Both the position numbers and the translations under genes were made by a program. The notes under the pieces were generated by a model. It made no database searches and was not told the origin of the DNA. It worked only from the letters and a program-made list of their open reading frames with translations. 64,000 nt of DNA from Flavobacterium album (GTDB taxonomy: Bacteria > Bacteroidota > Bacteroidia > Flavobacteriales > Flavobacteriaceae), in the NCBI RefSeq assembly GCF_003096035.1, contig NZ_CP029186.1, positions 2,493,001-2,557,000 of the forward strand. Direction: 5' to 3'. Shown piece after piece: positions 1-64,000 of this stretch. Every line of letters begins with the position of its first letter. Within the stretch, counting starts at the first letter, position 1.

Positions 1-2355
1 AATACAGATCCTTCGACATGGGCTGAATCAAGCTGGCACCTTGCAACATTTAATCTTCAGGTGGGTAATAATGACGAATATATGTATACTGTTTCAGGCC
101 TGCCTGCCGGTACGTACTACTATGCAAGCCGATTCAGGTTCCTGACCGGTTCCAATTACTACGGAGGCTATGTAGGCGGACAATGGGATGGCACTACAAA
201 CGTAAGCGGTACACTGACTGTTAATGGTACAGCTGCCCCAACAGCAGCAGCTACGCAGACATTCTGTAACGCAGGCACGGTTGCCGGGCTTGCAGCTACA
301 GGAACTGCCATCAAGTGGTACAGCGCCGCAACAGGCGGAACTGCACTGGATGGTACGACCGCACTTACTAACGGAGGTGTTTACTATGCATCACAGACAG
401 TAGGAGGTTGCGAAAGCTCAACAAGGGCAATGGTTACAGTTACGGTTAATACACCGGCTGCGCCTACCGCAGCAGCAACACAAACTTTCTGTAATAGTGG
501 CACTGTTGCAGGACTTGCCGCAACAGGTACGGCCGGAGCAACCATCTCATGGTATGCAGCCGCTACAGGCGGAACAGCTCTGGATGGTACTACGGCGCTT
601 ACTGACGGAGGTGTTTATTATGCTTCACAAACGGTTAATGGCTGCGAGAGCGCTACAAGGACTATGGTTACAGCATCTGTAGGTGTTATTGCTGCTCCTG
701 TAGCTGTTGCATCGCAAACAGTTTGTAACTCGGGCACCGTGGCAGATCTTGTTGCGACTGGTGTTGCAGGAGCTACCATAACATGGTATACTGCAGCGAC
801 AGGTGGAACGGTTGTACCGTCAACTACGGCGCTTACAAATGGCGGTGTATACTATGCATCTCAAACTGTAGGCACTTGCGAAAGCACTACAAGGACTATG
901 GTTACTGCAACTATTAATACAGTGGCTGCCCCGGTAGCTGCGGCATCCCAAACCGTATGTAACGCAGGCACACTTGCTGACCTTGCTGCAACAGGCGGTG
1001 CAGGAGCAACCATCACATGGTATGCTGCTGCAACAGGAGGTACTTCGTTACCTGCAACTACAGCGCTTACAAATGGCGGTGTGTACTATGCATCGGCAAC
1101 GATATCAGGCTGCGAAAGCACTACGAGGACTATGGTTACTGTAACTGTGAATACAGTGGCTGCCCCGGTAGCTGATGCTTCTCAAACAGTTTGTAATTCA
1201 GGTACCCTTGCTGATATAAATGCTACAGGCGGTGCAGGAGCGACGATTACATGGTATGCAGCTGCAACAGGTGGAACCGCATTACCTCTTACAACTGCAC
1301 TTACAAATGGCGGTGTATACTATGCATCAGCTATGGTTTCAGGATGTGAAAGCGCAACAAGGACAATGGTTACTGCAACGGTTTCTGTTGTTGACGCACC
1401 AACTGTTACTACGGTACAGCCAACTTGTACTACAGCTACAGGTACTATTACGGTTACGGCACCGGTTGGCGCCGGATTTATGTATAGTATAGATGGTACT
1501 AACTTCCAGGCTTCACCGGTTTTTGCTGGTGTTGATACCGGTTCTTATACCCTGACTGCGAAAAATGCATCAAACTGTACAGCGACCGCATCGGTATCAA
1601 TAGATGCTGCGCCTTCAGCTCCGGCTCAGGCAACTGTTACTACGGTACAGCCAACATGTTCGGCTGCTACAGGTTCTGTTACAGTTACTGCACCAATTGG
1701 CGCCGGATATACATATAGTATTGACGGAACGAACTTCCAGGCTGGAACTGCATTTACAGGCCTGGTAGCAGGCACTTACAATGTAACAGTTCAGGCTGCC
1801 GGTGGATGTACATCTGTTTCTGCTCCGATTACCATAAACGCGGCTCCGGCTGGCCCTGATGCTCCGACAGGAGAGGCTACGCAGGTAATTACTGTTGACG
1901 CTGCTGCCGATGCAACGATTGAAGATATTGTTGTTACAGCTACAGGTACTATTACATGGTATGCTACCGAAGAAGACGCGCTTTCAGGCTCTAATGCTTT
2001 GGCAACAGGCACACAGGTAACAGACGGTACTACCTACTACGGAACACAGACTATTGAAGAGTGCGAAAGCGCGCCTATCGCTGTAACGGTAGATGTTGTG
2101 TTAGGTAAGGAAGACTTTAACATTAGCGCTTTCAGGTACCATCCGAACCCTGTGAAAGATGTACTGAACATATCGTACTCGTCTGAGATAAGCGCTGTAA
2201 TGGTATACGACCTGCTTGGTCAAAAAGTATTGTCAAAACAACCTAATGTAAATGAGGTGAAACTTGACTTGTCCGGCCTGGCAGATGCAACATACATCGT
2301 AAACGTGACTGTAGGCGATACTGTGAAGACAATTAAAGTTGTAAAAAAGCAATAA
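1..2355 (+). CDS. T9SS-sorted surface protein with Ig-like and SprB-like repeats (5' end outside window)
   Basis: The frame is open from base 1, so the N-terminus and signal peptide lie upstream; the GTG at 61 is not a real start. In order: about 75 residues of unclassified beta-rich sequence; five tandem Ig-like repeats of about 75 residues (nt 230-1392) with the pattern FCNxGTVAxLxATG, TWYx[19 protein letters not shown] and GCES; two repeats of about 75 residues (nt 1393-1850) with PTCxxATGxxTVTAP and YSIDGTNFQ, resembling SprB-type adhesin repeats; one diverged Ig-like unit (nt 1858-2100); and a C-terminal T9SS type A sorting domain (nt 2104-2352) with [12 protein letters not shown] and a final IKVVKKQ. 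The protein should cross the outer membrane by T9SS and be surface-attached or released. No catalytic domain is visible. Its last Ig unit and sorting domain closely match the next gene, so the two look like tandem paralogues. A terminator follows at once. Confidence 0.93.
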
Positions 2356-2380
2356 TGATATATACAGATATCTGAAATTA

Positions 2381-2408
2381 AGCCACCCGAAAGGGTGGCT
2401 TTTTTTTA
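2381..2408 (+). terminator. Rho-independent terminator
   Basis: A perfect 8-bp stem (AGCCACCC/GGGTGGCT) with a GAAA tetraloop is followed by eight T, 26 bp after the stop codon of the preceding surface protein. Confidence 0.93.
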
Positions 2409-2688
2409 GCCATATTTTAATTGTAGTAATTTTTGTTGCGGTAACGCAAGTAACATGGCTTTTATCTTGTTAATAAAATGTTGTTATAAGGTGCGTAATG
2501 TTAAATTACAAACAAGCGTTTTGCAGATATCTTATTATTTACAACGAATAGTCTTGTTAAATGTTAAATAATTTGATACATTGATGTTTTATTGCGAATC
2601 ATTCAAAAATTAAATATTAAATTTTTGGCTTTGGGTTTTCTGTTATTAATTGTTAATTTTATTAGCAATAAATCATAAATTTTATTAA
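2409..2688 (+). other. AT-rich intergenic region upstream of second surface protein
   Basis: No gene is visible. The stretch is very AT-rich and should contain the promoter of the gene at 2689. A short perfect hairpin (TTGCG-GTAA-CGCAA) lies at 2436-2449. No clean TTG...TAnnTTTG pair was found; the closest -7-like string is TAAATTTTTG near 2620, which has extra T residues. Confidence 0.5.
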
Positions 2689-5600
2689 ATGAAAAACACT
2701 ACTATCTTTAAAACCTCAAATTCTGGGAAAAATTTGAGGTTTTGGCATTTTTGCCTGATGCTTTATGCACTCTTTTCGGTCACGGGCGGGTATGCCCAGG
2801 GAACGATCAGCGTGGGTTCGGGAACAGCAAACAGTTCCTTCTACATGCCGGTCAGGGCTTATTATGGTTATTCGTATACCCAGCAAATCGTCACCGCTTC
2901 GGAATATGCGGCCGGCGGTGGTGTTGCGGGAAACATAACCAAGATCAGGTACTATATCTCTACGGCTGAAGTACCGTTAAACACCTGGAATAACTGGACC
3001 ATCTACATTGGGCACACCAGTAAGACGGCGTTTGCAAACACTACAGATTGGGAACCTGCGGCAAACCTTACACAGGTATTTTCGGGGACTGTAACACAGG
3101 CGTCAAACAGCTGGATGGAAATCACGCTTACAACGCCATTTGCTTATAATGGCACCAGCAACCTGGTAATTGGCGTAGACGAAAATGCACCACTATACAC
3201 CAGCGGTATTAACGATACCTATTTTGGGTCGTACACCTCGGCTGCCAATACAGGGATTTATTATTATAATGATACTACCAACCCGAACCCGGCATCGCCA
3301 CCTACTGCAAACGGAAGGACATCGACACTTCCGAGGATACAGTTTGTAGGTGCGGTGGCATCATGCCTTCCGCCAACATCTGTGGTAATCAGCGGCACAT
3401 CGGCAACTTCGGCTACTGCAACGTTGACTGCTCCGTCGAGCGCGCCTTCAGGAGGATATGATTATTATATCTCTACTACCAACACAGCGCCTACTACGGC
3501 TACTACAGGAAACGTTTCGGGTACAACTATATCATTAGGTTCGCTTACTGCCAATACAACGTACTACCTTTGGGTAAGGGGTAATTGCGGCAGCGGCAGC
3601 ACCAGTTTGTGGAGCGGGGTTACCACATTTACCACGGCCTGCGATCCGCAAAACATCCCGTACACACAGGATTTTGAATCGGTTACAACGCCGCAGCTGC
3701 CGGAGTGTACATCGGTACAAAACGCAGGTTCCGGCAATAACTGGGAAACAAACAGCCCGGCTGCCTATGGCTTTAGCAACAAAGCGCTACGATATGCCTA
3801 CAACACGGCCGCCGCTGCAAATGTATGGTTCTTTACCAAAGGACTTAACCTGACAGCTAACACTTCGTACAGGATAACCTATAAGTATGGAAGCGCAGGA
3901 TTCAGTGAAAAGATGAAAGTGGCTTATGGCACCTCTCCAACTGCGGCTGCAATGACATTGCCATTGGCAGACCACAATGGTTTTACTACAAGCCCGCTTA
4001 CCAACACAGTAGATTTTACACCGGCAGCGTCAGGCGTATATTACTTTGGATTCAATGCCTATTCTGTAGCCAACCAGTTTTGGATATTCCTTGATGATAT
4101 AAGCATTACGCTTACTCCAACATGTCTTGCACCTACAGCGCTTACAAGCGCTACGGTATCTACTACATCTGGAACGGTATCATGGACAGCGCCATCAACG
4201 GCTCCTGCCAATGGCTATGAGTACTACACGAGCACTACTAATACAGCCCCTACAGCATCAACTGTTGTTTCGGGAAGTGTAGCTGCAGGTGTTACTACAG
4301 CAACAATTGGCGGGCTTGCGCCAAATACTACCAATTACGTTTGGGTAAGGTCTAACTGTACGGCATCAGACCAGAGTACATGGTCAGGCCCTACAAGCTT
4401 CTACACAGGTTACTGTACGCCGGCGCCTTCAAGTGTAGATGGTACGGGTATAACCAATGTTACATTAGGCGGCATTAATAATACTACTGCCGGTGAAACA
4501 GGAAACTACGGAAACTATTCTGCAATAACCGGTAGCGGTGCATTAGGCTCTACAGTAAACTTTAGCATAACGCTAAATAGCTGTGATACTTTCTCTTGCT
4601 ATACATACGGCACAAAAATCTGGATCGACTGGAACAATGACCTTGATTTTTCCGATGCAGGTGAATTGGTTTACACCGGGCTTTCAGGAAGTACGGCACC
4701 TATTATCCTTACAGGATCATTTGTTGTACCTGCAAATGCATCGCTTGCAGGAAACCACAGAATGAGGATAGGCGCTACCGATAATGATTCGGGCCCTGCT
4801 GATGCATGCTATACAGGAACGTATGGTACTTTCGAAGATTATACTTTCAATGCCTTTATGCCTCCTGCACCTGTTGTTACTTCGTTTACACCGGCAACCT
4901 ACTGTGCTGCTTCGGGCGTAATTACCATTACCGGTACAGACCTTGGCAATGCAACACTAACCGTAGGCACAACCCCGGTTACTATAACAACTAATACAGC
5001 TACACAAATAGTTGCTACTGTTGCTGCTGGTGTTTCCGGCCCTGTTACTGTTACTACAGTAGGAGGTACCACTACTACGGCAGATTCATTTGCTGTAACA
5101 GCTCCAACGGCTATAGTGCTTAGCGCTACTTCAGACGCAATATGTGTAGGCCAAACCAGCGACCCTGTCACCATTACTTCAGGAGCTGCTGCTTTCGATA
5201 CCTTCGAATGGTCACCGCTTGCAGGTGTTTCAGGAACTGCTGCTACAGGCTTTACATTTAGCCCTGCTGCTACGACAACCTATACTTTAACAGCTTCAAA
5301 TGCAGTTTCGGGATGTGTTACAACAACAACATTCACTGTAAACGTAAATGTGCTGCCAACGGCACTTGTATTGCCTGACAGCGCTGCAGTTTGCGAAGGC
5401 GGAAGTGCTGTAGCAATACAGGCATCGGGAGCAACAACAATGAATACTATACTTGCAGAGAACTTTAATGGCGCTTCAAACAACTGGACTACCGCAAATA
5501 ACGGAACTGGCGGTACGGTTGCAAATGCTGCATGGACTTTGCGTGCAGACGGATACCAGATACCATCTTATAACGTTGTGCACAGTAATGATAATTCACA

Positions 5601-7776
5601 ATTCTATTTGTCAAACAGCGACTCGCAAGGCAGTGGCAGTACTACATCTGTTATCTTAGCTTCTCCTGCGTTCAGTACTGTTGGATATAGCTCAGTAAAC
5701 GTTTCATTCTACCATTTCTACCAGCAATGGCAAACGTCTACAGCAAAAGTAGAAGCTTCGGTAGATGGTACTGCGTGGACAACTTTACAGACATATAGTG
5801 CAAATACCGGCACTTATACAGCTTTTGCATCGGCAAATATTGCCCTGACAAATGCGTTCCTTAACCAGCCGGTGGTGTACATCAGGTTCAAGTTTGATGC
5901 CTCATGGGGTTATTTCTGGGCTATCGACAATGTTGCCATATCAGGCCAGCAGGGAGCTGATATAACATGGTCGCCACAGGCAGGCCTTTACACCGATGCT
6001 GCTGCTACAGTGGCTTATACCGGACAGGCTGCTTCTACAGTATATGCAAAACCTACTGCAACTACTGCTTATACCGCTACTGCTACAAACCCTTCGGGAT
6101 GTTTCGTTACAGATGCTGTTGAGGTAATGTACCACAATACTCCTGCACCGGCAGCTGATGCCTTACAAACAGTATGTAGTGGTTCAACCATTGCAAGCCT
6201 TGAAGCTACAGGCTCTGGTATTAGCTGGTATGCTGCTGCTACAGGCGGAAATGCACTGGCTGCAAATACCGTTCTTGTGGATGGAGCTACTTATTATGCA
6301 GCGCAGGTTGCCGATGGCTGCCAAAGCGTAACAAGGACAGCGGTTATGGTAGACCTTACAGTAACTCCTGCTCCAACGGTGGCTGATGACACACAGACAT
6401 TCTGTGGTTCGGGTACTGTTTCCCAAATCGTTGCTACAGGTACAGGCCTTAAATGGTATACAACGCCAACAGGAGGAAATGCTGTTGCGGAAACTTCTGC
6501 ATTAACGCCAGGCGTTACGGTATATTACGGATCGCAGACAATAGATGGCTGCGAAAGCTCTGCCAGGACTGCTGTTGCAGTTTTATTGAATGTTACCGAT
6601 GCTCCTCAGGCTGCTGCTCAACAAACATTTTGTAATATGGGAACTGTAGCCGGATTGATGGCAACAGGATCTGGCGTACAATGGTACAGCGATGCTACAG
6701 GCGGAACGGCTCTTGCATCGTCTGCAGCGCTTACTGACGGAGGTGTTTACTACGCATCGCAAACAATGAATGGCTGCGAAAGCATGACAAGGACTATGGT
6801 GACTGTATCTATCAGCACACCAGATGCTCCGGACGCAGAAGCAGCGCAGACTTTCTGTAATTCAGCAACTGTGGCAGACCTTATGGCTACAGGTGAGGGT
6901 ATACAATGGTATAGTGCCGAAACGGGCGGAACTGCCCTTGCAGCTACCACGCCACTTATGAATGGTATGATGTATTATGCATCAAGGACTGTAAACGGTT
7001 GTGAAAGCGCAACAAGGACAATGGTTACAGCAACAGTAAATATGACGGCTGCACCGGTTGTTGCCGTGGCGCTGCAATCATTCTGTAATAGTGCTACAGT
7101 AGCAGATCTTGATGCTGAAGGTACAGATATTCAATGGTATACTTCTGCAACCGGCGGCAACGCAATGGCTGCCGATGGTGAGCTGATGGACGGAATGCTG
7201 TATTATGCTTCGCAAACGGTTAACGGCTGCGAAAGTACGCAAAGGGCTACTGTGGCTGTATCGATAAATACAGTTGCAGATCTTACCGGCGACGCACAAC
7301 AGACGATAACAGTAGGTAATGCTGATGATGCAACTATAGAAGATCTTGTAGTAGATGGAAATGGTTATGTTACATGGTATCCTACTGAAGAAGATGCGTT
7401 GGCAGGTACAAACGCGATAGAGCAGGGTACAACACTTGTATCAGGAGATACTTACTATGCTATGCAAACGGTAGGCAACTGTACAAGTATGAACGTATTT
7501 GCAGTTACGGTAGATGTAACATTGGGCGGCGAGCAGTTTAATGCTGCTGCATTCCAGTACTATCCGAACCCTGTGAAAGATGTTCTGAATGTTTCCTACT
7601 CATCAGATATTACTTCTGTAAGCGTGTTCAACATGCTTGGCCAACAGGTTATTTCCCTACAACCTGCGGCTACACAGGCCAAAGTTGATATGTCTTCGCT
7701 TGCCGATGGCGCTTATATCATGAAAGTTACAGCAGGAAACGCTGTAAAAACAATTAAAGTCATGAAAAAACAATAA
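2689..7776 (+). CDS. Giant multidomain T9SS surface protein (FN3, GEVED, IPT/TIG, Ig-like repeats)
   Basis: 1695 residues with an N-terminal signal peptide ending near YAQG (residue 37). In order: an unclassified beta-rich domain to about 225; FN3 (225-315); a MAM/cleaved-adhesin-like domain beginning YTQDFE (325-475); a second FN3 (480-575); a GEVED-type domain with KIWIDWNNDLDF and GTFEDY (about 590-720); an IPT/TIG-like domain (725-800); an Ig/PKD-like domain (805-890); a second adhesin-like jelly-roll starting ENFNGASNNW (about 925-1085); six Ig-like repeats with xQWYxxATGG and GCES; and a T9SS type A sorting domain (about 1610-1695). The final Ig unit and sorting domain are close relatives of the preceding gene's. 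It is probably an adhesin or matrix protein; no protease or glycosidase domain was recognised. The ATG at 2689 gives a proper signal peptide. Confidence 0.93.
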   Translation: MKNTTIFKTSNSGKNLRFWHFCLMLYALFSVTGGYAQGTISVGSGTANSSFYMPVRAYYGYSYTQQIVTASEYAAGGGVAGNITKIRYYISTAEVPLNTWNNWTIYIGHTSKTAFANTTDWEPAANLTQVFSGTVTQASNSWMEITLTTPFAYNGTSNLVIGVDENAPLYTSGINDTYFGSYTSAANTGIYYYNDTTNPNPASPPTANGRTSTLPRIQFVGAVASCLPPTSVVISGTSATSATATLTAPSSAPSGGYDYYISTTNTAPTTATTGNVSGTTISLGSLTANTTYYLWVRGNCGSGSTSLWSGVTTFTTACDPQNIPYTQDFESVTTPQLPECTSVQNAGSGNNWETNSPAAYGFSNKALRYAYNTAAAANVWFFTKGLNLTANTSYRITYKYGSAGFSEKMKVAYGTSPTAAAMTLPLADHNGFTTSPLTNTVDFTPAASGVYYFGFNAYSVANQFWIFLDDISITLTPTCLAPTALTSATVSTTSGTVSWTAPSTAPANGYEYYTSTTNTAPTASTVVSGSVAAGVTTATIGGLAPNTTNYVWVRSNCTASDQSTWSGPTSFYTGYCTPAPSSVDGTGITNVTLGGINNTTAGETGNYGNYSAITGSGALGSTVNFSITLNSCDTFSCYTYGTKIWIDWNNDLDFSDAGELVYTGLSGSTAPIILTGSFVVPANASLAGNHRMRIGATDNDSGPADACYTGTYGTFEDYTFNAFMPPAPVVTSFTPATYCAASGVITITGTDLGNATLTVGTTPVTITTNTATQIVATVAAGVSGPVTVTTVGGTTTTADSFAVTAPTAIVLSATSDAICVGQTSDPVTITSGAAAFDTFEWSPLAGVSGTAATGFTFSPAATTTYTLTASNAVSGCVTTTTFTVNVNVLPTALVLPDSAAVCEGGSAVAIQASGATTMNTILAENFNGASNNWTTANNGTGGTVANAAWTLRADGYQIPSYNVVHSNDNSQFYLSNSDSQGSGSTTSVILASPAFSTVGYSSVNVSFYHFYQQWQTSTAKVEASVDGTAWTTLQTYSANTGTYTAFASANIALTNAFLNQPVVYIRFKFDASWGYFWAIDNVAISGQQGADITWSPQAGLYTDAAATVAYTGQAASTVYAKPTATTAYTATATNPSGCFVTDAVEVMYHNTPAPAADALQTVCSGSTIASLEATGSGISWYAAATGGNALAANTVLVDGATYYAAQVADGCQSVTRTAVMVDLTVTPAPTVADDTQTFCGSGTVSQIVATGTGLKWYTTPTGGNAVAETSALTPGVTVYYGSQTIDGCESSARTAVAVLLNVTDAPQAAAQQTFCNMGTVAGLMATGSGVQWYSDATGGTALASSAALTDGGVYYASQTMNGCESMTRTMVTVSISTPDAPDAEAAQTFCNSATVADLMATGEGIQWYSAETGGTALAATTPLMNGMMYYASRTVNGCESATRTMVTATVNMTAAPVVAVALQSFCNSATVADLDAEGTDIQWYTSATGGNAMAADGELMDGMLYYASQTVNGCESTQRATVAVSINTVADLTGDAQQTITVGNADDATIEDLVVDGNGYVTWYPTEEDALAGTNAIEQGTTLVSGDTYYAMQTVGNCTSMNVFAVTVDVTLGGEQFNAAAFQYYPNPVKDVLNVSYSSDITSVSVFNMLGQQVISLQPAATQAKVDMSSLADGAYIMKVTAGNAVKTIKVMKKQ

Positions 7777-7810
7777 TCAATAGCGGGAATACTCCCAAAG
7801 TTGAAGTTTT

Positions 7811-7840
7811 AAACCGCTGCACTTGTGCAGCGGTTTTTTT
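7811..7840 (+). terminator. Rho-independent terminator
   Basis: A 12-bp perfect stem (AAACCGCTGCAC/GTGCAGCGGTTT) with a TT loop runs into a T tract, 35 bp after the stop of the giant surface protein. Confidence 0.93.
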
Positions 7841-7916
7841 ATGCCGTTACTTTCCTTACATAATGTTCACCGTCTCACTTCGGCCAAAAAAACCGGAAGA
7901 GTTTTACATAAAACAG

Positions 7917-7924
7917 TAACTTTG
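7917..7924 (+). promoter_or_regulatory. Bacteroidetes-type -7 element (TAACTTTG)
   Basis: TAACTTTG matches the TAnnTTTG -7 consensus of Bacteroidetes primary sigma promoters and ends 16 nt before the glycosyltransferase ATG. No clear TTG -33 element was seen at the usual distance. Confidence 0.5.
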
Positions 7925-7940
7925 TTAAAAATTCTGACAG

Positions 7941-8939
7941 ATGTTTTTTTCCCTGATAATCCCGGTTTACAACAGGCCGGATGAGATAGATGAGCTTTTG
8001 GCAAGCCTGGCCGTCCAGACATACAAGGAGAAGTATGAGGTGGTAATTATTGAAGATGGCTCCTTGGTAACCTGTAATGACGTAGTAGCTGCCTACAACG
8101 AAAAACTGGACATATCGTATTATTTTAAGGCGAATTCAGGCCCTGGCGACTCCAGGAACTATGGGATGAGGATAGCTAAGGGTGATTATTTTATCATTCT
8201 TGACTCCGATTGCATCATTCCCGCGGACTATCTTGCCAATGTTGCCAACAGTTTAGGGGCAGCATATGTAGATTGTTTCGGTGGGCCGGATGCCGCGCTC
8301 GATTCGTTCAGCGATGTGCAGAAAGCGATTAACTTTACGATGACATCTTTCCTGACGACAGGGGGGATAAGGGGCAAATCGGAAAAAATTGAAAAGTTCC
8401 AGCCCCGCAGCTTCAATATGGGCATCTCCAAAAAAGCTTTTGAGGCATCAGGAGGGTTTGGAGATATACACCCCGGCGAAGATCCCGACCTTTCCATTCG
8501 CCTCTGGAAGCTTGGTTTTACTACGCGCCTGTTCCCCGATTGCTATGTATATCACAAACGAAGGATCGACTGGGGCAAATTTTACAAGCAGGTCAATAAG
8601 TTTGGAAAAGCAAGGCCGATACTGGACCTTTGGCATCCTCAGTACAGGAAAATTACTTTTTTATTCCCCTCGCTGTTCATCCTTGGATTAGCAGGTTCTC
8701 TTATCATATTGTTAATTAATGTCCAATTCTTCCTATATATTTATACATTGTACTTTGTAATGCTGTTTTTAATGGCAACAATACAAAACAAGAGTATAAA
8801 GGTTGGGTTTTTGTCGCTAATTGCAGTTTTTATCCAGTTTTATGGTTATGGCATTGGCTATATGCTGTCCTTTTTAAAAGTCCATATACTGAAACAAAAG
8901 CCACAGGCGGCATTTCCCGGGCTATTCTTTAAGAAATAA
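7941..8939 (+). CDS. Glycosyltransferase family 2, membrane-anchored
   Basis: 332 residues. The N-terminal GT-A fold begins FSLIIPVYNRPDEI. The metal/nucleotide-sugar motif is DSD at 88-90, and an acceptor-side ED (180-181, in HPGEDPDLS) fits the GT2 catalytic base position. Three hydrophobic segments follow (about 239-260, 262-280 and 288-312), so the enzyme should sit on the inner membrane with its catalytic domain in the cytoplasm. It probably transfers a sugar to a lipid carrier or envelope polysaccharide; substrate unknown. Its stop overlaps the coaE start (TAATG), which suggests co-translation. Confidence 0.9.
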   Translation: MFFSLIIPVYNRPDEIDELLASLAVQTYKEKYEVVIIEDGSLVTCNDVVAAYNEKLDISYYFKANSGPGDSRNYGMRIAKGDYFIILDSDCIIPADYLANVANSLGAAYVDCFGGPDAALDSFSDVQKAINFTMTSFLTTGGIRGKSEKIEKFQPRSFNMGISKKAFEASGGFGDIHPGEDPDLSIRLWKLGFTTRLFPDCYVYHKRRIDWGKFYKQVNKFGKARPILDLWHPQYRKITFLFPSLFILGLAGSLIILLINVQFFLYIYTLYFVMLFLMATIQNKSIKVGFLSLIAVFIQFYGYGIGYMLSFLKVHILKQKPQAAFPGLFFKK

Positions 8940-9532
8940 TGAAAACAAAGATTGTTGGATTAACCGGAGGCATCGGGAGTGGCAAGACCACCATTGCACA
9001 GTATTTTATTGCAATGGGTGTGCCGGTTTATTTTGCCGATGATGAAGCGAAAAAGATCCTCTATGCGCCCGATACAGTTGCCGAGGTCACCAATGCGTTT
9101 GGTGAAGAGGTACTTACTAATGGTGTTCCCGACAGGCAAAAGATTGCGGCTATAGTATTCAATAATCCCCAAAAGCTGGAAGTGCTGAATGGGATCATCC
9201 ATCCTAAGGTGAGGCAGCATTTTAAAGACTGGGTGGCTGCGCATGATAACGAGCCATTGGTCATCAAGGAAACCGCTATATTATTCGAATCGGGAAGTTA
9301 TAAAGATTGTGATGCTACGATACTAGTTACGGCACCTAAAGAGGTCAGGATTCAAAGAGTAATGGGGCGCGACAACACTACCGCCGAAAAAGTGCTCGAA
9401 CGGATGGCTAATCAGTGGGATGATGAAAGGAAAATACCATTAAGTAATTACATTATTCAAAATATAAATAGTATAAAAGCTGAAAAAGAAGCCCAAAAAG
9501 TGCTGGAAATTATACAAAAAACCGAATATTGA
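8939..9532 (+). CDS. coaE: Dephospho-CoA kinase
   Basis: 197 residues, normal for CoaE. It phosphorylates the 3'-hydroxyl of dephospho-CoA, the last step of coenzyme A synthesis, in the cytoplasm. The P-loop GGIGSGKT is at 10-17, followed by the family pattern YFADDEAK and the IIHPKVR segment. The start codon overlaps the stop of the glycosyltransferase by one base, so the two genes are probably co-transcribed. Confidence 0.96.
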   Translation: MKTKIVGLTGGIGSGKTTIAQYFIAMGVPVYFADDEAKKILYAPDTVAEVTNAFGEEVLTNGVPDRQKIAAIVFNNPQKLEVLNGIIHPKVRQHFKDWVAAHDNEPLVIKETAILFESGSYKDCDATILVTAPKEVRIQRVMGRDNTTAEKVLERMANQWDDERKIPLSNYIIQNINSIKAEKEAQKVLEIIQKTEY

Positions 9533-9584
9533 CACTCGCTGTTAATGTTTGGTTAATATTTTCGGGCTGTAAATGTTAAAATGT

Positions 9585-9592
9585 TAATTTTG
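9585..9592 (+). promoter_or_regulatory. Possible -7 element just before the histidine kinase (TAATTTTG)
   Basis: TAATTTTG matches TAnnTTTG exactly but ends only 3 nt before the first ATG of the kinase gene. Used as a promoter, it would give a leaderless or nearly leaderless mRNA, possibly starting at the second ATG. No good TTG was found 17-21 nt upstream, so the call is tentative. Confidence 0.35.
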
Positions 9593-9595
9593 TAA

Positions 9596-11131
9596 ATGAT
9601 GAATAAAACTAGATTTCGCTTACTGGTATTCTTTATGAGCCTATCCCTGATAGGGATAATACTGGTACAGCTATATTGGGTTAATTCGTCATTAAAAAAC
9701 AGTGATGAACAGTTCAGGTACCACATCCAGAGCATATTGGACAAGGTAGCAAACAAGTTGCAGGAGCAGGAGGGAGATGAGTTTTACAAGATCTATACAA
9801 GGGTAAAGGACAGTTTGGGGCGCAATCCCAAAAGGAGCGATCTTTTGCCTTATTATGCGCAAAATGAGGAGCAGCGCGAAAAGCCGATCATTTATTCGGA
9901 CAATGTTACCCGCGAGGATTATAACGATGTGTTCTTTGATAAAAACAGGGTTGATGATTATGTGAGGAGTAAGTCGAATACCACAGCGATGGTACATAAC
10001 GCGAATCCTCCGAAAAGTCCTGCGAAAGATGGCGATACCGAAAGGTGGCTTGATTTCCAGCTGGCCGGTTTCCTGAAGGATTACCGCGAGTACAATTCGC
10101 CTGAAAAATGGATATCTAAGGCTAAGATAGAGAAAACGATACGAACAGAACTGGAGCAGAACGATGTGCGCACGCCTTTCGAATTCGGGATATACCGGAA
10201 CGGGATGGCTACCAAGATCAAGTCGGATAACCTGAAATGGGATCCTACTACCCTGTACCATAACGTATTTACAGATAATGAAGGAATGTCGCGGTACATG
10301 TTGCTGATAAGCTTCCCGCAAAAAAAGACATACCTGTTCTCATCGTTGGTAGGCATCACATCCCTGTCGATGATATTTACGCTTATTATTATAATTGCTT
10401 ACCTGAGCGCTATAAACCAGCTCATTAAGCAGAAGCAGATATCGGAGATCAAGACGGATTTCATCAACAACATGACCCATGAGTTCAAAACACCCATTGC
10501 CACAATCAACCTGGCGCTGGATTCAATAAAGAACCCAAAAATATTCGACGATAAAGAGAAGGTGCAGCGCTACCTTCAAATGATAAGGGACGAGAACAAG
10601 AGGATGCACGCACAGGTAGAGAACGTGCTGCAGATATCAAAACTGGAGAAGAAAGAGCTCGAGATCATTAAAGAGCAGGCCGATATTCATGATGTGATCG
10701 AAGGCGCCATAGAGCACGTTCATCTGATCATTGAAACAAGGCAGGGAACGCTCACACGCCATTTTAACGCGCAACGAACGACCGCTTTATTAAATGATGT
10801 GCATTTTACCAATGTACTTGTTAATATTTTAGACAATGCCATCAAATATTCTCCCGATGAACCCGTTATAGATGTATCGACGGAGAATGTAAAGGATTTT
10901 ATCCTTATAAAAATTAAAGACCATGGGCTGGGAATGTCCAAGGTGACGCAAAAACGGATCTTTGAGAAGTTTTACAGGGAGCACACAGGCGATATTCACA
11001 ATGTGAAGGGCCACGGATTAGGGCTTGCTTATGTAAAACGCATCATTGAAGACCATAATTGCCACATATACGTAGAAAGTGAAAAAGGGAAAGGTAGCAC
11101 CTTTATAATAAAAATGCCACTAATAAATTAA
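9596..11131 (+). CDS. Two-component sensor histidine kinase
   Basis: 511 residues. Transmembrane segment 1 (about 7-29), an extracytoplasmic sensor region (30-245) without a recognised domain, and transmembrane segment 2 (247-270) precede a HisKA domain with phospho-acceptor H295 (NNMTHEFKTP). The HATPase domain has an N box around 410-414, G1 DHGLG (442-446) and G2 GHGLGL (472-477). It is a complete membrane kinase. Two adjacent ATG codons (9596 and 9599) are possible starts. The response regulator starts 4 bp after the stop, so they form an obvious pair. The stimulus is unknown. Confidence 0.93.
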   Translation: MMNKTRFRLLVFFMSLSLIGIILVQLYWVNSSLKNSDEQFRYHIQSILDKVANKLQEQEGDEFYKIYTRVKDSLGRNPKRSDLLPYYAQNEEQREKPIIYSDNVTREDYNDVFFDKNRVDDYVRSKSNTTAMVHNANPPKSPAKDGDTERWLDFQLAGFLKDYREYNSPEKWISKAKIEKTIRTELEQNDVRTPFEFGIYRNGMATKIKSDNLKWDPTTLYHNVFTDNEGMSRYMLLISFPQKKTYLFSSLVGITSLSMIFTLIIIIAYLSAINQLIKQKQISEIKTDFINNMTHEFKTPIATINLALDSIKNPKIFDDKEKVQRYLQMIRDENKRMHAQVENVLQISKLEKKELEIIKEQADIHDVIEGAIEHVHLIIETRQGTLTRHFNAQRTTALLNDVHFTNVLVNILDNAIKYSPDEPVIDVSTENVKDFILIKIKDHGLGMSKVTQKRIFEKFYREHTGDIHNVKGHGLGLAYVKRIIEDHNCHIYVESEKGKGSTFIIKMPLIN

Positions 11132-11135
11132 ACAT

Positions 11136-11864
11136 ATGGAAATGGAAGAAGTAAACAAAAAGATTCTTTTGGTTGAAGATGATCCAAACTTTGGAGCGGT
11201 ACTGAAAGACTATCTGTTAATTAATGATTTTGACGTTACATTGGCTAAGAACGGAATGGAAGGTTTCGAAAAGTTCAAGAAAGATAATTTCGACCTCTGC
11301 ATACTTGACGTGATGATGCCTTACAAAGATGGCTATACCCTGGCCCGTGAAATAAGGGAAAAAAACAAGGAAGTGCCTATCATTTTCCTTACAGCAAAAT
11401 CGATGAAAGAAGATGTGCTTAAAGGATATAAAGTAGGAGCCGATGATTACCTCAATAAGCCATTCGATTCTGAAGTGCTTTTGATGAAGATCAAGGCAAT
11501 TATACAGAGAAAAGCGTCTGAGACCAAAACAGACAACTCCAAATATGAATTCCAGATCGGTAAATTCCACCTGAATTCAAAGCTGCGTTTCCTTACTTTC
11601 GGTGAAGACGAGCCTATCAAGCTTTCACCAAAAGAGAACGAATTGCTGAAAATGCTTGCGCTTCATGAAAACGACCTTATGCCGAGGGAGCTTGCCCTAA
11701 CCAAAATATGGAGGGACGACAATTACTTCACTTCAAGGAGTATGGACGTTTATATTGCCAAGCTGAGGAAATATCTTAAGCAGGATGAGGATGTAGAGAT
11801 ACTCAACATTCACGGAGAAGGCTTCAGGCTGGTTGTAAAAAACAAAGTTACTGAAGAGAAATAG
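11136..11864 (+). CDS. OmpR-type response regulator transcription factor
   Basis: 242 residues. The REC domain has the acidic pocket VEDD (13-16), phospho-acceptor D58 (ILDVMMP), T86 and K108 (GADDYLNKPF). It is joined to a C-terminal winged-helix (trans_reg_C) DNA-binding domain ending in MDVYIAKLRKYL and HGEGFRL. It is the partner of the kinase just upstream. The overall pattern resembles RprY-like regulators of Bacteroidetes, but the name is not certain. A second in-frame ATG lies 6 bp downstream of the first. A strong terminator follows. Confidence 0.94.
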   Translation: MEMEEVNKKILLVEDDPNFGAVLKDYLLINDFDVTLAKNGMEGFEKFKKDNFDLCILDVMMPYKDGYTLAREIREKNKEVPIIFLTAKSMKEDVLKGYKVGADDYLNKPFDSEVLLMKIKAIIQRKASETKTDNSKYEFQIGKFHLNSKLRFLTFGEDEPIKLSPKENELLKMLALHENDLMPRELALTKIWRDDNYFTSRSMDVYIAKLRKYLKQDEDVEILNIHGEGFRLVVKNKVTEEK

Positions 11865-11868
11865 TCTA

Positions 11869-11893
11869 AAAAGCCCCATATTGGGGCTTTTTA
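11869..11893 (+). terminator. Rho-independent terminator
   Basis: An 8-bp perfect stem (AAGCCCCA/TGGGGCTT) with a TAT loop and a T-rich tail, 6 bp after the response regulator stop. It closes the kinase-regulator operon. Confidence 0.9.
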
Positions 11894-11954
11894 TTTGTTT
11901 TTATACGAATTAGACAAATTCCACCAATTTCTATTGAAATACATACTGCTGTAT

Positions 11955-11990
11955 CATTTCGACGGGAGCTTGCGGAGTGGAGAAATCTCA
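11955..11990. repeat. Intergenic repeat of CATTTCGAC...GAGAAATCTCA type
   Basis: A 36-bp stretch beginning CATTTCGAC and ending GGAGAAATCTCA lies between convergent genes. I recognise this family from memory as a frequent intergenic sequence in flavobacterial genomes; only this one copy is in the window. Confidence 0.45.
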
Positions 11991-12011
11991 CATCTATATA
12001 TTACAGGAATA

Positions 12012-12029
12012 AATCCGCGTCATCCGCGT
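12012..12029. repeat. 18-bp dispersed repeat (copy 1)
   Basis: AATCCGCGTCATCCGCGT is itself a near-direct repeat of ATCCGCGT. An exact reverse-complement copy lies at 21246-21263, also just downstream of a gene. Confidence 0.7.
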
Positions 12030-12033
12030 CCCC

Positions 12034-12777
12034 TTATTCTCTCCATTCCAACTCCAAAGCAAAGCAGGCTTTTCCGTCCTTATTTATTGTAAAATTATCC
12101 CGGCTGTCATCATTTCCTTTATGAATTTCAACTTTATCATTGAGCATCAATTCCTTCATATAGTTCATATCGAAAGCAGCAAGGCGGTTTTTCAGTATCG
12201 GCTTAGGGTCGATAGCATCCAGGCACCATTCGAGGTATTTTACGTTGTTGGCATGGAAAACAATATCAAGGTCGCTTAGTGTAACGGTGTGTCCTGTCAG
12301 CAGCTGCATTTCTCCCGTTATATCTATTTTTTTAAAAGATTCAATAGTAGCACGCCTTTCCGGAAATTTTTCAAAATGCTCGTGGGGGAGGGCAAGCGCT
12401 TCCGGCCTGCGCAGCTTCGTGTTGAATACCGCCCAAAACGTTTCTGAGCCTGCGATCTTTTTATCGCAAAGGTACATCTCCAAAGCGCGGATGGAACGCG
12501 ACCCCTGCAGGTCATATATCCATGTTTTTACGGTAACTGTGTCGCGCCATTTGGGCAATTCGGCAATTTCCACCCGCATCCGGCTGAGTACCCATGCCTG
12601 GTCGTGCAGCTGCATATCGGTAAAGCTGAGCCCTCCCAGTTCGGCATGGTAACCTGCTGTGAGTTGTAAAAGGTTGCAGAGCTCGGTGTGTTTCAGCAGG
12701 CCGTTGGGCGTGCATTGCAGGAAATTGATTTCCCAGTCGTGCGAGTAAACCGATGTGAATTCAGGCGATATTGGCAT
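12034..12777 (-). CDS. Acyl-ACP thioesterase (FatA/FatB-like)
   Basis: 247 residues, normal for bacterial acyl-ACP thioesterases. It hydrolyses fatty acyl-ACP to free fatty acid in the cytoplasm. Two hotdog halves are visible. The N-terminal half has LCNLLQLTAGYHAELGG and WVLSRMRVEI. The C-terminal half has the catalytic-type pattern LDIVFHANNVKYLEW, which matches the DxxxHxNNxxY signature. Its start overlaps the miaA stop by one base, so it is probably the last gene of the operon that begins at 15893. Confidence 0.88.
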   Translation of the reverse strand: MPISPEFTSVYSHDWEINFLQCTPNGLLKHTELCNLLQLTAGYHAELGGLSFTDMQLHDQAWVLSRMRVEIAELPKWRDTVTVKTWIYDLQGSRSIRALEMYLCDKKIAGSETFWAVFNTKLRRPEALALPHEHFEKFPERRATIESFKKIDITGEMQLLTGHTVTLSDLDIVFHANNVKYLEWCLDAIDPKPILKNRLAAFDMNYMKELMLNDKVEIHKGNDDSRDNFTINKDGKACFALELEWRE

Positions 12778-13688
12778 TATAATTTCGTTTCTATATAGTT
12801 TATAATTTCTGTGGCGGGTGTGGTGAAGTCAAACCATGCTGCCGCCTCATTGCGCTGGAACCACGTCATCTGCCTCTTGGAGAACCGGCGCGTATTCTTT
12901 TTTATTTCTTCCAATGCAAAATCTAACGTAAACTCCCCGTCGAAGTGACTGAACAGTTCGCGGTAACCTACTGTTTGCAGGGCATTCAGCTTTTTATGCG
13001 GATAAAGCGCCTTGGCTTCTTCAACAAGCCCGGTAGCCGCCATAATGTCCACACGTTCGTTAATGCGGGCATACATCGTGGCCCTATCGGCTTCCAGCCC
13101 TATGACAATCGGAATAAAGTTACGGTTATTCTTTTTTATATTCAGGAAAGAGGAGTAGGGCTTGCCCGAACCAATGCTCACCTCCAGCGCCCTCATGAGG
13201 CGTTGCGGATTTTCTTTGGCGACATTTTCATAATGTACAGGATCGAGCCTTTTGAGCTCCTCCTGAAGATAGCGGATGCCCTGTTTTTCATAATTGCCTA
13301 TGAGCGCTTCACGCACCGACGGGTCAATATCAGGAAAATCATCAAACCCTTTCAGCACAGCATCGATATAAAGGCCCGAACCGCCCACCATTACCGCAAG
13401 ATCATTGGTTTGATACAATTCATCGAGCTTCGCAATGGCTTCCCGCTCAAAGTCGCCTACGGTATACTCGTCGAAGATGCTGATGTGCTGTATAAAATGA
13501 TGCCTGGCGGCCTCCAGTTCGTCTTTTGACGGTACAGCGGTGCCTATAGCCATCTCTTTAAAGAACTGCCTGCTGTCGGCCGAAATGATATCGCAATTAA
13601 AATGCTGTGCGATCTTTATCGCCATAGAGGTCTTGCCGATCGCTGTCGGCCCAATGACCGTAATAAGGTATTTTGGCGAAGTTTCCAT
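12777..13688 (-). CDS. miaA: tRNA dimethylallyltransferase
   Basis: 303 residues, normal for MiaA. It transfers the dimethylallyl group to N6 of A37 in tRNAs reading UNN codons. P-loop GPTAIGKTS (13-21), the substrate motif SADSRQ (37-42), HHFIQHIS, the DFE segment and the GGSGLYIDA motif are all present. It overlaps its upstream (ion channel) and downstream (thioesterase) neighbours by one base each, which indicates tight translational coupling. Confidence 0.97.
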   Translation of the reverse strand: METSPKYLITVIGPTAIGKTSMAIKIAQHFNCDIISADSRQFFKEMAIGTAVPSKDELEAARHHFIQHISIFDEYTVGDFEREAIAKLDELYQTNDLAVMVGGSGLYIDAVLKGFDDFPDIDPSVREALIGNYEKQGIRYLQEELKRLDPVHYENVAKENPQRLMRALEVSIGSGKPYSSFLNIKKNNRNFIPIVIGLEADRATMYARINERVDIMAATGLVEEAKALYPHKKLNALQTVGYRELFSHFDGEFTLDFALEEIKKNTRRFSKRQMTWFQRNEAAAWFDFTTPATEIINYIETKL

Positions 13689-14497
13689 TAGTTGAGTTTA
13701 TAGCCACAGTTGTAGCAGTATTTGGCATCGTCACGATGGTGGTGGGCATTGCAGTTGTGGCACACCTGCGTGTTCTCAGGCGTTTTTTCGTTGATGAATT
13801 GCGCCGTAACCAAACCCGTAGGCACGGCGATGATACCGTAGCCCAATATCATGATCAGCATCGAAACAAACTGCCCGATAGGTGTTGCAGGTGTAATGTC
13901 GCCAAAGCCCACTGTGGTAAGCGTTACAATAGTCCAGTAAATGCTGACAGGTATGCTGGTAAAGCCGCTTTCAGGGCCTTCAATCATGTACATCAGCGTA
14001 CCGAGGATAATGCAAAGTACGATAACGCTGAAGAGGAATACGGCTATCTTTACCCTGCTTTTTTTTAACGCGGCAACCAGTTGATCTGAAGCGCCCACAA
14101 AATGAGTAAGCTTTAATATTCTGAAAATGCGCAGCAGGCGGATGGCCCTGATGGCGATGAAAAAGCCCGTCCCCGGAAAAAACAGGCCGATATATTTGGG
14201 GAGTGTAGCCAGCAGGTCTATAATTCCATAAAAGCTAAAAACATACTTCCACGACTGCTTCACGGCAACGATACGGGCAATGTATTCGAGTGTAAAAAAA
14301 ATAGTGATTACCCATTCGGCGATGCCCAGCTCATAGCCATATTTTATTTTGATGGATGCCACGCTTTCCAGCATTACGGCTACCACACTGATGAGTATGA
14401 TCACAATAAGGCTCAGGTCGAAAAATTTCCCTGCGGGTGTGTCGGCCTCATAGATTATGGTATGGAGCTTCTTCCTGAAATTTTCCGGTAGGATCAT
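13688..14497 (-). CDS. Voltage-gated-type potassium channel with zinc-ribbon tail
   Basis: 269 residues. Six membrane segments are predicted. An S4-like stretch carries regularly spaced arginines (RAIRLLRIFRILKL, 117-130), and the potassium selectivity filter TTVGFGD is at 194-200 between the last two helices. The C-terminal cytoplasmic tail has two CxxC pairs (CHNC at 246-249 and CYNC at 261-264) that form a short zinc ribbon, an unusual end for such a channel. It should act as an inner-membrane potassium channel. It is in the middle of the four-gene minus-strand operon, 31 bp after the exonuclease gene. Confidence 0.9.
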   Translation of the reverse strand: MILPENFRKKLHTIIYEADTPAGKFFDLSLIVIILISVVAVMLESVASIKIKYGYELGIAEWVITIFFTLEYIARIVAVKQSWKYVFSFYGIIDLLATLPKYIGLFFPGTGFFIAIRAIRLLRIFRILKLTHFVGASDQLVAALKKSRVKIAVFLFSVIVLCIILGTLMYMIEGPESGFTSIPVSIYWTIVTLTTVGFGDITPATPIGQFVSMLIMILGYGIIAVPTGLVTAQFINEKTPENTQVCHNCNAHHHRDDAKYCYNCGYKLN

Positions 14498-14528
14498 GTA
14501 AGTTGTTTTTATAAAAATAATAAATCTC

Positions 14529-15893
14529 TTAGAAACGTACTATTTTTAAAGCTTTCTTTTTGTGGATATAGTTCTGGATGATCTTCTTTACATCCCTGTT
14601 ATCTTCCATTGGAACTATTATATTTTTCAGTATCTCGAGGTTATGCACCTGGTAGTTCAGGTTAAAGAAAGCATAGCCTTTGTACACGCCATCTTCTATA
14701 AGTACAGCGCTGCGCTCATCTACGGCGCGGCCCCTGTCTATGATGGCCATCGTCTGGTTACTGAAACTGTTATTATTGATGAATTCCATCACGCGAAGGT
14801 TGTAGTCTTCCGGAGATTCTTCGCCCATGCAGGCGCCATTGCAGCCCTCCAGTTCATAAGGGAAGCAATGTCCCTTAGCCGACGGGTCCATGCCATTTAT
14901 CTTCTGGCACAGCCTGTATTTTTCGGTTATGGTAAACAGCGCACTTTTCCCCTCTACTGGGCCGGGGAAAGAAATGATCTCTTTTTTCCGGTTGTCAGTT
15001 TTCTGGAGACGGAGCGCAATGTAGCCGTTAGGGTCTTTTTCGGCATAAATAGCCCATGGGAATATCGTTTTCTTCTGTGCAGTATTATAAACGGGCTTGT
15101 TGGTTTTTATGGCGCTGCATTCTTTCAGCAGGGCTATGAGTTCGCTGCCGGTCTCTTCGTAGTTTACGGTAAAAGCCTGCTTCTGTATCTTTTTCGATTT
15201 CGAGGATGACCCTGTAAAATGCTGGTTCACCCTTTTTTTGATGTTACGGCTCTTGCCGAGATAAATCATGTCGCCATTTTCCTTATGGATGTAATACACG
15301 CCTGTAACCGATGGTATACCGTCCAGCAGGTCCATCAGCTTTGGCGCCATGCCTTTTTTAACCTCGGTTTTTACGAGGCTTTTCAGTATTTCTTTCTCGA
15401 CATCTTTTTCCAGCAAAAGCTTAAAGAGGTGCACGGTTGCCAAGGCATCGCCGGTGGCACGGTGCCTGTCGGTCATAGGTATGCCAAGGGCGCGCACGAG
15501 CTTACCAAGGCTGTGAGACGGTTGTTCCGGGAGTAATTTCTGCGAAAGCTCTACAGTGCAAAGCGTTTGTTTCTCGAAGTTGTAGCCCAGGTTCCTGAAT
15601 TCGGTTTGTAGTACGCGGTAGTCAAACTGGGCATTGTGCGCCACAAGGATGCAGCCATCGGTAATCTCTATGATGCGTTTTGCCACTTCATGGAATTTCG
15701 GTGCGCTGCGCAGCATGGCATTGTTGATGCCGGTAAGCTTTACCACAAAGGGCTGTATGGGTTTTTCGGGGTTTAAAAGGCTTATGAACTGGTCAACGAT
15801 GTCATGCCCGTCGTACTTATATATGGCAATCTCGGTTATCCCTTCTTCATTAAACTGGCCCCCTGTCGTTTCTATGTCAAGTATTGCGTACAA
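14529..15893 (-). CDS. DEDDh exonuclease fused to UvrC-type GIY-YIG nuclease
   Basis: 454 residues. The N-terminal DnaQ/pol III epsilon-like 3'-5' exonuclease (1-165) has DIETTG (D6, E8), HNAQFD (D91) and HRATGD (H144, D149), so all DEDDh residues are present. A GIY-YIG endonuclease domain follows (GVYYI at 198-202, YLGKS at 211-215), with UvrC/Cho-like sequence to the end, including CFPYELEGCNGAC. A role in DNA repair is likely; fusions of this type are known in bacteria. The start must be the TTG at 15893, because MYAILDIETTG is the natural domain start and no in-frame ATG exists before an upstream stop. It is the first gene of the operon leading to miaA. Confidence 0.92.
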   Translation of the reverse strand: MYAILDIETTGGQFNEEGITEIAIYKYDGHDIVDQFISLLNPEKPIQPFVVKLTGINNAMLRSAPKFHEVAKRIIEITDGCILVAHNAQFDYRVLQTEFRNLGYNFEKQTLCTVELSQKLLPEQPSHSLGKLVRALGIPMTDRHRATGDALATVHLFKLLLEKDVEKEILKSLVKTEVKKGMAPKLMDLLDGIPSVTGVYYIHKENGDMIYLGKSRNIKKRVNQHFTGSSSKSKKIQKQAFTVNYEETGSELIALLKECSAIKTNKPVYNTAQKKTIFPWAIYAEKDPNGYIALRLQKTDNRKKEIISFPGPVEGKSALFTITEKYRLCQKINGMDPSAKGHCFPYELEGCNGACMGEESPEDYNLRVMEFINNNSFSNQTMAIIDRGRAVDERSAVLIEDGVYKGYAFFNLNYQVHNLEILKNIIVPMEDNRDVKKIIQNYIHKKKALKIVRF

Positions 15894-15987
15894 AGATCTG
15901 GTATATAATTTTAATGCTTAAAGATACAAAGTTCGGGAAATTAAACCATACTGTACATCCAAATAAACAAATTGCCAAATAACAGGA

Positions 15988-16650
15988 TTAACGGCTGCCA
16001 AAAATACTGCTGCCTATGCGTACCATAGTGCTTCCACATTCAATGGCAATTTGGTAATCTCCGCTCATACCCATAGAAAGGATTTTCGGTTGATAGTTGT
16101 CGGTTGACGGTTTCCTACTCAGACCGTCAAAAATGGTCTTGAGGTGTGTAAATTCCTTACGAACCTGATTTTCATCTTCTGTAAAAGTTGCCATACCCAT
16201 AAGCCCGGTAATACGGATGTTCTTCATTTGCTTAAATTCTTCCGAATCTAAGAGGTCTGTGAGTTCGTCCTTATCCAACCCGAACTTAGTATCCTCTTCG
16301 GCAATATGCATTTGCAACAGGCAGTCGATAATGCGGTTGTGCTTTTTGGCCTGTTTATCAATTTCCGCTAATAGCTTCAGGCTGTCCACACCGTGCACAA
16401 GGCTTACGAAAGAAGCCATATACTTTACTTTATTGCTCTGCACGTGGCCTATCATATGCCATTGGATGTCCTTAGGCATTTCCTCATACTTGGAAGCCAT
16501 TTCCTGTATCTTGTTCTCCCCAAAAATGCGCTGCCCGGCATTATAGGCTTCCATAAGGTCGGATACAGGCTTGGTCTTGCTCACCGCTACCAAAGTAACA
16601 TGGGGCGGGAGGGATGATTTTATTTGGTTGAGGTTATTCGCTATTGACAT
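15988..16650 (-). CDS. YggS-family pyridoxal phosphate homeostasis protein
   Basis: 220 residues, normal for the PLPBP/YggS family. This is a single-domain alanine-racemase-like barrel that binds PLP and helps PLP homeostasis without known enzymatic activity. The PLP lysine is expected at K25 in AVSKTKP. FGENKIQEM, the GLMGMA segment and the C-terminal MGMSGDYQIAI with GSTMVRIGSSIFG are family hallmarks. It stands 84 bp downstream of the DUF1015 gene on the same strand. Confidence 0.93.
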   Translation of the reverse strand: MSIANNLNQIKSSLPPHVTLVAVSKTKPVSDLMEAYNAGQRIFGENKIQEMASKYEEMPKDIQWHMIGHVQSNKVKYMASFVSLVHGVDSLKLLAEIDKQAKKHNRIIDCLLQMHIAEEDTKFGLDKDELTDLLDSEEFKQMKNIRITGLMGMATFTEDENQVRKEFTHLKTIFDGLSRKPSTDNYQPKILSMGMSGDYQIAIECGSTMVRIGSSIFGSR

Positions 16651-16734
16651 TTTCTATTCATTTATTTGATAAAGACAAACTCATTTGCAATCAGCACTTA
16701 GCTTCGGACTTCCGACATCAGACAAAAAATAAAT

Positions 16735-17949
16735 CTATATCTCATACACCACCAGCCCGCTCCGGATCTTCGGCTCAATATACGTACTTTTCGGTGGCAT
16801 GATCAGGTTATTGTCAGCCAAATGCTTTATCTCCTCAATGCTCGCTGGGAACAACGTGAAACCGACTTCATATTCGCCTTCGTCTACCATTTGCTTTATG
16901 ACAGTTACAGGTTTGCTGCCTGGGATGTATTCTATGCGGCTGTCGTTTCTCAGGTCGGTTATGCCTAACAGTGGGTGCAGCACTTTTTCATACAATATCT
17001 GTGCATCTAAAGCTTCAAACACCGAATTGAAACTGGTTTCTTTTAAATAAAGTGCATAAAACTCACCATCAAGGTACATCCCGAATTGGAATTTTGCTTC
17101 CGGCTTCCAAAGCTGCTGGCCTTTATTCTCAATAGTAAAATCTGATGAAAGCGCTTTCAGGAACTGTTCTTTCGAAAGACCGTTCAGGTCATGTATAATG
17201 CGGTTGTATTCGTATATCTTCAGGTCGTTCTCCGAAATAAGGAAGCTCATGAAATAGTTGAGGTTCTCATTACCCGAAGGTTTGTCTTCCTCATATAGCA
17301 TCTCTGCCGAAGCCGAACGGTGGTGGCCGTCAGCGATATACAGGCTTTCCATTGCCTCAAATTTTTCCTGCAGCCATCGTATATCTTCCTCATCTTTTAT
17401 CCGCCACAGCGTATGCTTATCGCGGTTCAGGGAGGAGAACAGGTATAACGGGCGCTTGTGTTTTTTAGCAGTGATCCACGATTCAAGGTCAGTATCTTCT
17501 GGATATGTTACAAGCACCGGTTCGGTATTAAAACCCGTCTGGTGCAGGTAGTCCTTAAAATATTCTACGCGATAGGGCAGGGTGTCCTCATGCTTTTTTA
17601 TGACATTATTTTTATAATCGTCTATCGCTGTCCCGGCAATGATCCCTGTAAAGATGCGGCTCCTGCTCTGTATTTCATACAAATAAAAAACCGGTTGGGT
17701 TTCTTTTTGCAATACCTGTTCGTCTTTAAACTCCTCATATCTTGTCCGTACGGCCTTAAAGCGCGTTGCCGTGGATATCTTTAGTTGGTTCACATACGCA
17801 GGGTTCAGCACATGCAGGAAAGAGAACGGGTTATAGTCCAGCTGTGAAGCAAGCTCCGCCGGGGTGTACTCATCATACGAGCGCGATGGCACCAGTGCTA
17901 CTTTATCACGCGCCGGGCGTACTGCTTTGAATGGGATTATTTTTGCCAT
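16735..17949 (-). CDS. DUF1015 family protein
   Basis: 404 residues, the usual length of the DUF1015 family. The family signature IADGHHRSASA is visible near residues 205-215, with the N-terminal IPFKAVRPARDKV and YDVISxxE-like region. Members are widespread cytoplasmic proteins with a suspected kinase-like or SerK-type role in some lineages; no activity can be assigned from this sequence. It lies upstream of the YggS gene, and its own upstream region holds two palindromic repeats. Confidence 0.85.
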   Translation of the reverse strand: MAKIIPFKAVRPARDKVALVPSRSYDEYTPAELASQLDYNPFSFLHVLNPAYVNQLKISTATRFKAVRTRYEEFKDEQVLQKETQPVFYLYEIQSRSRIFTGIIAGTAIDDYKNNVIKKHEDTLPYRVEYFKDYLHQTGFNTEPVLVTYPEDTDLESWITAKKHKRPLYLFSSLNRDKHTLWRIKDEEDIRWLQEKFEAMESLYIADGHHRSASAEMLYEEDKPSGNENLNYFMSFLISENDLKIYEYNRIIHDLNGLSKEQFLKALSSDFTIENKGQQLWKPEAKFQFGMYLDGEFYALYLKETSFNSVFEALDAQILYEKVLHPLLGITDLRNDSRIEYIPGSKPVTVIKQMVDEGEYEVGFTLFPASIEEIKHLADNNLIMPPKSTYIEPKIRSGLVVYEI

Positions 17950-17958
17950 ATCTTTTCG

Positions 17959-17987
17959 ACCTGCAAGGTTTTCAAAACCTTGTAGGT
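17959..17987. repeat. Palindromic intergenic repeat ACCTGCAAGG type (copy 1)
   Basis: A 29-bp near-perfect palindrome, ACCTGCAAGGTTTT then C then AAAACCTTGTAGGT. With copy 2 at 18022-18049 it frames a 34-bp spacer between the DUF1015 start and the end of the next gene. Only one end base pair differs between the arms (G/T wobble in RNA). Confidence 0.8.
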
Positions 17988-18021
17988 CTTAATTAAGTTA
18001 GAAATAAGATCCATGTATTAA

Positions 18022-18049
18022 ACCTACAAGGTTTTGAAACCTTGCAGGT
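18022..18049. repeat. Palindromic intergenic repeat ACCTGCAAGG type (copy 2)
   Basis: A 28-bp palindrome, ACCTACAAGGTTTT then GAAACCTTGCAGGT, the inverse of copy 1. It could form a strong hairpin in either strand and may double as a terminator or REP-like element. I remember similar palindromes in many Bacteroidetes intergenic regions. Confidence 0.8.
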
Positions 18050-18070
18050 TGTACTGCAAACTGTGACTGC

Positions 18071-18955
18071 CTACTTCTTATAAGCTACTTTCTCCGCTTT
18101 CTTGCTTTCCGAGTAGTCATAGAAGCCCTCACCGCTCTTCACGCCCAGCTTACCTGCGCGTACCATGTTCACCAATAACGGGCATGGCGCATATTTAGGA
18201 TTCTTAAAGCCGTCGTACATTACATTAAGGATAGAAAGGCATACATCAAGGCCAATAAAATCAGCAAGCTGCAACGGCCCCATCGGGTGTGCCATGCCAA
18301 GCTTCATTACGGTATCGATCTCATAAACACCGGCAACACCATTGTATAAGGTCTCTATCGCCTCATTGATCATCGGCATTAATATGCGGTTAGCCACAAA
18401 TCCCGGGTAATCGTTCACTTCTACAGGAACTTTACCCAATTTTTCAGAAAGATCCATAATGGTTTTGGTCACCTCATCCGATGTGTTGTAGCCGCGGATG
18501 ATCTCAACCAGCTTCATGATCGGCACCGGGTTCATAAAGTGCATGCCTATCACTTTGTCCTGCCTTGTGGTTACGGCTGCGATCTGCGTGATCGAGATAG
18601 AGGAAGTGTTGGTAGCCAGTATGGTTTTTTCGTCGCAAAACTCATTCAGGTCTTTAAATATCTTTAATTTAAGGTCTACGTTTTCCGTAGCGGCTTCCAC
18701 AACCAGGTCAACGTTTACCACGCCATCTTTAATATCAGTATAAGTAATGATGTTGCCAATGGTCTTCGCTTTGTCCTCTTCCGTGATAGACCCTTTTGCC
18801 ACCATCCTGTCCAGGTTGGCTGCAATGGTCGCCATCCCTTTATCAAGCGATTTTTCAGATACATCAATAAGTTTTACACTAAATCCGCTTTGCGCGAAAG
18901 TATGGGCAATACCATTACCCATTGTTCCTGCGCCTATTACAGCTATGTTTTTCAT
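18071..18955 (-). CDS. 3-hydroxybutyryl/3-hydroxyacyl-CoA dehydrogenase
   Basis: 294 residues, the usual length of single-function 3-hydroxybutyryl-CoA dehydrogenases. It oxidises L-3-hydroxyacyl-CoA with NAD(P)+. The Rossmann motif GAGTMG is at 8-13; MHFMNPVPIMKLVE carries the catalytic His of the H/E dyad; the C-terminal helical domain has NDYPGFVANR and the GMAHPMGPLQLADFIGLD signature. It is the last gene of a three-gene minus-strand operon (Gfo/Idh, small membrane protein, this gene), 13 bp after its neighbour. Confidence 0.94.
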   Translation of the reverse strand: MKNIAVIGAGTMGNGIAHTFAQSGFSVKLIDVSEKSLDKGMATIAANLDRMVAKGSITEEDKAKTIGNIITYTDIKDGVVNVDLVVEAATENVDLKLKIFKDLNEFCDEKTILATNTSSISITQIAAVTTRQDKVIGMHFMNPVPIMKLVEIIRGYNTSDEVTKTIMDLSEKLGKVPVEVNDYPGFVANRILMPMINEAIETLYNGVAGVYEIDTVMKLGMAHPMGPLQLADFIGLDVCLSILNVMYDGFKNPKYAPCPLLVNMVRAGKLGVKSGEGFYDYSESKKAEKVAYKK

Positions 18956-18968
18956 TTTTTAAGTATGT

Positions 18969-19454
18969 TTAGTTTGTTTGTTTCTTTTGTAAAGCGTCTT
19001 TTACCTCGCTTGTAATTGTTGTATTCACATTGCCAAGATCCGTTAAACAGTTTTTTGAGAATTGTAATATTTCTTCGAAGTTGGAATGATAAAAACTTGA
19101 AGATTTGGCTATCCTTACCTTGCCTTTTATCAGGTATAAATTAGTACAGCCTGAAACTTCAGATGTTTGAAATCCGGTTAAAATTTTTATGGGATAGCGT
19201 TCTTCTTTACCCAGTCCAAGATACCTGCGGATTTTAATTTCGTTATTACCGAAATCTATTTTTATTAGTTTGTCTCTTAGTTCGATCAACATAAAGATCC
19301 AGATGACGAGGAGCAGAATGCATACAAACACTCCTGCTTCTTTTGAAGTGAAGGTTGAATCCAGATCATATAACACTGAAATTAGCAACGCAGGAATACC
19401 TAAAACTAAAATTAGTGGTAATGCGACTGTATATTTTAATCGCGTTTTTATCAT
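18969..19454 (-). CDS. Small membrane protein, unknown
   Basis: 161 residues, family not recognised. Two N-terminal hydrophobic helices (about 9-31 and 39-58) are followed by a cytoplasmic PH-like beta-rich part with IKIDFGNNEIKIRRYLG, the layout of many bacterial membrane proteins with a PH-like domain. The C-terminus is Lys-rich. Its ATG overlaps the stop of the oxidoreductase upstream (ATGA), so it is translated from the same mRNA. Confidence 0.75.
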   Translation of the reverse strand: MIKTRLKYTVALPLILVLGIPALLISVLYDLDSTFTSKEAGVFVCILLLVIWIFMLIELRDKLIKIDFGNNEIKIRRYLGLGKEERYPIKILTGFQTSEVSGCTNLYLIKGKVRIAKSSSFYHSNFEEILQFSKNCLTDLGNVNTTITSEVKDALQKKQTN

Positions 19455-20419
19455 CTATTCTTCGAAGCCTCAATGATCCTGTAAGCAATCCGCAATGCTT
19501 CCGCACCATCTTCCAGAGTTACCACCGGGGTAGTATCGTTATTGATGGCATCGGCAAACGTTTCCAGTTCGTCAAGGATGGCATTGTTCGCCTGCACATC
19601 CGGGTTGTCGAAATAGATTTGCTTTTTCACACCCTCGGCATTTTGCAGTATCATGTCGAAATCGCCCGGTACTTCAGGTGCATCCTTCATTTTTACCACC
19701 TCGCATATTTTATCAAGAAAGTCAACAGAGATATAGGCATCCTTTTGGAAGAACCTCGATTTGCGCATGTTCTTCATCGAAATGCGGCTCGATGTGAGGT
19801 TAGCCACACAGCCGTTCTCGAACTCGATGCGGGCGTTGGCAATATCCGGCGTATCGCTAATAACCGACACCCCACTGGCATTAATATTCTTAACAGGCGA
19901 TTTCACAACGCTCAATATCACATCGATGTCGTGTATCATCAGGTCAAGGACCACAGGCACATCCGTTCCCCGAGGGTTGAATTCCGCAAGGCGGTGCGTT
20001 TCAATGAACATTGGGTTCTCGATCATGTTTTTAGTAGCGATAAAAGCCGGGTTGAACCGTTCCACATGGCCTACCTGCCCTTTAACATTGTGCTCCTTAG
20101 CCAGCCGCATGATTTCCTCGGCTTCCTCCACCGTGTTGGATATCGGCTTTTCCACAAACACGTGCCTGCCTGCCATGATAGCCTCTTTGGCACAATCGTG
20201 GTGCGACAGGGTAGGGGTTACGATATCCACTACATCTACAGCGGCAATAAGTTCGCTTATGGTATCGAATTTTTTGTAGCCGAATTCATTGGAAACTTTA
20301 TCAGCATTTTCGCTGTTAGGGTCATAAAAACCAACAAGCTCATATTTTTCAGACTGGTTGAGCAAACGCAGGTGAATCTTTCCGAGATGCCCTGCGCCTA
20401 ATACGCCAACTTTAAGCAT
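19451..20419 (-). CDS. Gfo/Idh/MocA family oxidoreductase
   Basis: 322 residues from the ATG at 20419. A longer frame reaches 20482, but MLKVGVLGAGHLG at 20419 is the natural start and a promoter lies just upstream. The Rossmann fold has GAGHLG (8-13), VDVVDIVTPTLSHH, and the FVEKPIS motif with the conserved Lys of the EKP signature; VVLDLMIHDIDVI is in the C-terminal domain. It is a NAD(P)-dependent dehydrogenase of unknown substrate, probably a sugar or polyol derivative. It is the first gene of an operon with a membrane protein and hydroxyacyl-CoA dehydrogenase, and is divergent from pcm. Confidence 0.9.
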   Translation of the reverse strand: MLKVGVLGAGHLGKIHLRLLNQSEKYELVGFYDPNSENADKVSNEFGYKKFDTISELIAAVDVVDIVTPTLSHHDCAKEAIMAGRHVFVEKPISNTVEEAEEIMRLAKEHNVKGQVGHVERFNPAFIATKNMIENPMFIETHRLAEFNPRGTDVPVVLDLMIHDIDVILSVVKSPVKNINASGVSVISDTPDIANARIEFENGCVANLTSSRISMKNMRKSRFFQKDAYISVDFLDKICEVVKMKDAPEVPGDFDMILQNAEGVKKQIYFDNPDVQANNAILDELETFADAINNDTTPVVTLEDGAEALRIAYRIIEASKNR

Positions 20420-20436
20420 AAGGTATATATTTTTAA

Positions 20437-20468
20437 CAAAAATAGCATTATTTGGTTGGATATTCCAA
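20437..20468 (-). promoter_or_regulatory. Bacteroidetes-type promoter of the Gfo/Idh operon
   Basis: On the minus strand a -33 TTG (20466-20468) is followed, after 21 bp, by TATTTTTG (20437-20444), which matches TAnnTTTG. The -7 element ends 17 nt before the ATG at 20419. This supports that ATG over the longer upstream frame. Confidence 0.65.
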
Positions 20469-20588
20469 AAAGACGGTGCCAAAAAACCGCTTTAAATTTA
20501 TGGGATTATTAATGTGCCAAATCCTGTTTTTTGGCCTGCAAATACCGAAAATGTTTTCTATTTTTACGGCAACTAATACAAGCAGGAA

Positions 20589-21236
20589 TTGAAAGATACA
20601 GCCAAACATCAGGGACTTCGCAATCAGTTGGTAAGCGTTTTGGAACAAAAAGGCATTACCGATAAAAATGTTTTGGCCGCCATCAAAAAGATACCGAGGC
20701 ACCTTTTCCTCAACTCCTCGTTTGAGGATTATGCCTACCAGGACAAAGCTTTCCCGATAGGGGCAGGGCAAACCATTTCACAGCCGTATACTGTGGCTTA
20801 CCAGTCGCAATTGCTGGAGGTCGAGAAAGACCATAAAGTATTGGAAATAGGCACCGGGTCGGGCTACCAGACCGCAGTGCTGTGTACCATGGGCGCAAAG
20901 GTATATAGTGTAGAGAGACAGAATGAGCTATTTAAAACCACCTCATTATTATTGCCTAAACTTGGCATCCGCCCCAAGCACCTTTCCTTTGGGGACGGTT
21001 ATAAAGGGTTGCCAAATTTTGCTCCTTTCGACAGCATCATCGTTACCGCAGGAGCGCCGATGATCCCCAAGCCGCTTATGGCGCAATTGAAAATAGGGGG
21101 CAGGCTCGTGATACCCGTAGGTGGCGAAAATGAAGCCCAGATAATGACGCTTCTCATTAGAAAAAGCGAAACACAATTTGAAAAGCATGAGCTGGGGAAT
21201 TTCAGGTTTGTGCCGCTGCTGGAGAATAAGAATTGA
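20589..21236 (+). CDS. pcm: Protein-L-isoaspartate O-methyltransferase
   Basis: 215 residues, normal for Pcm. It methylates L-isoaspartyl residues with S-adenosylmethionine to start repair of damaged proteins. IPRHLFL, AFPIGAGQTISQPY, the SAM-binding motif VLEIGTGSGYQTAVL, and VTAGAPMIPKPL are all present. The start is TTG at 20589 (preceded by GCAGGA); no in-frame ATG lies near the domain start. It is divergent from the Gfo/Idh operon. Confidence 0.95.
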   Translation: MKDTAKHQGLRNQLVSVLEQKGITDKNVLAAIKKIPRHLFLNSSFEDYAYQDKAFPIGAGQTISQPYTVAYQSQLLEVEKDHKVLEIGTGSGYQTAVLCTMGAKVYSVERQNELFKTTSLLLPKLGIRPKHLSFGDGYKGLPNFAPFDSIIVTAGAPMIPKPLMAQLKIGGRLVIPVGGENEAQIMTLLIRKSETQFEKHELGNFRFVPLLENKN

Positions 21237-21245
21237 TTTTAAGGA

Positions 21246-21263
21246 ACGCGGATGACGCGGATT
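21246..21263. repeat. 18-bp dispersed repeat (copy 2)
   Basis: ACGCGGATGACGCGGATT is the exact reverse complement of 12012-12029. It lies 10 bp after the pcm stop codon. Confidence 0.7.
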
Positions 21264-21391
21264 GGGAGGATTTCCACAGATTTTTCTAAGAGAAATTACA
21301 GCTGTTCCCGCTGTTTCTTTGTAGAGGCGTTGCACTGCAACCTCTGAAGATTCGCACAAACTTCCTATCTTTACATTGTTAACCTACAACA

Positions 21392-22042
21392 ATGAAACAA
21401 TTCTTCTCCGGTTTAGTGCTAATAGCGGTGGCCCAATTCACATCGGCGCAGAGCCTTGACAAGATGCAATGGTTCAACGAGCCGGCACAATGGCAGATAA
21501 AAGACAAAAGCCTCATCATGCAGGTAACCCCAAAGAGCGATTACTGGAGGATATCCCATTACGGGTTTACCGTTGATGATGCACCCTTTTATTATACCAC
21601 CTATGGCGGCGAGTTTGAAGCTAAAGTAAAGATTACCGGAGCTTACAAAGCCCGCTTCGACCAGATGGGCCTGATGCTGCGTATCGACCAAAAGAATTAC
21701 ATCAAGACAGGCGTGGAGTTTGTCGATGGAAAGTTTAATATCAGTACAGTAGTGACGCATGACAAAAGTGACTGGAGCGTGACCACACTGGATAAAGCGC
21801 CACCGTTTGTCTGGATAAAAGTAGTGCGAAGGCTTGATGCGGTTGAGGTATTCTATTCGTATGATGACAAGACCTGGATAATGACCCGCAATGCGCCATT
21901 GCAGGACAATACCCCGGTAATGGTTGGACTGATGGCTGCCTGCCCGGATGGCAATGGCTTTGAAGCGAAATTCGAGAACTTCTCTGTAAAGCATTTACCG
22001 GATCAAAGGAGATTGGAGTGGTTGGAGGAGCATAAGGATTAG
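21392..22042 (+). CDS. DUF1349 family exported protein
   Basis: 216 residues. The signal peptide ends at TSAQS (about residue 19). The rest fits the DUF1349/concanavalin-like beta-sandwich family: WFNEPAQWQI, SDYWRISHYGF, DQMGLMLRIDQKNYIKTGVEF, and SYDDKTWIMTR near the end. It is likely periplasmic or surface-exposed and possibly binds carbohydrate; no catalytic residues can be named. A TATCTTTA string 19 bp before the ATG resembles a -7 element with one mismatch. Confidence 0.85.
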   Translation: MKQFFSGLVLIAVAQFTSAQSLDKMQWFNEPAQWQIKDKSLIMQVTPKSDYWRISHYGFTVDDAPFYYTTYGGEFEAKVKITGAYKARFDQMGLMLRIDQKNYIKTGVEFVDGKFNISTVVTHDKSDWSVTTLDKAPPFVWIKVVRRLDAVEVFYSYDDKTWIMTRNAPLQDNTPVMVGLMAACPDGNGFEAKFENFSVKHLPDQRRLEWLEEHKD

Positions 22043-22064
22043 ATATACAATAATGTAGAAATAT

Positions 22065-22487
22065 ATGAGTGTCAGAATTTTTATCTTCTCATGTTTTTTG
22101 TTATTGGGATGTAAGCCTCTGGAATGGGAAAATACACAATATACAAAAAACTGTTTCTACAGAGAAAATGGCTACATATTCCTGAATTTTTATAATTCAG
22201 CCGATAAGGATATATTTGTTTCCGAAATTTCTGTCCCGCTTAATAAGGATTTTACATTAATTGACCATTACTATAAAATAAAGAGTGATGCTTTATATAT
22301 GCGTACGCCTGATGAAAATGATGTTTCAATTTCGGATGTAAGGGAACCGAATATAAAAATTATTAGAGATAGTATTGAAATTAAGAAAGGTAAAAACTAT
22401 AAGAGAGTTTTTAAGCTTAATAAGGATTTTAAAACTATTGTATTTAAAAACGGTGATGATAGTTTTATTCTTGAAAACTGTAATTAA
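22065..22487 (+). CDS. Putative lipoprotein, unknown
   Basis: 140 residues, family not recognised. A short hydrophobic N-terminus ends in a lipobox (FLLLGC, Cys about 16), so it should be a lipoprotein. The mature part is Lys/Asp/Asn-rich and coded by AT-rich sequence unlike pcm just upstream. It lies 22 bp after the DUF1349 gene and may be co-transcribed with it. Confidence 0.7.
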   Translation: MSVRIFIFSCFLLLGCKPLEWENTQYTKNCFYRENGYIFLNFYNSADKDIFVSEISVPLNKDFTLIDHYYKIKSDALYMRTPDENDVSISDVREPNIKIIRDSIEIKKGKNYKRVFKLNKDFKTIVFKNGDDSFILENCN

Positions 22488-22502
22488 AAGTAGTCTGCTA
22501 AT

Positions 22503-22527
22503 AAAAAAAAGAGGCTTCCGGCCCCTT
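22503..22527 (-). terminator. Rho-independent terminator of smpB
   Basis: On the minus strand, AAGGGGC-CGGAA-GCCTCTT (7-bp stem with one G-U pair) is followed by eight T. The hairpin begins inside the smpB stop codon. Confidence 0.8.
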
Positions 22528-22981
22528 ATTTATATATTTTCTTTATCCTGTCTAAATCCCTTTTGGTATCGCGTTCCTTCATGGTTTCGCGCTTGTCGTA
22601 GTTCTTCTTACCTCGGCAAAGGCCTATTTCCAGCTTGGCGATCCCTTTTTCGTTGGTGAACATCCGGAGGGGGATTATGGTAAGTCCCTGGTTCTGCACA
22701 CTTTTATGAAGGCTTTTCAGTTCCTTTTTGTTCAGAAGCAGTTTGCGCTCGCTTTTAGGCTTGTGGCTAAAGCTGCGGCTAAAAGCATATTCCTCTATAT
22801 TGGTGTTGATGGCAAACAACTCATGCCCCTGGAATTCGCAAAAACTTTCGGCAATAGAGGCCTTCCCCAAACGGATGGATTTTATCTCAGAGCCGGCCAG
22901 CACAATGCCCGCGTCATAGCGTTCCAGTATCTCATAATCGAACCGGGCCCTTTTGTTTAGTATGTTAACCGTTTTTTGCAT
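22526..22981 (-). CDS. smpB: SsrA-binding protein SmpB
   Basis: 151 residues, normal for SmpB. It binds tmRNA and is needed for trans-translation rescue of stalled ribosomes. NKRARFDYEILERYDAGIVL, GSEIKSIR, KASIAESFCEF and the basic C-terminal tail (KKNYDKRETMKERD) are family hallmarks. It is a single gene with its own terminator. Confidence 0.97.
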   Translation of the reverse strand: MQKTVNILNKRARFDYEILERYDAGIVLAGSEIKSIRLGKASIAESFCEFQGHELFAINTNIEEYAFSRSFSHKPKSERKLLLNKKELKSLHKSVQNQGLTIIPLRMFTNEKGIAKLEIGLCRGKKNYDKRETMKERDTKRDLDRIKKIYK

Positions 22982-23033
22982 AGGGATGCAAAATTACACA
23001 TAATAGTTTAAAGCAGCAACAGGCTGCCTTTGA

Positions 23034-23489
23034 TTATAATTCTTCAATTTGTATATCAATTACCTTTCCGTTCTCTACATTTACCATATATAACCTGCCA
23101 AATTCATCCTCAGGGATATCGCTGTATTCATCCTTGCCTGTCAGGCGGTTGATATAACCGGGGATGGTATTGCTGTGGCCAACGATAAGTACAGCGCTAT
23201 TTTCATGTTTCTTTATTATGGCTGCCAAATCCATGTCGCGCGGGCTGTATTCTATAGGTTTCATGTTTAGCGCGTCTGCCAATGGTTGCGCTGTTTCCCT
23301 TGTACGGTTGTACGGCGTTGTATATATTGCTTGAATGCGATTGGCAACAAGGTATTCCATCCAACGCACTGCACGCTCCTTACCGGCCTCCGAAAGGTGT
23401 GTATCAGCAGAAGTATCGGCCTTTTCGGCGTGACGTATCAGGTAAATAGTAGTATAGGTGTCCTGTGCGGATGTTATCGTCATAAACAA
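23034..23489 (-). CDS. Histidine phosphatase family protein (SixA/phosphoglycerate mutase-like)
   Basis: 151 residues from a TTG at 23489. The catalytic IRHAEK (RHxxK) and GHSNTIPGYI motifs identify the histidine phosphatase fold, close in size to SixA-type phosphatases. Upstream of the TTG, the frame continues for 12 codons to a TAA at 23523-23525. It encodes a hydrophobic, signal-peptide-like stretch (KSFYIIATLLFMTITSAQ) but has no ATG, GTG or TTG before residue 11 of that stretch. So either a rare start is used, the start was lost, or there is a sequence error. The likely site is the periplasm if the signal is used. Confidence 0.8.
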   Translation of the reverse strand: MFMTITSAQDTYTTIYLIRHAEKADTSADTHLSEAGKERAVRWMEYLVANRIQAIYTTPYNRTRETAQPLADALNMKPIEYSPRDMDLAAIIKKHENSAVLIVGHSNTIPGYINRLTGKDEYSDIPEDEFGRLYMVNVENGKVIDIQIEEL

Positions 23490-23566
23490 TAGTGTTGCAA
23501 TTATGTAAAAGCTTTTCGTCTGTTAGTAGCAAAAGCTTCTGTAAGTTACAGGGTTTGGTCTTTAAG

Positions 23567-23590
23567 TCTAACAATCTAACAATCTAACAA
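23567..23590. repeat. Short tandem repeat, 3 x TCTAACAA
   Basis: Three perfect 8-bp copies of TCTAACAA in the 108-bp gap between two minus-strand genes. No function is evident. Confidence 0.75.
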
Positions 23591-23597
23591 TCAAAAT

Positions 23598-24233
23598 CTA
23601 TTTACACGTCGCTTCATAAATATCCACGATCCTTTCAAACTCGGTATTTTTCAGGTCGGCCTTTTTCAGTTCCTCCACAAATTGCGGGCAGGTATCCTTG
23701 AAGTTGAAATCCACTACCTGGTATAAGTTAAAGCCCGTCATAAAGGTCAGGTCCGATTGCCATATGCCTATTGCAAACGCAAAATCCTCATCGCCGCGCT
23801 GCATATAATAGGCTTCCGACTGGTATCGGGTATTGTTAATTCCCGCCATGCTGTTCCCGCTCAGGGAGCCTTTTAGGAATCGCACGCCATAAATTGTGAT
23901 CCTACCTTTTTTAATGATACGCGCCACCGATTTTTTCGAGTCAAGGTTAAACGATTTTGGGTTCAGGATCTTGTTGTTGCCCAGGATGATCGTGACATAA
24001 TCTTCCATCACACCGTCAGCATTGGCCATCTGGAAGCTTTTCACCTCTTCGGTTTTAAACTTTTCTTCCTTAGCTTTTTCACTGGTTTTGAATATTACTT
24101 TACTCAGCTTCCCGCTGGGTTCTTCAATAAGGCCGGTTTTGGTTGTGCCGTTCGTAAAGGTTATCGTGCCGGGATAAAATTCGGCGAATGCCATAAAAGG
24201 CAGTAACAGGCAAAGCAGTAGCAGTTTTTTCAT
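23598..24233 (-). CDS. Exported protein, unknown
   Basis: 211 residues from ATG 24233; the signal peptide begins MKKLLLLCLLLPFMAFA. A longer frame to 24263 adds only a non-signal-like leader. The mature part starts with a beta-rich stretch (FYPGTITFTNGTTKTGLIEEP) of a type seen in uncharacterised Bacteroidetes proteins that begin after cleavage with a small strand-rich domain. Two short Asn-rich stretches and a Cys near the end (ATCK) are visible. No catalytic motif was recognised. It is probably periplasmic. Confidence 0.75.
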   Translation of the reverse strand: MKKLLLLCLLLPFMAFAEFYPGTITFTNGTTKTGLIEEPSGKLSKVIFKTSEKAKEEKFKTEEVKSFQMANADGVMEDYVTIILGNNKILNPKSFNLDSKKSVARIIKKGRITIYGVRFLKGSLSGNSMAGINNTRYQSEAYYMQRGDEDFAFAIGIWQSDLTFMTGFNLYQVVDFNFKDTCPQFVEELKKADLKNTEFERIVDIYEATCK

Positions 24234-24271
24234 AGTGTATATTGGTTTTTTACGAAAATACATATTTTTTT

Positions 24272-24386
24272 GTCAGGAGCGGAAAGGCTTGCGCATTTTT
24301 GCGGGCGTTATTCCCGCCTTGCGCTGTATCTCCCTTCCTGCGGTCGGGAGGATGCCGCTTCAGTCGGGGCTGGGAGGGAAGCATAG
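24272..24386 (-). repeat. GC-rich intergenic repeat element
   Basis: About 115 bp of distinctly GC-rich, non-coding sequence inside an AT-rich gap. On the minus strand it reads AGCCCCGAC...GAAGCGGCATCCT...GATACAGCGCAAGGCGGGAATAACG...CTCCTGAC, which matches from memory a common Flavobacterium intergenic element (AGCCC...GAAGCGGCATCC...ATACAGCGGA...GCGGGA). A CTCCC/GGGAG hairpin sits inside. It lies between divergent genes. Confidence 0.5.
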
Positions 24387-24518
24387 TTTTTATCTGGAGC
24401 GAACCATCTAACAGTCTGCTATCTAAAAATCTATATATAACAATCCTTTACGTAATGTTAATCTATTTCGCGGTTACCTTTCTGCCATGTAACTTTGCCG
24501 CATAAAGGATATAATGCG

Positions 24519-24890
24519 ATGGAGACTTTAAAAACTACGTTATTTCTCATACCCGGCGGACGCGAACTGGCACTTCCCGAAAATACAACACGGTTCAGGG
24601 AGGCCATGAAACAATCCATAGCCGGCCGTACTGCCAAAATACTAATGCTTGCCGACAGGTCGCTCATACCCGAGGCCGAAATACAAAAACTTGCCAAATA
24701 CAAGAATGTGCTTGCAATCGACTCCAATGAGATCTTTACGAAGGAAGAAGCATGGGCTATAGCTTACGAGCTTCAGGCCGATAATTACCTGCCCGCCATA
24801 GCCGATGCAGGCTTTGACTTCCAGGTCATACAGATGCAGCCGGTAGCGGTTAAATATGAGGATTTTGAGATGTTGGAGAAGTATATGTAA
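24519..24890 (+). CDS. Hypothetical protein
   Basis: 123 residues from the ATG at 24519; a TTG at 24495 would add eight residues but is less likely. Family not recognised. The sequence looks globular, cytoplasmic and mixed alpha/beta: TTLFLIPGGRELALPENT, then basic REAMKQSIAGRTAKILMLADRS, then acidic helices. There is no signal peptide and no catalytic motif. It ends 17 bp before the convergent ELWxxDGT gene, with no terminator in the gap. Confidence 0.75.
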   Translation: METLKTTLFLIPGGRELALPENTTRFREAMKQSIAGRTAKILMLADRSLIPEAEIQKLAKYKNVLAIDSNEIFTKEEAWAIAYELQADNYLPAIADAGFDFQVIQMQPVAVKYEDFEMLEKYM

Positions 24891-24907
24891 ACCAAGAAGA
24901 ATCTTAT

Positions 24908-27892
24908 TTAGTTATGGATTACTTTAACAGATTCGGTTGATCTGTCTGTTTTGATTCTGACTATGTATATTCCTTTTGATAGTTCCGAAATGTCCACATT
25001 GTATTGAGGAATGTCAACATTTTTACTAAAAACATGCTTTCCTGTAAGATCATAAATTTCCACAGATCTTATAATAGAATTATCTCTTAAGCTTAGTGTA
25101 AATTTATCTTTTGCCGGATTAGGATAAATTGTAATATTACCGGAAAGGGAAGTGCTTTTTGGATCTGTCTCGTTTCGGCTCAAAATATTGCTAATGCCCG
25201 CGGCATATAATTCACGCCCACCTTCCAAAGTTGTCCCTTCAACATATATAATGTCATTTGCAATACCTAATATACCGGACAAGCCTATATTACCTACACC
25301 AAAATCGGGATGGTTATTAACAATAACTTCAATTTGGGTAGGGGCTGTAGGCCCATAGCCATTGCTAACCCATATTGTGGTTGGATGGCCATAATGCAAA
25401 TAGAATAAATTATTATCCTGGCATGTAAACTCTTTGAGTCCTTGTAAAGATCCGGTATTGTCTACCAAAACTGTACCATCTGTTGTACCATCTGTTCGCC
25501 ATAATTTATCTCCTGTTTCACTACCGGTAGTTGTACCTATTACAAAATACACATAATCCCCGCATGATTGTAAATATTGAATATTCCCCATCCCCACCGC
25601 TTCAGTCACAAGACCACCTTTTACCAAAGTAGTGCCTGTAACAGTTCCATCAGATTTAAATAATGAAAGACCTGTTCCAGTATAAACCGAAAAATAAATA
25701 TTACCGTCATGAATACAAGTTTCTCTAAACTGGCTCGTAGTTGAATCGTCGTTATAAGTGCCAAGGAGTTGGGTACCTGCTTGTGTACCATCAGTACTCC
25801 ATAATTTATTATTAATTGCAAAGAAAAATTTATTTTCAATATTTTCCAAAATTACAGGTTCAGAAGAGGTAGTGACAACTTTAACAGTACCTTCTTCTGT
25901 ACCATCAGTTTTCCAAATAGCCTCTCCGGTTGAATCTTCAGCTACAAAAAAAAGAAAATTGTTGATTACAGCATAATTCTTATTCTGAATATTAAGATAA
26001 TTTGAAGCTGTTAATCCGGATGAGGAACCGGGATAAATATCTTTAACCATATAAGTTCCCGCTTCAGTGCCGTCACTCCGCCATAATTCATTACCGTGAA
26101 CCTCATCATTCGCTTTAAAATAATAAACACCATTATATTCCATTGAATAAGTTGCATCGCCAATAGAACCGGCAGTTCCGGGTCTTATATCTTTCACAAG
26201 CTGCGAACCGGCTTCTGTACCATCGGTGCAAAAAATTTCATATCCGGTCTCAGATTTTCGTCCTTTATAGAATAATTTATTTCCTGCTTTTGTAAAAGCT
26301 TTTTCAGGCCAGCTATACTCATCCCAAAATGCAATTGGGCCATTTTGGGGATTTTGCTGCATTACTATATGGGTTCCGGAAAGAGTCGCGTCGGTTATAA
26401 AAGGTTGAAGCCCATACTCACCGTCACTTCCCAAAAATACCATTTTATCATTCATAGGATAAGCTGTTTTAGCTGCACCTCCTGTCAGACCGGAGTACTT
26501 ATGAAAAATATCTTTTACTAAAACTGTATTAACGATCGTACCATCAGTTTTCCATAATTCCATACCTCCTGATACTCCTTTACTGGCAGGAAAATATATT
26601 GTATTTCCCACTGGTATGAAACGAAGTTCACCCGAACTATCTCCTGTAAGGTCTAAGTTGTTTAACTGATTTGTACCTGTTGGAGTACCGTCACTTACCC
26701 ATGGTGCAGGAAAAGTCGAGGTTGCGCTGGAAGCGAAAATTAAAAAATTTTCTGTTGCTGACAGTTCATAAATATTACTGCTTAAATTTCTCACTAATTG
26801 GGTGCCTGCAACTGTTCCATCAGTCTTCCATAATTGCTTGTAGCCATAAAAACTATCGCCTGCGGTGAAATACGCGACGTTGTCAAACATTACAAATTGA
26901 GAAAATGTGGTAAATCCATCCTGCGCCTGATTTATTTGTCTTAATAGACTTGTTCCTACTAATGTTCCATCAGACTTCCATAGTTGAGTTGATCCGGATT
27001 GATATGTAATCATGAATACAAAATAGTCGTTAATTGCAATTCCATCAAAATTAGATGAAACCCCATTTGTTCCGGGCACGAACTCCTTAAATAATTGAGT
27101 TCCTTCTGTAGTTCCGTTGCTTTTCCACATTTCACTTCCAACTATGTTATTAAATGCAATGAAATAGAAATCATTACCCAGAACTATTGATTTTCCAAAA
27201 GTAGAACTTCCTGAACCTGTGTAAATATCACGAAGCATAAAAGTACCTTCCGGTGTTCCATCCGATTTCCACATTTCATAACCATGTGTTGTATCTCTTG
27301 CTGTAAAATAAATAGCATTGTTGCAGCTAAATATATTTGAAATATCACTGCCCCCGGCACCTTCATAGATATCTTTTATCATTATTGTACCTGATTCGGT
27401 TCCATCGCTCTTCCACAATTCCTTTCCATTAATATTATCATATCCTATAAAATAAATTGTTCCATTTAAAGCAACTAATTCTCTTACCTGGTCGTTAACA
27501 GATTCAGGAGCAAAGTTTTTAATCATATAAGTACCTTCTGCAGTTCCATCGCTTCTCCATAAAGCCCCTCCATTTGCCATATTCGGAGTAGTCACAAAAT
27601 ATAAAATATCCCCTATTACAGTAAAATATGGGTAGTTATCTATTGATGGTTCATAACCCGGATTAATATCTTTTACCATAGAAGTTTCACCTGTTATAAG
27701 ATCATGAATCCATAATTCCCTTCCATGGATATCTTCTGTAGCAGAAAAAAATATTTTAGTTGTACCTTTAGTGATATCTTTCGGATTGCTATCACCTGCA
27801 AAATTTAATTCAAGAAGCTCAGCGTTGATTGATTGTGCGGTTAATTTTGAAAGCGACAAAATCGTTAGCAAAGAAAATAATAATTGTTTCAT
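24908..27892 (-). CDS. ELWxxDGT-repeat T9SS surface protein
   Basis: 994 residues. Signal peptide MKQLLFSLLTILSLSKLTAQ; then about 17 repeats of roughly 50 residues centred on ELWKSDGT-EGT (with variants such as EMWKSNGT, QLWKTDGT and IWVSNG); then a type A T9SS sorting domain (about 905-994) with ITIYPNPAKDKF, GKHVF and GIYIVRIKT. The ELWxxDGT repeat is a beta-propeller/hyalin-type repeat common in secreted Bacteroidetes proteins. Function is not known; adhesion or a structural role is likely. The gene is clearly more AT-rich than its neighbours, which suggests separate ancestry. It is convergent with the gene ending at 24890. Confidence 0.93.
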   Translation of the reverse strand: MKQLLFSLLTILSLSKLTAQSINAELLELNFAGDSNPKDITKGTTKIFFSATEDIHGRELWIHDLITGETSMVKDINPGYEPSIDNYPYFTVIGDILYFVTTPNMANGGALWRSDGTAEGTYMIKNFAPESVNDQVRELVALNGTIYFIGYDNINGKELWKSDGTESGTIMIKDIYEGAGGSDISNIFSCNNAIYFTARDTTHGYEMWKSDGTPEGTFMLRDIYTGSGSSTFGKSIVLGNDFYFIAFNNIVGSEMWKSNGTTEGTQLFKEFVPGTNGVSSNFDGIAINDYFVFMITYQSGSTQLWKSDGTLVGTSLLRQINQAQDGFTTFSQFVMFDNVAYFTAGDSFYGYKQLWKTDGTVAGTQLVRNLSSNIYELSATENFLIFASSATSTFPAPWVSDGTPTGTNQLNNLDLTGDSSGELRFIPVGNTIYFPASKGVSGGMELWKTDGTIVNTVLVKDIFHKYSGLTGGAAKTAYPMNDKMVFLGSDGEYGLQPFITDATLSGTHIVMQQNPQNGPIAFWDEYSWPEKAFTKAGNKLFYKGRKSETGYEIFCTDGTEAGSQLVKDIRPGTAGSIGDATYSMEYNGVYYFKANDEVHGNELWRSDGTEAGTYMVKDIYPGSSSGLTASNYLNIQNKNYAVINNFLFFVAEDSTGEAIWKTDGTEEGTVKVVTTSSEPVILENIENKFFFAINNKLWSTDGTQAGTQLLGTYNDDSTTSQFRETCIHDGNIYFSVYTGTGLSLFKSDGTVTGTTLVKGGLVTEAVGMGNIQYLQSCGDYVYFVIGTTTGSETGDKLWRTDGTTDGTVLVDNTGSLQGLKEFTCQDNNLFYLHYGHPTTIWVSNGYGPTAPTQIEVIVNNHPDFGVGNIGLSGILGIANDIIYVEGTTLEGGRELYAAGISNILSRNETDPKSTSLSGNITIYPNPAKDKFTLSLRDNSIIRSVEIYDLTGKHVFSKNVDIPQYNVDISELSKGIYIVRIKTDRSTESVKVIHN

Positions 27893-27981
27893 TTTAAATC
27901 TTATAATTAAAGAAGAGAGCGAAATTACTTTTTATTTAGCCTAATACAAAAGAAATTATTCTTAAGATTATTATTGTGAGC

Positions 27982-28878
27982 TTACTTCGTCACCTTCACC
28001 CAGTCCACATACACCTTCGCGTTCCCTTTTTTAATATCATCCACTGTGCTTTGCGGAATGCCGTTATAGGGCGTTTTCACCCCGTTGATCTTGGCAGGAT
28101 AAGCACCACCCAGCGCAAAATTCAGTATAAGGAAATGCGGCTTATTGAACACCCACGGGCCGTAATTGTTAACTATAGGCTTAGTAACACGGTAAAACAA
28201 TTTGCCGTCTACTTTAAATAGTATCTCATCCTCCGTCCAGTCCGCTGAATAAATATGCCAGTCGGCCACATCCGTACCGTCAAAGTAAACTTTATTCACC
28301 AGGTGCGTATCGCCAAAATAACCGGGGCCGTGCATGGCGCAGCCTACCCAGTCGGGCTCGCCTACATATTCCATGATATCTATCTCGCCGCAATCGGGCC
28401 ATTTGCCCTGTGCTCCCAAAGCCCAAAAAGCAGGCCAGTAGCCACTTCCAAGAGGCATCTTGATGCGTGCCGCCATAGAGCCATAGGTAAACTCTTTTTT
28501 TCCGCGCGAATCCATTCGCCCCGATATAAAGTCGAACTTTTTGCCATTCTCTGCGAGGTAGCCGGGACTGTACAAGGCTTTTATCACGAGCGCACCGTTC
28601 TCAGCGCCTTCAACATTTTTATCCAGATAAAGCGTAGCGGTAGAATCGGCATAGGCCTGCTGCTCATTGTTCACGAACACATCGGTACGTGGTGTCCAGT
28701 TGGCAGTATCGATAGCAGTGCCGGAAAAATCATCAAAGAAAACAATGTTCTCCTTTTTATCAGTTGGTTTTTCTTCACGGGAAGATGTTTTGGCGGAGTC
28801 TTCTTTTTTATTGCAGGAGACAGCAAATGCGATAAGCATTGCGCTCAACGGCAATGCTTTGTGTAGTGTATTGGGCAT
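27982..28878 (-). CDS. Glycoside hydrolase family 16 lipoprotein (beta-glucanase type)
   Basis: 298 residues from ATG 28878; the frame reaches a TTG at 28902, but the ATG gives a proper lipoprotein signal with lipobox AVSC (Cys22). After a charged linker, the GH16 jelly-roll starts FFDDFSGTAID. The catalytic motif EIDIME (165-170) supplies nucleophile and acid/base, in the usual GxxWPxxGEIDIME context, followed by HIYSADWTED and KPHFLILNFALGG. GH16 members hydrolyse beta-1,3(4)-glucans such as laminarin, agar or carrageenan; this sequence looks like the laminarinase/endo-beta-1,3-glucanase type. It is probably attached to the outer membrane. Confidence 0.93.
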   Translation of the reverse strand: MPNTLHKALPLSAMLIAFAVSCNKKEDSAKTSSREEKPTDKKENIVFFDDFSGTAIDTANWTPRTDVFVNNEQQAYADSTATLYLDKNVEGAENGALVIKALYSPGYLAENGKKFDFISGRMDSRGKKEFTYGSMAARIKMPLGSGYWPAFWALGAQGKWPDCGEIDIMEYVGEPDWVGCAMHGPGYFGDTHLVNKVYFDGTDVADWHIYSADWTEDEILFKVDGKLFYRVTKPIVNNYGPWVFNKPHFLILNFALGGAYPAKINGVKTPYNGIPQSTVDDIKKGNAKVYVDWVKVTK

Positions 28879-28914
28879 AGATGTTTGTTTTGGAATGACC
28901 AAGGTAAGGAATTT

Positions 28915-30711
28915 TTATTTACGGAGGTTTACATTGGAACCCTGGCTGTCAGGCTCTTCCTTCACTACACTTCCTTCTGGCGGGTAAGTAATTGTATCTT
29001 TAATTTTTTCCACCTGTGCGGGGTCAAACTTCGGCAGCTGCATCTCGCCATTTTCCCGCCAGTTATGAACAATATCTGTTACATTCGCGGCTTTTTCGGA
29101 GTCGAACAGGTCTTTTGGCGTGTAGCCCATTTGTGTAGGTATGGCAAAGAAAGTCCCGCTTTGGGCTACCACATCCATCATGCGCAACAGTAAGTCTTCG
29201 TGTATTTCCTGGGCGGTATCCCAATTGGGCGCCTCAACATACGAATACACTTCAACTTTTAATGAGCTTGAATGGATTCCCGTAAAGCGTACTATGGGTG
29301 GTGTATTGATCACTTTCGGGTGCGCATAAAGGATAGCCCGCAATTCGACTAAAAGGTACCGCATCTGGTCGGGCGTGGTCTCAATCCTGAAATAAAATAC
29401 AGGATTGAACTGGAACCGGTCGCGATGTGCAAAATTCTCAATTTTACTGGAGGCAAAATCGCCATTCGGTACGGTAACAACGGTTCGTGCGGCCGTCCGT
29501 AGCCGTGTAGAGCGCATCCCGATAGATTCTACCGTTCCTGAAATATCGCCTATTTTGCACCAGTCGCCTACGCGTATGGGCTGGTCGGCAATAAGGGTAA
29601 CGCTGCCCACAAAGTTTTCCATGGTTTTTTGCGCACCCAGCGCCAATGCGATACCGCCAATACCCAGTGCTGCAATCCAGGTGGTTACATCAAAACCCAA
29701 TGCGCCAAGCACCGCAATAATACCAAATACTACGATAGCTATTTTTGCAGTACGCCGCAGGAACATAATGATAGAGATGGCCGAAACCCGTTTACGTGCA
29801 GTCATCCGGTCTTTGGTGTAGATGCTCACCAGGTCGGCAATGCGCCACAACAACATCAGGAACGAAACGATGCCAATGGTTACAGTGATTACGCTGAACC
29901 GCTGCCTGACGATGATCGAGATTCCTACGTCCTGCGATATGGCGACAAATATCCATACGGCCAAGTATAAGCGAAACGGAAGCCCGAACGCTTTTATCAC
30001 AAGGGCTGTTTTTTCTTCCCGGGCTTTCTTCCAGAGAGCACGGATCAATAAGCTTATCAGCGAGATTATTGCCCACGAAACCAGGTAAGCGATCATGATA
30101 AGCACCACCACAGCGAGCCAGTGTCCGACAGGGACACCACCCAGGCGGCGCTCTTTCAGTACGTCGGGCAATACTTTGTCTATTATAAGGTCACTGTCTA
30201 CATTAATGCTCAATACATCCTCTACTGTTTCAGCAGAAAACTGCCACAGGGCAGGCTGGTCAGGTGCCGCAGTATTCTTTACGATAAGGTTAATGGTTTC
30301 CCCAGCGGCGGTTATGCTGCCTATCAGGTCGCTGCCATCGGCAATTTTGTCCTCATCGGTACGCCCGGTTTCCTTGTTGCTGATAAACCCATAAGGCTGT
30401 ATATCCCCGCTCTGGTCCAGCAACCTCTGGAAAATGGTTACGATTCGGATGCGCTCTGCCTCCTTGCGGTAGGTGCGTTTGGTAAGTTCCAGGTACTGGC
30501 TGGCCTTTACATAATCGGCCTCCCCAATCGCGCTGATAAACCCTTCCACAGTGCCTCGCGGGGTGCGTCTTCCTAATGAGTCCTTTGGTGTTTCGGCAAC
30601 TGCATCCGCAGGTTTAGCAGATGTTCCCGGTAATAGCTGGGCATTGGCAGAAAGAGCCATCATGAACAGCAATACGATGAGATAAAATTTTTTATAACGT
30701 AAAGTAATCAT
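28915..30711 (-). CDS. MscS-type mechanosensitive ion channel with N-terminal domain
   Basis: 598 residues. A signal peptide precedes a periplasmic region (about 30-200) containing the short TPRGTVEGFISAI stretch; four hydrophobic segments follow (about 205-345). The MscS pore and beta domain carry GIGGIALALGAQKTMENFVGS, IRVGDWCKIGDISGTVESIG, and RLRTAARTVVTVPN. These fit an inner-membrane MscS family channel that relieves turgor on osmotic downshock. It is longer than classical MscS (286) because of the periplasmic N-terminus. It is divergent from the aminopeptidase gene. Confidence 0.93.
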   Translation of the reverse strand: MITLRYKKFYLIVLLFMMALSANAQLLPGTSAKPADAVAETPKDSLGRRTPRGTVEGFISAIGEADYVKASQYLELTKRTYRKEAERIRIVTIFQRLLDQSGDIQPYGFISNKETGRTDEDKIADGSDLIGSITAAGETINLIVKNTAAPDQPALWQFSAETVEDVLSINVDSDLIIDKVLPDVLKERRLGGVPVGHWLAVVVLIMIAYLVSWAIISLISLLIRALWKKAREEKTALVIKAFGLPFRLYLAVWIFVAISQDVGISIIVRQRFSVITVTIGIVSFLMLLWRIADLVSIYTKDRMTARKRVSAISIIMFLRRTAKIAIVVFGIIAVLGALGFDVTTWIAALGIGGIALALGAQKTMENFVGSVTLIADQPIRVGDWCKIGDISGTVESIGMRSTRLRTAARTVVTVPNGDFASSKIENFAHRDRFQFNPVFYFRIETTPDQMRYLLVELRAILYAHPKVINTPPIVRFTGIHSSSLKVEVYSYVEAPNWDTAQEIHEDLLLRMMDVVAQSGTFFAIPTQMGYTPKDLFDSEKAANVTDIVHNWRENGEMQLPKFDPAQVEKIKDTITYPPEGSVVKEEPDSQGSNVNLRK

Positions 30712-30807
30712 AGTGTACGATTTTTCAGCATTTAAAATTAAAAAATCAATAAGGGTAATGAACGCTATTTAACGTTACATTCTGAAAATAAAATCCATGC
30801 AATTGTG

Positions 30808-30815
30808 TAGTTTTG
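30808..30815 (+). promoter_or_regulatory. -7 element of the M1 aminopeptidase gene (TAGTTTTG)
   Basis: TAGTTTTG fits TAnnTTTG and ends 16 nt before the ATG. A weak CTG replaces the -33 TTG 23 bp upstream. Confidence 0.5.
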
Positions 30816-30831
30816 TGCAAACACTGTTTTC

Positions 30832-32904
30832 ATGAGATATTTCTTTTTCCTTTTGATATCCGCATTCGCATTTGCACAGCAAAACAAAAAGGTTGACTTC
30901 AAAACCATGGATGCCAGCCTTTCCTTTGACATCCCCCAAAAGAAAGTGATGGGTACGGTAAAATACACGTTTGAAGTATTCGATAAAAAGACGGATACCA
31001 TTTATATCGATGCCCGCAACATGAAGTTCAGCAACGTAAAAGTGAATGGCAAAAAGAAAACAGGCTGGGTGGCTTCGGCGACTGCCTTAAAACTTTTCAA
31101 AGGCTATAAGAAAGGTAAAAATACGGTTGAATTCAATTATGAAGTACAGCCAAAACAAACACTATATTTCGTAAAAGACGGCAACCGCGACCAGATATGG
31201 ACACAGGGACAGGGCAAATACACGAGCCACTGGCTACCGAGCTTTGATGATGTGAATGAGAAGGTTATTTTCAATATGACGGTGCTTTACCCGGATGGTG
31301 CTACTGTACTGGCAAACGGCGAATTAAAAGATAAATCCAAAGACGGCAGCCTGCAAAAGTGGCATTACGAAATGGATAAGCCCATGAGCAGTTACCTCGT
31401 CATGCTGGCCATTGGTACTTTTGAAAAAAAGTCGGAATTATCTGCGTCCGGCACGCCGCTGGAATATTACCTGCGCCCTGAAGACCGCGATAAATACGGC
31501 CCGACCTATCGTGACAGTAAGCGAATATTTGATTTCCTTGAAAAAGAAATAGGGGTAAATTACCCATGGGGCATTTACCGCCAGGTGCCGGTGCTCGATT
31601 TCCTGTATGCCGGGATGGAAAATACCACCTCGACTATTTTTGCACAGGATTTTGTGGTGGATGAAACCGGCTTTAACGACCGCACCTATATTAATGTCAA
31701 TGCCCACGAGCTGGCTCACCAGTGGTTTGGCGACCTTATCACTGCCGAAAGTGGGAAGCACCACTGGCTGCAGGAAGGCTTTGCGACTTATTATGCGCTC
31801 CTTGAAGAACGGGAGCTGTACGGCGAGGACCATTTCAATTACGAGCTGTACCAGATGGCCGAGCGATTGCAGCAGGCCGCAAAAACCGATACCATTCCGG
31901 TAATGAACGAAAAGGCAAGTGTGCTGTCGTTCTACCAGAAAGGGGCCTGGGCCCTGCATGTACTTCGCGAAGGGATAGGGCATGAGGCTTTCAGGACGGC
32001 TGTAAAAAATTATCTTGAAAAATACGCTTTCAGTAATGTAAATACCGACGAATTCCTTGCAGAAATAAATAAGGTTTCTGCATATGATACCAATGCATTC
32101 AAAAAGCGCTGGCTCGAAAAAGGCGGGTTTGAAGTTCAGGAAGCATTGGAGCTACTGAATAAGAGCCAATTCATGCAATTGTACCTCCGACTCGGCGACC
32201 TTGGCGATAAGCGGTTTGCCGAAAAGAAGCCCATATACCTGCAGATCCTGCAATCCGACCAGTTTTATCCTGTAAAGGAAGAAGTGCTCTTCCAGACGGC
32301 TGAAGTCCCTTTTGATGAAAAAGCCGAACTGGTTCGCTATGCCATGAAAACAGGTGATATAAAGCTGCGCCAGGCGGTAGCGCGCACGGTGACTACAATA
32401 CCAAAGGATTTTGTGGAAGAATATATCACGCTGCTAAATGACAATTCCTATATCACCAAAGAGATCGCGTTGAATGTACTTTGCAGCAAATTTCCCGAAA
32501 GGCAAGCAGAATTCCTGGATAAGTCGGATGGGTGGATAGGCTTCAACGATAAAAACCTGCGTATTCTTTGGCTGGCGCTGGCTTATGGCGCAAAAGACTA
32601 CCGTGTTGCCGATAAGGAGAATTTCTATGCAGAGCTTTTGGAATATTCCTCGCCAATGTATGAAAGCACAGTACGGCAAAATGCACTGGCCAACCTGCTG
32701 TATCTTGCCAAACCCGACCCGGTTATGCTCCAAAACCTTGTAAATGCAGCCAGCCACCACAAATGGCAATTTGTAAAGTTTGCCAAAGATAGCATCAGAG
32801 GATTGCTTAAAAAACCTGGCTACAGGGCACAGTTTGAAAGCCTGCTGCCATCATTACAGGAAAGCGACAGAAGAAGGCTGGAAGGATTGCTGGCGGAGAA
32901 GTAG
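30832..32904 (+). CDS. M1 family metallopeptidase (aminopeptidase)
   Basis: 690 residues with signal peptide MRYFFFLLISAFAFAQQ. The GxMEN substrate motif is seen as GMEN at 261-264. The zinc site HELAHQWFGD (H292, E293, H296) with the third ligand E315 in WLQEGFATYY is complete. The C-terminal helical domain covers about 420-690. It removes N-terminal residues from peptides, probably in the periplasm. It is a bit shorter than PepN-type enzymes but in the usual range for Bacteroidetes M1 peptidases. Confidence 0.95.
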   Translation: MRYFFFLLISAFAFAQQNKKVDFKTMDASLSFDIPQKKVMGTVKYTFEVFDKKTDTIYIDARNMKFSNVKVNGKKKTGWVASATALKLFKGYKKGKNTVEFNYEVQPKQTLYFVKDGNRDQIWTQGQGKYTSHWLPSFDDVNEKVIFNMTVLYPDGATVLANGELKDKSKDGSLQKWHYEMDKPMSSYLVMLAIGTFEKKSELSASGTPLEYYLRPEDRDKYGPTYRDSKRIFDFLEKEIGVNYPWGIYRQVPVLDFLYAGMENTTSTIFAQDFVVDETGFNDRTYINVNAHELAHQWFGDLITAESGKHHWLQEGFATYYALLEERELYGEDHFNYELYQMAERLQQAAKTDTIPVMNEKASVLSFYQKGAWALHVLREGIGHEAFRTAVKNYLEKYAFSNVNTDEFLAEINKVSAYDTNAFKKRWLEKGGFEVQEALELLNKSQFMQLYLRLGDLGDKRFAEKKPIYLQILQSDQFYPVKEEVLFQTAEVPFDEKAELVRYAMKTGDIKLRQAVARTVTTIPKDFVEEYITLLNDNSYITKEIALNVLCSKFPERQAEFLDKSDGWIGFNDKNLRILWLALAYGAKDYRVADKENFYAELLEYSSPMYESTVRQNALANLLYLAKPDPVMLQNLVNAASHHKWQFVKFAKDSIRGLLKKPGYRAQFESLLPSLQESDRRRLEGLLAEK

Positions 32905-32972
32905 ATATTGGATTAGATGTTGGATTATTGGACTTTCAAACTGTCCTCAAAGTCAACTAAAAATCCAATAAT

Positions 32973-33578
32973 CTACTTCTCGATCTTAATACTCTTAATT
33001 AAAGCCTCAAATTCTTTACTATTGTCTTCCTCACCGAAGCCATCAGTAAAGGTAAGCTGGAAATAAAATTCATTATGCGGTATCACATACGTCCTGCTGC
33101 GCACCTTATATTCTACGCCGGCTTGCGTTTTCATAGAAAATTTCCCGCTGAAGTAAAGGCTTTTAACCTTGTTTATCTTTATTTCCTGAGGCTCGTCAAT
33201 ATATTCATAGCCGGAATGCAGGTCTTTAAAGCTATTCGCGCTTTTGATGACGTATGACTTGAATACCTCGAAGTCTTTGTTCTTCTTTTCCCTTACGTTT
33301 ACCTGTATGGCAGGAATCAGCCCGCCGTGGGTCATGGGATCATATTTGTAAAAGGACATCAGGAGAAGGGAGCCCTTATGGTCACTAATGATCTTTAAGA
33401 GCTTTGCATTGTCAAGGTCGAGCTTGTTAAGGTTTTGCTTGAGGTCATCGTTATTGGCCCATATCCATCCTGCAGGCTCATCCATAGAAAAGCCGTATGC
33501 CTTGTTCTCATATCGTGTAGTCTGAGCTTTTGCAGCTGTAAAGAAAAGCACTAACCCGATAAGTAAAAATTTTTTCAT
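32973..33578 (-). CDS. Exported protein, unknown
   Basis: 201 residues from the ATG at 33578; a longer frame to 33602 is less likely. The signal peptide is MKKFLLIGLVLFFTAAKAQ. The mature protein starts YENKAYGFSMDEPAGW, a pattern often found at the start of PsbP/Mog1-like folds, and runs through FEVFKSYVIKSANSFKDLHSG to FEALIKSIKIEK. There is no lipobox and no catalytic motif. The assignment to a PsbP-like fold is inference. It is convergent with the aminopeptidase gene; the 68-bp gap carries an inverted repeat (TTGGATTATTGGA...TCCAATAATC). Confidence 0.78.
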   Translation of the reverse strand: MKKFLLIGLVLFFTAAKAQTTRYENKAYGFSMDEPAGWIWANNDDLKQNLNKLDLDNAKLLKIISDHKGSLLLMSFYKYDPMTHGGLIPAIQVNVREKKNKDFEVFKSYVIKSANSFKDLHSGYEYIDEPQEIKINKVKSLYFSGKFSMKTQAGVEYKVRSRTYVIPHNEFYFQLTFTDGFGEEDNSKEFEALIKSIKIEK

Positions 33579-33610
33579 AGTAAGGGGATTTTTACATGGC
33601 AAACATAAAT

Positions 33611-33635
33611 AAAAAAAGCATCTGTTACGATGCTT
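33611..33635 (-). terminator. Rho-independent terminator
   Basis: On the minus strand, a 7-bp perfect stem AAGCATC-GTAACA-GATGCTT is followed by five or more T, 27 bp after the stop of the gene at 33663. Confidence 0.85.
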
Positions 33636-33662
33636 ATAATTTTCAGGATACTAAACTGGGTG

Positions 33663-34187
33663 TTAGTTCCATAGATCCGATACCTCATTTTTAAGTTGTG
33701 CAATACCTACACTGCTTGGGCTTTGCTTATCGAATAGGTTTTTCAGTAATGTTTCGCGCAGGTCCTGTGCAGTGGTTACAGAGGCGTCTGCTGCGGCTTT
33801 GCGTATCATCTGTATGGTCGCATTCTTGGCAGTGGTTACAATATCCCAGCTTTCAGAAGAGATGTAGATTTGCTGTGAAAGGTTATGCTCGTACTCAATC
33901 TCGATTTGAGAAACGAGGTAATCTTCATAATCACGCTTGTCAGATGATTGTGGCGCTACACGTATAAGTATTTTAGCAGGATTGATGCGCTCCAGGAAAA
34001 GTACAAGCCTTTCGAAAGCCTGAAGGCGCAGCGGAAGTGCACTTTTCTGGGCTTCTTTATGGATAAGGTAGCGGCGGCGGCCTTCCTCATTTTTGGTATG
34101 CATACTCAAAAAGTAATAGGCAACGCCGCCCGTTATAATGGCAGGCAGTGTATAAGCCAAAAGCTCAATGATCTTGTTGAAATCCAT
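33663..34187 (-). CDS. Membrane-anchored protein, unknown
   Basis: 174 residues from the ATG at 34187; the frame runs to 34250, but the first 21 residues there do not look native. One N-terminal transmembrane helix (IELLAYTLPAIITGGVAYYF, about 4-25) is followed by a cytoplasmic alpha-helical part rich in Arg/Lys/Gln (EEGRRRYLIHKEAQKSALPL, then RLQAFERLVLFLERI). Similar small proteins are common in Bacteroidetes and remain uncharacterised. Upstream lies the 510-bp AT-rich gap before the giant surface protein. Confidence 0.75.
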   Translation of the reverse strand: MDFNKIIELLAYTLPAIITGGVAYYFLSMHTKNEEGRRRYLIHKEAQKSALPLRLQAFERLVLFLERINPAKILIRVAPQSSDKRDYEDYLVSQIEIEYEHNLSQQIYISSESWDIVTTAKNATIQMIRKAAADASVTTAQDLRETLLKNLFDKQSPSSVGIAQLKNEVSDLWN

Positions 34188-34250
34188 AGTATGTCGATTT
34201 GTGGTATTATTATGAAATGCGAATTTAAGAAATAAACAGTACTTTTCCAT

Positions 34251-34618
34251 ATAGTAATATACTGACGATTTTCATGTGTTTTTGTAACATAACAGTGATA
34301 ATAATGCTATCAGCGGGACAAGGGTCAGAAGACGTAATAGTATATTATTAGTAAGTTCTCCATAATACTTAAAGAATATCTATTTTTCAGCTATTTGTTT
34401 TGCAGCCCAATCTGAATTTAACAACTATGAATCAACTATATTCTTACAACTACGTAATTAAAATTTATGATAATGAAACATCTTAGCCCAATCCAACCCC
34501 TTGTATTTTGATAATAAAAATATGAAATGTCGGTTTTTTATCTATTTATTTATCAATTTGTAATATATAGTAGTAATTTTTTTTTGTAACTATAAAAATT
34601 ATAAAATTCCTTGACATA
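34251..34618. other. AT-rich intergenic region
   Basis: No gene is visible. The first part should hold the promoter of the minus-strand gene at 34187 (TAAATTCG at one mismatch from TAnnTTTG). The rest is AT-rich sequence without clear repeats or structured RNA, leading into the conserved leader block at 34619. Confidence 0.5.
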
Positions 34619-34709
34619 CTTACGAAAACGGTATAGTTGTATTGTTGATGTATAGGTAAAATTGATTTTTGTAAGGCAGGAATTAATTTGTGTATGGTTT
34701 GTATATACT
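34619..34709 (+). promoter_or_regulatory. Duplicated promoter/leader block, copy 1
   Basis: A 40-bp block beginning CTTACGAAAACGGT (34619-34658, 38/40 identical to 40597-40636) is followed by a TTG (34669-34671), 21 bp of unconserved spacer, and a 19-bp block TGTATGGTTTGTATATACT (34691-34709, 19/19 identical to copy 2). TATGGTTTG (34693-34701) looks like a -7 element with one extra base, at the same TTG distance in both copies. It lies 60 bp before the ATG at 34761. Conservation amid diverged flanking sequence suggests shared regulation of the two paralogues. Confidence 0.75.
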
Positions 34710-34760
34710 ATATGTTATTTATATATTAATTAAGATTATTTTAGCCCAAAATCTAAATTT

Positions 34761-37700
34761 ATGATCTATAATTACCAAAAACAATTCAATGTGCTTTTGC
34801 TATTCATTTGCTTTATCTTTTCGCAATATGTTTTAGCTGGTAACGTAGTATGCGATACCCCTATTTGCACGAATGAATCATCGGATACGAATCATCCTGC
34901 TTTAACTACTTTTGCAGGATGTTCGGGAACGGACACACAAACACAACAAGGAACAGTTACTCTCGGATATAATTATACATTCGAGACAATTGGTACAAGC
35001 GTTAAGATTACTTGTCAGTTGCTTGATACAAAGACTGGTCTTGTGGCTGCTGCGTGGAGACAAAGCCCATTTCTTGAAACGGCAATGTCTGCTGTTTCAG
35101 GGCAGACACAAACATTTACTGTAACCATTCCTGGACAAACCGTAGGTGCTACGATTAGTTATGCAGTGAAGTTTGCTTATGCAGCAGGTGGTCAAATTGT
35201 TACCAAGTACATTAGCTATGTTGTTGGTAACAATTGTGTTACCGATACTTCTGCTCCTACAAATTTTACTGCTACCTTAGGAACAGTTACCGCAAATTCA
35301 GTCCAATTATTGTTTAATGGTACTGATGATTCGGGGTCATTATCCTATTCAATCACTTATGGTTCAACTACGGTAACCACTACCGGTACGTCTGGAACTC
35401 AAAAGTCATATGTTATTACCGGCCTTACTCAAAATACACCTTACAGTTTTAGCATAACAGCAAAGGATGCTGCCAACAATGTAGCCGCAAATGCCCCTTT
35501 AACGGTTACAGCAACAACATCTGTAGATCCGCCGCCGACTAACTTTACTGCGACACTAGGTACGGTTACAGCCAGTTCAGTTCAGTTATTGCTAAATGGC
35601 ACCGATGACTCTGGTACACTAACCTATACGGTCACTTATGGTTCAACTACTGTAACTACTACGGGTACATCGGGTGTTCAAAAGGCTTTTGTTATCAGCA
35701 ATCTTAGCCAAAATACAGCCTACAGTTTTAGCATAACAGCTAAAGACGGCTCCAATAATCTTGCGGCTAATGGACCGCTAACAGTTACTGCAACCACACT
35801 TGTGGATACAAGTAATGCGTGTTCAGGAACAAGTTCGATAGCAGCCGAAGGGACTTTCTCTGCGGGTTATAGCTATAATTTTACAAGCAGCGGAGGCAGT
35901 GTTACTGCAACTTTCACCTTACAGGATACTGACAAATCAGGGGTAGTAGCTTATTTGTGGATACAAACGCCATTTTCTGAAACTCCAATGACTAATACAT
36001 CAGGTCTAACATTCACTAAAACGGTAACAGGCCTGACAGTTGGTTCAACTATTAGCCTTGGTTGTAAATTTGCTTATGCCGGTGGCCTTGTCCGTACAAA
36101 ATATTTTACCTACACTGTGGGAGATACTTGTGGCGTTACTCCAGCAGATACACAAGCGCCGACAGGCTTTACTGCAACACTGGGCACTGTTACTATGAAT
36201 ACAGTACAGCTATTGCTCAATGCTACCGATAATTCAGGAGCTGTTACGTATACAATCACTTATGGTTCGACCACAACAACAGTCACTGGTAATTCCGGCG
36301 TACAGCAAGCCAAAGTAATCAGTGGTCTTTCACCAAGTACAGCCTATAGTTTTAGTATTACCGCAAAAGATGCTTCCGGCAATACAGCGGCTAATAGCCC
36401 TATTGTAGTAAATGCTACTACGTCTGTAGATACCAGCACTGCATGCGCAGGAACAAGTACGATAGCAGCCGAAGGGACATTTTCTACCGGTTACAACTAT
36501 AGCTTTACAACAAGCGGTGGTAATGTTACAGCTACATTTACAATGCTTGATACAGATAAATCAGGAGTAATAGCATATTTATGGATACAATCGCCCTTCT
36601 CTGAAACACCTATGACCAACACTTCAGGGCTTACATTTACGAAAACCTTAACAGGCCAGACTGTCGGTACCACAATTAGCATTGGGTGTAAATTCGCTTA
36701 TGCAGGCGGCCTTGTCCGTACTAAATACTTTACCTATACGGTAGGTGACAGCTGTGGTGTTGTTGTTCCGGATACTCAGGCACCAACAGCTTTCACTGCT
36801 ACGTTGGGCAGTGTTACATCAAGTACTGTGCAGTTACTGCTAAAGGCTACAGACGATTCGGGCGCTGTAACGTATACTATCACTTATGGAGCTACCACCA
36901 CAACGGTTACAGGTAACTCAAATGTACAAGTGTCGAAAGTTATTCTTAACCTTACACCGGAAACGGCATATAATTTTAGTGTTACCGCAAAAGATGCCAC
37001 CGGTAACACAGCAGCTAATGGCCCTATCGTAGTGCCGGCAACTACTGCGATTGATACTAATACCATGTGTGCGGGAACCAGTTATCAGGCGGCAGAGGGT
37101 ACATTCTCAACAGGATACAACTACAGTTTCCAGAGTTCTGGCAGCAGTGTTATTGTTACATTTACTTTGCTTGATACTGATAAATCGAGCGTAAATGCCT
37201 ATTTGTGGACACAGACGCCATTCTCTGAAGCAACAATGACCAATACATCAGGCCTTACATTTACAAAGACCGTTACAAACCAGACAGCAGGTGCAGTAAT
37301 TAACTTCTCGGTCAAATTTGCCTACGCAGGTGGTTTGGTACGTACTAAATATTTTAGCTATACAGTAGGAGACAACTGTAACGGCCTTGTTAACGATACT
37401 GAAATACCCGGTAACTTTACAGCTACATTGGGCGCTGTAACAGCAACTTCTGCAGAGCTGTTGCTTAATGGTACGGATAATTCAGGAACGGTGACCTATA
37501 CAATTACCTATGGCAGTACAACTACAACAGTTACTGGCGCCACAGGTGTACAACAGTCCAAAATAATTACCGGACTTATACCACAACATACTTATAACTT
37601 TAGTGTGGCAGCAACTGATACTGCAGGCAACGCAGCGGCTAATAACTCCATTGTCGTACCTGCAACCACCGCTGCCTTTGTAAACACAGCATGCATGGGA

Positions 37701-40307
37701 TACAGTTCAAGTGCGGCAGAAGGTACTTTCTCTACCGGATACAGCTATAGCTTTACCAGTAGCGGCAATACAGTTACGGCAACTTTTACATTGCTGGATA
37801 CTGACAAATCAGGTGTTATAGCCTATTTATGGAGGCAAACACCATATTCCGAAACGCCAATGACTAATATTTCGGGGCTTACTTTTACAAAAACATTGAC
37901 AGGTATCACGCCGGGAACACCGATTAGTTTAGCTGTTAAATTTGCCTATGCGGGCGGCCTTTCGCGTACCGTATATTTCTCTTATACGGCAGGTGACCAG
38001 TGTGATGGAAACCCGGTTATCGATACCGATATACCGACAAACTTTACAGCAACGTTAGGCACTGTTACAACAAACTCTGTGCAGATATTAGTTAACGGAT
38101 CTGATAACAGTGGCACCGTAATATATGATATTACTTATGGAGGAAATACTGTAACTGTTACAGGCAATTCAGGAGTACAGCAATCAGTAGTGATAACTAA
38201 TGGTATCGTGCCTGCAACTGCTTATACTTTTACGGTTTCCGCAAGGGATGCGTCTAATAATCATCCCACTAATAATAATATAGTACTTCAGGCTACTACA
38301 TTGCCAAATATAAGTACACCATGCTTAGGTATAAGCACACAAGCGGCAGAGGGCACATTCTCCACTGGCTATACATATAAATTCATAACAAACGGTACTA
38401 ATGTTACGGCCACATTTACATTACTTGACAGCGATAAAACAAATGTGGTGGCCTATCTGTGGAGGCAAACGCCATATTCTGAAATGTCAATGACAAATAC
38501 TACCGGTTTAACCTTTACGAAAACGGTAACAGGCCTTACACCGGGGATGACGGTTAACTTCTGTGTTAAATTTGCTTATGCAGGAGGGCTTTCACGTACC
38601 AAATACTTTAGCTATATCGTAGGGGATACCTGTGCGGGTGGTGTGGGCGATATGTTTACAACCACCTGGACGGGCTCATCGTGGAGTAATGGCATACCGG
38701 TTTCAAACCAATATAACGCAGTTGTTGAAGGCAACTATAACTCTGATACCAATGGCGAGATTGTTGCGGCATCATTAGCTGTGAACAGTGGCGACATGGT
38801 AATTTCAAGTGGCGATAACTTTACTATAAAAGGCGCTGTTACGGTTGATACGGAAGCAACATTTACTGTTGAGAATAATGCTAATCTTATCCAGTCTGAC
38901 GATGTGGACAATACAGGTGTAATCTCGGTAATAAAAGAAAGCGCGCCTATGTACAGGCTGGATTATGCAATGTGGTCTTCGCCGGTTGCGGCTCAAACCC
39001 TAAAAGCATTTTCTCCTGAAACCCTCAACAACCGTTTCTACCATTACAACCCGTTTACCGATGCGTATGCCACGGTAACAGATCCGGTAAATACCGTGTT
39101 TGGTGAAGGCGAAGGCTATCTTATCCGTGTAGCGAATACGCACCCTGCATTTGTAAATGCAGAAACTCCCGGAACGCCTTGGGAAGGAACATTTACAGGT
39201 GTACCGAACAATGGTAACGTGAGTGTAGCGGTAGTTCCGTTTGATGATGAGGAAGGCACCGAAAATGATGTGAACGGCTACAATAGCGTTGGCAACCCAT
39301 ATCCGTCGCCTATTAATATTGCTGCCTTCTTTGCAGCGAACCAGAACAACCTTGCCAGCAATACGCCTATTTATTTCTGGAGGAAAAAGAACGATGCGGC
39401 AACTTCATGCTATGCTTCGCTTACTCTTGCCGGCTATAACCAAAATGCAGGAAATGCATGGGGTGACAGCAGCAACGGAGTCTTCAACAACCCAAATAAC
39501 AGCGCCAACTGGGTTATCAATCCGGGGCAGGGCTTTATTGTTAAGGCAGTTTCTAACACAGTGGTTTTCAATAACGCTATGCGTGTGCCGGTGAATAATG
39601 GGCAGATATTCCGTTCGGCTATGGACGAAGAGGTTACCAAATCACGCCTTTGGCTGAACCTTACCAATGCAGCGGGCGCTTTCGGTCAGACAACGATAGC
39701 CTACACGCCTGCAACAACATTAGGGCTTGACTTTGGCTGGGATGGTGAAGCGATTACCGATGGAGAGATATCAATCTATTCTCTTGCAGGAGAATCGAAA
39801 CTTGGCATACAAGCAAGGCCGTCATTCGATGCTGCCGATGTGGTGCCGTTGGAATACAAGATTACAAATGCAGGAAATTATACTGTTTCAATTGACCATG
39901 TGGATGGTGTATTCGCTGCCGAACAGGATATTTATTTAAGGGATAACCTTCTGGGAGGTATTACGCACAACCTGAAGCAAGGCCCTTATGAGTTCACCGC
40001 GGAGGCAGGAACTATAGCAGGACGCTTTGATGTTGTATATGCAGAAGCCTTAAGTACTAACTTACCTTCGTTTGATGCCAACAGCATTGTTGCTTACAAG
40101 CAGGGTAATGTAATCAATATAAACACTGGTAACACTGATATGAAATCAGTTTCGGTTTATGATGTACAGGGCAGGCTGCTATACAGTGCCAATGATGTAA
40201 ATGCAGCATCAACGGCAATTACAGGCCTTCAGTCAGCACAACAAATGCTTATCGTGCAGGTACAGACAGTACAGGGTGCGAAAGCAAGCAGGAAAATAGT
40301 TTTTTAA
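34761..40307 (+). CDS. Giant T9SS protein with alternating Cys-bounded beta-modules and FN3 domains
   Basis: 1848 residues; signal peptide begins MIYNYQKQFNVLLLFICFIF and ends near residue 27. Six A modules begin at Cys 54, 354, 562, 770, 978 and 1188, each about 100 residues: CAGTS, AAEGTFSTGYSYSF, VTATFTLLDTDKSGV, AYLWxQTPFSETPM, KFAYAGGLxRTKYF and a closing VGDxC. They alternate with FN3 domains (FTATLGTVT, LLLNGTDDSG, AYSFSITAKDA); two FN3 domains are in tandem after the first A. The A-FN3 unit repeats every 208 residues (624 bp) between Cys354 and Cys978. From memory, A-like modules occur at the C-terminus of flavobacterial glycoside hydrolases. After about 1290 comes a non-repeated region (TWTGSSWSNGIP and on) and a T9SS-type C-terminus ending KASRKIVF. 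No catalytic domain was recognised; probably a cell-surface or matrix protein. Confidence 0.93.
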   Translation: MIYNYQKQFNVLLLFICFIFSQYVLAGNVVCDTPICTNESSDTNHPALTTFAGCSGTDTQTQQGTVTLGYNYTFETIGTSVKITCQLLDTKTGLVAAAWRQSPFLETAMSAVSGQTQTFTVTIPGQTVGATISYAVKFAYAAGGQIVTKYISYVVGNNCVTDTSAPTNFTATLGTVTANSVQLLFNGTDDSGSLSYSITYGSTTVTTTGTSGTQKSYVITGLTQNTPYSFSITAKDAANNVAANAPLTVTATTSVDPPPTNFTATLGTVTASSVQLLLNGTDDSGTLTYTVTYGSTTVTTTGTSGVQKAFVISNLSQNTAYSFSITAKDGSNNLAANGPLTVTATTLVDTSNACSGTSSIAAEGTFSAGYSYNFTSSGGSVTATFTLQDTDKSGVVAYLWIQTPFSETPMTNTSGLTFTKTVTGLTVGSTISLGCKFAYAGGLVRTKYFTYTVGDTCGVTPADTQAPTGFTATLGTVTMNTVQLLLNATDNSGAVTYTITYGSTTTTVTGNSGVQQAKVISGLSPSTAYSFSITAKDASGNTAANSPIVVNATTSVDTSTACAGTSTIAAEGTFSTGYNYSFTTSGGNVTATFTMLDTDKSGVIAYLWIQSPFSETPMTNTSGLTFTKTLTGQTVGTTISIGCKFAYAGGLVRTKYFTYTVGDSCGVVVPDTQAPTAFTATLGSVTSSTVQLLLKATDDSGAVTYTITYGATTTTVTGNSNVQVSKVILNLTPETAYNFSVTAKDATGNTAANGPIVVPATTAIDTNTMCAGTSYQAAEGTFSTGYNYSFQSSGSSVIVTFTLLDTDKSSVNAYLWTQTPFSEATMTNTSGLTFTKTVTNQTAGAVINFSVKFAYAGGLVRTKYFSYTVGDNCNGLVNDTEIPGNFTATLGAVTATSAELLLNGTDNSGTVTYTITYGSTTTTVTGATGVQQSKIITGLIPQHTYNFSVAATDTAGNAAANNSIVVPATTAAFVNTACMGYSSSAAEGTFSTGYSYSFTSSGNTVTATFTLLDTDKSGVIAYLWRQTPYSETPMTNISGLTFTKTLTGITPGTPISLAVKFAYAGGLSRTVYFSYTAGDQCDGNPVIDTDIPTNFTATLGTVTTNSVQILVNGSDNSGTVIYDITYGGNTVTVTGNSGVQQSVVITNGIVPATAYTFTVSARDASNNHPTNNNIVLQATTLPNISTPCLGISTQAAEGTFSTGYTYKFITNGTNVTATFTLLDSDKTNVVAYLWRQTPYSEMSMTNTTGLTFTKTVTGLTPGMTVNFCVKFAYAGGLSRTKYFSYIVGDTCAGGVGDMFTTTWTGSSWSNGIPVSNQYNAVVEGNYNSDTNGEIVAASLAVNSGDMVISSGDNFTIKGAVTVDTEATFTVENNANLIQSDDVDNTGVISVIKESAPMYRLDYAMWSSPVAAQTLKAFSPETLNNRFYHYNPFTDAYATVTDPVNTVFGEGEGYLIRVANTHPAFVNAETPGTPWEGTFTGVPNNGNVSVAVVPFDDEEGTENDVNGYNSVGNPYPSPINIAAFFAANQNNLASNTPIYFWRKKNDAATSCYASLTLAGYNQNAGNAWGDSSNGVFNNPNNSANWVINPGQGFIVKAVSNTVVFNNAMRVPVNNGQIFRSAMDEEVTKSRLWLNLTNAAGAFGQTTIAYTPATTLGLDFGWDGEAITDGEISIYSLAGESKLGIQARPSFDAADVVPLEYKITNAGNYTVSIDHVDGVFAAEQDIYLRDNLLGGITHNLKQGPYEFTAEAGTIAGRFDVVYAEALSTNLPSFDANSIVAYKQGNVININTGNTDMKSVSVYDVQGRLLYSANDVNAASTAITGLQSAQQMLIVQVQTVQGAKASRKIVF

Positions 40308-40332
40308 TTTTCACATTTTTAGTAGTTTAGGT

Positions 40333-40367
40333 AAAAGGGCTGTCTTACTAAAAAGACAGCCCTTTTT
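40333..40367 (+). terminator. Rho-independent terminator
   Basis: A 14-bp perfect stem (AAAAGGGCTGTCTT/AAGACAGCCCTTTT) with a short A-rich loop and T tail, 25 bp after the stop of the giant protein. It is palindromic and can act on both strands. Confidence 0.93.
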
Positions 40368-40401
40368 ATATCAGGGATTTTGAACGACAACTTATAGGTA
40401 G

Positions 40402-40494
40402 CTTTTAAATTATTTGGGCTTGGCGGACGGATTGTATTTTGTCAGGATACAAGCCGGCAATAAATCAATAACTAAAAAGCTTATAGTAAAATAA
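40402..40494 (+). pseudogene. Orphan remnant of a T9SS sorting domain (lost third paralogue)
   Basis: This intergenic stretch translates in one frame as LGLADGLYFVRIQ, then AGNKSITKKLIVK and a stop (40492-40494). This matches the C-terminal end of the downstream paralogue (LSDGIYMVKIYAGNKSVTKKLVVQ, given here in two parts: LSDGIYMVKIY and AGNKSVTKKLVVQ) at nearly every key position. Going back, the frame meets a stop at 40399-40401 and the preceding similarity (VAFKLFGL) continues in another frame, so it is decayed. It is too short to encode a protein and has no start. It is followed by a terminator of the same architecture as that of the downstream gene. Confidence 0.85.
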
Positions 40495-40513
40495 CATTTA
40501 AAATGTAACTATT

Positions 40514-40541
40514 AAAGCAGGGCATAACGTCCTGCTTTTTT
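40514..40541 (+). terminator. Orphan Rho-independent terminator after the remnant
   Basis: AAAGCAGGGC-ATAAC-GTCCTGCTTT (10-bp stem including one G-U) with a T tail. It has the same design as the terminator at 43608-43633 but closes no intact gene; it belongs to the decayed 3' end at 40402-40494. Confidence 0.85.
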
Positions 40542-40596
40542 ATTGCAAAAAGGATATTGAATCCTTTTAGGGATAAATTTGTAATTGCTTTACCTG

Positions 40597-40688
40597 CTTA
40601 CGAAAACGGTGTAGTTGTAGTGTTGATGTATAGGTATATTGAGGATGTTGTAGCAGTAAATTTCTACAATGTATGGTTTGTATATACT
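40597..40688 (+). promoter_or_regulatory. Duplicated promoter/leader block, copy 2
   Basis: It matches copy 1 (34619-34709) in the 40-bp CTTACGAAAACGGT block (40597-40636), the TTG (40648-40650), the 21-bp spacer length and the identical 19-bp TGTATGGTTTGTATATACT block (40670-40688). It ends 57 bp before the ATG at 40746. An earlier in-frame start (40557) would run through this block and is rejected. Confidence 0.75.
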
Positions 40689-40745
40689 CTTGTTTTAGCT
40701 ATGTGTGAAAAAATTACGATTATATTAGCAGAAAATATAAAATTT

Positions 40746-43595
40746 ATGAACAACAATTACCAAAAATGTATTAAGGTGCTGTCGCTTCTCATCTGTGTGG
40801 TTTTCGCGCAGTATTCCGGCTTCAGCAAAACAACAAACCTGAATAATACAATCACGACAGTTGATGATGCATGTTCGGGGACAAGCAATGTAGCCTCTCA
40901 GGGAAGTTTTTCTACGGGATACAGCTACCAGTTCCAGACAGTAGGCAACAGCGTTACTATTACCGCTACATTACTGGACACCGATAAAGTAGGTGTGGTA
41001 GCCTACATATGGCAGCAAACGCCATTTGTTGAAACGCCAATGCCTACAACGGGAGGGCTTACATTTGCGCAAACCATAACAGGCCAGACGCCGGGCGCTA
41101 CTATTCATTATGCGGTGAAATTTGCTTATTCCGGTGGAATGTCGGTTACGCAATACCTTAGTTATGTAGTAGGTGAGAATTGTGGCGGCGGCGGTTCTAC
41201 GGATACAGTAGCGCCAACAGACTTTACTGCTGCTGTGGGAACTATCGGATCTAATTCCGTCCAGTTCTTGCTTAACGGCTCAGATGATTCGGGCAGTGTG
41301 ATTTATACGATCACTTACGGCAGCAGTACTGCTACAACTACAGGTACTTCAGGCTCACAGCAGGCATTTGTTGTAAACAACCTGAATGCTGATACTGCTT
41401 ATACTTTCAGCATCACTGCAACCGATGCAGCTGGCAATGCGGCCGCAAATAACCCTATAGTATTGCAGGCGACTACACTTGAGGCTGTAGAGAACACTCC
41501 ATGTGCGGGAACCAGCAATGCGGCGGCAGAAGGCACGTTCTCAACAGGATATACCTACAGCTTCCAGACTACAGGAAACAGCGTTACCGCTACCTTCCAG
41601 TTGCTTGATACGGATAAAGTAGGCGTGGTAGCCTATCTGTGGCAGCAAACGCCATTTGTTGAATGGCCAATGACAGCCTCGCCGGGACTTACATTTACAA
41701 AAACGGTAACAGATCTTACACCGGGTACGGTTGTGAGTTTTGGTGTGAAATTTGCATATGCCGGAGGCCTTTCGCGTACATTATACTATTCGTACACCGT
41801 GGGCGACAACTGTACAGGTACTGTAGACACTGAAGCTCCTACAGCTTTTACAGCTACTGTAGGTACAATTACACCAACATCGGTGCAATTCCTTCTTAAT
41901 GGTACGGATGATTCGGGCAGCTTGATCTATACGATATCGTACAATGGCACAAGCGTAAACCTTTCAGGAAATTCAGGATCACAACAGGCTTATGTATTGA
42001 ACGGGCTTGATGCCGATACAATTTATAACTTCACGGTTACAGCGGCTGACTTGGCTGGCAACATGGCTGCAAACAACCCGATATCACTTACCGCTACAAC
42101 ACTGGCGCCAACAAGCAGCGTACCTTGTACGGGCACAGGGACCGAAGCACAGCAGGGATCATTCTCTACCGGATACAGCTACTCTTTCCAGACTGTAAAT
42201 GGCTCTGATGTGGTAGTTACCATTACAATGCTTGATACAGATAAAGTAGGCGTAGTCGCTTACCTGTGGACACAGACACCATTCACTGAAGCGCCAATGC
42301 AAAATGCAGGTGGATTGACATTTACTAAAACGCTTACCGGCCAGACACCGGGTGCAACTATAGGACTTGCGGTTAAATTTGCCTATTCAGGAGGTTTATC
42401 TGCAACGGCATACATCCCTTACGTTGTAGGCCAGGACTGCGAGCTTCCTGAAGATACAGAAGCGCCTGCCAACTTTACTGCTACAGCAGGAACTATTACT
42501 TCTGATTCAGTTGAAATACTGCTTAATGGTACAGACAACTCAGGGACTGTAATCTATACGGTAACTTACGGTTCTGAAACAGTAACGGTTACAGGTACTT
42601 CCGGTGTAGCAACATCAGTAGTTATCGATGGCCTTGATCCTGAAACTGCTTATAGCTTTAACGTAGAAGCAGCTGACGAAGCAGGCAACGAAGCGGCTAA
42701 CAATGCTATTGTAGTTGATGCTACAACGCTTATGATAGACAACGATGCCCCTGCTGACTTTACAGCTACTGTAGGAACGGTAACCGCAACTACTGTACAG
42801 ATACTACTAAATGGTACTGACAATTCAGGTTCTGTAACGTACACTATAACATACAACGGACAGACTACGACAGTTACAGGCGTTTCGGGAGAACAGACAA
42901 CAGTAACTATCAATGGCCTTTCTCCTGAAGCGGTTTATAGCTTTAGCGTAGTGGCGGCGGATGCAGCCGGTAACGTAGCTGCAAATAACCCGATCGTATT
43001 GGAAGCAACTACAATGGAAGATACCAACACAGAGTGTGCAGGTATGAGTTCATCGGCTCAGGATGGTGCTTTCTCTATCGGATACAACTACAGTTTTGAA
43101 ACTGTTGGTAACGATGTAACGGCAACTTTCACGATGCTTGATACAGATAAAGTGGGCGTTGTAGCTTACCTGTGGCAGCAAACTCCGTTTACTGAGACTC
43201 CTATGACAAATACAGACGGCCTTACATTTACTGCTACAGTTACAGGACAGACTGCTGGTACCGACTTGGCTTTCGCAGTTAAATTTGCTTACGCAGGTGG
43301 ACAGTCGGTTACAAATTACTATACTTATACAGTAGGGGAAGATTGTGGACTTGGCATTGAAACTCCGGAATTGGAAGCCGCTGTGAAGCTATATCCAAAC
43401 CCTGCGAACAATGTTGTAAACATCGATTCACAGCTTTCGAACATCTCTAAGGTTGAGGTATACTCTGTACTCGGTACAAAGGTAATGGAGTCTGCAAATA
43501 CCCAGCTTAATGTAGAAAACCTTTCTGACGGAATCTACATGGTAAAAATATATGCAGGAAATAAATCGGTGACTAAAAAACTGGTTGTTCAGTAA
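40746..43595 (+). CDS. T9SS protein with Cys-bounded beta-modules and FN3 domains (paralogue)
   Basis: 949 residues from ATG 40746, chosen because MNNNYQKCIKVLSLLIC matches the paralogue's signal peptide (NYQK is shared). Four A modules start at Cys 43, 253, 461 and 764, with FN3 domains between (four FN3 in all; two in tandem before the last A). A modules carry AEGTFSTGYxY, LLDTDKVGVVAYLWQQTPF and KFAYAGG; FN3 domains carry FTATVGT and LLNGTDDSG. The C-terminal sorting domain has VKLYPNPANNVVNI and ends VTKKLVVQ. It is a shorter relative of the gene at 34761 without its unique C-terminal region, so likely surface-exposed and carbohydrate- or matrix-related, with no enzyme domain. Confidence 0.93.
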   Translation: MNNNYQKCIKVLSLLICVVFAQYSGFSKTTNLNNTITTVDDACSGTSNVASQGSFSTGYSYQFQTVGNSVTITATLLDTDKVGVVAYIWQQTPFVETPMPTTGGLTFAQTITGQTPGATIHYAVKFAYSGGMSVTQYLSYVVGENCGGGGSTDTVAPTDFTAAVGTIGSNSVQFLLNGSDDSGSVIYTITYGSSTATTTGTSGSQQAFVVNNLNADTAYTFSITATDAAGNAAANNPIVLQATTLEAVENTPCAGTSNAAAEGTFSTGYTYSFQTTGNSVTATFQLLDTDKVGVVAYLWQQTPFVEWPMTASPGLTFTKTVTDLTPGTVVSFGVKFAYAGGLSRTLYYSYTVGDNCTGTVDTEAPTAFTATVGTITPTSVQFLLNGTDDSGSLIYTISYNGTSVNLSGNSGSQQAYVLNGLDADTIYNFTVTAADLAGNMAANNPISLTATTLAPTSSVPCTGTGTEAQQGSFSTGYSYSFQTVNGSDVVVTITMLDTDKVGVVAYLWTQTPFTEAPMQNAGGLTFTKTLTGQTPGATIGLAVKFAYSGGLSATAYIPYVVGQDCELPEDTEAPANFTATAGTITSDSVEILLNGTDNSGTVIYTVTYGSETVTVTGTSGVATSVVIDGLDPETAYSFNVEAADEAGNEAANNAIVVDATTLMIDNDAPADFTATVGTVTATTVQILLNGTDNSGSVTYTITYNGQTTTVTGVSGEQTTVTINGLSPEAVYSFSVVAADAAGNVAANNPIVLEATTMEDTNTECAGMSSSAQDGAFSIGYNYSFETVGNDVTATFTMLDTDKVGVVAYLWQQTPFTETPMTNTDGLTFTATVTGQTAGTDLAFAVKFAYAGGQSVTNYYTYTVGEDCGLGIETPELEAAVKLYPNPANNVVNIDSQLSNISKVEVYSVLGTKVMESANTQLNVENLSDGIYMVKIYAGNKSVTKKLVVQ

Positions 43596-43607
43596 TAACA
43601 TGTAATT

Positions 43608-43633
43608 AAAGGCAGGGCAACTGTCCTGCCTTT
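43608..43633 (+). terminator. Rho-independent terminator
   Basis: AAAGGCAGGGC-AACT-GTCCTGCCTTT, an 11-bp stem with one G-U pair, 12 bp after the stop codon. The T tail is short (TTTACG). Its sequence is related to the orphan terminator at 40514. Confidence 0.8.
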
Positions 43634-43705
43634 ACGCTACTATAGTAAATTAGTACCGGCATTTCAATTCAAACAGAGAGTAATTTTTCGTATGATAATT
43701 TTTGA

Positions 43706-43734
43706 AAAAAGACAGTCTTCGGGCTGTCTTTTTG
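43706..43734. terminator. Bidirectional terminator with UUCG tetraloop
   Basis: GACAGTC-TTCG-GGCTGTC forms a 7-bp stem (one G-U) with a stable cUUCGg loop, flanked by A6 and T5. It can work for the plus-strand paralogue upstream and, on the minus strand, for the crt operon, whose last stop is 256 bp away. Confidence 0.75.
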
Positions 43735-43791
43735 TTTTTGGAATACGCATCTAAGGCACGCTTAATACTACTAAGAAGTAGGGTATGCCCC

Positions 43792-43896
43792 GCTCTGAAA
43801 AGTCTCTGACTTTGTGGAAGCGATGGCATATCTCTGATATGCTTAGAAAGATCGGGGACATTTAAAACAGCTACAAAGTCAGAGACTTTGCAGAGC
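43792..43896. repeat. Inverted-repeat element (REP/MITE-like)
   Basis: 24-bp arms GCTCTGAAAAGTCTCTGACTTTGT (written as GCTCTGAAAAGTC and TCTGACTTTGT, 43792-43815) and its reverse complement at 43873-43896 match in 23 of 24 positions. Between them lies a smaller perfect hairpin GCATATC-TCT-GATATGC (43826-43842). There is no coding potential. It lies in the 394-bp gap between the surface protein and crtZ. It could be a non-autonomous mobile element or a REP-type palindrome; no target-site duplication was identified. Confidence 0.8.
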
Positions 43897-43989
43897 ATGG
43901 TAAAGAAGTACAGTAGGATATCCTGATACCCTTACATGAACTTTTTTATTTACAGGGTGCAGCAATTGAAGAAGGTGTCCCGGGAATTA

Positions 43990-44448
43990 TTATTTCTGGT
44001 TCTTGTTGAAATACATCCTGAAATATTTCACCGGTACCCACAAAAAGCCATAACATTCGCCGTCATGCTTTTGCGTGTGCTTGTGGTGCTGCTTGTGGGC
44101 ACGCCTGATGGCAAGCAAGTAAGGGTTTTTGGTGTTTTTGAGGAAGCTTATACGCTGGTGAATGAAAATATCATGCACGAAAAAATACGCCATTCCGTAT
44201 AATGAAATGCCCATTCCGATGTAAAACAGGTAATTGTAATCCTGCATGGCCCCGAGGTACATCAGCACAATAGCGGGTGTCGCAAAGATCACAAAGAAAT
44301 AATCATTGCGCTCAAGATTGCCTTTATTGGAGTGGTCATGGTGGTCCCTGTGCAATGACCATAATAAGCCATGCATTATATACTTATGGATTACCCATGT
44401 AAGGCCTTCCATTACAAAAAATACTATAAAGACTATAAGAAATCCCAT
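43990..44448 (-). CDS. crtZ: Beta-carotene hydroxylase
   Basis: 152 residues, normal for CrtZ. A fatty acid hydroxylase superfamily membrane di-iron enzyme that adds 3- and 3'-hydroxyls to beta-carotene rings, giving zeaxanthin. The histidine motifs HKYIMH, HRDHHDH, HDIFIHQ and HKQHHKH are all visible. Membrane helices: near the N-terminus and about 50-90. It is the last gene of the crt operon, 18 bp after the unknown gene. A lycopene cyclase gene, needed to make its substrate, is not in the window. Confidence 0.93.
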   Translation of the reverse strand: MGFLIVFIVFFVMEGLTWVIHKYIMHGLLWSLHRDHHDHSNKGNLERNDYFFVIFATPAIVLMYLGAMQDYNYLFYIGMGISLYGMAYFFVHDIFIHQRISFLKNTKNPYLLAIRRAHKQHHKHTQKHDGECYGFLWVPVKYFRMYFNKNQK

Positions 44449-44466
44449 TGCTTGCTACTTTTTACA

Positions 44467-44916
44467 TTATTCTATGATGTCGTCTACCATTGATTTTAGC
44501 ACTTCAGAGGTAATTGTTCCCCTGTTGGCCATGATAAATTTTTTATCTTCGTCTATATCGTCATTATATCCCAAAAATCCGGGGGCATTCAACTGCACCG
44601 AGAGCCTTACAAAACGTATCTCGATATTAAGCGGCTCAGCCGCTACCGCTGCTTCAATATTTTTTTTTCCTTTCCGGAACGTACCCAGTTTGCTCAACGG
44701 GTTAGGCGTATGCTTTGCCCAAATCGACCGGAAAGCCCCCAGATAGGCCAGAGATACAGCATCTTTACGGTTTTCAAGCAGGGCAATCATTTCCTTACAA
44801 ACCGTTTTATCTCCCGGGGCGAGGCGGTAACTGTTCCTTACGGTATCCATTTCAGAAGGCATAATGCTTTTAGCTGAGAAAGAGCACAGCAAAAATAATG
44901 CGATCAGTGTCTTCAT
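44467..44916 (-). CDS. Exported protein of unknown function in the crt operon
   Basis: 149 residues, family not recognised. The signal peptide is MKTLIALFLLCSFSAKSI. The mature part is alpha-helical, with KTVCKEMIALLENRKDAVSLAYLGAF, AKHTPNPLSKLGTFRKGKKN and EPLNIEIRFVRLSVQL, and a C-terminal acidic stretch; TPR-like helix pairing is possible. Its start overlaps the crtB stop by 4 bp, and it is followed by crtZ, so it is translated with carotenoid genes. A role in carotenoid placement, turnover or envelope is inference only. Confidence 0.82.
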   Translation of the reverse strand: MKTLIALFLLCSFSAKSIMPSEMDTVRNSYRLAPGDKTVCKEMIALLENRKDAVSLAYLGAFRSIWAKHTPNPLSKLGTFRKGKKNIEAAVAAEPLNIEIRFVRLSVQLNAPGFLGYNDDIDEDKKFIMANRGTITSEVLKSMVDDIIE

Positions 44917-45749
44917 ACAATAGCAACTTTATACTGTACATAGCTGCTCATCATCAGGGAGATCTTCTGGCTGTTAGGTATCCGTATCCTGCTGTTTAAT
45001 ATCTTATGGGCAGGTGTTTTCCGGATCTTCCTGAAAAGCGACAGGTAATACCTGTAAGCCAGGTATACCCCAAAGCGGGATGATGCCGGTAATTTCCTTA
45101 TCCCTATCAGCGCTTCTGCAAATTCTTCCCTGATCTCCTGCTCAATGCTGCATTTTACTTCGTTATTGAAGGCTTCCATGTTCACGTTCGGAAAATAGGT
45201 TCGCCCCAGGACTGAGTAATCGTCTTTCATATCGCGAAGGAAATTCACCTTTTGGAACGCCGAGCCCAGCTTCATTGCAAAGGGCCTCAGCTCATCGTAG
45301 GCCGCTTTATCGCCTTCAACAAATACATGAAGGCACATAAGCCCTACTACTTCTGCCGACCCGAGTATGTATTCCTGGTAAAGCTCTTTATTGTAGGAAA
45401 CCGGGTCAAGGTCCATTTCCATGCTTTTCAGGAACTGGTCGATAAGGTCGCGCCCGATCTTATAGCGATGTACCGCATCCTGGAAGGAATTCATTATTGG
45501 GTTAAGTGAAATCTTCTCATCCAGCGCCTCGGTTGTCTGTTGCCTGAAACGCTGCAGCAGTTCGCGTTTGTTGTAGCCGTGAAAGCTGTCCACGATCTCG
45601 TCGGCCAGGCGTACAAACCCGTAAATAGCATAGATGGCAGGCCTTAGTTCCGCGCCCAGCGCCATAATCCCCATCGAAAAGCTGGTAGAGTATTTTCGTG
45701 TGGTAGCTTTGCTCACATGGTGCGATAGTTCATCATACAACTTTTTCAT
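44913..45749 (-). CDS. crtB: Phytoene synthase
   Basis: 278 residues, normal for bacterial CrtB. It condenses two geranylgeranyl diphosphates to phytoene. The first acidic motif is seen as ADEIVDSF (residues about 47-54) and the second as NFLRDMKDDY; YCxxVAGxVG is replaced by the related YILGSAEVVGLMCLHVF. The start overlaps the crtI stop by 17 bp, so translation is coupled. Confidence 0.93.
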   Translation of the reverse strand: MKKLYDELSHHVSKATTRKYSTSFSMGIMALGAELRPAIYAIYGFVRLADEIVDSFHGYNKRELLQRFRQQTTEALDEKISLNPIMNSFQDAVHRYKIGRDLIDQFLKSMEMDLDPVSYNKELYQEYILGSAEVVGLMCLHVFVEGDKAAYDELRPFAMKLGSAFQKVNFLRDMKDDYSVLGRTYFPNVNMEAFNNEVKCSIEQEIREEFAEALIGIRKLPASSRFGVYLAYRYYLSLFRKIRKTPAHKILNSRIRIPNSQKISLMMSSYVQYKVAIV

Positions 45750-47226
45750 AACGGGATGGTATATTTTTATTAATCTCTTTTGCTACTATTTTTCCTGAAA
45801 TTATTGATGGCGGGACACCCGGCCCCGGCACAGTTAGCTGACCTGTATAATACAGGTTGTCCAGCTTTTTGTTCCTTATGGAAGGCTTTAGCACCGCAGT
45901 TTGCCGCAGCGTGTTGGCCAGTCCGTAGGCATTGCCTTTATAGGCGTTATAATCCTGGGTGAAATCGCTTACACAATAGCTTCGCTGGTAATCGATTTTT
46001 GACCTGAGGTTTTTGATGCCGGAAATTTTCTCCATTTCCTCTATCATTTTGCCCAGGTATTTTTCGCGCAGCGCTTCGCCATCTTCAATGCCTATAGCTA
46101 ATGGCAACAGCAGGAAGACATTTTCATGGCCTTTGGGCGCCACCATATCATCGGTTTTAGAAGGGCAGCAGGCATAGAAAAGCGGATCTTCCGGCCACTC
46201 TTTTGTTTTATAAATGGCATCGATGTGCGTGTCGAGGTCGTGCCCGAAAAATAAATTGTGGTGCTTCAGGTTCGGGATCTTTTCGGTAAAGCCAAGATAG
46301 TAAATCAGGCAGGAGGGGGCAAAAGTCCTGTCCTCCCAGTACTCTTCTGTATAATTCCTGTGCTGTTTATCAAGGAGTGTCTCGGTATGATGATAGTCCG
46401 CTGACGCTACAACAGCATCAAAATCCATTGTAACACCATTTACCCTGAGTGCGGTAACGCTGCCTCCGTCGGTAATGATCTTTTCTGCCGTATGGCCGAA
46501 ATGAAAATTTACGCCTTGTTGTTCCGCCACTGTTTTCATAGCTTTTACCAGTTCGTAAAACCCTCCCAGCGGATAATAGGTGCCAAGCCCGTAGCCGCCA
46601 TAATTCATCAGGCTGTACAATGCGGGAATATCTTTTGGCGAAGCCCCCAGGAAAATCACGGGAAATTCCATCAGTGCTACCAGCATGGGGTTAGAAAAAT
46701 ATTTCTTTACATACGACCGGTAATCCGTCAGCAGGTCGAGCTTCAGGGCGCCTTTTGCGATCTTGAGGGAAAGGAACTCAAACCAGGACAGGCACGGCTT
46801 GGTGACAAAATCCTGCATTCCTACCTCATATTTATATTTTGCCGAATCCATGAAGCGTTCAAACTGCTTTCCTGCACCGGGCTCAATCTGCTCAAAAAGG
46901 GCCTTCATATCGCCATAGCTGTCAGGGAGCGATAGCTTTCCGTCGGCAAATATGATATCAAACTGAGGGTCGAGTCGCACCAGGCTGTAAAAATCTGAGG
47001 CCTGGTAACCAAAATCTTTAAAGAAATTGTCAATGATATCGGGCATCCAGTACCAGCTGGGCCCCATATCGAATGTATATCCGTTATCTGTAGTAAACTG
47101 CCGCGCGCGCCCTCCCGGCTGGCTGTTCTTTTCGAATACATGAACTTCAAAGCCTTCCTTTGCTAAATATGAAGCAGCCGACAGCCCCGAAATACCCGAA
47201 CCAATTATGGCAACCTTTTTTTTCAT
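45733..47226 (-). CDS. crtI: Phytoene desaturase
   Basis: 497 residues, normal for CrtI. It introduces double bonds into phytoene to give lycopene. The FAD-binding Rossmann motif GSGISGLSAASYLAKEG (8-24) and VFEKNSQPGGRARQF are at the N-terminus; YYTGQLTVPGPGVPPSIISG marks the C-terminal signature. It is the second gene of the operon, 3 bp after the MarR-type regulator. Confidence 0.95.
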   Translation of the reverse strand: MKKKVAIIGSGISGLSAASYLAKEGFEVHVFEKNSQPGGRARQFTTDNGYTFDMGPSWYWMPDIIDNFFKDFGYQASDFYSLVRLDPQFDIIFADGKLSLPDSYGDMKALFEQIEPGAGKQFERFMDSAKYKYEVGMQDFVTKPCLSWFEFLSLKIAKGALKLDLLTDYRSYVKKYFSNPMLVALMEFPVIFLGASPKDIPALYSLMNYGGYGLGTYYPLGGFYELVKAMKTVAEQQGVNFHFGHTAEKIITDGGSVTALRVNGVTMDFDAVVASADYHHTETLLDKQHRNYTEEYWEDRTFAPSCLIYYLGFTEKIPNLKHHNLFFGHDLDTHIDAIYKTKEWPEDPLFYACCPSKTDDMVAPKGHENVFLLLPLAIGIEDGEALREKYLGKMIEEMEKISGIKNLRSKIDYQRSYCVSDFTQDYNAYKGNAYGLANTLRQTAVLKPSIRNKKLDNLYYTGQLTVPGPGVPPSIISGKIVAKEINKNIPSRYEKVV

Positions 47227-47229
47227 AAA

Positions 47230-47898
47230 CTAATTTTGATAAAGATATTTACGGCTGATCTCTGCCAATGGTTCGGCAGCCGTAATGGGGGTGTTAAATA
47301 TCGGTTGGTGAAAATCTTCAAGTTTTTTTAGCAGGCGTATAAGCTCCATCTTTTCAGACTGGTCCAGGTTGCCGGATACAATGGTGGTTGCCTGCCGGAT
47401 CTTGTGCATGTGCTTATCCAGTTCCTCCAGGCCCAGCGGCGTAATGCTGATCACTTTGCTTCGTTTGTCAGTACCCGAAACGCTTTGTGCTACCCATCCG
47501 TTTTTTATGAGCCTGCCAATAATCTGGATTCCCGTCGGCTTATCCTGGATATTCCGCCGTATCAGTTCCATTTTTGTCATTGCTCCAAGGGTTTTCAGGT
47601 TGATCAGGTAAATGAAATCTTCCTGTGTGGAAAAAGGCGAGCCGGCTATTGCCAGTTTGGAATACATCTTTGCATACCGGTGCAGGTGTACAATCATCGT
47701 GCTGATGATGCTTTCTGCAGAGCGGCCTTCGTGCTTGCCTTCCCAGTCCGGTTCCTGCCGCTGTTGCCCTTGGGCGGAAACCGCTCCTGTCATCCAGTTT
47801 TTAAACTCCTTGATATCGCCTTTTCCTTGATTTTTAACGGTATAATGTTCAAAATCTTCTAAAAGGGATATTACTTCGTGGGTTAATTTATAATTCAT
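47230..47898 (-). CDS. MarR-family transcriptional regulator of the crt operon
   Basis: 222 residues, longer than classical MarR (about 145) because of an N-terminal extension of about 45 residues. The winged helix-turn-helix has TLGAMTKMELIRRNIQDKPTG, IGRLIKNGWVAQ and KVISITPLGLEEL. It is the first gene of the crt operon, so autoregulation is likely. Two palindromes with the same arms (AGTAT-N6-ATACT) lie 12-60 bp upstream of its ATG and are good operator candidates. The ligand is unknown. Confidence 0.9.
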   Translation of the reverse strand: MNYKLTHEVISLLEDFEHYTVKNQGKGDIKEFKNWMTGAVSAQGQQRQEPDWEGKHEGRSAESIISTMIVHLHRYAKMYSKLAIAGSPFSTQEDFIYLINLKTLGAMTKMELIRRNIQDKPTGIQIIGRLIKNGWVAQSVSGTDKRSKVISITPLGLEELDKHMHKIRQATTIVSGNLDQSEKMELIRLLKKLEDFHQPIFNTPITAAEPLAEISRKYLYQN

Positions 47899-47909
47899 AT
47901 TAAAAATAA

Positions 47910-47925
47910 AGTATGTAAATATACT
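47910..47925. promoter_or_regulatory. Putative MarR operator, site 1
   Basis: AGTATGTAAATATACT is a 16-bp inverted repeat (5-bp perfect arms, N6). It begins 12 bp upstream of the MarR-gene ATG. The extended arms AAAGTAT/ATACTAT recur in inverse orientation in site 2. Confidence 0.65.
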
Positions 47926-47942
47926 ATTTAATGTCTAATTAT

Positions 47943-47958
47943 AGTATTATTTTATACT
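47943..47958. promoter_or_regulatory. Putative MarR operator, site 2
   Basis: AGTATTATTTTATACT has the same AGTAT-N6-ATACT pattern as site 1. The centres lie 33 bp apart, about three helical turns, so two dimers would bind the same face of the DNA. Confidence 0.65.
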
Positions 47959-48048
47959 TTTTTTAATATGTATTTAGCAAAGTAGCTTGCTGACAAGTGT
48001 TTGCAATTCTTAGGAATATAATTACAAAATTTAGATTGGTGATCCCGG

Positions 48049-48654
48049 TTATATCTTATTCGGCTTACTTACATATTTATTGCCTTTTACAAAAAAGCGC
48101 CAGGGCAACAGTGCGTCCTCCTGGGCATAGTCGACACCCACACGCGGGGTTGCGGCAATCTGGTCTGCGGTATAGCGTATGCCGTGGTCTTCAATCCAGA
48201 TCTCATCGCCGGTCAGGTCTTTTTTATTGAAGGAGCGATCGATGCCCAAAGCCTTAGCCGCAGACCCCGGGCCGGAGGATATTGCAGCCTTCGATGCAGG
48301 CATGTTCCTGCGAAGCTCCATGACCTCTATGCCGGCCAGAGGCTCAACCGCCCTTATGAGTACGGCATGGGGCTCGCCTTCGCCCGAGGTAACCACATTA
48401 AACAGGTTATGGATGCCATAGCAAAGGTAAACATACGATATCCCGCCATGGCTGTACATAGTTTCGGTACGGTCGGTACGCCGTCCGCCATAAGCATGGG
48501 AAGCTTTATCCCGTACCCCGAAATAAGCTTCTGTTTCTGTGATAATGCCCGCTGTTATTTCGCCATCTATTGCGGTGTACAGCACTTTGCCTAAAAGGTC
48601 TTTTGCCAGAATGATCACATCCTGGTTTTGGTAATAGGGGAATTGTAGTTTCAA
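48049..48654 (-). CDS. DNA-3-methyladenine glycosylase (AAG/MPG type)
   Basis: 201 residues, normal for bacterial AAG. It removes alkylated purines such as 3-methyladenine by flipping the base. TEAYFGVRDKASHAYGGRRTDRTETM, GISYVYLCYGIHNLFNVVT and AVLIRAVEPL are family signatures, including the catalytic Glu in TEAY. The start is TTG at 48654: MKLQFPYYQN is a natural start and the frame closes (TAA) four codons upstream. Confidence 0.93.
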   Translation of the reverse strand: MKLQFPYYQNQDVIILAKDLLGKVLYTAIDGEITAGIITETEAYFGVRDKASHAYGGRRTDRTETMYSHGGISYVYLCYGIHNLFNVVTSGEGEPHAVLIRAVEPLAGIEVMELRRNMPASKAAISSGPGSAAKALGIDRSFNKKDLTGDEIWIEDHGIRYTADQIAATPRVGVDYAQEDALLPWRFFVKGNKYVSKPNKI

Positions 48655-48682
48655 ATCAGATTTTTATTAGTTGGCGAATGGA

Positions 48683-50134
48683 TCATTTTTTCAGGCAGCG
48701 CCCTCTCGGCGAATCACTTTCGTGAAGCACGATTTCGGAATGAAGGAACTGCGCTGCGGCAGCCGAATCGTTTACCTTAACGGCGCTGCGTTCCAGCATT
48801 TCCCGTTCAAATTCCGTCAATACACTTTCCCTTATCCCGGCTTCCCTCCATTGTGATGACGGCCTGCATCCTTTCACGATGGCACGTGCCAGTGCCAGTG
48901 CATCAAGGAGTGCCTGGTTAGCCCCCTGTCCCTTGAAAGGGCTCATGGGGTGGGCGGCATCGCCTATCAGGGTTACCGGTCCGGTTTTTTCAAGTAATTC
49001 CGGCCTCAGTAGCTCACGGTCATATACCGGGTAGCCGGAAATCCTGTTTTCCGGTGTTGCTGCCATTATTTGCGGAATCGGTTCGTGCCACTGCGTCCTG
49101 CGGCGGGCTTCTTCCTTAAGGGCGGCAGGCCCCAATGCGCTTAACGTGCTGGCCTCATTTTCGGTCATGGGGAAACTCAGCTGCCACATTACAGCATCTG
49201 ATGTATAAGGCATCATATAAATACGTTCATTACCATTAGCGGTCTGGAATACGGTAGCCGAGTCCAGTAAAGGGCTGGCAACTTCTGTAAGGCTGCTCAG
49301 AGGGCAAATGCCTAATATGACAATGCAATCCAGGTAGCGCAGGGGAGCGGCATCTTCACCGATGACCATCCTGCGTACCGAACTACGGATACCGTCGGCG
49401 CCCACAACAAGGCCTGCCCGGCAATTTTTTAGTTCCCCGTTCACCTGGAAAACCAGTTCAACATCGTCACTATCGTTTTGCTTAAGATCAACCAGTTGGT
49501 GTCCCCACTGTACAACATCGTGCCCGCCCAGCTGTTCAAGCAAAGCAGCGCGTAACGACTGCCGGGCAATGTGCATGTTGGAGCGTTTAGGCGATTTTTC
49601 CAAACCGGACTGCAGCCACTTCCTGCCGCCCCATTCGCCAACAACGGTTCCTTCTGCCGTATGCACGAGATGGCGGGTAGAGATCACTCCTTCGTGAAGC
49701 GAAGATATACCCAGTGCCTTCATGGCTTTACCGGCCTGCTGCAAGGTGAGCCCGTAGCCCTGTGACCGGGCATCGAAATTGCTGTCGCGCTCATACAGCG
49801 TAAAGGGAATTCCGCGCTGCAGGCAGGCCACAGCCAGTGCAACCCCACCAATTCCGCCGCCGATAATGGCAACGTGCGGGTAGTTTTCTCCATCTGCTTT
49901 AGGCGGGGTGACAGACTCCACCAGCCCGGATCCGGAACAGTGGGTGCATGGGTATAAGTGAGCTTTGGGGCGAACCGGTGCCGGGCCTTCGCCTTTTTCA
50001 AAAAGGCCAAGTGCCCAACGGTAGTTTTGTTGTGCCTTTTTGCTGAGCCCGCGGCTTTTTTTGCCTTGTCCCCGGCATTCCGGGCACATAGCAAATCCTG
50101 TTTTTATAGTATCCCCGTTATTTATTTTTTCCAA
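48683..50134 (-). CDS. FAD-dependent monooxygenase with N-terminal zinc-ribbon-like extension
   Basis: 483 residues from a TTG at 50134 (an ATG at residue 17 is the alternative). Residues 17-70 carry CPECRGQG (17-24) and CTHCSGSG (63-70), a pair of CxxCxGxG motifs like the DnaJ zinc-finger type, then a PHBH-fold oxygenase: FAD motif GGGIGGVAL (92-100), GADGIRSSVRR, and the GD motif LIGDAAHPMSPFKGQGANQAL. TetX- and related flavin monooxygenases share this layout, but the zinc-ribbon fusion is unusual. It probably hydroxylates a small aromatic or antibiotic-like molecule; substrate unknown. It is divergent from a luciferase-like flavin oxidoreductase. Confidence 0.88.
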   Translation of the reverse strand: MEKINNGDTIKTGFAMCPECRGQGKKSRGLSKKAQQNYRWALGLFEKGEGPAPVRPKAHLYPCTHCSGSGLVESVTPPKADGENYPHVAIIGGGIGGVALAVACLQRGIPFTLYERDSNFDARSQGYGLTLQQAGKAMKALGISSLHEGVISTRHLVHTAEGTVVGEWGGRKWLQSGLEKSPKRSNMHIARQSLRAALLEQLGGHDVVQWGHQLVDLKQNDSDDVELVFQVNGELKNCRAGLVVGADGIRSSVRRMVIGEDAAPLRYLDCIVILGICPLSSLTEVASPLLDSATVFQTANGNERIYMMPYTSDAVMWQLSFPMTENEASTLSALGPAALKEEARRRTQWHEPIPQIMAATPENRISGYPVYDRELLRPELLEKTGPVTLIGDAAHPMSPFKGQGANQALLDALALARAIVKGCRPSSQWREAGIRESVLTEFEREMLERSAVKVNDSAAAAQFLHSEIVLHESDSPRGRCLKK

Positions 50135-50326
50135 GTCATTATACTATTACGGTAAAAAACCATTGGCAGATATGATTATATATACCAACACAAAGGTACA
50201 AATTACAAACTTTGACAATAAGCAAATCCTTTATAGGCAAGTTAAGTATAGTAATCCCGGGTTTCTTTCAATGGTTAAGGCGCTTTGCAGTTGCTGCGAA
50301 AATTAGGTTCATCCCGTAATGATGCG

Positions 50327-50334
50327 TATCTTTG
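50327..50334 (+). promoter_or_regulatory. -7 element of the LLM oxidoreductase gene (TATCTTTG)
   Basis: TATCTTTG matches TAnnTTTG and ends 24 nt before the ATG at 50359. The -33 region is weak (TTC about 16 bp upstream). The 224-bp gap is shared with the divergent flavin monooxygenase gene. Confidence 0.55.
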
Positions 50335-50358
50335 GGATAATAACTAATAAGGTTATCT

Positions 50359-51381
50359 ATGAAGAATATTGGATTTTTATCGTTCGGGCATTGGGCAGAT
50401 CATCCGTCGTACCAGGCCCGTACGGCAAGCGATACGCTGCTTCAGTCCATCGACCTGGCTGTTGCTGCGGAAGAGATTGGTATGGACGGCGCTTACTTTC
50501 GCGTGCATCATTTTGCACGGCAGCTGGCATCGCCTTTTCCGCTGCTTTCCGCCATTGGTGCTAAAACAAGCAAAATAGAGATTGGGACAGGAGTGATTGA
50601 TATGCGGTATGAGAACCCGCTGTATATGGTAGAAGATGCAAGTGCTGCCGACCTGATCTCAGGCGGGCGGTTGCAGTTAGGTATCAGCAGGGGATCGCCG
50701 GAGCAGGTCATCGATGGCTGGCATTATTTTGGTTATGAGCCCGATGAGGGCGAAACGGATGCAGATATGGGGCGCAAAAAAGCCCTGAAATTTCTCGATA
50801 TGCTTAAAGGAGAAGGATTTGCGCAGCCAAACCCGAACCCCATGTTTCCCAACCCGCCGGGTTTATTGCGCCTTGAGCCGCATTCCGAAGGGTTGCGAGA
50901 GCGTATCTGGTGGGGTGCTGCATCCAATGCCACTGCCGTATGGGCTGCCGAGAATGGTATGTACCTGCAAAGCTCTACGCTGAAATTTGACGAAAGCGGA
51001 AAGCCCTTTCACATCCAGCAGGCCGAACAGATAAGGTTGTATAAGGAAGCCTGGGAGAAAGCAGGGCACAAGCGCAAACCGAGGGTTTCGGTAAGCCGTT
51101 CCATCTTTGCACTGGTCAACGACCAGGACAGGTATTACTTTGGGCAGCAGGGCAAGGCATCAGACAGCTTTGGTTATATTGAAAGCGATAAGCGCGCCAT
51201 TTTCGGGAAGAGCTACGCGGCTGAACCGGATAGGCTTATTGAAGAACTGGCCCAAGACGAAGCAATACAGGAAGCTGATACAATACTGCTGACCATCCCG
51301 AATACGTTAGGTGTAGATTATAATGTACATGTGCTTTCGGCCATACTGGAGCATGTTGCCCCGGGATTGGGCTGGCGTTAA
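50359..51381 (+). CDS. LLM class flavin-dependent oxidoreductase
   Basis: 340 residues, normal for luciferase-like monooxygenases. A TIM-barrel flavin (FMN/F420-type) enzyme: IGFLSFGHWADHPSYQ, EEIGMDGAYFRVHHFA, SPFPLLSAIGAKTSKIEIGTGV, MVEDASAADLISGGRLQLGISRG and TILLTIPNTLGVDYNVHVLS are family features. Flavin and reducing partner are not evident. It is divergent from the FAD monooxygenase and may work with it. It has a strong terminator. Confidence 0.93.
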   Translation: MKNIGFLSFGHWADHPSYQARTASDTLLQSIDLAVAAEEIGMDGAYFRVHHFARQLASPFPLLSAIGAKTSKIEIGTGVIDMRYENPLYMVEDASAADLISGGRLQLGISRGSPEQVIDGWHYFGYEPDEGETDADMGRKKALKFLDMLKGEGFAQPNPNPMFPNPPGLLRLEPHSEGLRERIWWGAASNATAVWAAENGMYLQSSTLKFDESGKPFHIQQAEQIRLYKEAWEKAGHKRKPRVSVSRSIFALVNDQDRYYFGQQGKASDSFGYIESDKRAIFGKSYAAEPDRLIEELAQDEAIQEADTILLTIPNTLGVDYNVHVLSAILEHVAPGLGWR

Positions 51382-51406
51382 GTTTAAAGACATAGAACTA
51401 TAAGAA

Positions 51407-51437
51407 AAGCTCTAAATCATTGATTTAGGGCTTTTTT
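51407..51437 (+). terminator. Rho-independent terminator
   Basis: A 12-bp stem (AAGCTCTAAATC/GATTTAGGGCTT, one T-G pair) with an ATT loop and six T, 26 bp after the stop of the LLM gene. Confidence 0.92.
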
Positions 51438-51730
51438 GTTGCGCCCGGTTTGCAAATTCCAAACTATGTATGCAGGATTTAATAGTTTGTTGGTTTCCAA
51501 AAGTTTGGGTTACTTGGGAGTAATCGGTAAAGTAATAAGTCATGTTTATGGGAAATCATTGAACATTCTTTTAAAGAAAACAGCGTATGGCTAAGTTTCG
51601 TAGGCATTTATAAAATGACGATATATCGTAAGTGTTTATTTAGATGGATAATTTTATTTATTGAAAAACAGGATTTTAAGTAAAAGGTATGCCATTTGTA
51701 AATTATGGAATTAAAAAACTTAATTAAAGA
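51438..51730 (+). other. AT-rich intergenic region upstream of dps
   Basis: No gene is visible. The stretch should hold the dps promoter; an OxyR- or Fur-type operator could not be recognised by eye. The nearest -7-like string, GCCATTTG before the ATG, is not a good TAnnTTTG match. Confidence 0.45.
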
Positions 51731-52204
51731 ATGGAAACAAAAATTGGGATTACCACAGAAAATAGGGCTACAGTAGTGATGATACTGTGCAGGTTACTTG
51801 CCGACGAATATGTATTATCTGTAAAAACCAGAAATGCCCACTGGAATGTTGAGGGAAACGATTTTTATAACAAACATCTTTTTTTTGAACAGCAGTATGC
51901 CCGGTTGGATGAAATTGTAGATAGTGTAGCAGAAAGGATAAGAACCCTTGGCCACTACGCTCCGGGAACCCTTAAAAGTTTTTTGGACCTCACGCACTTG
52001 TCTGAAACAAAAAGCCATGAAAATAGCAGTATCGGTTTTATAAACGAACTGTTATCAGACCACGAGAGCATTACCATATACCTGCGCGAAAATATCGACC
52101 GCCCTGCATCGGAACTAAAAGATTACGGCAGCAGCGACTTTCTGACAAGCCTTTTGGAAACCCATGAGAAAATGGCCTGGATGCTTAGGGCACATGTAAA
52201 ATAA
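51731..52204 (+). CDS. Dps family DNA-binding ferritin-like protein
   Basis: 157 residues, normal for Dps. It forms dodecamers that oxidise and store iron and protect DNA under starvation and peroxide stress. The ferroxidase pattern is clear: NAHWNVEG (H36), then LDEIVDSVAERI (D63, E67), as in typical Dps. It stands alone; the gene ends about 100 bp before the histidine kinase. Confidence 0.94.
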   Translation: METKIGITTENRATVVMILCRLLADEYVLSVKTRNAHWNVEGNDFYNKHLFFEQQYARLDEIVDSVAERIRTLGHYAPGTLKSFLDLTHLSETKSHENSSIGFINELLSDHESITIYLRENIDRPASELKDYGSSDFLTSLLETHEKMAWMLRAHVK

Positions 52205-52309
52205 ACAGGAATTTACACTGAACCGGTGGTCTATTTAAGAAACGTGCTTATCTTCGGGATGAAAACAGAAGTAGTTGCCACTTAGCTAACGGTTTACAAC
52301 CACATTAAT

Positions 52310-54526
52310 ATGAAGTCTAAAGTACTGTTTATCATTATAATTACACTTTCCCTGAATGCATTTGCGCAATCGGCAGGCAACGCCCGGTTTAATGATATTC
52401 GCGTTAAACTCAATAAAGAAAAAGACGAAGCAAAAAAAGCAGGGCTTTACTATCAGGCAGCCCGGTTTTACCTTGAAAAGGAAGGTGCTATAAAAACCGA
52501 CCTTGATAGTGCTGCGCTATTTAATAAACGGTCTGTACGCCTTGGCAGTAAGTTGGGAATGAAGAAGGTGATAGCGCAAAATATGCTGCTGGAAGGCGAA
52601 ATTGCGGCTGAAAACAACAATAGCGTCCTTTCGGCAAAATTAAAAGACAAAGCATTGCAATATTCGCTTTCGAACGGGCTTAAAACCGAGGCGGCCGGCG
52701 TTTACATGTCACTCGCTTATGAAGTTCCGGAAAATGACCTGCTTAAAAGAGAGCAGTACTTTCTGAAAGCCGCTGACTTATACAAACAGGCAGGTGCATT
52801 TCTTAAAGAGGCAGAAACATGCACAGAACTTTCTGTCCTTTATAACAGCCTTGATGAAATTGATACCTCTGTAAAATTTGCACTTGAGGCGGTTAAGATC
52901 AAAAAGAAAATTAAAGAGCCGTCACTGTATAAGGAATATACGATGCTGGCGATGGATTACAGAATACAGGGTAAATATGAAAGCGCCCTTGCTTATGCCC
53001 TTGCTGCCGATAAAGTAACTGAAACTACCCCGGATGCCGATGCAGTATGGCGAAGCATTATAAAAAACCTGACAGGCACGATATACTCTGAACTCAAATT
53101 TTACGACAAGTCGGTTGAGTATTATAAAAAAGCAATTGTAATAGCAAAAGAAAGCAATGATACGGAAGGTGTAACCTCTATCACTATAAATACCGCGCGT
53201 GGGCTTTTTGGCCGCCATAAAGTTACCGAAGCCCTTGAGGTATTAAATAATGGGTACAAATATTATCACAAAGAAAATTGTGATGCAGAGTATGCCTCAC
53301 TTTACATATTGTTATACTGTGAGTTAAAAAAATATGAAAAGGCAAAGCCTTATTATGACCAATTGGTAAACTGTGGAAGCGGTCAGGTTAAAAATCCTAT
53401 GGAGCAGGAGAAAATGTACTACGCAATGATAAAGTATTTACTAAAAACCGGGCAGGCAGGAAAAACCTATGGATATATTGAAAAGCTAAAACAGTTAAGC
53501 CGGAAAAACAATGACATCTATAATCTAACCCAGCTTGAAAAAACCCATTTTGAAGTAGATTCCGCTACGGGTAATTATCTTAGGGCCATTGAGCATTTAA
53601 AAAAATATAAGCAGCTAAATGATTCTGTCTTTAATATCAATAATGCAAAGCAGTTTGCCGATTTGCAGCTGAAATATGATACTGAAAAAAAAGACAGGAA
53701 TATTAAATTGCTTACGAACAAAAGCCAGCTGCAGCAAGCCAGGATCGAAAATGAGCTTGTTATAAGGTATATCTTTATTGGCAGCCTTCTAGTACTGTGC
53801 ATAATTATAGGATTGCTTTACAGCAGGTACTGCATGAAACGCAAAACCAATTCTATCCTGGAGGCCAAGCAGGACGAAATCAACAGCAAAAATAATAAGC
53901 TCGAGCGCCTTGTCGCCGAAAAAGAATGGCTGTTAAAAGAAATACATCACCGGGTTAAAAACAATTTGCAGATAGTAATTAGCCTGCTTAACACACAGTC
54001 GGCCTACCTGGATAACGAAGAAGCGCTGGAGGCCATACAAAACAGCCAGCACAGGATGCATGCTATGTCGCTTATCCACCAGAAACTCTACCAGACAGAG
54101 AACCTTTCCAGCATTAACATGCCATGGTATATCAAAGAGCTCGCCGATTATTTAAAAGACAGTTTTGACCATGAAGGCAAGATCAGGTTTGAGCTTTCCC
54201 TTGCTTCTATAGATCTTGATGTGGCACAGGCTGTACCTTTGGGGCTAATACTTAATGAGGCCATAACGAATGCAATTAAATATGCATTTCCTGACCAGAA
54301 AGGGATCATCAACATTCTTCTGGAAGAAACAGATAATAGCTACCTGCTTCGCATTTCTGACAATGGTATAGGGCTTCCTGAACATTTTGAATCGGCTGAA
54401 ACGGATTCCCTTGGCATGAGCCTCATGATGGGGCTTGCCGAACAGCTGGACGGGACCTTTACTATCCGGTCCGGTGCCGGCGTAGTAATAACTATTAACT
54501 TTATAAAAAGACAGGCTGCTGTATAA
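52310..54526 (+). CDS. TPR-containing sensor histidine kinase of HisKA_2 type
   Basis: 738 residues. Signal peptide (1-20, ending AFAQ), a periplasmic tetratricopeptide-repeat-like alpha-helical region (about 25-480) with YYQAARFYL, EAGVYMSLAYEV and similar helices, one transmembrane helix (about 487-507), a short linker, HisKA_2 with EIHHRVKNNLQIV (phospho-acceptor likely H547), and HATPase with LNEAITNAIKYAF, ISDNGIGLP and LGMSLMMGLAEQL. It lies 13 bp before a response regulator with a sigma-54 output, so they are probably a pair. HisKA_2 kinases with an NtrC/FhlA-type partner are uncommon. Confidence 0.9.
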   Translation: MKSKVLFIIIITLSLNAFAQSAGNARFNDIRVKLNKEKDEAKKAGLYYQAARFYLEKEGAIKTDLDSAALFNKRSVRLGSKLGMKKVIAQNMLLEGEIAAENNNSVLSAKLKDKALQYSLSNGLKTEAAGVYMSLAYEVPENDLLKREQYFLKAADLYKQAGAFLKEAETCTELSVLYNSLDEIDTSVKFALEAVKIKKKIKEPSLYKEYTMLAMDYRIQGKYESALAYALAADKVTETTPDADAVWRSIIKNLTGTIYSELKFYDKSVEYYKKAIVIAKESNDTEGVTSITINTARGLFGRHKVTEALEVLNNGYKYYHKENCDAEYASLYILLYCELKKYEKAKPYYDQLVNCGSGQVKNPMEQEKMYYAMIKYLLKTGQAGKTYGYIEKLKQLSRKNNDIYNLTQLEKTHFEVDSATGNYLRAIEHLKKYKQLNDSVFNINNAKQFADLQLKYDTEKKDRNIKLLTNKSQLQQARIENELVIRYIFIGSLLVLCIIIGLLYSRYCMKRKTNSILEAKQDEINSKNNKLERLVAEKEWLLKEIHHRVKNNLQIVISLLNTQSAYLDNEEALEAIQNSQHRMHAMSLIHQKLYQTENLSSINMPWYIKELADYLKDSFDHEGKIRFELSLASIDLDVAQAVPLGLILNEAITNAIKYAFPDQKGIINILLEETDNSYLLRISDNGIGLPEHFESAETDSLGMSLMMGLAEQLDGTFTIRSGAGVVITINFIKRQAAV

Positions 54527-54539
54527 GCGGTATAGGATA

Positions 54540-55907
54540 ATGGAAAATAAAGAGAAAATATTAATTGTCGAGGATGAGTTTATCGTAGCTAACGACCTGA
54601 AAATGATATTAAAAAAGGGTGGCTATGATGTGGTAGGCATTGCTTCGTCTGCGGCGCAGGCCCGCACCATGGTCACTGCCAAAAAGCCCAACTGGGTACT
54701 CCTTGACATTATCCTTAAAGGTGACGAAACCGGTATTGACCTGGCGTGGGAATTAATAAAGTGCAAAACACCATTTCTGTTCATCTCTGCCAATACCAAT
54801 CAGACTACGCTTGAGGCCGTTAAAAAAACTCAGCCTTATGGCTTTATGGTAAAGCCTTTCAGGGAGAAGGACCTGCTGGTTATGCTCGATATTGCACGTT
54901 ACCGTTATGCCTTGGAGAATAGGGGAATGGCTAACCCTGCAACCAGTGCAAAAGCAGCCTTTACGGGAATTGTAGGTAACAGCCCGTTGTTAGAGGCGGT
55001 ATTGTCAAAAATTAATATTGTTGCCCCAACCGAGACTTCGGTACTTATAACAGGCGAGAGCGGTACGGGCAAAGAAAGGATCGCCCATACGATACACGAG
55101 CATTCGGGCAGGAAAAATAAGCCCATAGTAGTCGTAAACTGTGCTGCGCTGCCATTATCGTTGATAGAATCAGAGCTTTTTGGTTACGAAAAAGGCGCGT
55201 TTACCGGGGCAAACTCCCGGAGGATAGGCAAATTTGAACAGGCCGATGGGGGTACGCTCTTTCTGGATGAGATAGGCGAACTTCCGTTGGACGCACAGGT
55301 GAAGCTGCTGCGTGTATTGCAGGAAAAAGAAATTGAACGCATAGGTGGCGACCAAACCATAAAGGTAGATGTGCGCATTGTAGCAGCAACAAACCGCAGC
55401 CTTGAGCATGAAGTTGCCGAAGGGCGGTTTAGGCTCGATCTTTACTACAGGCTTAATGTATTTCCAGTTGAGCTGCCACCGCTGCGGGAACGCAAGGAAG
55501 ACATAGCGCTACTGGCAGAACATTTCCTTAAAAAATTTAATGCTGCTACAGGCAGGAATATTAAAGGCTTTGGGGCAAAAGCACTGCAACAGTTGCAGCA
55601 ATACAACTGGCCGGGCAATATACGGGAACTGGAGCATTTAATAGAGCGCAGCACCCTGCTTGCCACAACCGATGAAATAAGCCATGTCAACCTTCCGGCT
55701 AATGCGGAACTCCCATCCCCGCAAAGCAAAGAAACGGGAGGCTTGCAGTCTTTGGAAGATATGGAAAGGGCGCACATTATGCAGGCATTGCAGGCATGCG
55801 GCGGTAAGGTATTCGGGCCCGGAGGCGCTGCCGAAATACTTAAAATACCGGCCACAACATTATACGCTAAAATGAAAAAGCTGGGTATCCGGCAGGAACA
55901 TTATTAA
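54540..55907 (+). CDS. Sigma-54-dependent response regulator (FhlA-like output)
   Basis: 455 residues. N-terminal REC domain with phospho-acceptor D56 ([13 protein letters not shown]) and acidic pocket VEDE (10-13); AAA+ sigma-54 interaction domain with Walker A GESGTGKE (172-179), GAFTGA loop (219-224), and [18 protein letters not shown]-terminal FIS-type helix-turn-helix ([25 protein letters not shown]) of the FhlA kind. It should activate sigma-54 promoters when phosphorylated. It sits directly after the HisKA_2 kinase and before a small acetyltransferase and a second sigma-54 activator. Confidence 0.94.
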
Positions 55908-55924
55908 CCTTTAAATCAATTGGA

Positions 55925-56221
55925 ATGACTGAGATAAGACTGGAGCTGGATGAGAAAAAACATGGTGGCTTTAACCTTTATGAAGAGGGCAGTAAAATAG
56001 GTGAAATGGTGATAAGCCTTGCAACTGACAGGATTACCGTATACCATACAGGCATTGAGCCTGTTGCCGAAGGTAAAGGTTATGCTAAGCTGCTGCTGGA
56101 GGAAATGGTGAAATACAGCCGGGAGAATAACCTTAAAGTTATTGCTCTTTGTCCGTATGTACATGCGCAGTTTAAAAGGCATCCTGATACTTATGCCGAT
56201 GTATGGCTAAAGCAGGAATAG
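55925..56221 (+). CDS. GNAT family N-acetyltransferase (small YjdJ-type)
   Basis: 98 residues, the usual length of the small GCN5-related (YjdJ/Atu2258) group. HTGIEPVAEGKGYAKLLLEEMV contains the acetyl-CoA motif, followed by ENNLKVIALCPYVHAQFKRHPDTYADVW. The substrate is unknown. It lies 17 bp after the response regulator and 44 bp before the second sigma-54 activator, in what looks like one operon. Confidence 0.9.
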   Translation: MTEIRLELDEKKHGGFNLYEEGSKIGEMVISLATDRITVYHTGIEPVAEGKGYAKLLLEEMVKYSRENNLKVIALCPYVHAQFKRHPDTYADVWLKQE

Positions 56222-56265
56222 CATACAACATTTTATGTATTTTTACATATAAAAAGTAACACACC

Positions 56266-57822
56266 ATGGCAGGCGGCCCGGACAAGGATGAGATCATAGC
56301 ACGCATACAGCAAAGGGAACAGGAACAATCCCTGCTATTCTCATTGTGCGAAAGCCTGGCACCTGTCACCACACGCAGAGAATTTCATGATGTGGTAAGC
56401 AACGTGGTTAAAAGCACAATTGGATTCAGCCATTTTTCCATTTGTATTGAAGATGGGTCACAAAATGGCTACAGGCTTCAATACCATAGTACACCTGCTG
56501 AATATACTAAACACAAAACCACGCTATTTACAGATAGTTTTGCAATTTTTGAATCAGCGCTCAATTCCCCTGAGCCCGCTGTGCTCTCAAAAAATGATGC
56601 TGCAAAAGCGCCGGGCCTTCCTTCTTTTCTTAAAGATGCCTTACAGTCGTATGCTGCCAGTATTGTTTCAGTAGCCCTTTCATCAAAGTATTGCAAAGGA
56701 GTCGCTTTTTTTGGCTTTGGCAGGGGAGACGAACCCGGACGAAATACCCTGCGGCTTATTAAAATGTTGTCACTGCAATTAGGCATCACATTTACCAATA
56801 TACTCCTGCTTGAAAAAGCGATCCCAGGAATAATGATCCCCGAGCCGGAAATTCATGATACGCCACAGGCTGCAGATATGGGCATTATAGGCAGGAGCGC
56901 AGCAATGCAACAGGTACGCAGCCTTATAACATTGGTAAGCGAAAGCAACAGCGGTGTGCTTATACTGGGCGAAAGTGGTACGGGTAAAGAGCTGGTGGCA
57001 AAAGCAATACACGATAATTCCCCCCGGAGCACACAACGGCTGATAAAAGTAAATTGTGCTGCTATACCGGCAAACCTTTTGGAAAGCGAACTCTTTGGGC
57101 ATGAAAAAGGAAGCTTTACCGGTGCTATAGCGCAAAAAAAAGGCAAGTTCGAGCAGGCCAATAAAGGAACCCTCTTTCTGGACGAAATAGGTGAAATGCC
57201 CATGGAATTGCAGGTAAAATTATTACGTGCCTTGCAGGAAAAGGAAATACAGCGTATAGGCAGCAACGGAAGCATTAAAGTGGATACGCGGATTATAGCC
57301 GCTACCAACAGGGACTTGCAGGAAGAAGTGAAGAAGGGTAATTTCAGGGCCGACCTCTATTACAGGCTGAATGTCTTTGCTATAGAAGTACCTGCATTGC
57401 GCGAACGGACAGAGGATATTCCTGACCTGGCGAAATTTTTTATACACCGCTATGCCGCAAGAAATAAAAAACCACTTAAAACCATTGCTGTAAAAGCGCT
57501 CAATACCCTTAAGGTGTATCCGTGGCCGGGCAATGTACGCGAGCTGGAGCATGCGCTGGAGCGGGCATTTCTTTTAGCGCCGGATAAGGTTATAAAAGAG
57601 GTGCAGATAACCAGCAATAAAGACATTGCTGCACCCGGCAATTCCATTAAGCCCTGGTACGAATTTGAAAAAGAATATATACTTACCGTGCTGAAATTTT
57701 GTAATGGCAAAATATCGGGCACAAGCGGTGCCGCCACATTATTAGAAATGCCTCCAACTACCCTGAAGTCAAAAATGGAAAGGCTGGGCATTAAGAAACG
57801 GCATTATTCTGCCGGGCAATAA
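56266..57822 (+). CDS. GAF-domain sigma-54 transcriptional activator (FhlA/NorR-like)
   Basis: 518 residues. N-terminal GAF-like sensory domain (about 15-190) without a REC domain, AAA+ domain with Walker A GESGTGKE (235-242) and a loop read as GSFTGA (282-287) where most activators have GAFTGA, LDEIGEMPMELQVKLLR, and a C-terminal FhlA-type HTH (GTSGAATLLEMPPTTLKSKMERLGI). It should respond to a small molecule or redox signal and activate sigma-54 transcription. It lies in the same block as the kinase and response regulator, with which it shares the AAA+ and HTH type. A terminator follows. Confidence 0.92.
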   Translation: MAGGPDKDEIIARIQQREQEQSLLFSLCESLAPVTTRREFHDVVSNVVKSTIGFSHFSICIEDGSQNGYRLQYHSTPAEYTKHKTTLFTDSFAIFESALNSPEPAVLSKNDAAKAPGLPSFLKDALQSYAASIVSVALSSKYCKGVAFFGFGRGDEPGRNTLRLIKMLSLQLGITFTNILLLEKAIPGIMIPEPEIHDTPQAADMGIIGRSAAMQQVRSLITLVSESNSGVLILGESGTGKELVAKAIHDNSPRSTQRLIKVNCAAIPANLLESELFGHEKGSFTGAIAQKKGKFEQANKGTLFLDEIGEMPMELQVKLLRALQEKEIQRIGSNGSIKVDTRIIAATNRDLQEEVKKGNFRADLYYRLNVFAIEVPALRERTEDIPDLAKFFIHRYAARNKKPLKTIAVKALNTLKVYPWPGNVRELEHALERAFLLAPDKVIKEVQITSNKDIAAPGNSIKPWYEFEKEYILTVLKFCNGKISGTSGAATLLEMPPTTLKSKMERLGIKKRHYSAGQ

Positions 57823-57842
57823 CCACATTATTATCTGCATTT

Positions 57843-57871
57843 ATTAAACATTTAATAAATGTTTAATTTTT
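57843..57871 (+). terminator. AT-rich terminator-like palindrome
   Basis: A 12-bp perfect inverted repeat (ATTAAACATTTA/TAAATGTTTAAT around a single base) followed by T5, 20 bp after the stop of the GAF activator. The stem is AT-only except for one G-C, so termination may be weak. Confidence 0.55.
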
Positions 57872-57874
57872 GAC

Positions 57875-58011
57875 TAACCACATAGCTACATAGGATTATA
57901 GCGATGTTGCTAAACAAGGAGACATATTCGCACATAGTGAAGCGAAGCTTCATACTCTGTGTACTTTGGAGCCTAAAATCATTTTCTAAGGCTATATATC
58001 TATGTGGTTAA
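57875..58011. repeat. Intergenic repeat with ACCACATAG ends, copy 1
   Basis: About 137 bp, starting TAACCACATAG and ending CTATGTGGTTAA, so its own ends are inverted repeats. It contains a 23-bp core CACATAGTGAAGCGAAGCTTCAT (57931-57953, written as CACATAGTGAAG and CGAAGCTTCAT) whose exact reverse complement is in copy 2. It is non-coding and lies upstream of the HSL hydrolase. It resembles flavobacterial intergenic repeats I know from memory. Confidence 0.8.
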
Positions 58012-58121
58012 TATTATTTTTAAAATTTAAACAAATACTTATAATTTCACGAAATATCGTAGAAGATAAATCATACAGATATTGTAAAACATTGAATAAT
58101 AATTATTTGCGTATTTAGGAA

Positions 58122-58129
58122 TACTTTTG
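58122..58129 (+). promoter_or_regulatory. -7 element of the HSL hydrolase gene (TACTTTTG)
   Basis: TACTTTTG matches TAnnTTTG, 49 nt before the ATG at 58179. No well-spaced TTG is seen (candidates are 12 or 27 bp away). A sigma-54 -24/-12 pair was not found here. Confidence 0.45.
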
Positions 58130-58178
58130 GTTTCTTGTAATGTATAACGATTATTAATTCTAATTAAATCAATACATT

Positions 58179-59159
58179 ATGAAAAATCAAATTACAATTC
58201 CATTCGATCAGGACCCTGCAATCTCTACAGCTACAAAGGAGTTCCTTAAAGCATTAAACTCAGGTGGTGTACCATTAGAGACCCTGTCTCCCGAAGAGGC
58301 AAGGCTGGTATTGGTAAATGCCCAAAAATCGGTTGAGGTAGATTATTCAGGCATTGAAGAATCTGAAAAAACCATTACCCAGGATGGCTACAATGTAAAA
58401 CTAAACATTGTAAGGCCCGAAGGAAACAACGAAAAGCTTCCTGTATTCATTTTCATCCACGGCGGGGGATGGGTACTGGGCGATTACCCTACCCATAAAC
58501 GCATGGTACGCGACCTTGTAGTTTTAAGCGGAGCTGTTGGCGTATTTGTAAATTACACTCCGTCTCCGGAGGCTAAATACCCACAGGCAACAGAAGAAAT
58601 TTATGCAGCGACAAAATGGGTAGCGGAAAATGGCAGCGAAATTAACGTGGACGGCAGCAGGCTGGCAATTGCAGGCAACAGCGTGGGTGGTAATATGACT
58701 GCCGTTACAGCCATCAGGTCGATACAAAACAATGGGCCGAAGATCGCTAATCTCGTTATGCTGTGGCCTATAGTAGCTGCCAATTTTGAAACTGAGACCT
58801 ACCAACAATTTGGGCAGGACCGTTTTCTTACCACACCACTTATGAAATGGATGTACGACCAGTATACCACCGATCTCAATCAGCGCGAAGAAATTTACGC
58901 CTCTCCGCTGAACGCACCCCTTGATGTCCTGAAACATTTCCCACCCACTTTTATCCCGGTTGCCGAGGCCGATGTACTAAGAGAGGAAGGCGAAGCTTTT
59001 GGCCGCAAACTGGACGAGGCCGGTGTAGAAGTTACCACTATCCGTTATAACGGAATGATACACGACTGGGGGCTTCTTAACCCGCTTGCACACCTGCCGC
59101 AAACCAAAGCGTTGTTCAGGCAGGCCGCAGCCGAATTGAAAAAATATCTTTTTGCTTAA
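58179..59159 (+). CDS. Alpha/beta hydrolase, HSL-type esterase
   Basis: 326 residues, without signal peptide. The oxyanion-hole motif HGGGW starts at H94, the nucleophile elbow is GNSVGG (166-171, S168), the acidic residue is likely in VAEADVLREEGEAF and the His in GMIHDWGLL, which completes a Ser-Asp-His triad of the hormone-sensitive-lipase family. It is a carboxylesterase; substrate unknown. It is flanked on both sides by inverted copies of one intergenic repeat. Confidence 0.92.
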   Translation: MKNQITIPFDQDPAISTATKEFLKALNSGGVPLETLSPEEARLVLVNAQKSVEVDYSGIEESEKTITQDGYNVKLNIVRPEGNNEKLPVFIFIHGGGWVLGDYPTHKRMVRDLVVLSGAVGVFVNYTPSPEAKYPQATEEIYAATKWVAENGSEINVDGSRLAIAGNSVGGNMTAVTAIRSIQNNGPKIANLVMLWPIVAANFETETYQQFGQDRFLTTPLMKWMYDQYTTDLNQREEIYASPLNAPLDVLKHFPPTFIPVAEADVLREEGEAFGRKLDEAGVEVTTIRYNGMIHDWGLLNPLAHLPQTKALFRQAAAELKKYLFA

Positions 59160-59196
59160 TCTTAGTATTGGCTAAATTTTTAAAAAAAATCAATAT

Positions 59197-59362
59197 TTAA
59201 CCACACTACTTGTCCCGCTCCAGCGGGAGGCACATAGTATTAGCAGGAAATTAAAAAAGTCAATTAAGTGACACAGAGCATGAAGCTTCGCTTCACTATG
59301 TGGAAATATGTTTCCTTCAGCTACAATAAATCGCTATGAAACCTATGTTTCTATGTGGTTAA
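59197..59362. repeat. Intergenic repeat with ACCACATAG ends, copy 2 (inverted)
   Basis: About 166 bp, beginning TTAACCACA and ending CTATGTGGTTAA, in the opposite orientation to copy 1: ATGAAGCTTCG and CTTCACTATGTG (59280-59302) is the exact reverse complement of the core at 57931-57953. It also contains a small TCCCGCT-CC-AGCGGGA hairpin near its start. It lies between two hydrolase genes. Confidence 0.8.
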
Positions 59363-59397
59363 TTTAAAATTTAGACAGTTATTTAAATTCAATTAAA

Positions 59398-60330
59398 ATG
59401 AAACTAATTAATAATATGGGCGCTATACTACTGCTGCTCACGCTGGCTACATCATGCAGCGATAAAAAAACTGAAAATAAAATGAAAACAACAACAGAAA
59501 CTGCTGTAAAAGCAAGAGCGGAATATATTGAGGCTGCGCCCAATGTAAAACTGCACGTAACCGATTTGGGCGATGGTAAACCTGTAGTATTTATACATGG
59601 TTATCCACTAAGCGATGCCATGTGGGAATACCAGTACCACCCGCTTATTAAGGAAGGTTACAGGGTAATAGGCATTACATTAAGGGGTTTTGGCCTGTCG
59701 GACAAGCCTTATGGCAAGTACAATTATGACCAGTTTGCCGATGACATTAAAGCTGTGCTTGATGCGCTGGATGTTACCGATGCCACTATAGTAGGGCATT
59801 CTATGGGAGGGGCTATCGCATTGCACTATACTGCCAAATACAATAATGCACACGTTAGCAAACTGGTGTTACTATCGGCAGCAGCGCCGGTGCAAACCAA
59901 AAGGGCGGATTTTCCTTATCCTTTTGCAGCAAAAGAGGACCTTACCAACTGGATAGGGCTTAATAATACCGACAGGCCCGGGCTACTGGCAGCTATAGGC
60001 GCCCAGTTTGCGCTTACGCCCGAGGCTATTTCTCCCGGAATTGGAAAATGGATGGGGGATATAGAAATGCAGTCGTCTCCCTACGCGATGGAACAGGCAT
60101 TGATGGCGCTCAGGGATGAAGATCTGAGGGGCGATCTTCCTAAAATAAAAGTACCGACACTTATTGTACATGCCAAAGAAGACAAGATCGTAGCCTACGC
60201 CCTTGCCGAGCAAATGAACAAGGGAATAGCAGGATCACAGCTCGTTACCTTTGAAAAAAGCGGACATGCCATTTTTATTGAGGAAAGAGATAAGTTTAAT
60301 GAGGAATTAATTAAATTTATAAAACAATAA
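59398..60330 (+). CDS. Alpha/beta hydrolase lipoprotein (haloperoxidase/esterase-like)
   Basis: 310 residues. Lipoprotein signal with lipobox ATSC (Cys20), a charged linker and an alpha/beta-hydrolase fold: VVFIHGYPLSDAMWEY (oxyanion region), nucleophile GHSMGG (133-138, S135), acid in HAKEDKIV, His in SGHAIFIEE. The sequence looks like the non-heme chloroperoxidase/esterase group. It should be attached to the outer or inner membrane in the periplasm. It follows the inverted repeat and ends just before a hairpin terminator. Confidence 0.92.
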   Translation: MKLINNMGAILLLLTLATSCSDKKTENKMKTTTETAVKARAEYIEAAPNVKLHVTDLGDGKPVVFIHGYPLSDAMWEYQYHPLIKEGYRVIGITLRGFGLSDKPYGKYNYDQFADDIKAVLDALDVTDATIVGHSMGGAIALHYTAKYNNAHVSKLVLLSAAAPVQTKRADFPYPFAAKEDLTNWIGLNNTDRPGLLAAIGAQFALTPEAISPGIGKWMGDIEMQSSPYAMEQALMALRDEDLRGDLPKIKVPTLIVHAKEDKIVAYALAEQMNKGIAGSQLVTFEKSGHAIFIEERDKFNEELIKFIKQ

Positions 60331-60340
60331 TAAACATAAT

Positions 60341-60376
60341 ATGCCTGCATCACTACCGGTGCAGGCATTACTTTTT
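60341..60376 (+). terminator. Rho-independent terminator
   Basis: A 9-bp perfect stem (ATGCCTGCA/TGCAGGCAT) with a 10-nt loop, then TTTTT within 3 nt, 10 bp after the stop of the hydrolase lipoprotein. It includes an ATG at 60341 that could be mistaken for a start of the next gene. Confidence 0.85.
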
Positions 60377-60379
60377 CAG

Positions 60380-60694
60380 ATGAATACACAGCAACCCGCA
60401 TTTGACACTGTTACCGAAGCGCTTTCGTGGCTTAACAGCAAAGGATTTATACATGATTTTAACCTTGGCGAGAATTGTATAAAGTACGACAATGATCAAC
60501 ATGACTTGTCGCCGGATGAATTTGATATTGCTTACATCTTCCGCTTTGAAGGCGACACTGATCCCGGCGATGAAGACATTGTATATGGCATTACATCAGC
60601 ATCCCTGGGCATCAAAGGAGTGCTTACCAGCGCTTTCGGTATGTATGCCGATTCGCTTTCTGCCGAAATGATCAAAAAGCTAACTGTTCGATAA
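60380..60694 (+). CDS. Small acidic protein, unknown
   Basis: 104 residues from the ATG at 60380 (MNTQQPAFDTV); the in-frame ATG at 60341 lies in the terminator stem and is rejected. Very acidic middle part (EGDTDPGDEDIVYG). Small proteins of this type in Bacteroidetes are sometimes labelled phosphoribosylpyrophosphate synthetase, but no PRPP-synthetase domain is visible and I do not trust that name. It ends 9 bp before the MFS gene and may be co-transcribed with it. Confidence 0.78.
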   Translation: MNTQQPAFDTVTEALSWLNSKGFIHDFNLGENCIKYDNDQHDLSPDEFDIAYIFRFEGDTDPGDEDIVYGITSASLGIKGVLTSAFGMYADSLSAEMIKKLTVR

Positions 60695-60703
60695 AAATAA
60701 AAT

Positions 60704-61870
60704 ATGGAACCGATTAAAGAATTATCCAGGATACAAATACTAATTATGGCTATTACAGCCGGAATTTGTGTTGCCAATATTTATTACTGCCAACCCATAC
60801 TGCATGAAATTGGGAACTCGCTGGGCATATCGGGAGATGATGTGGGCATGATAGCCCCGTTGTCGCAGGCAGGTTATGGCCTTGGCCTGTTATTTATAAC
60901 CCCGCTGGGAGATAAAATAGAGCGCAAACGCCTTATATTGTTCCTTCAGATATTACTGATAGGCGCATTAATTGCCATGTCGTTGTCGCAGGGCACCATT
61001 TCGCTATATGCGTCAAGCCTGGCTATTGGCCTCTTTGCAGTTACCGCACAAGTTATCCTGCCTATGGCCGCAAGCATGGTATCGCAAAACCGGGGTAAGG
61101 TAGTCGGTATAATTTTTACAGGCATATTGGTGGGCATACTTACCGCAAGGGTCTTTAGTGGGTTTATTACAGAATGGATCGGCTGGCAATATGTATACAG
61201 GATATCGGCAGGACTGGTAGCCCTTAGTGCTGTAATGATGCAGGGCAATTTTCCATCCGTTAAGGAACGTTTTGAAGGTTCGTACCTCCGGTTGCTGTCA
61301 TCGGTACTCTTTCAGCTTAGGCGGTTCTCAACATTGCGGATGGCAGCCCTCTTAGGTGCATTGGTATTTGGTACATTAAGCTCATTCTGGGTAACGCTTA
61401 CCTTTTATTTAAGCGGGGAACCTTTTCATTACAAAGCGGATACTATTGGCCTTTTCGGCCTGTTGGCAGCCGGTGGCGCTTTACTGGCCCCTATAGTAGG
61501 AAAATTGTCAGACAAGAGTGACAGCCCGAAAAAGGTCTTGCTGGTTTCGCTCAGTTTTGTACTGCTAAGCATAGTATTGCTGTATTTCTTTCCTGTATCT
61601 GTTACAGTGCTGCTACTCGCTGTACTGCTTATAGATGTGGGTGTACAGGCTATACAAATAACCAATATAACACTCATTTACACGCTGGACAGCTCGGCCA
61701 ACAGCCGCATCAATACCGTGTATATGACCTCTTATTTCATAGGCGGGGCGTTGGGAGCGCTTACCGGAATAACGGCCTGGAAATACGGCGGCTGGAATAT
61801 GGTGTTGCTCCAAATGGGCCTGTTTATAGTGCCTGCCATACTAATAGCGCTGTATTTAAAAAAGAAATAG
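60704..61870 (+). CDS. MFS transporter (DHA1-like)
   Basis: 388 residues with 12 predicted membrane helices, no signal peptide. The MFS pattern between helices 2 and 3 is seen as GLLFITPLGDKIERKRLI, and the second half has a similar loop at KLSDKSDSPKKVLL. Members of this group (AraJ/YdhP-like and arabinose or drug efflux) export sugars or drugs; the substrate cannot be given. It follows the small acidic protein by 9 bp and has its own terminator. Confidence 0.9.
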   Translation: MEPIKELSRIQILIMAITAGICVANIYYCQPILHEIGNSLGISGDDVGMIAPLSQAGYGLGLLFITPLGDKIERKRLILFLQILLIGALIAMSLSQGTISLYASSLAIGLFAVTAQVILPMAASMVSQNRGKVVGIIFTGILVGILTARVFSGFITEWIGWQYVYRISAGLVALSAVMMQGNFPSVKERFEGSYLRLLSSVLFQLRRFSTLRMAALLGALVFGTLSSFWVTLTFYLSGEPFHYKADTIGLFGLLAAGGALLAPIVGKLSDKSDSPKKVLLVSLSFVLLSIVLLYFFPVSVTVLLLAVLLIDVGVQAIQITNITLIYTLDSSANSRINTVYMTSYFIGGALGALTGITAWKYGGWNMVLLQMGLFIVPAILIALYLKKK

Positions 61871-61896
61871 ATAGGAGCCATAATAGCTGATTTACA

Positions 61897-61933
61897 AAAA
61901 CCGGGGACCTGCATGTCCCCGGTTTTGTTTTTA
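61897..61933 (+). terminator. Rho-independent terminator
   Basis: A 12-bp perfect stem (AAAACCGGGGAC/GTCCCCGGTTTT) with a CTGCAT loop and T tail, 26 bp after the MFS stop codon. Confidence 0.94.
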
Positions 61934-61988
61934 TAGGCAAATCAGGATCTGGTAGTATTTACAACATGATTTCGAATTACCTGCAAAA

Positions 61989-62016
61989 TTGACGGCATAT
62001 CGTTAAATTATTTTTG
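61989..62016 (+). promoter_or_regulatory. Possible promoter of the isochorismatase-like gene
   Basis: TTG (61989-61991), 17 bp, TATTTTTG (62009-62016): both elements of the Bacteroidetes consensus at an accepted spacing. It lies 146 bp before the ATG at 62163, so the leader would be long; the leader contains no recognised riboswitch. Confidence 0.5.
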
Positions 62017-62162
62017 TATAAAAATTATAAAATACTCATATACATTGATTTAAAATAAAGGTATCGATTTTGGGATTATGGATAGAGAACAGCAAAGCGT
62101 CCGGAAGTATTTGCTGTTGCAAAACAAATTTTCAATAAATCAATATTTAAATTTTAAACGTC

Positions 62163-62852
62163 ATGAAAACATTTATTTTAACCGCATCATTATTTTTAGC
62201 TTCCATAACTGCATTTGCCCAAAAACCGGGCCCGGAGCTGCTAAGCCCTTCCAACCACGCTCTGATACTGGTGGACCACGAGAGCCAAATGGCATTTGCT
62301 GTATCCAGCCAGCCTATAGACCAGCTTCGTAACAGCACTGCCCTGGTAGCAGGCGCATCAAAAATATTCAACGTGCCCACAGTTGTAACAACCGTAGCCG
62401 AGAAATCTTTCAGCGGCCCAGTATTCAGGGAGATCGAAGAATTTTATCCGCAAAAAACATCCAACTACATCGACCGTACTACCATGAATACCTGGGAAGA
62501 TGTAAACGCCCACAAGGCTATTACCGGCAAAGGCAAAAAGAAACTGGTTTTTGCAGGCCTCTGGACGGGCGTTTGTATCGTTGGCCCTGCGTTATCTGCG
62601 ATCAACGAGGGATATGAAGTATATGTAATTACTGATGCCAGCGGAGACGTATCTAAAGAAGCCCATGAAATGGCGATTGCACGTATGGTGCAGGTGGGTG
62701 TAAGGCCGATGACCTCACTACAGTACCTTTTAGAATTACAGCGCGACTGGGCCCGCCAGGAAACCTACAAAGCTGTTACAGATCTTGTTAAGAAATACGG
62801 TGGCGCTTATGGAGTAGGGGTACAGTATGCCCACGAAATGCTTAAGCATTAA
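62163..62852 (+). CDS. Exported isochorismatase-family cysteine hydrolase (YcaC-like)
   Basis: 229 residues; signal peptide MKTFILTASLFLASITAFAQ. The fold and catalytic triad fit isochorismatase-type hydrolases: D38 (LVDHESQMAF), a Lys in the middle part, and C138 (AGLWTGVCIVG), with ITDASGDVSKEAHEMAIARM after it. The YcaC-like subgroup has unknown substrates; an exported version suggests a periplasmic amide or nitrile-type substrate. It lies 99 bp before an exported amidohydrolase, so the two may act in one pathway. Confidence 0.9.
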   Translation: MKTFILTASLFLASITAFAQKPGPELLSPSNHALILVDHESQMAFAVSSQPIDQLRNSTALVAGASKIFNVPTVVTTVAEKSFSGPVFREIEEFYPQKTSNYIDRTTMNTWEDVNAHKAITGKGKKKLVFAGLWTGVCIVGPALSAINEGYEVYVITDASGDVSKEAHEMAIARMVQVGVRPMTSLQYLLELQRDWARQETYKAVTDLVKKYGGAYGVGVQYAHEMLKH

Positions 62853-62892
62853 TAACTAAATCCGGTGCATACCGGTTTGGTTTGGCAAAACC

Positions 62893-62921
62893 GGGCTGTG
62901 TCCAGTGCACAGCCCTCTTTT
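62893..62921 (+). terminator. Rho-independent terminator
   Basis: An 8-bp perfect stem GGGCTGTG/CACAGCCC with a TCCAGTG loop and TCTTTT tail, 40 bp after the stop of the isochorismatase-like gene. Read-through into the amidohydrolase is possible but not favoured. Confidence 0.85.
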
Positions 62922-62951
62922 ATCCTTCTATTAATACAAATTCAAAAAGTC

Positions 62952-64000
62952 ATGAAAATCTTTACAAAACTACTTTTCCTTTTTCTGCTGTTCCCGGCAT
63001 TGCAGGCAGCAGCACAGGCAAAAGCTTCGCTCATTGTGCATAATGCCAAAATACACAGCCTCGATAGCAATAATACCGTGGTGCAGGCTATGGCCGTTGC
63101 CGATGGAAAAATTATTAAGACAGGCAGCAATGCAGAAATCCTGAAGTACAAAAACAAAAATACTACTGTTATAGATGCTAAGGGCGGCACTGTTATTCCC
63201 GGATTGTTTGATTCTCATATGCACATCATTCGCGGGGGGCGCTTTTATAATACCGAACTGCGCTGGGATGGGGTGCGCTCTCTTAAAAGGGCTTTAGCAA
63301 TGCTTAAAGAGCAGGCACAGCGTACGCCGCAAGGGCAATGGGTGCGTGTAGTGGGGGGGTGGAATGCTTACCAATTTGAAGAAAAAAGGCTGCCGACACT
63401 GCAGGAAATTAATGAGGCTACGGGTAATGTACCCACCTTTATCCTGCACCTTTACGGCCATGCTTATCTTAATAAGGCAGGTATTGCTGCCTTGAAGCTG
63501 GATGCCAATACCCCGAACCCCAACGGCGGGCTGATAGACAAAGACATATATGGCAATCCTACAGGGATGCTTGTGGCAGAGCCTAATGCTTTTATCCTGT
63601 ACGCCACACTTTCAAAACTGCCGGAACTCACAACCGAAGAAAAAATAAATTCTACAAAGCTGTTTATGAGCGAAATGAACAGGCTGGGCGTAACTGCCGT
63701 AATGGATGCCGGAGGCGGTTTCCAGAACTATCCTGACGATTATGGCATTACTAAAAAGCTATGCGAAGAAAACGCACTGACGGTTCGTATGCCTTACTAT
63801 CTTTTTGCCCAAAAGGCAGGAAGTGAACTGGCCGATTACAACAAATGGATAAGTTCGGTAGAGATTGGCGAGGGTTGTGACATGCCTTCTGACGGGACTA
63901 AAAAATTTGGTAAAATGCCAAAGGTGGAATATCATGTTCAGGGCGGAGGGGAAAACCTGGTAATGAGTGCAGCCGACTTTGAGAATTTTGATAAGCCAAG
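62952..64000 (+). CDS. Exported amidohydrolase, YtcJ-like (3' end outside window)
   Basis: The frame is open from ATG 62952 to the window end (349 codons seen). Signal peptide MKIFTKLLFLFLLFPALQAAAQA; then a YtcJ/imidazolonepropionase-like metal-dependent amidohydrolase: NAKIHSLDS, GGTVIPGLFDSHMHI with metal ligands H89 and H91, WVRVVGGWNAYQFEEKRLPT, and YGHAYLNKAGIAAL. The full protein is expected to be about 550-620 residues. Its substrate is unknown; hydrolysis of an amide or ring C-N bond in the periplasm is likely. Pairing with the exported isochorismatase-like protein hints at a shared small-molecule substrate. Confidence 0.92.
   Translation, partial: MKIFTKLLFLFLLFPALQAAAQAKASLIVHNAKIHSLDSNNTVVQAMAVADGKIIKTGSNAEILKYKNKNTTVIDAKGGTVIPGLFDSHMHIIRGGRFYNTELRWDGVRSLKRALAMLKEQAQRTPQGQWVRVVGGWNAYQFEEKRLPTLQEINEATGNVPTFILHLYGHAYLNKAGIAALKLDANTPNPNGGLIDKDIYGNPTGMLVAEPNAFILYATLSKLPELTTEEKINSTKLFMSEMNRLGVTAVMDAGGGFQNYPDDYGITKKLCEENALTVRMPYYLFAQKAGSELADYNKWISSVEIGEGCDMPSDGTKKFGKMPKVEYHVQGGGENLVMSAADFENFDKP

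Follow-up and report, generated by a model that had tools for sequence, protein, structure and literature searches.

A probable gene relic with a T9SS sorting tail directly upstream of an intact relative in Flavobacterium album

The DNA between two large neighbouring genes of Flavobacterium album, here called A and B, contains the last 22 codons of a type A T9SS sorting domain together with a stop codon and a stem-loop. This remnant is homologous to an intact relative, gene B, and chance resemblance is excluded. The sequence comparisons lend good support to the view that a B-type gene for a T9SS substrate once lay directly 5′ of B and left this relic. An earlier note on this DNA had read the stretch as a deleted third member of the array; the relic directly 5′ of B stands, whereas membership of an A–B array and deletion as such, though they make the simplest reading, go beyond what is shown. 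The window analyzed is the whole stretch of 64,000 nucleotides (contig NZ_CP029186.1, positions 2,493,001 to 2,557,000, assembly GCF_003096035.1), and coordinates are given within it (Table 1).

Table 1. Features of the A–B region, in window coordinates.
Feature	Position	Strand	Basis
Leader 5′ of A, homologous to B leader (76% identity)	34605..34781	+	
Gene A, encoding 1848 aa; carries fn3 domains, six repeats resembling CBM56 and a C-terminal module that includes a type C sorting domain	34761..40307	+	
Stem-loop 3′ of gene A, 14-bp perfect stem, probable terminator	40333..40366	+	stem; absent from terminator-scan list
Joint from A's stem-loop to remnant, no detectable likeness to A, B or leaders	40368..40425	+	shuffle test on 40366-40425
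In-frame stop TAG, upstream closure of remnant frame	40399..40401	+	
Eight more in-frame codons (LLNYLGLA), sorting-domain likeness weak at best	40402..40425	+	profile match and DNA homology limits
Remnant proper, a type A T9SS sorting-domain end of 22 codons (DGLYFVRIQAGNKSITKKLIVK) plus stop TAA	40426..40494	+	TIGR04183 match, DNA homology to gene B tail from 43527, codon-position pattern
Stem-loop with T run, 10 pairs, probable terminator of lost gene	40514..40538	+	terminator scan; after-stop score highest vs B among 73 tails
Leader 5′ of B, beginning ~45 bases past remnant's stem-loop	40583..40766	+	
Gene B, encoding 949 aa; carries fn3 domains, four repeats resembling CBM56 and a type A sorting domain; remnant's best own-genome match	40746..43595	+	
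Stem-loop 3′ of gene B, like remnant's, without long T run	43607..43634	+	blastn and stem comparison

The frame from 40309 ends in the series stop, TTTYR, stop, LLNYLGLADGLYFVRIQAGNKSITKKLIVK, stop, with the stops TGA at 40381, TAG at 40399 and TAA at 40492. The translation given for 40402..40494 in the earlier note is present, and its T9SS character was confirmed by TIGR04183, which scores the 30-aa piece (40402-40491) at 30.1 bits against a curated cut-off of 23, the match beginning at residue 5 of the piece; PF18962 reaches 24.4 bits, below its cut-off of 27. The interrupting upstream stop reported at 40399-40401 was likewise verified, with the TGA as a further one. A six-frame TIGR04183 search of the whole genome, with stops read through, recovers the remnant at 29.7 bits (E 2.2e-6) among 93 matches, and it is the sole one with internal stops. 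Only positions 47-72 of the 72 profile positions are covered, so the domain is incomplete. The remnant shares this part and the lysine-rich end KKLIVK with type A T9SS C-terminal sorting domains (TIGR04183/PF18962), but lacks the upstream two thirds of a complete domain, as well as a signal peptide and a body: ahead of it neither gene body nor signal peptide was found, and the open frame is 30 aa long, behind the stops at 40381 and 40399.

Running TIGR04183 upstream through the stops did not raise the score (29.7 bits, as against 30.1 for the 30-aa piece). Upstream extensions of the domain via the VAFKLF or IFSSLGKRAVLL frames are suggestive by eye and were rejected, since the score does not rise; the IFSSLGKRAVLL frame sits in the 3′ end of A, a part homologous to the 3′ end of an A-type gene in a related genome (G208, probably MFBS3-15). 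When 40366-40425 was compared with A, B, their leaders and neighbours (13 targets, 300 shuffles each), nothing scored above the shuffles, the lowest p being ~0.11. The frameshift that the earlier note saw after VAFKLF is therefore unsupported, as this stretch resembles its targets no better than shuffled sequence and the profile gains nothing upstream. The same joint carries no trace of the leader or body of a lost gene, and deletion is indistinguishable there from replacement by A. Positions 40376-40393, considered as a trace of the lost gene's start-codon region, were rejected (best alignment to the start of B not significant, p ~0.15). A second T9SS tail in a short open frame (66 aa) was seen at L217 (G000:C1:1467753-1467905, minus strand), where the final part of a 781-aa frame falls into another reading frame inside the sorting domain, through a true frameshift or a sequencing error.

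Homology between the remnant and the end of gene B was demonstrated by blastn, which aligns the two from 40426 through the stop codon and into the stem-loop (79/114 positions, 7 gaps, E 1e-7 for that pair). None of 2000 dinucleotide shuffles of the remnant DNA reached the observed score against B, either over the whole stretch or over the after-stop part (0/2000 each), and residue shuffles of the 30-aa piece (200 tries, 73 tails) reached a maximum of 46 where the real score is 96. The claimed alignment to the C-terminus of the downstream paralogue is thus beyond what shuffled sequence gives. Its proposed extent of ~30 codons from 40402 shrinks to 22 at the DNA level, where homology starts at 40426, while at the other end the homology continues past the stop and into the stem-loop. 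Sorting-domain tails are short, and intergenic DNA might come to resemble one by chance or convergence; with a profile match above the curated cut-off, the genome-wide E of 2.2e-6, no success in 2000 shuffles and the codon pattern described below, this explanation is already contradicted and its probability is negligible.

The relation to B was ranked against 73 of the 92 other TIGR04183 matches in the genome and the DNA 3′ of them; the 18 weakest of the rest and one higher-scoring row were omitted. Gene B is at the top of these own-genome type A tails both in protein score (96, next 71) and in DNA score (53, next 32), and again for the DNA after the stop, there by a small margin (36 vs 32). 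Across the 228 proteins compared, the scores against the remnant are 96 for B, 95 for its orthologue P0123, and 92 each for P0124 and the GH81-type P0036. Since P0036, with a GH81 domain by Pfam, comes this near to B, and many members of the genus match B only over approximately its last 280 residues, the remnant could derive from some other gene whose likeness to B is confined to the C-terminal part; a GH81 beta-1,3-glucanase with an fn3 domain and a type A tail would be one candidate. We consider this parentage improbable, as no own-genome tail but that of B exceeds 71 among the 73 compared, the after-stop DNA is likest B's by the small margin given, and the site is directly 5′ of B. Two small profiles, built from 10 B-type tails (B's own included) and from 54 GH81-size proteins chosen by length and a C-terminus filter, score the remnant at 49.1 and 43.0, respectively; they do not separate the parents, because P0036 itself scores higher with the B-type profile (55.5 vs 53.7).

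The remnant and B also have similar stem-loops after their stops, and both still fold despite stems that differ in length and sequence. The earlier note had given the remnant a terminator of the same stem design as that of B. The likeness of the two stems holds, but a terminator scan lists only that of the remnant (40514-40538), leaving out those directly 3′ of A and B, and its 4 sites are no excess over a mean of 3.5 in shuffled DNA. Because the scan finds no more than shuffled DNA does, the terminator labels in Table 1 refer to stem, position and homology. A second terminator-like stem 3′ of B, at 43706-43733, has arms that share a GGGCTGTCTT / AAGACAG motif with the stem-loop of A.

The description of the sorting domain as decayed does not fit the 22 remaining codons. 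Their differences from B fall mostly at the third codon position (6/1/15 at positions 1/2/3), with pN 0.20 and pS 0.79, the latter from 14.5 silent sites, and none of 2000 neutral simulations was as constrained and stop-free as the remnant. The free, unconstrained drift expected of a relic is absent from this leftover. The codon-position pattern indicates that the lost gene was long functional and that its body was lost late; selection acted on the tail through most of its separate history from B. With the constraint still visible over 22 codons, the loss, if this is a relic, would be recent relative to the split from B. As for the split itself, the after-stop DNA of G208's B is unlike that of the window's B (724/1000 shuffles as good) and unlike that of the remnant (319/1000). 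After-stop DNA common to the remnant and B and not to G208 speaks for duplication within, or close to, the lineage of the window, whereas the high silent divergence speaks against this and for an older split; few sites underlie either pointer.

Genes A and B encode large secreted proteins that probably bind sugars. Structure prediction gives their repeats the fold of CBM56, a module that binds beta-1,3-glucan (VIA-align; model of mean pLDDT 86.7). They are 20% identical to 5t7a and differ from CBM56 in that the Pfam profile matches none of the 10 window repeats at E 0.01; the relative P0009 does match PF22184 (28.0 bits, cut-off 27). On the predicted fold, the proteins of the array probably bind beta-1,3-glucan. 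The repeats of A stand at 624-base spacing (35811, 36435, 37059, 37683) and then 630, within 35811-38633, and such regularity is likely to give ground for unequal crossing over and change of copy number. A conserved leader of ~150 bases lies 5′ of both genes, parts of which are common to family genes in G208, G189 and G078. A genome search tolerating up to 3 mismatches finds its 25-base core exactly twice, and the leader is possibly a promoter or control region specific to the family.

Gene A, unlike B, carries at its end a sorting domain of type C (NF033708, 51.2 bits), not of type A. The remnant might be the former type A tail of A itself, stranded with its terminator when recombination gave A a type C module and its own stem-loop. 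Leader and repeats are common to A and B, and the leader of A is closer to that of B (similarity 155) than to that of the A-type gene in G208 (93). A-type genes do change ends, as in P0009, which combines an A-like start with a different C-terminus and a PF18962 match there. Members of one family end in different T9SS tags. Type C modules would also have been available, at least six other proteins of the genome matching the C-terminal third of A among the matches listed, and the nearest own-genome copy of the module (L215) being 70% identical. A donor junction with L215 was rejected: blastn of window 38600-40760 stops at the stop of A (40306), and no DNA is common beyond it.

Against such a swap stands the A-type gene of G208, which lies at another locus, on another contig. 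It carries the same C-terminal module as A, with homology that passes through the stop to about window position 40345, inside A's stem-loop, and the 139 bases left on that contig past the homology hold no tail-like match. With both module and after-stop DNA present in G208, the present end of A is not new; a swap would then predate the split from G208, and a useless tail would hardly retain its coding pattern for so long. We regard an origin of the remnant from A as unlikely. The leaders suit more than one history: that of A is closest to that of B (155), which would suit local duplication or exchange, and it is closer to the G208 A-type leader than B's is (93 vs 55), which would suit A having travelled as a whole unit.

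Gene B was searched in 398 genomes of the genus (5 matches at E 1e-95, own included) and in 397 of the family (3 matches, own included), and a further 31 genomes around a second centre gave no genome beyond those already found. The array and its surroundings were set against the loci of G208, G078, G189 and G213, with G486 and G616 left out. Within the stretches compared, the DUF7935 neighbour occurs only in G208, whose B is syntenic and where the order is DUF7935 gene, GH2 gene (938 aa), B orthologue; this B is 57-66% identical to that of the window, so G208 is not close. Flavobacterium sp. AG291 has the peptidase, DUF7935 and carotenoid genes without A or B in the neighbourhood. These two arrangements indicate that A and B are not always together and that the site varies between species. 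As instances of unrelated sequence at this site in relatives, both count against the earlier note, and neither genome is close. In AG291 the orientation of the carotenoid cluster (43990-47226, compared with L024) is reversed with respect to the peptidase and DUF7935 genes. No relative with three copies was found, and no contig with more than two array-repeat genes was apparent among the best 120 of 770 and the best 120 of 1409 matches, where contigs were told apart by their length alone. Proteins that suggest sister genomes are P0123 (Flavobacterium sp. DGU11, the B orthologue), P0003 (an A orthologue, 86% identical), P0009 with P0124, and P0004 with P0012.

The likely origin of the remnant is a third B-type paralogue between A and B, here called M, that was deleted or overwritten. 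M would have stood head to tail directly 5′ of B's leader, and its product, bearing a type A sorting domain, would have been exported by the T9SS. The gene would have kept its function over a period in which the tail came to differ from that of B chiefly at silent sites. One event or a small number of them would then have removed its leader, signal peptide and body, through deletion or through replacement as A arrived, leaving 40426-40494 and the stem-loop at 40514-40538. Homology across the stop codon into the stem-loop is as expected of a duplicated gene end, and M is favoured because the remnant is directly 5′ of B's leader and A and B are neighbouring relatives with homologous leaders; we infer that M belonged to the A–B array. 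M is weakened because an intact copy is unseen, P0036 (92) is near B (96) and the after-stop margin (36 vs 32) is small, and also because a GH2 gene is 5′ of B in G208, neither A nor B is at the site in AG291, the joint is traceless, and pS is drawn from 14.5 sites. The 22 leftover codons most likely do nothing now, and the stem-loop of the remnant may still halt transcription from A.

Relics of bacterial genes include 3′ ends that stay behind in gene arrays. The remnant is likewise truncated and bodiless, lies beside intact relatives and has kept its stem-loop; it differs from such relics in that its 22 codons are still clean and its parent copy was not found. We conclude that it is a real gene fossil of the ordinary kind, whose body was lost after a long functional life. 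By position, in our own assignment, it corresponds to motifs D and E as named in a review (PMC10202324), according to which 22 residues at the end of the HBP35 sorting domain, comprising these two motifs, suffice for export of GFP. The recognizable remnant is exactly 22 codons, the same length as that minimal export tag. The leftover might be an intact minimal export tag, a spare part of a kind that truncated or new genes could acquire where stranded tags lie beside variable arrays; we hold this to be very doubtful, and among the literature titles listed none concerned stranded T9SS tails. If true, reuse of tags would help to explain the different tails on related genes of the A/B family. Taken alone, the remnant is a local relic in a variable array, and it would gain greater weight only if stranded tags prove to be reused. 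What it does show is gene turnover in a Flavobacterium array of secreted, probably beta-1,3-glucan-binding proteins.
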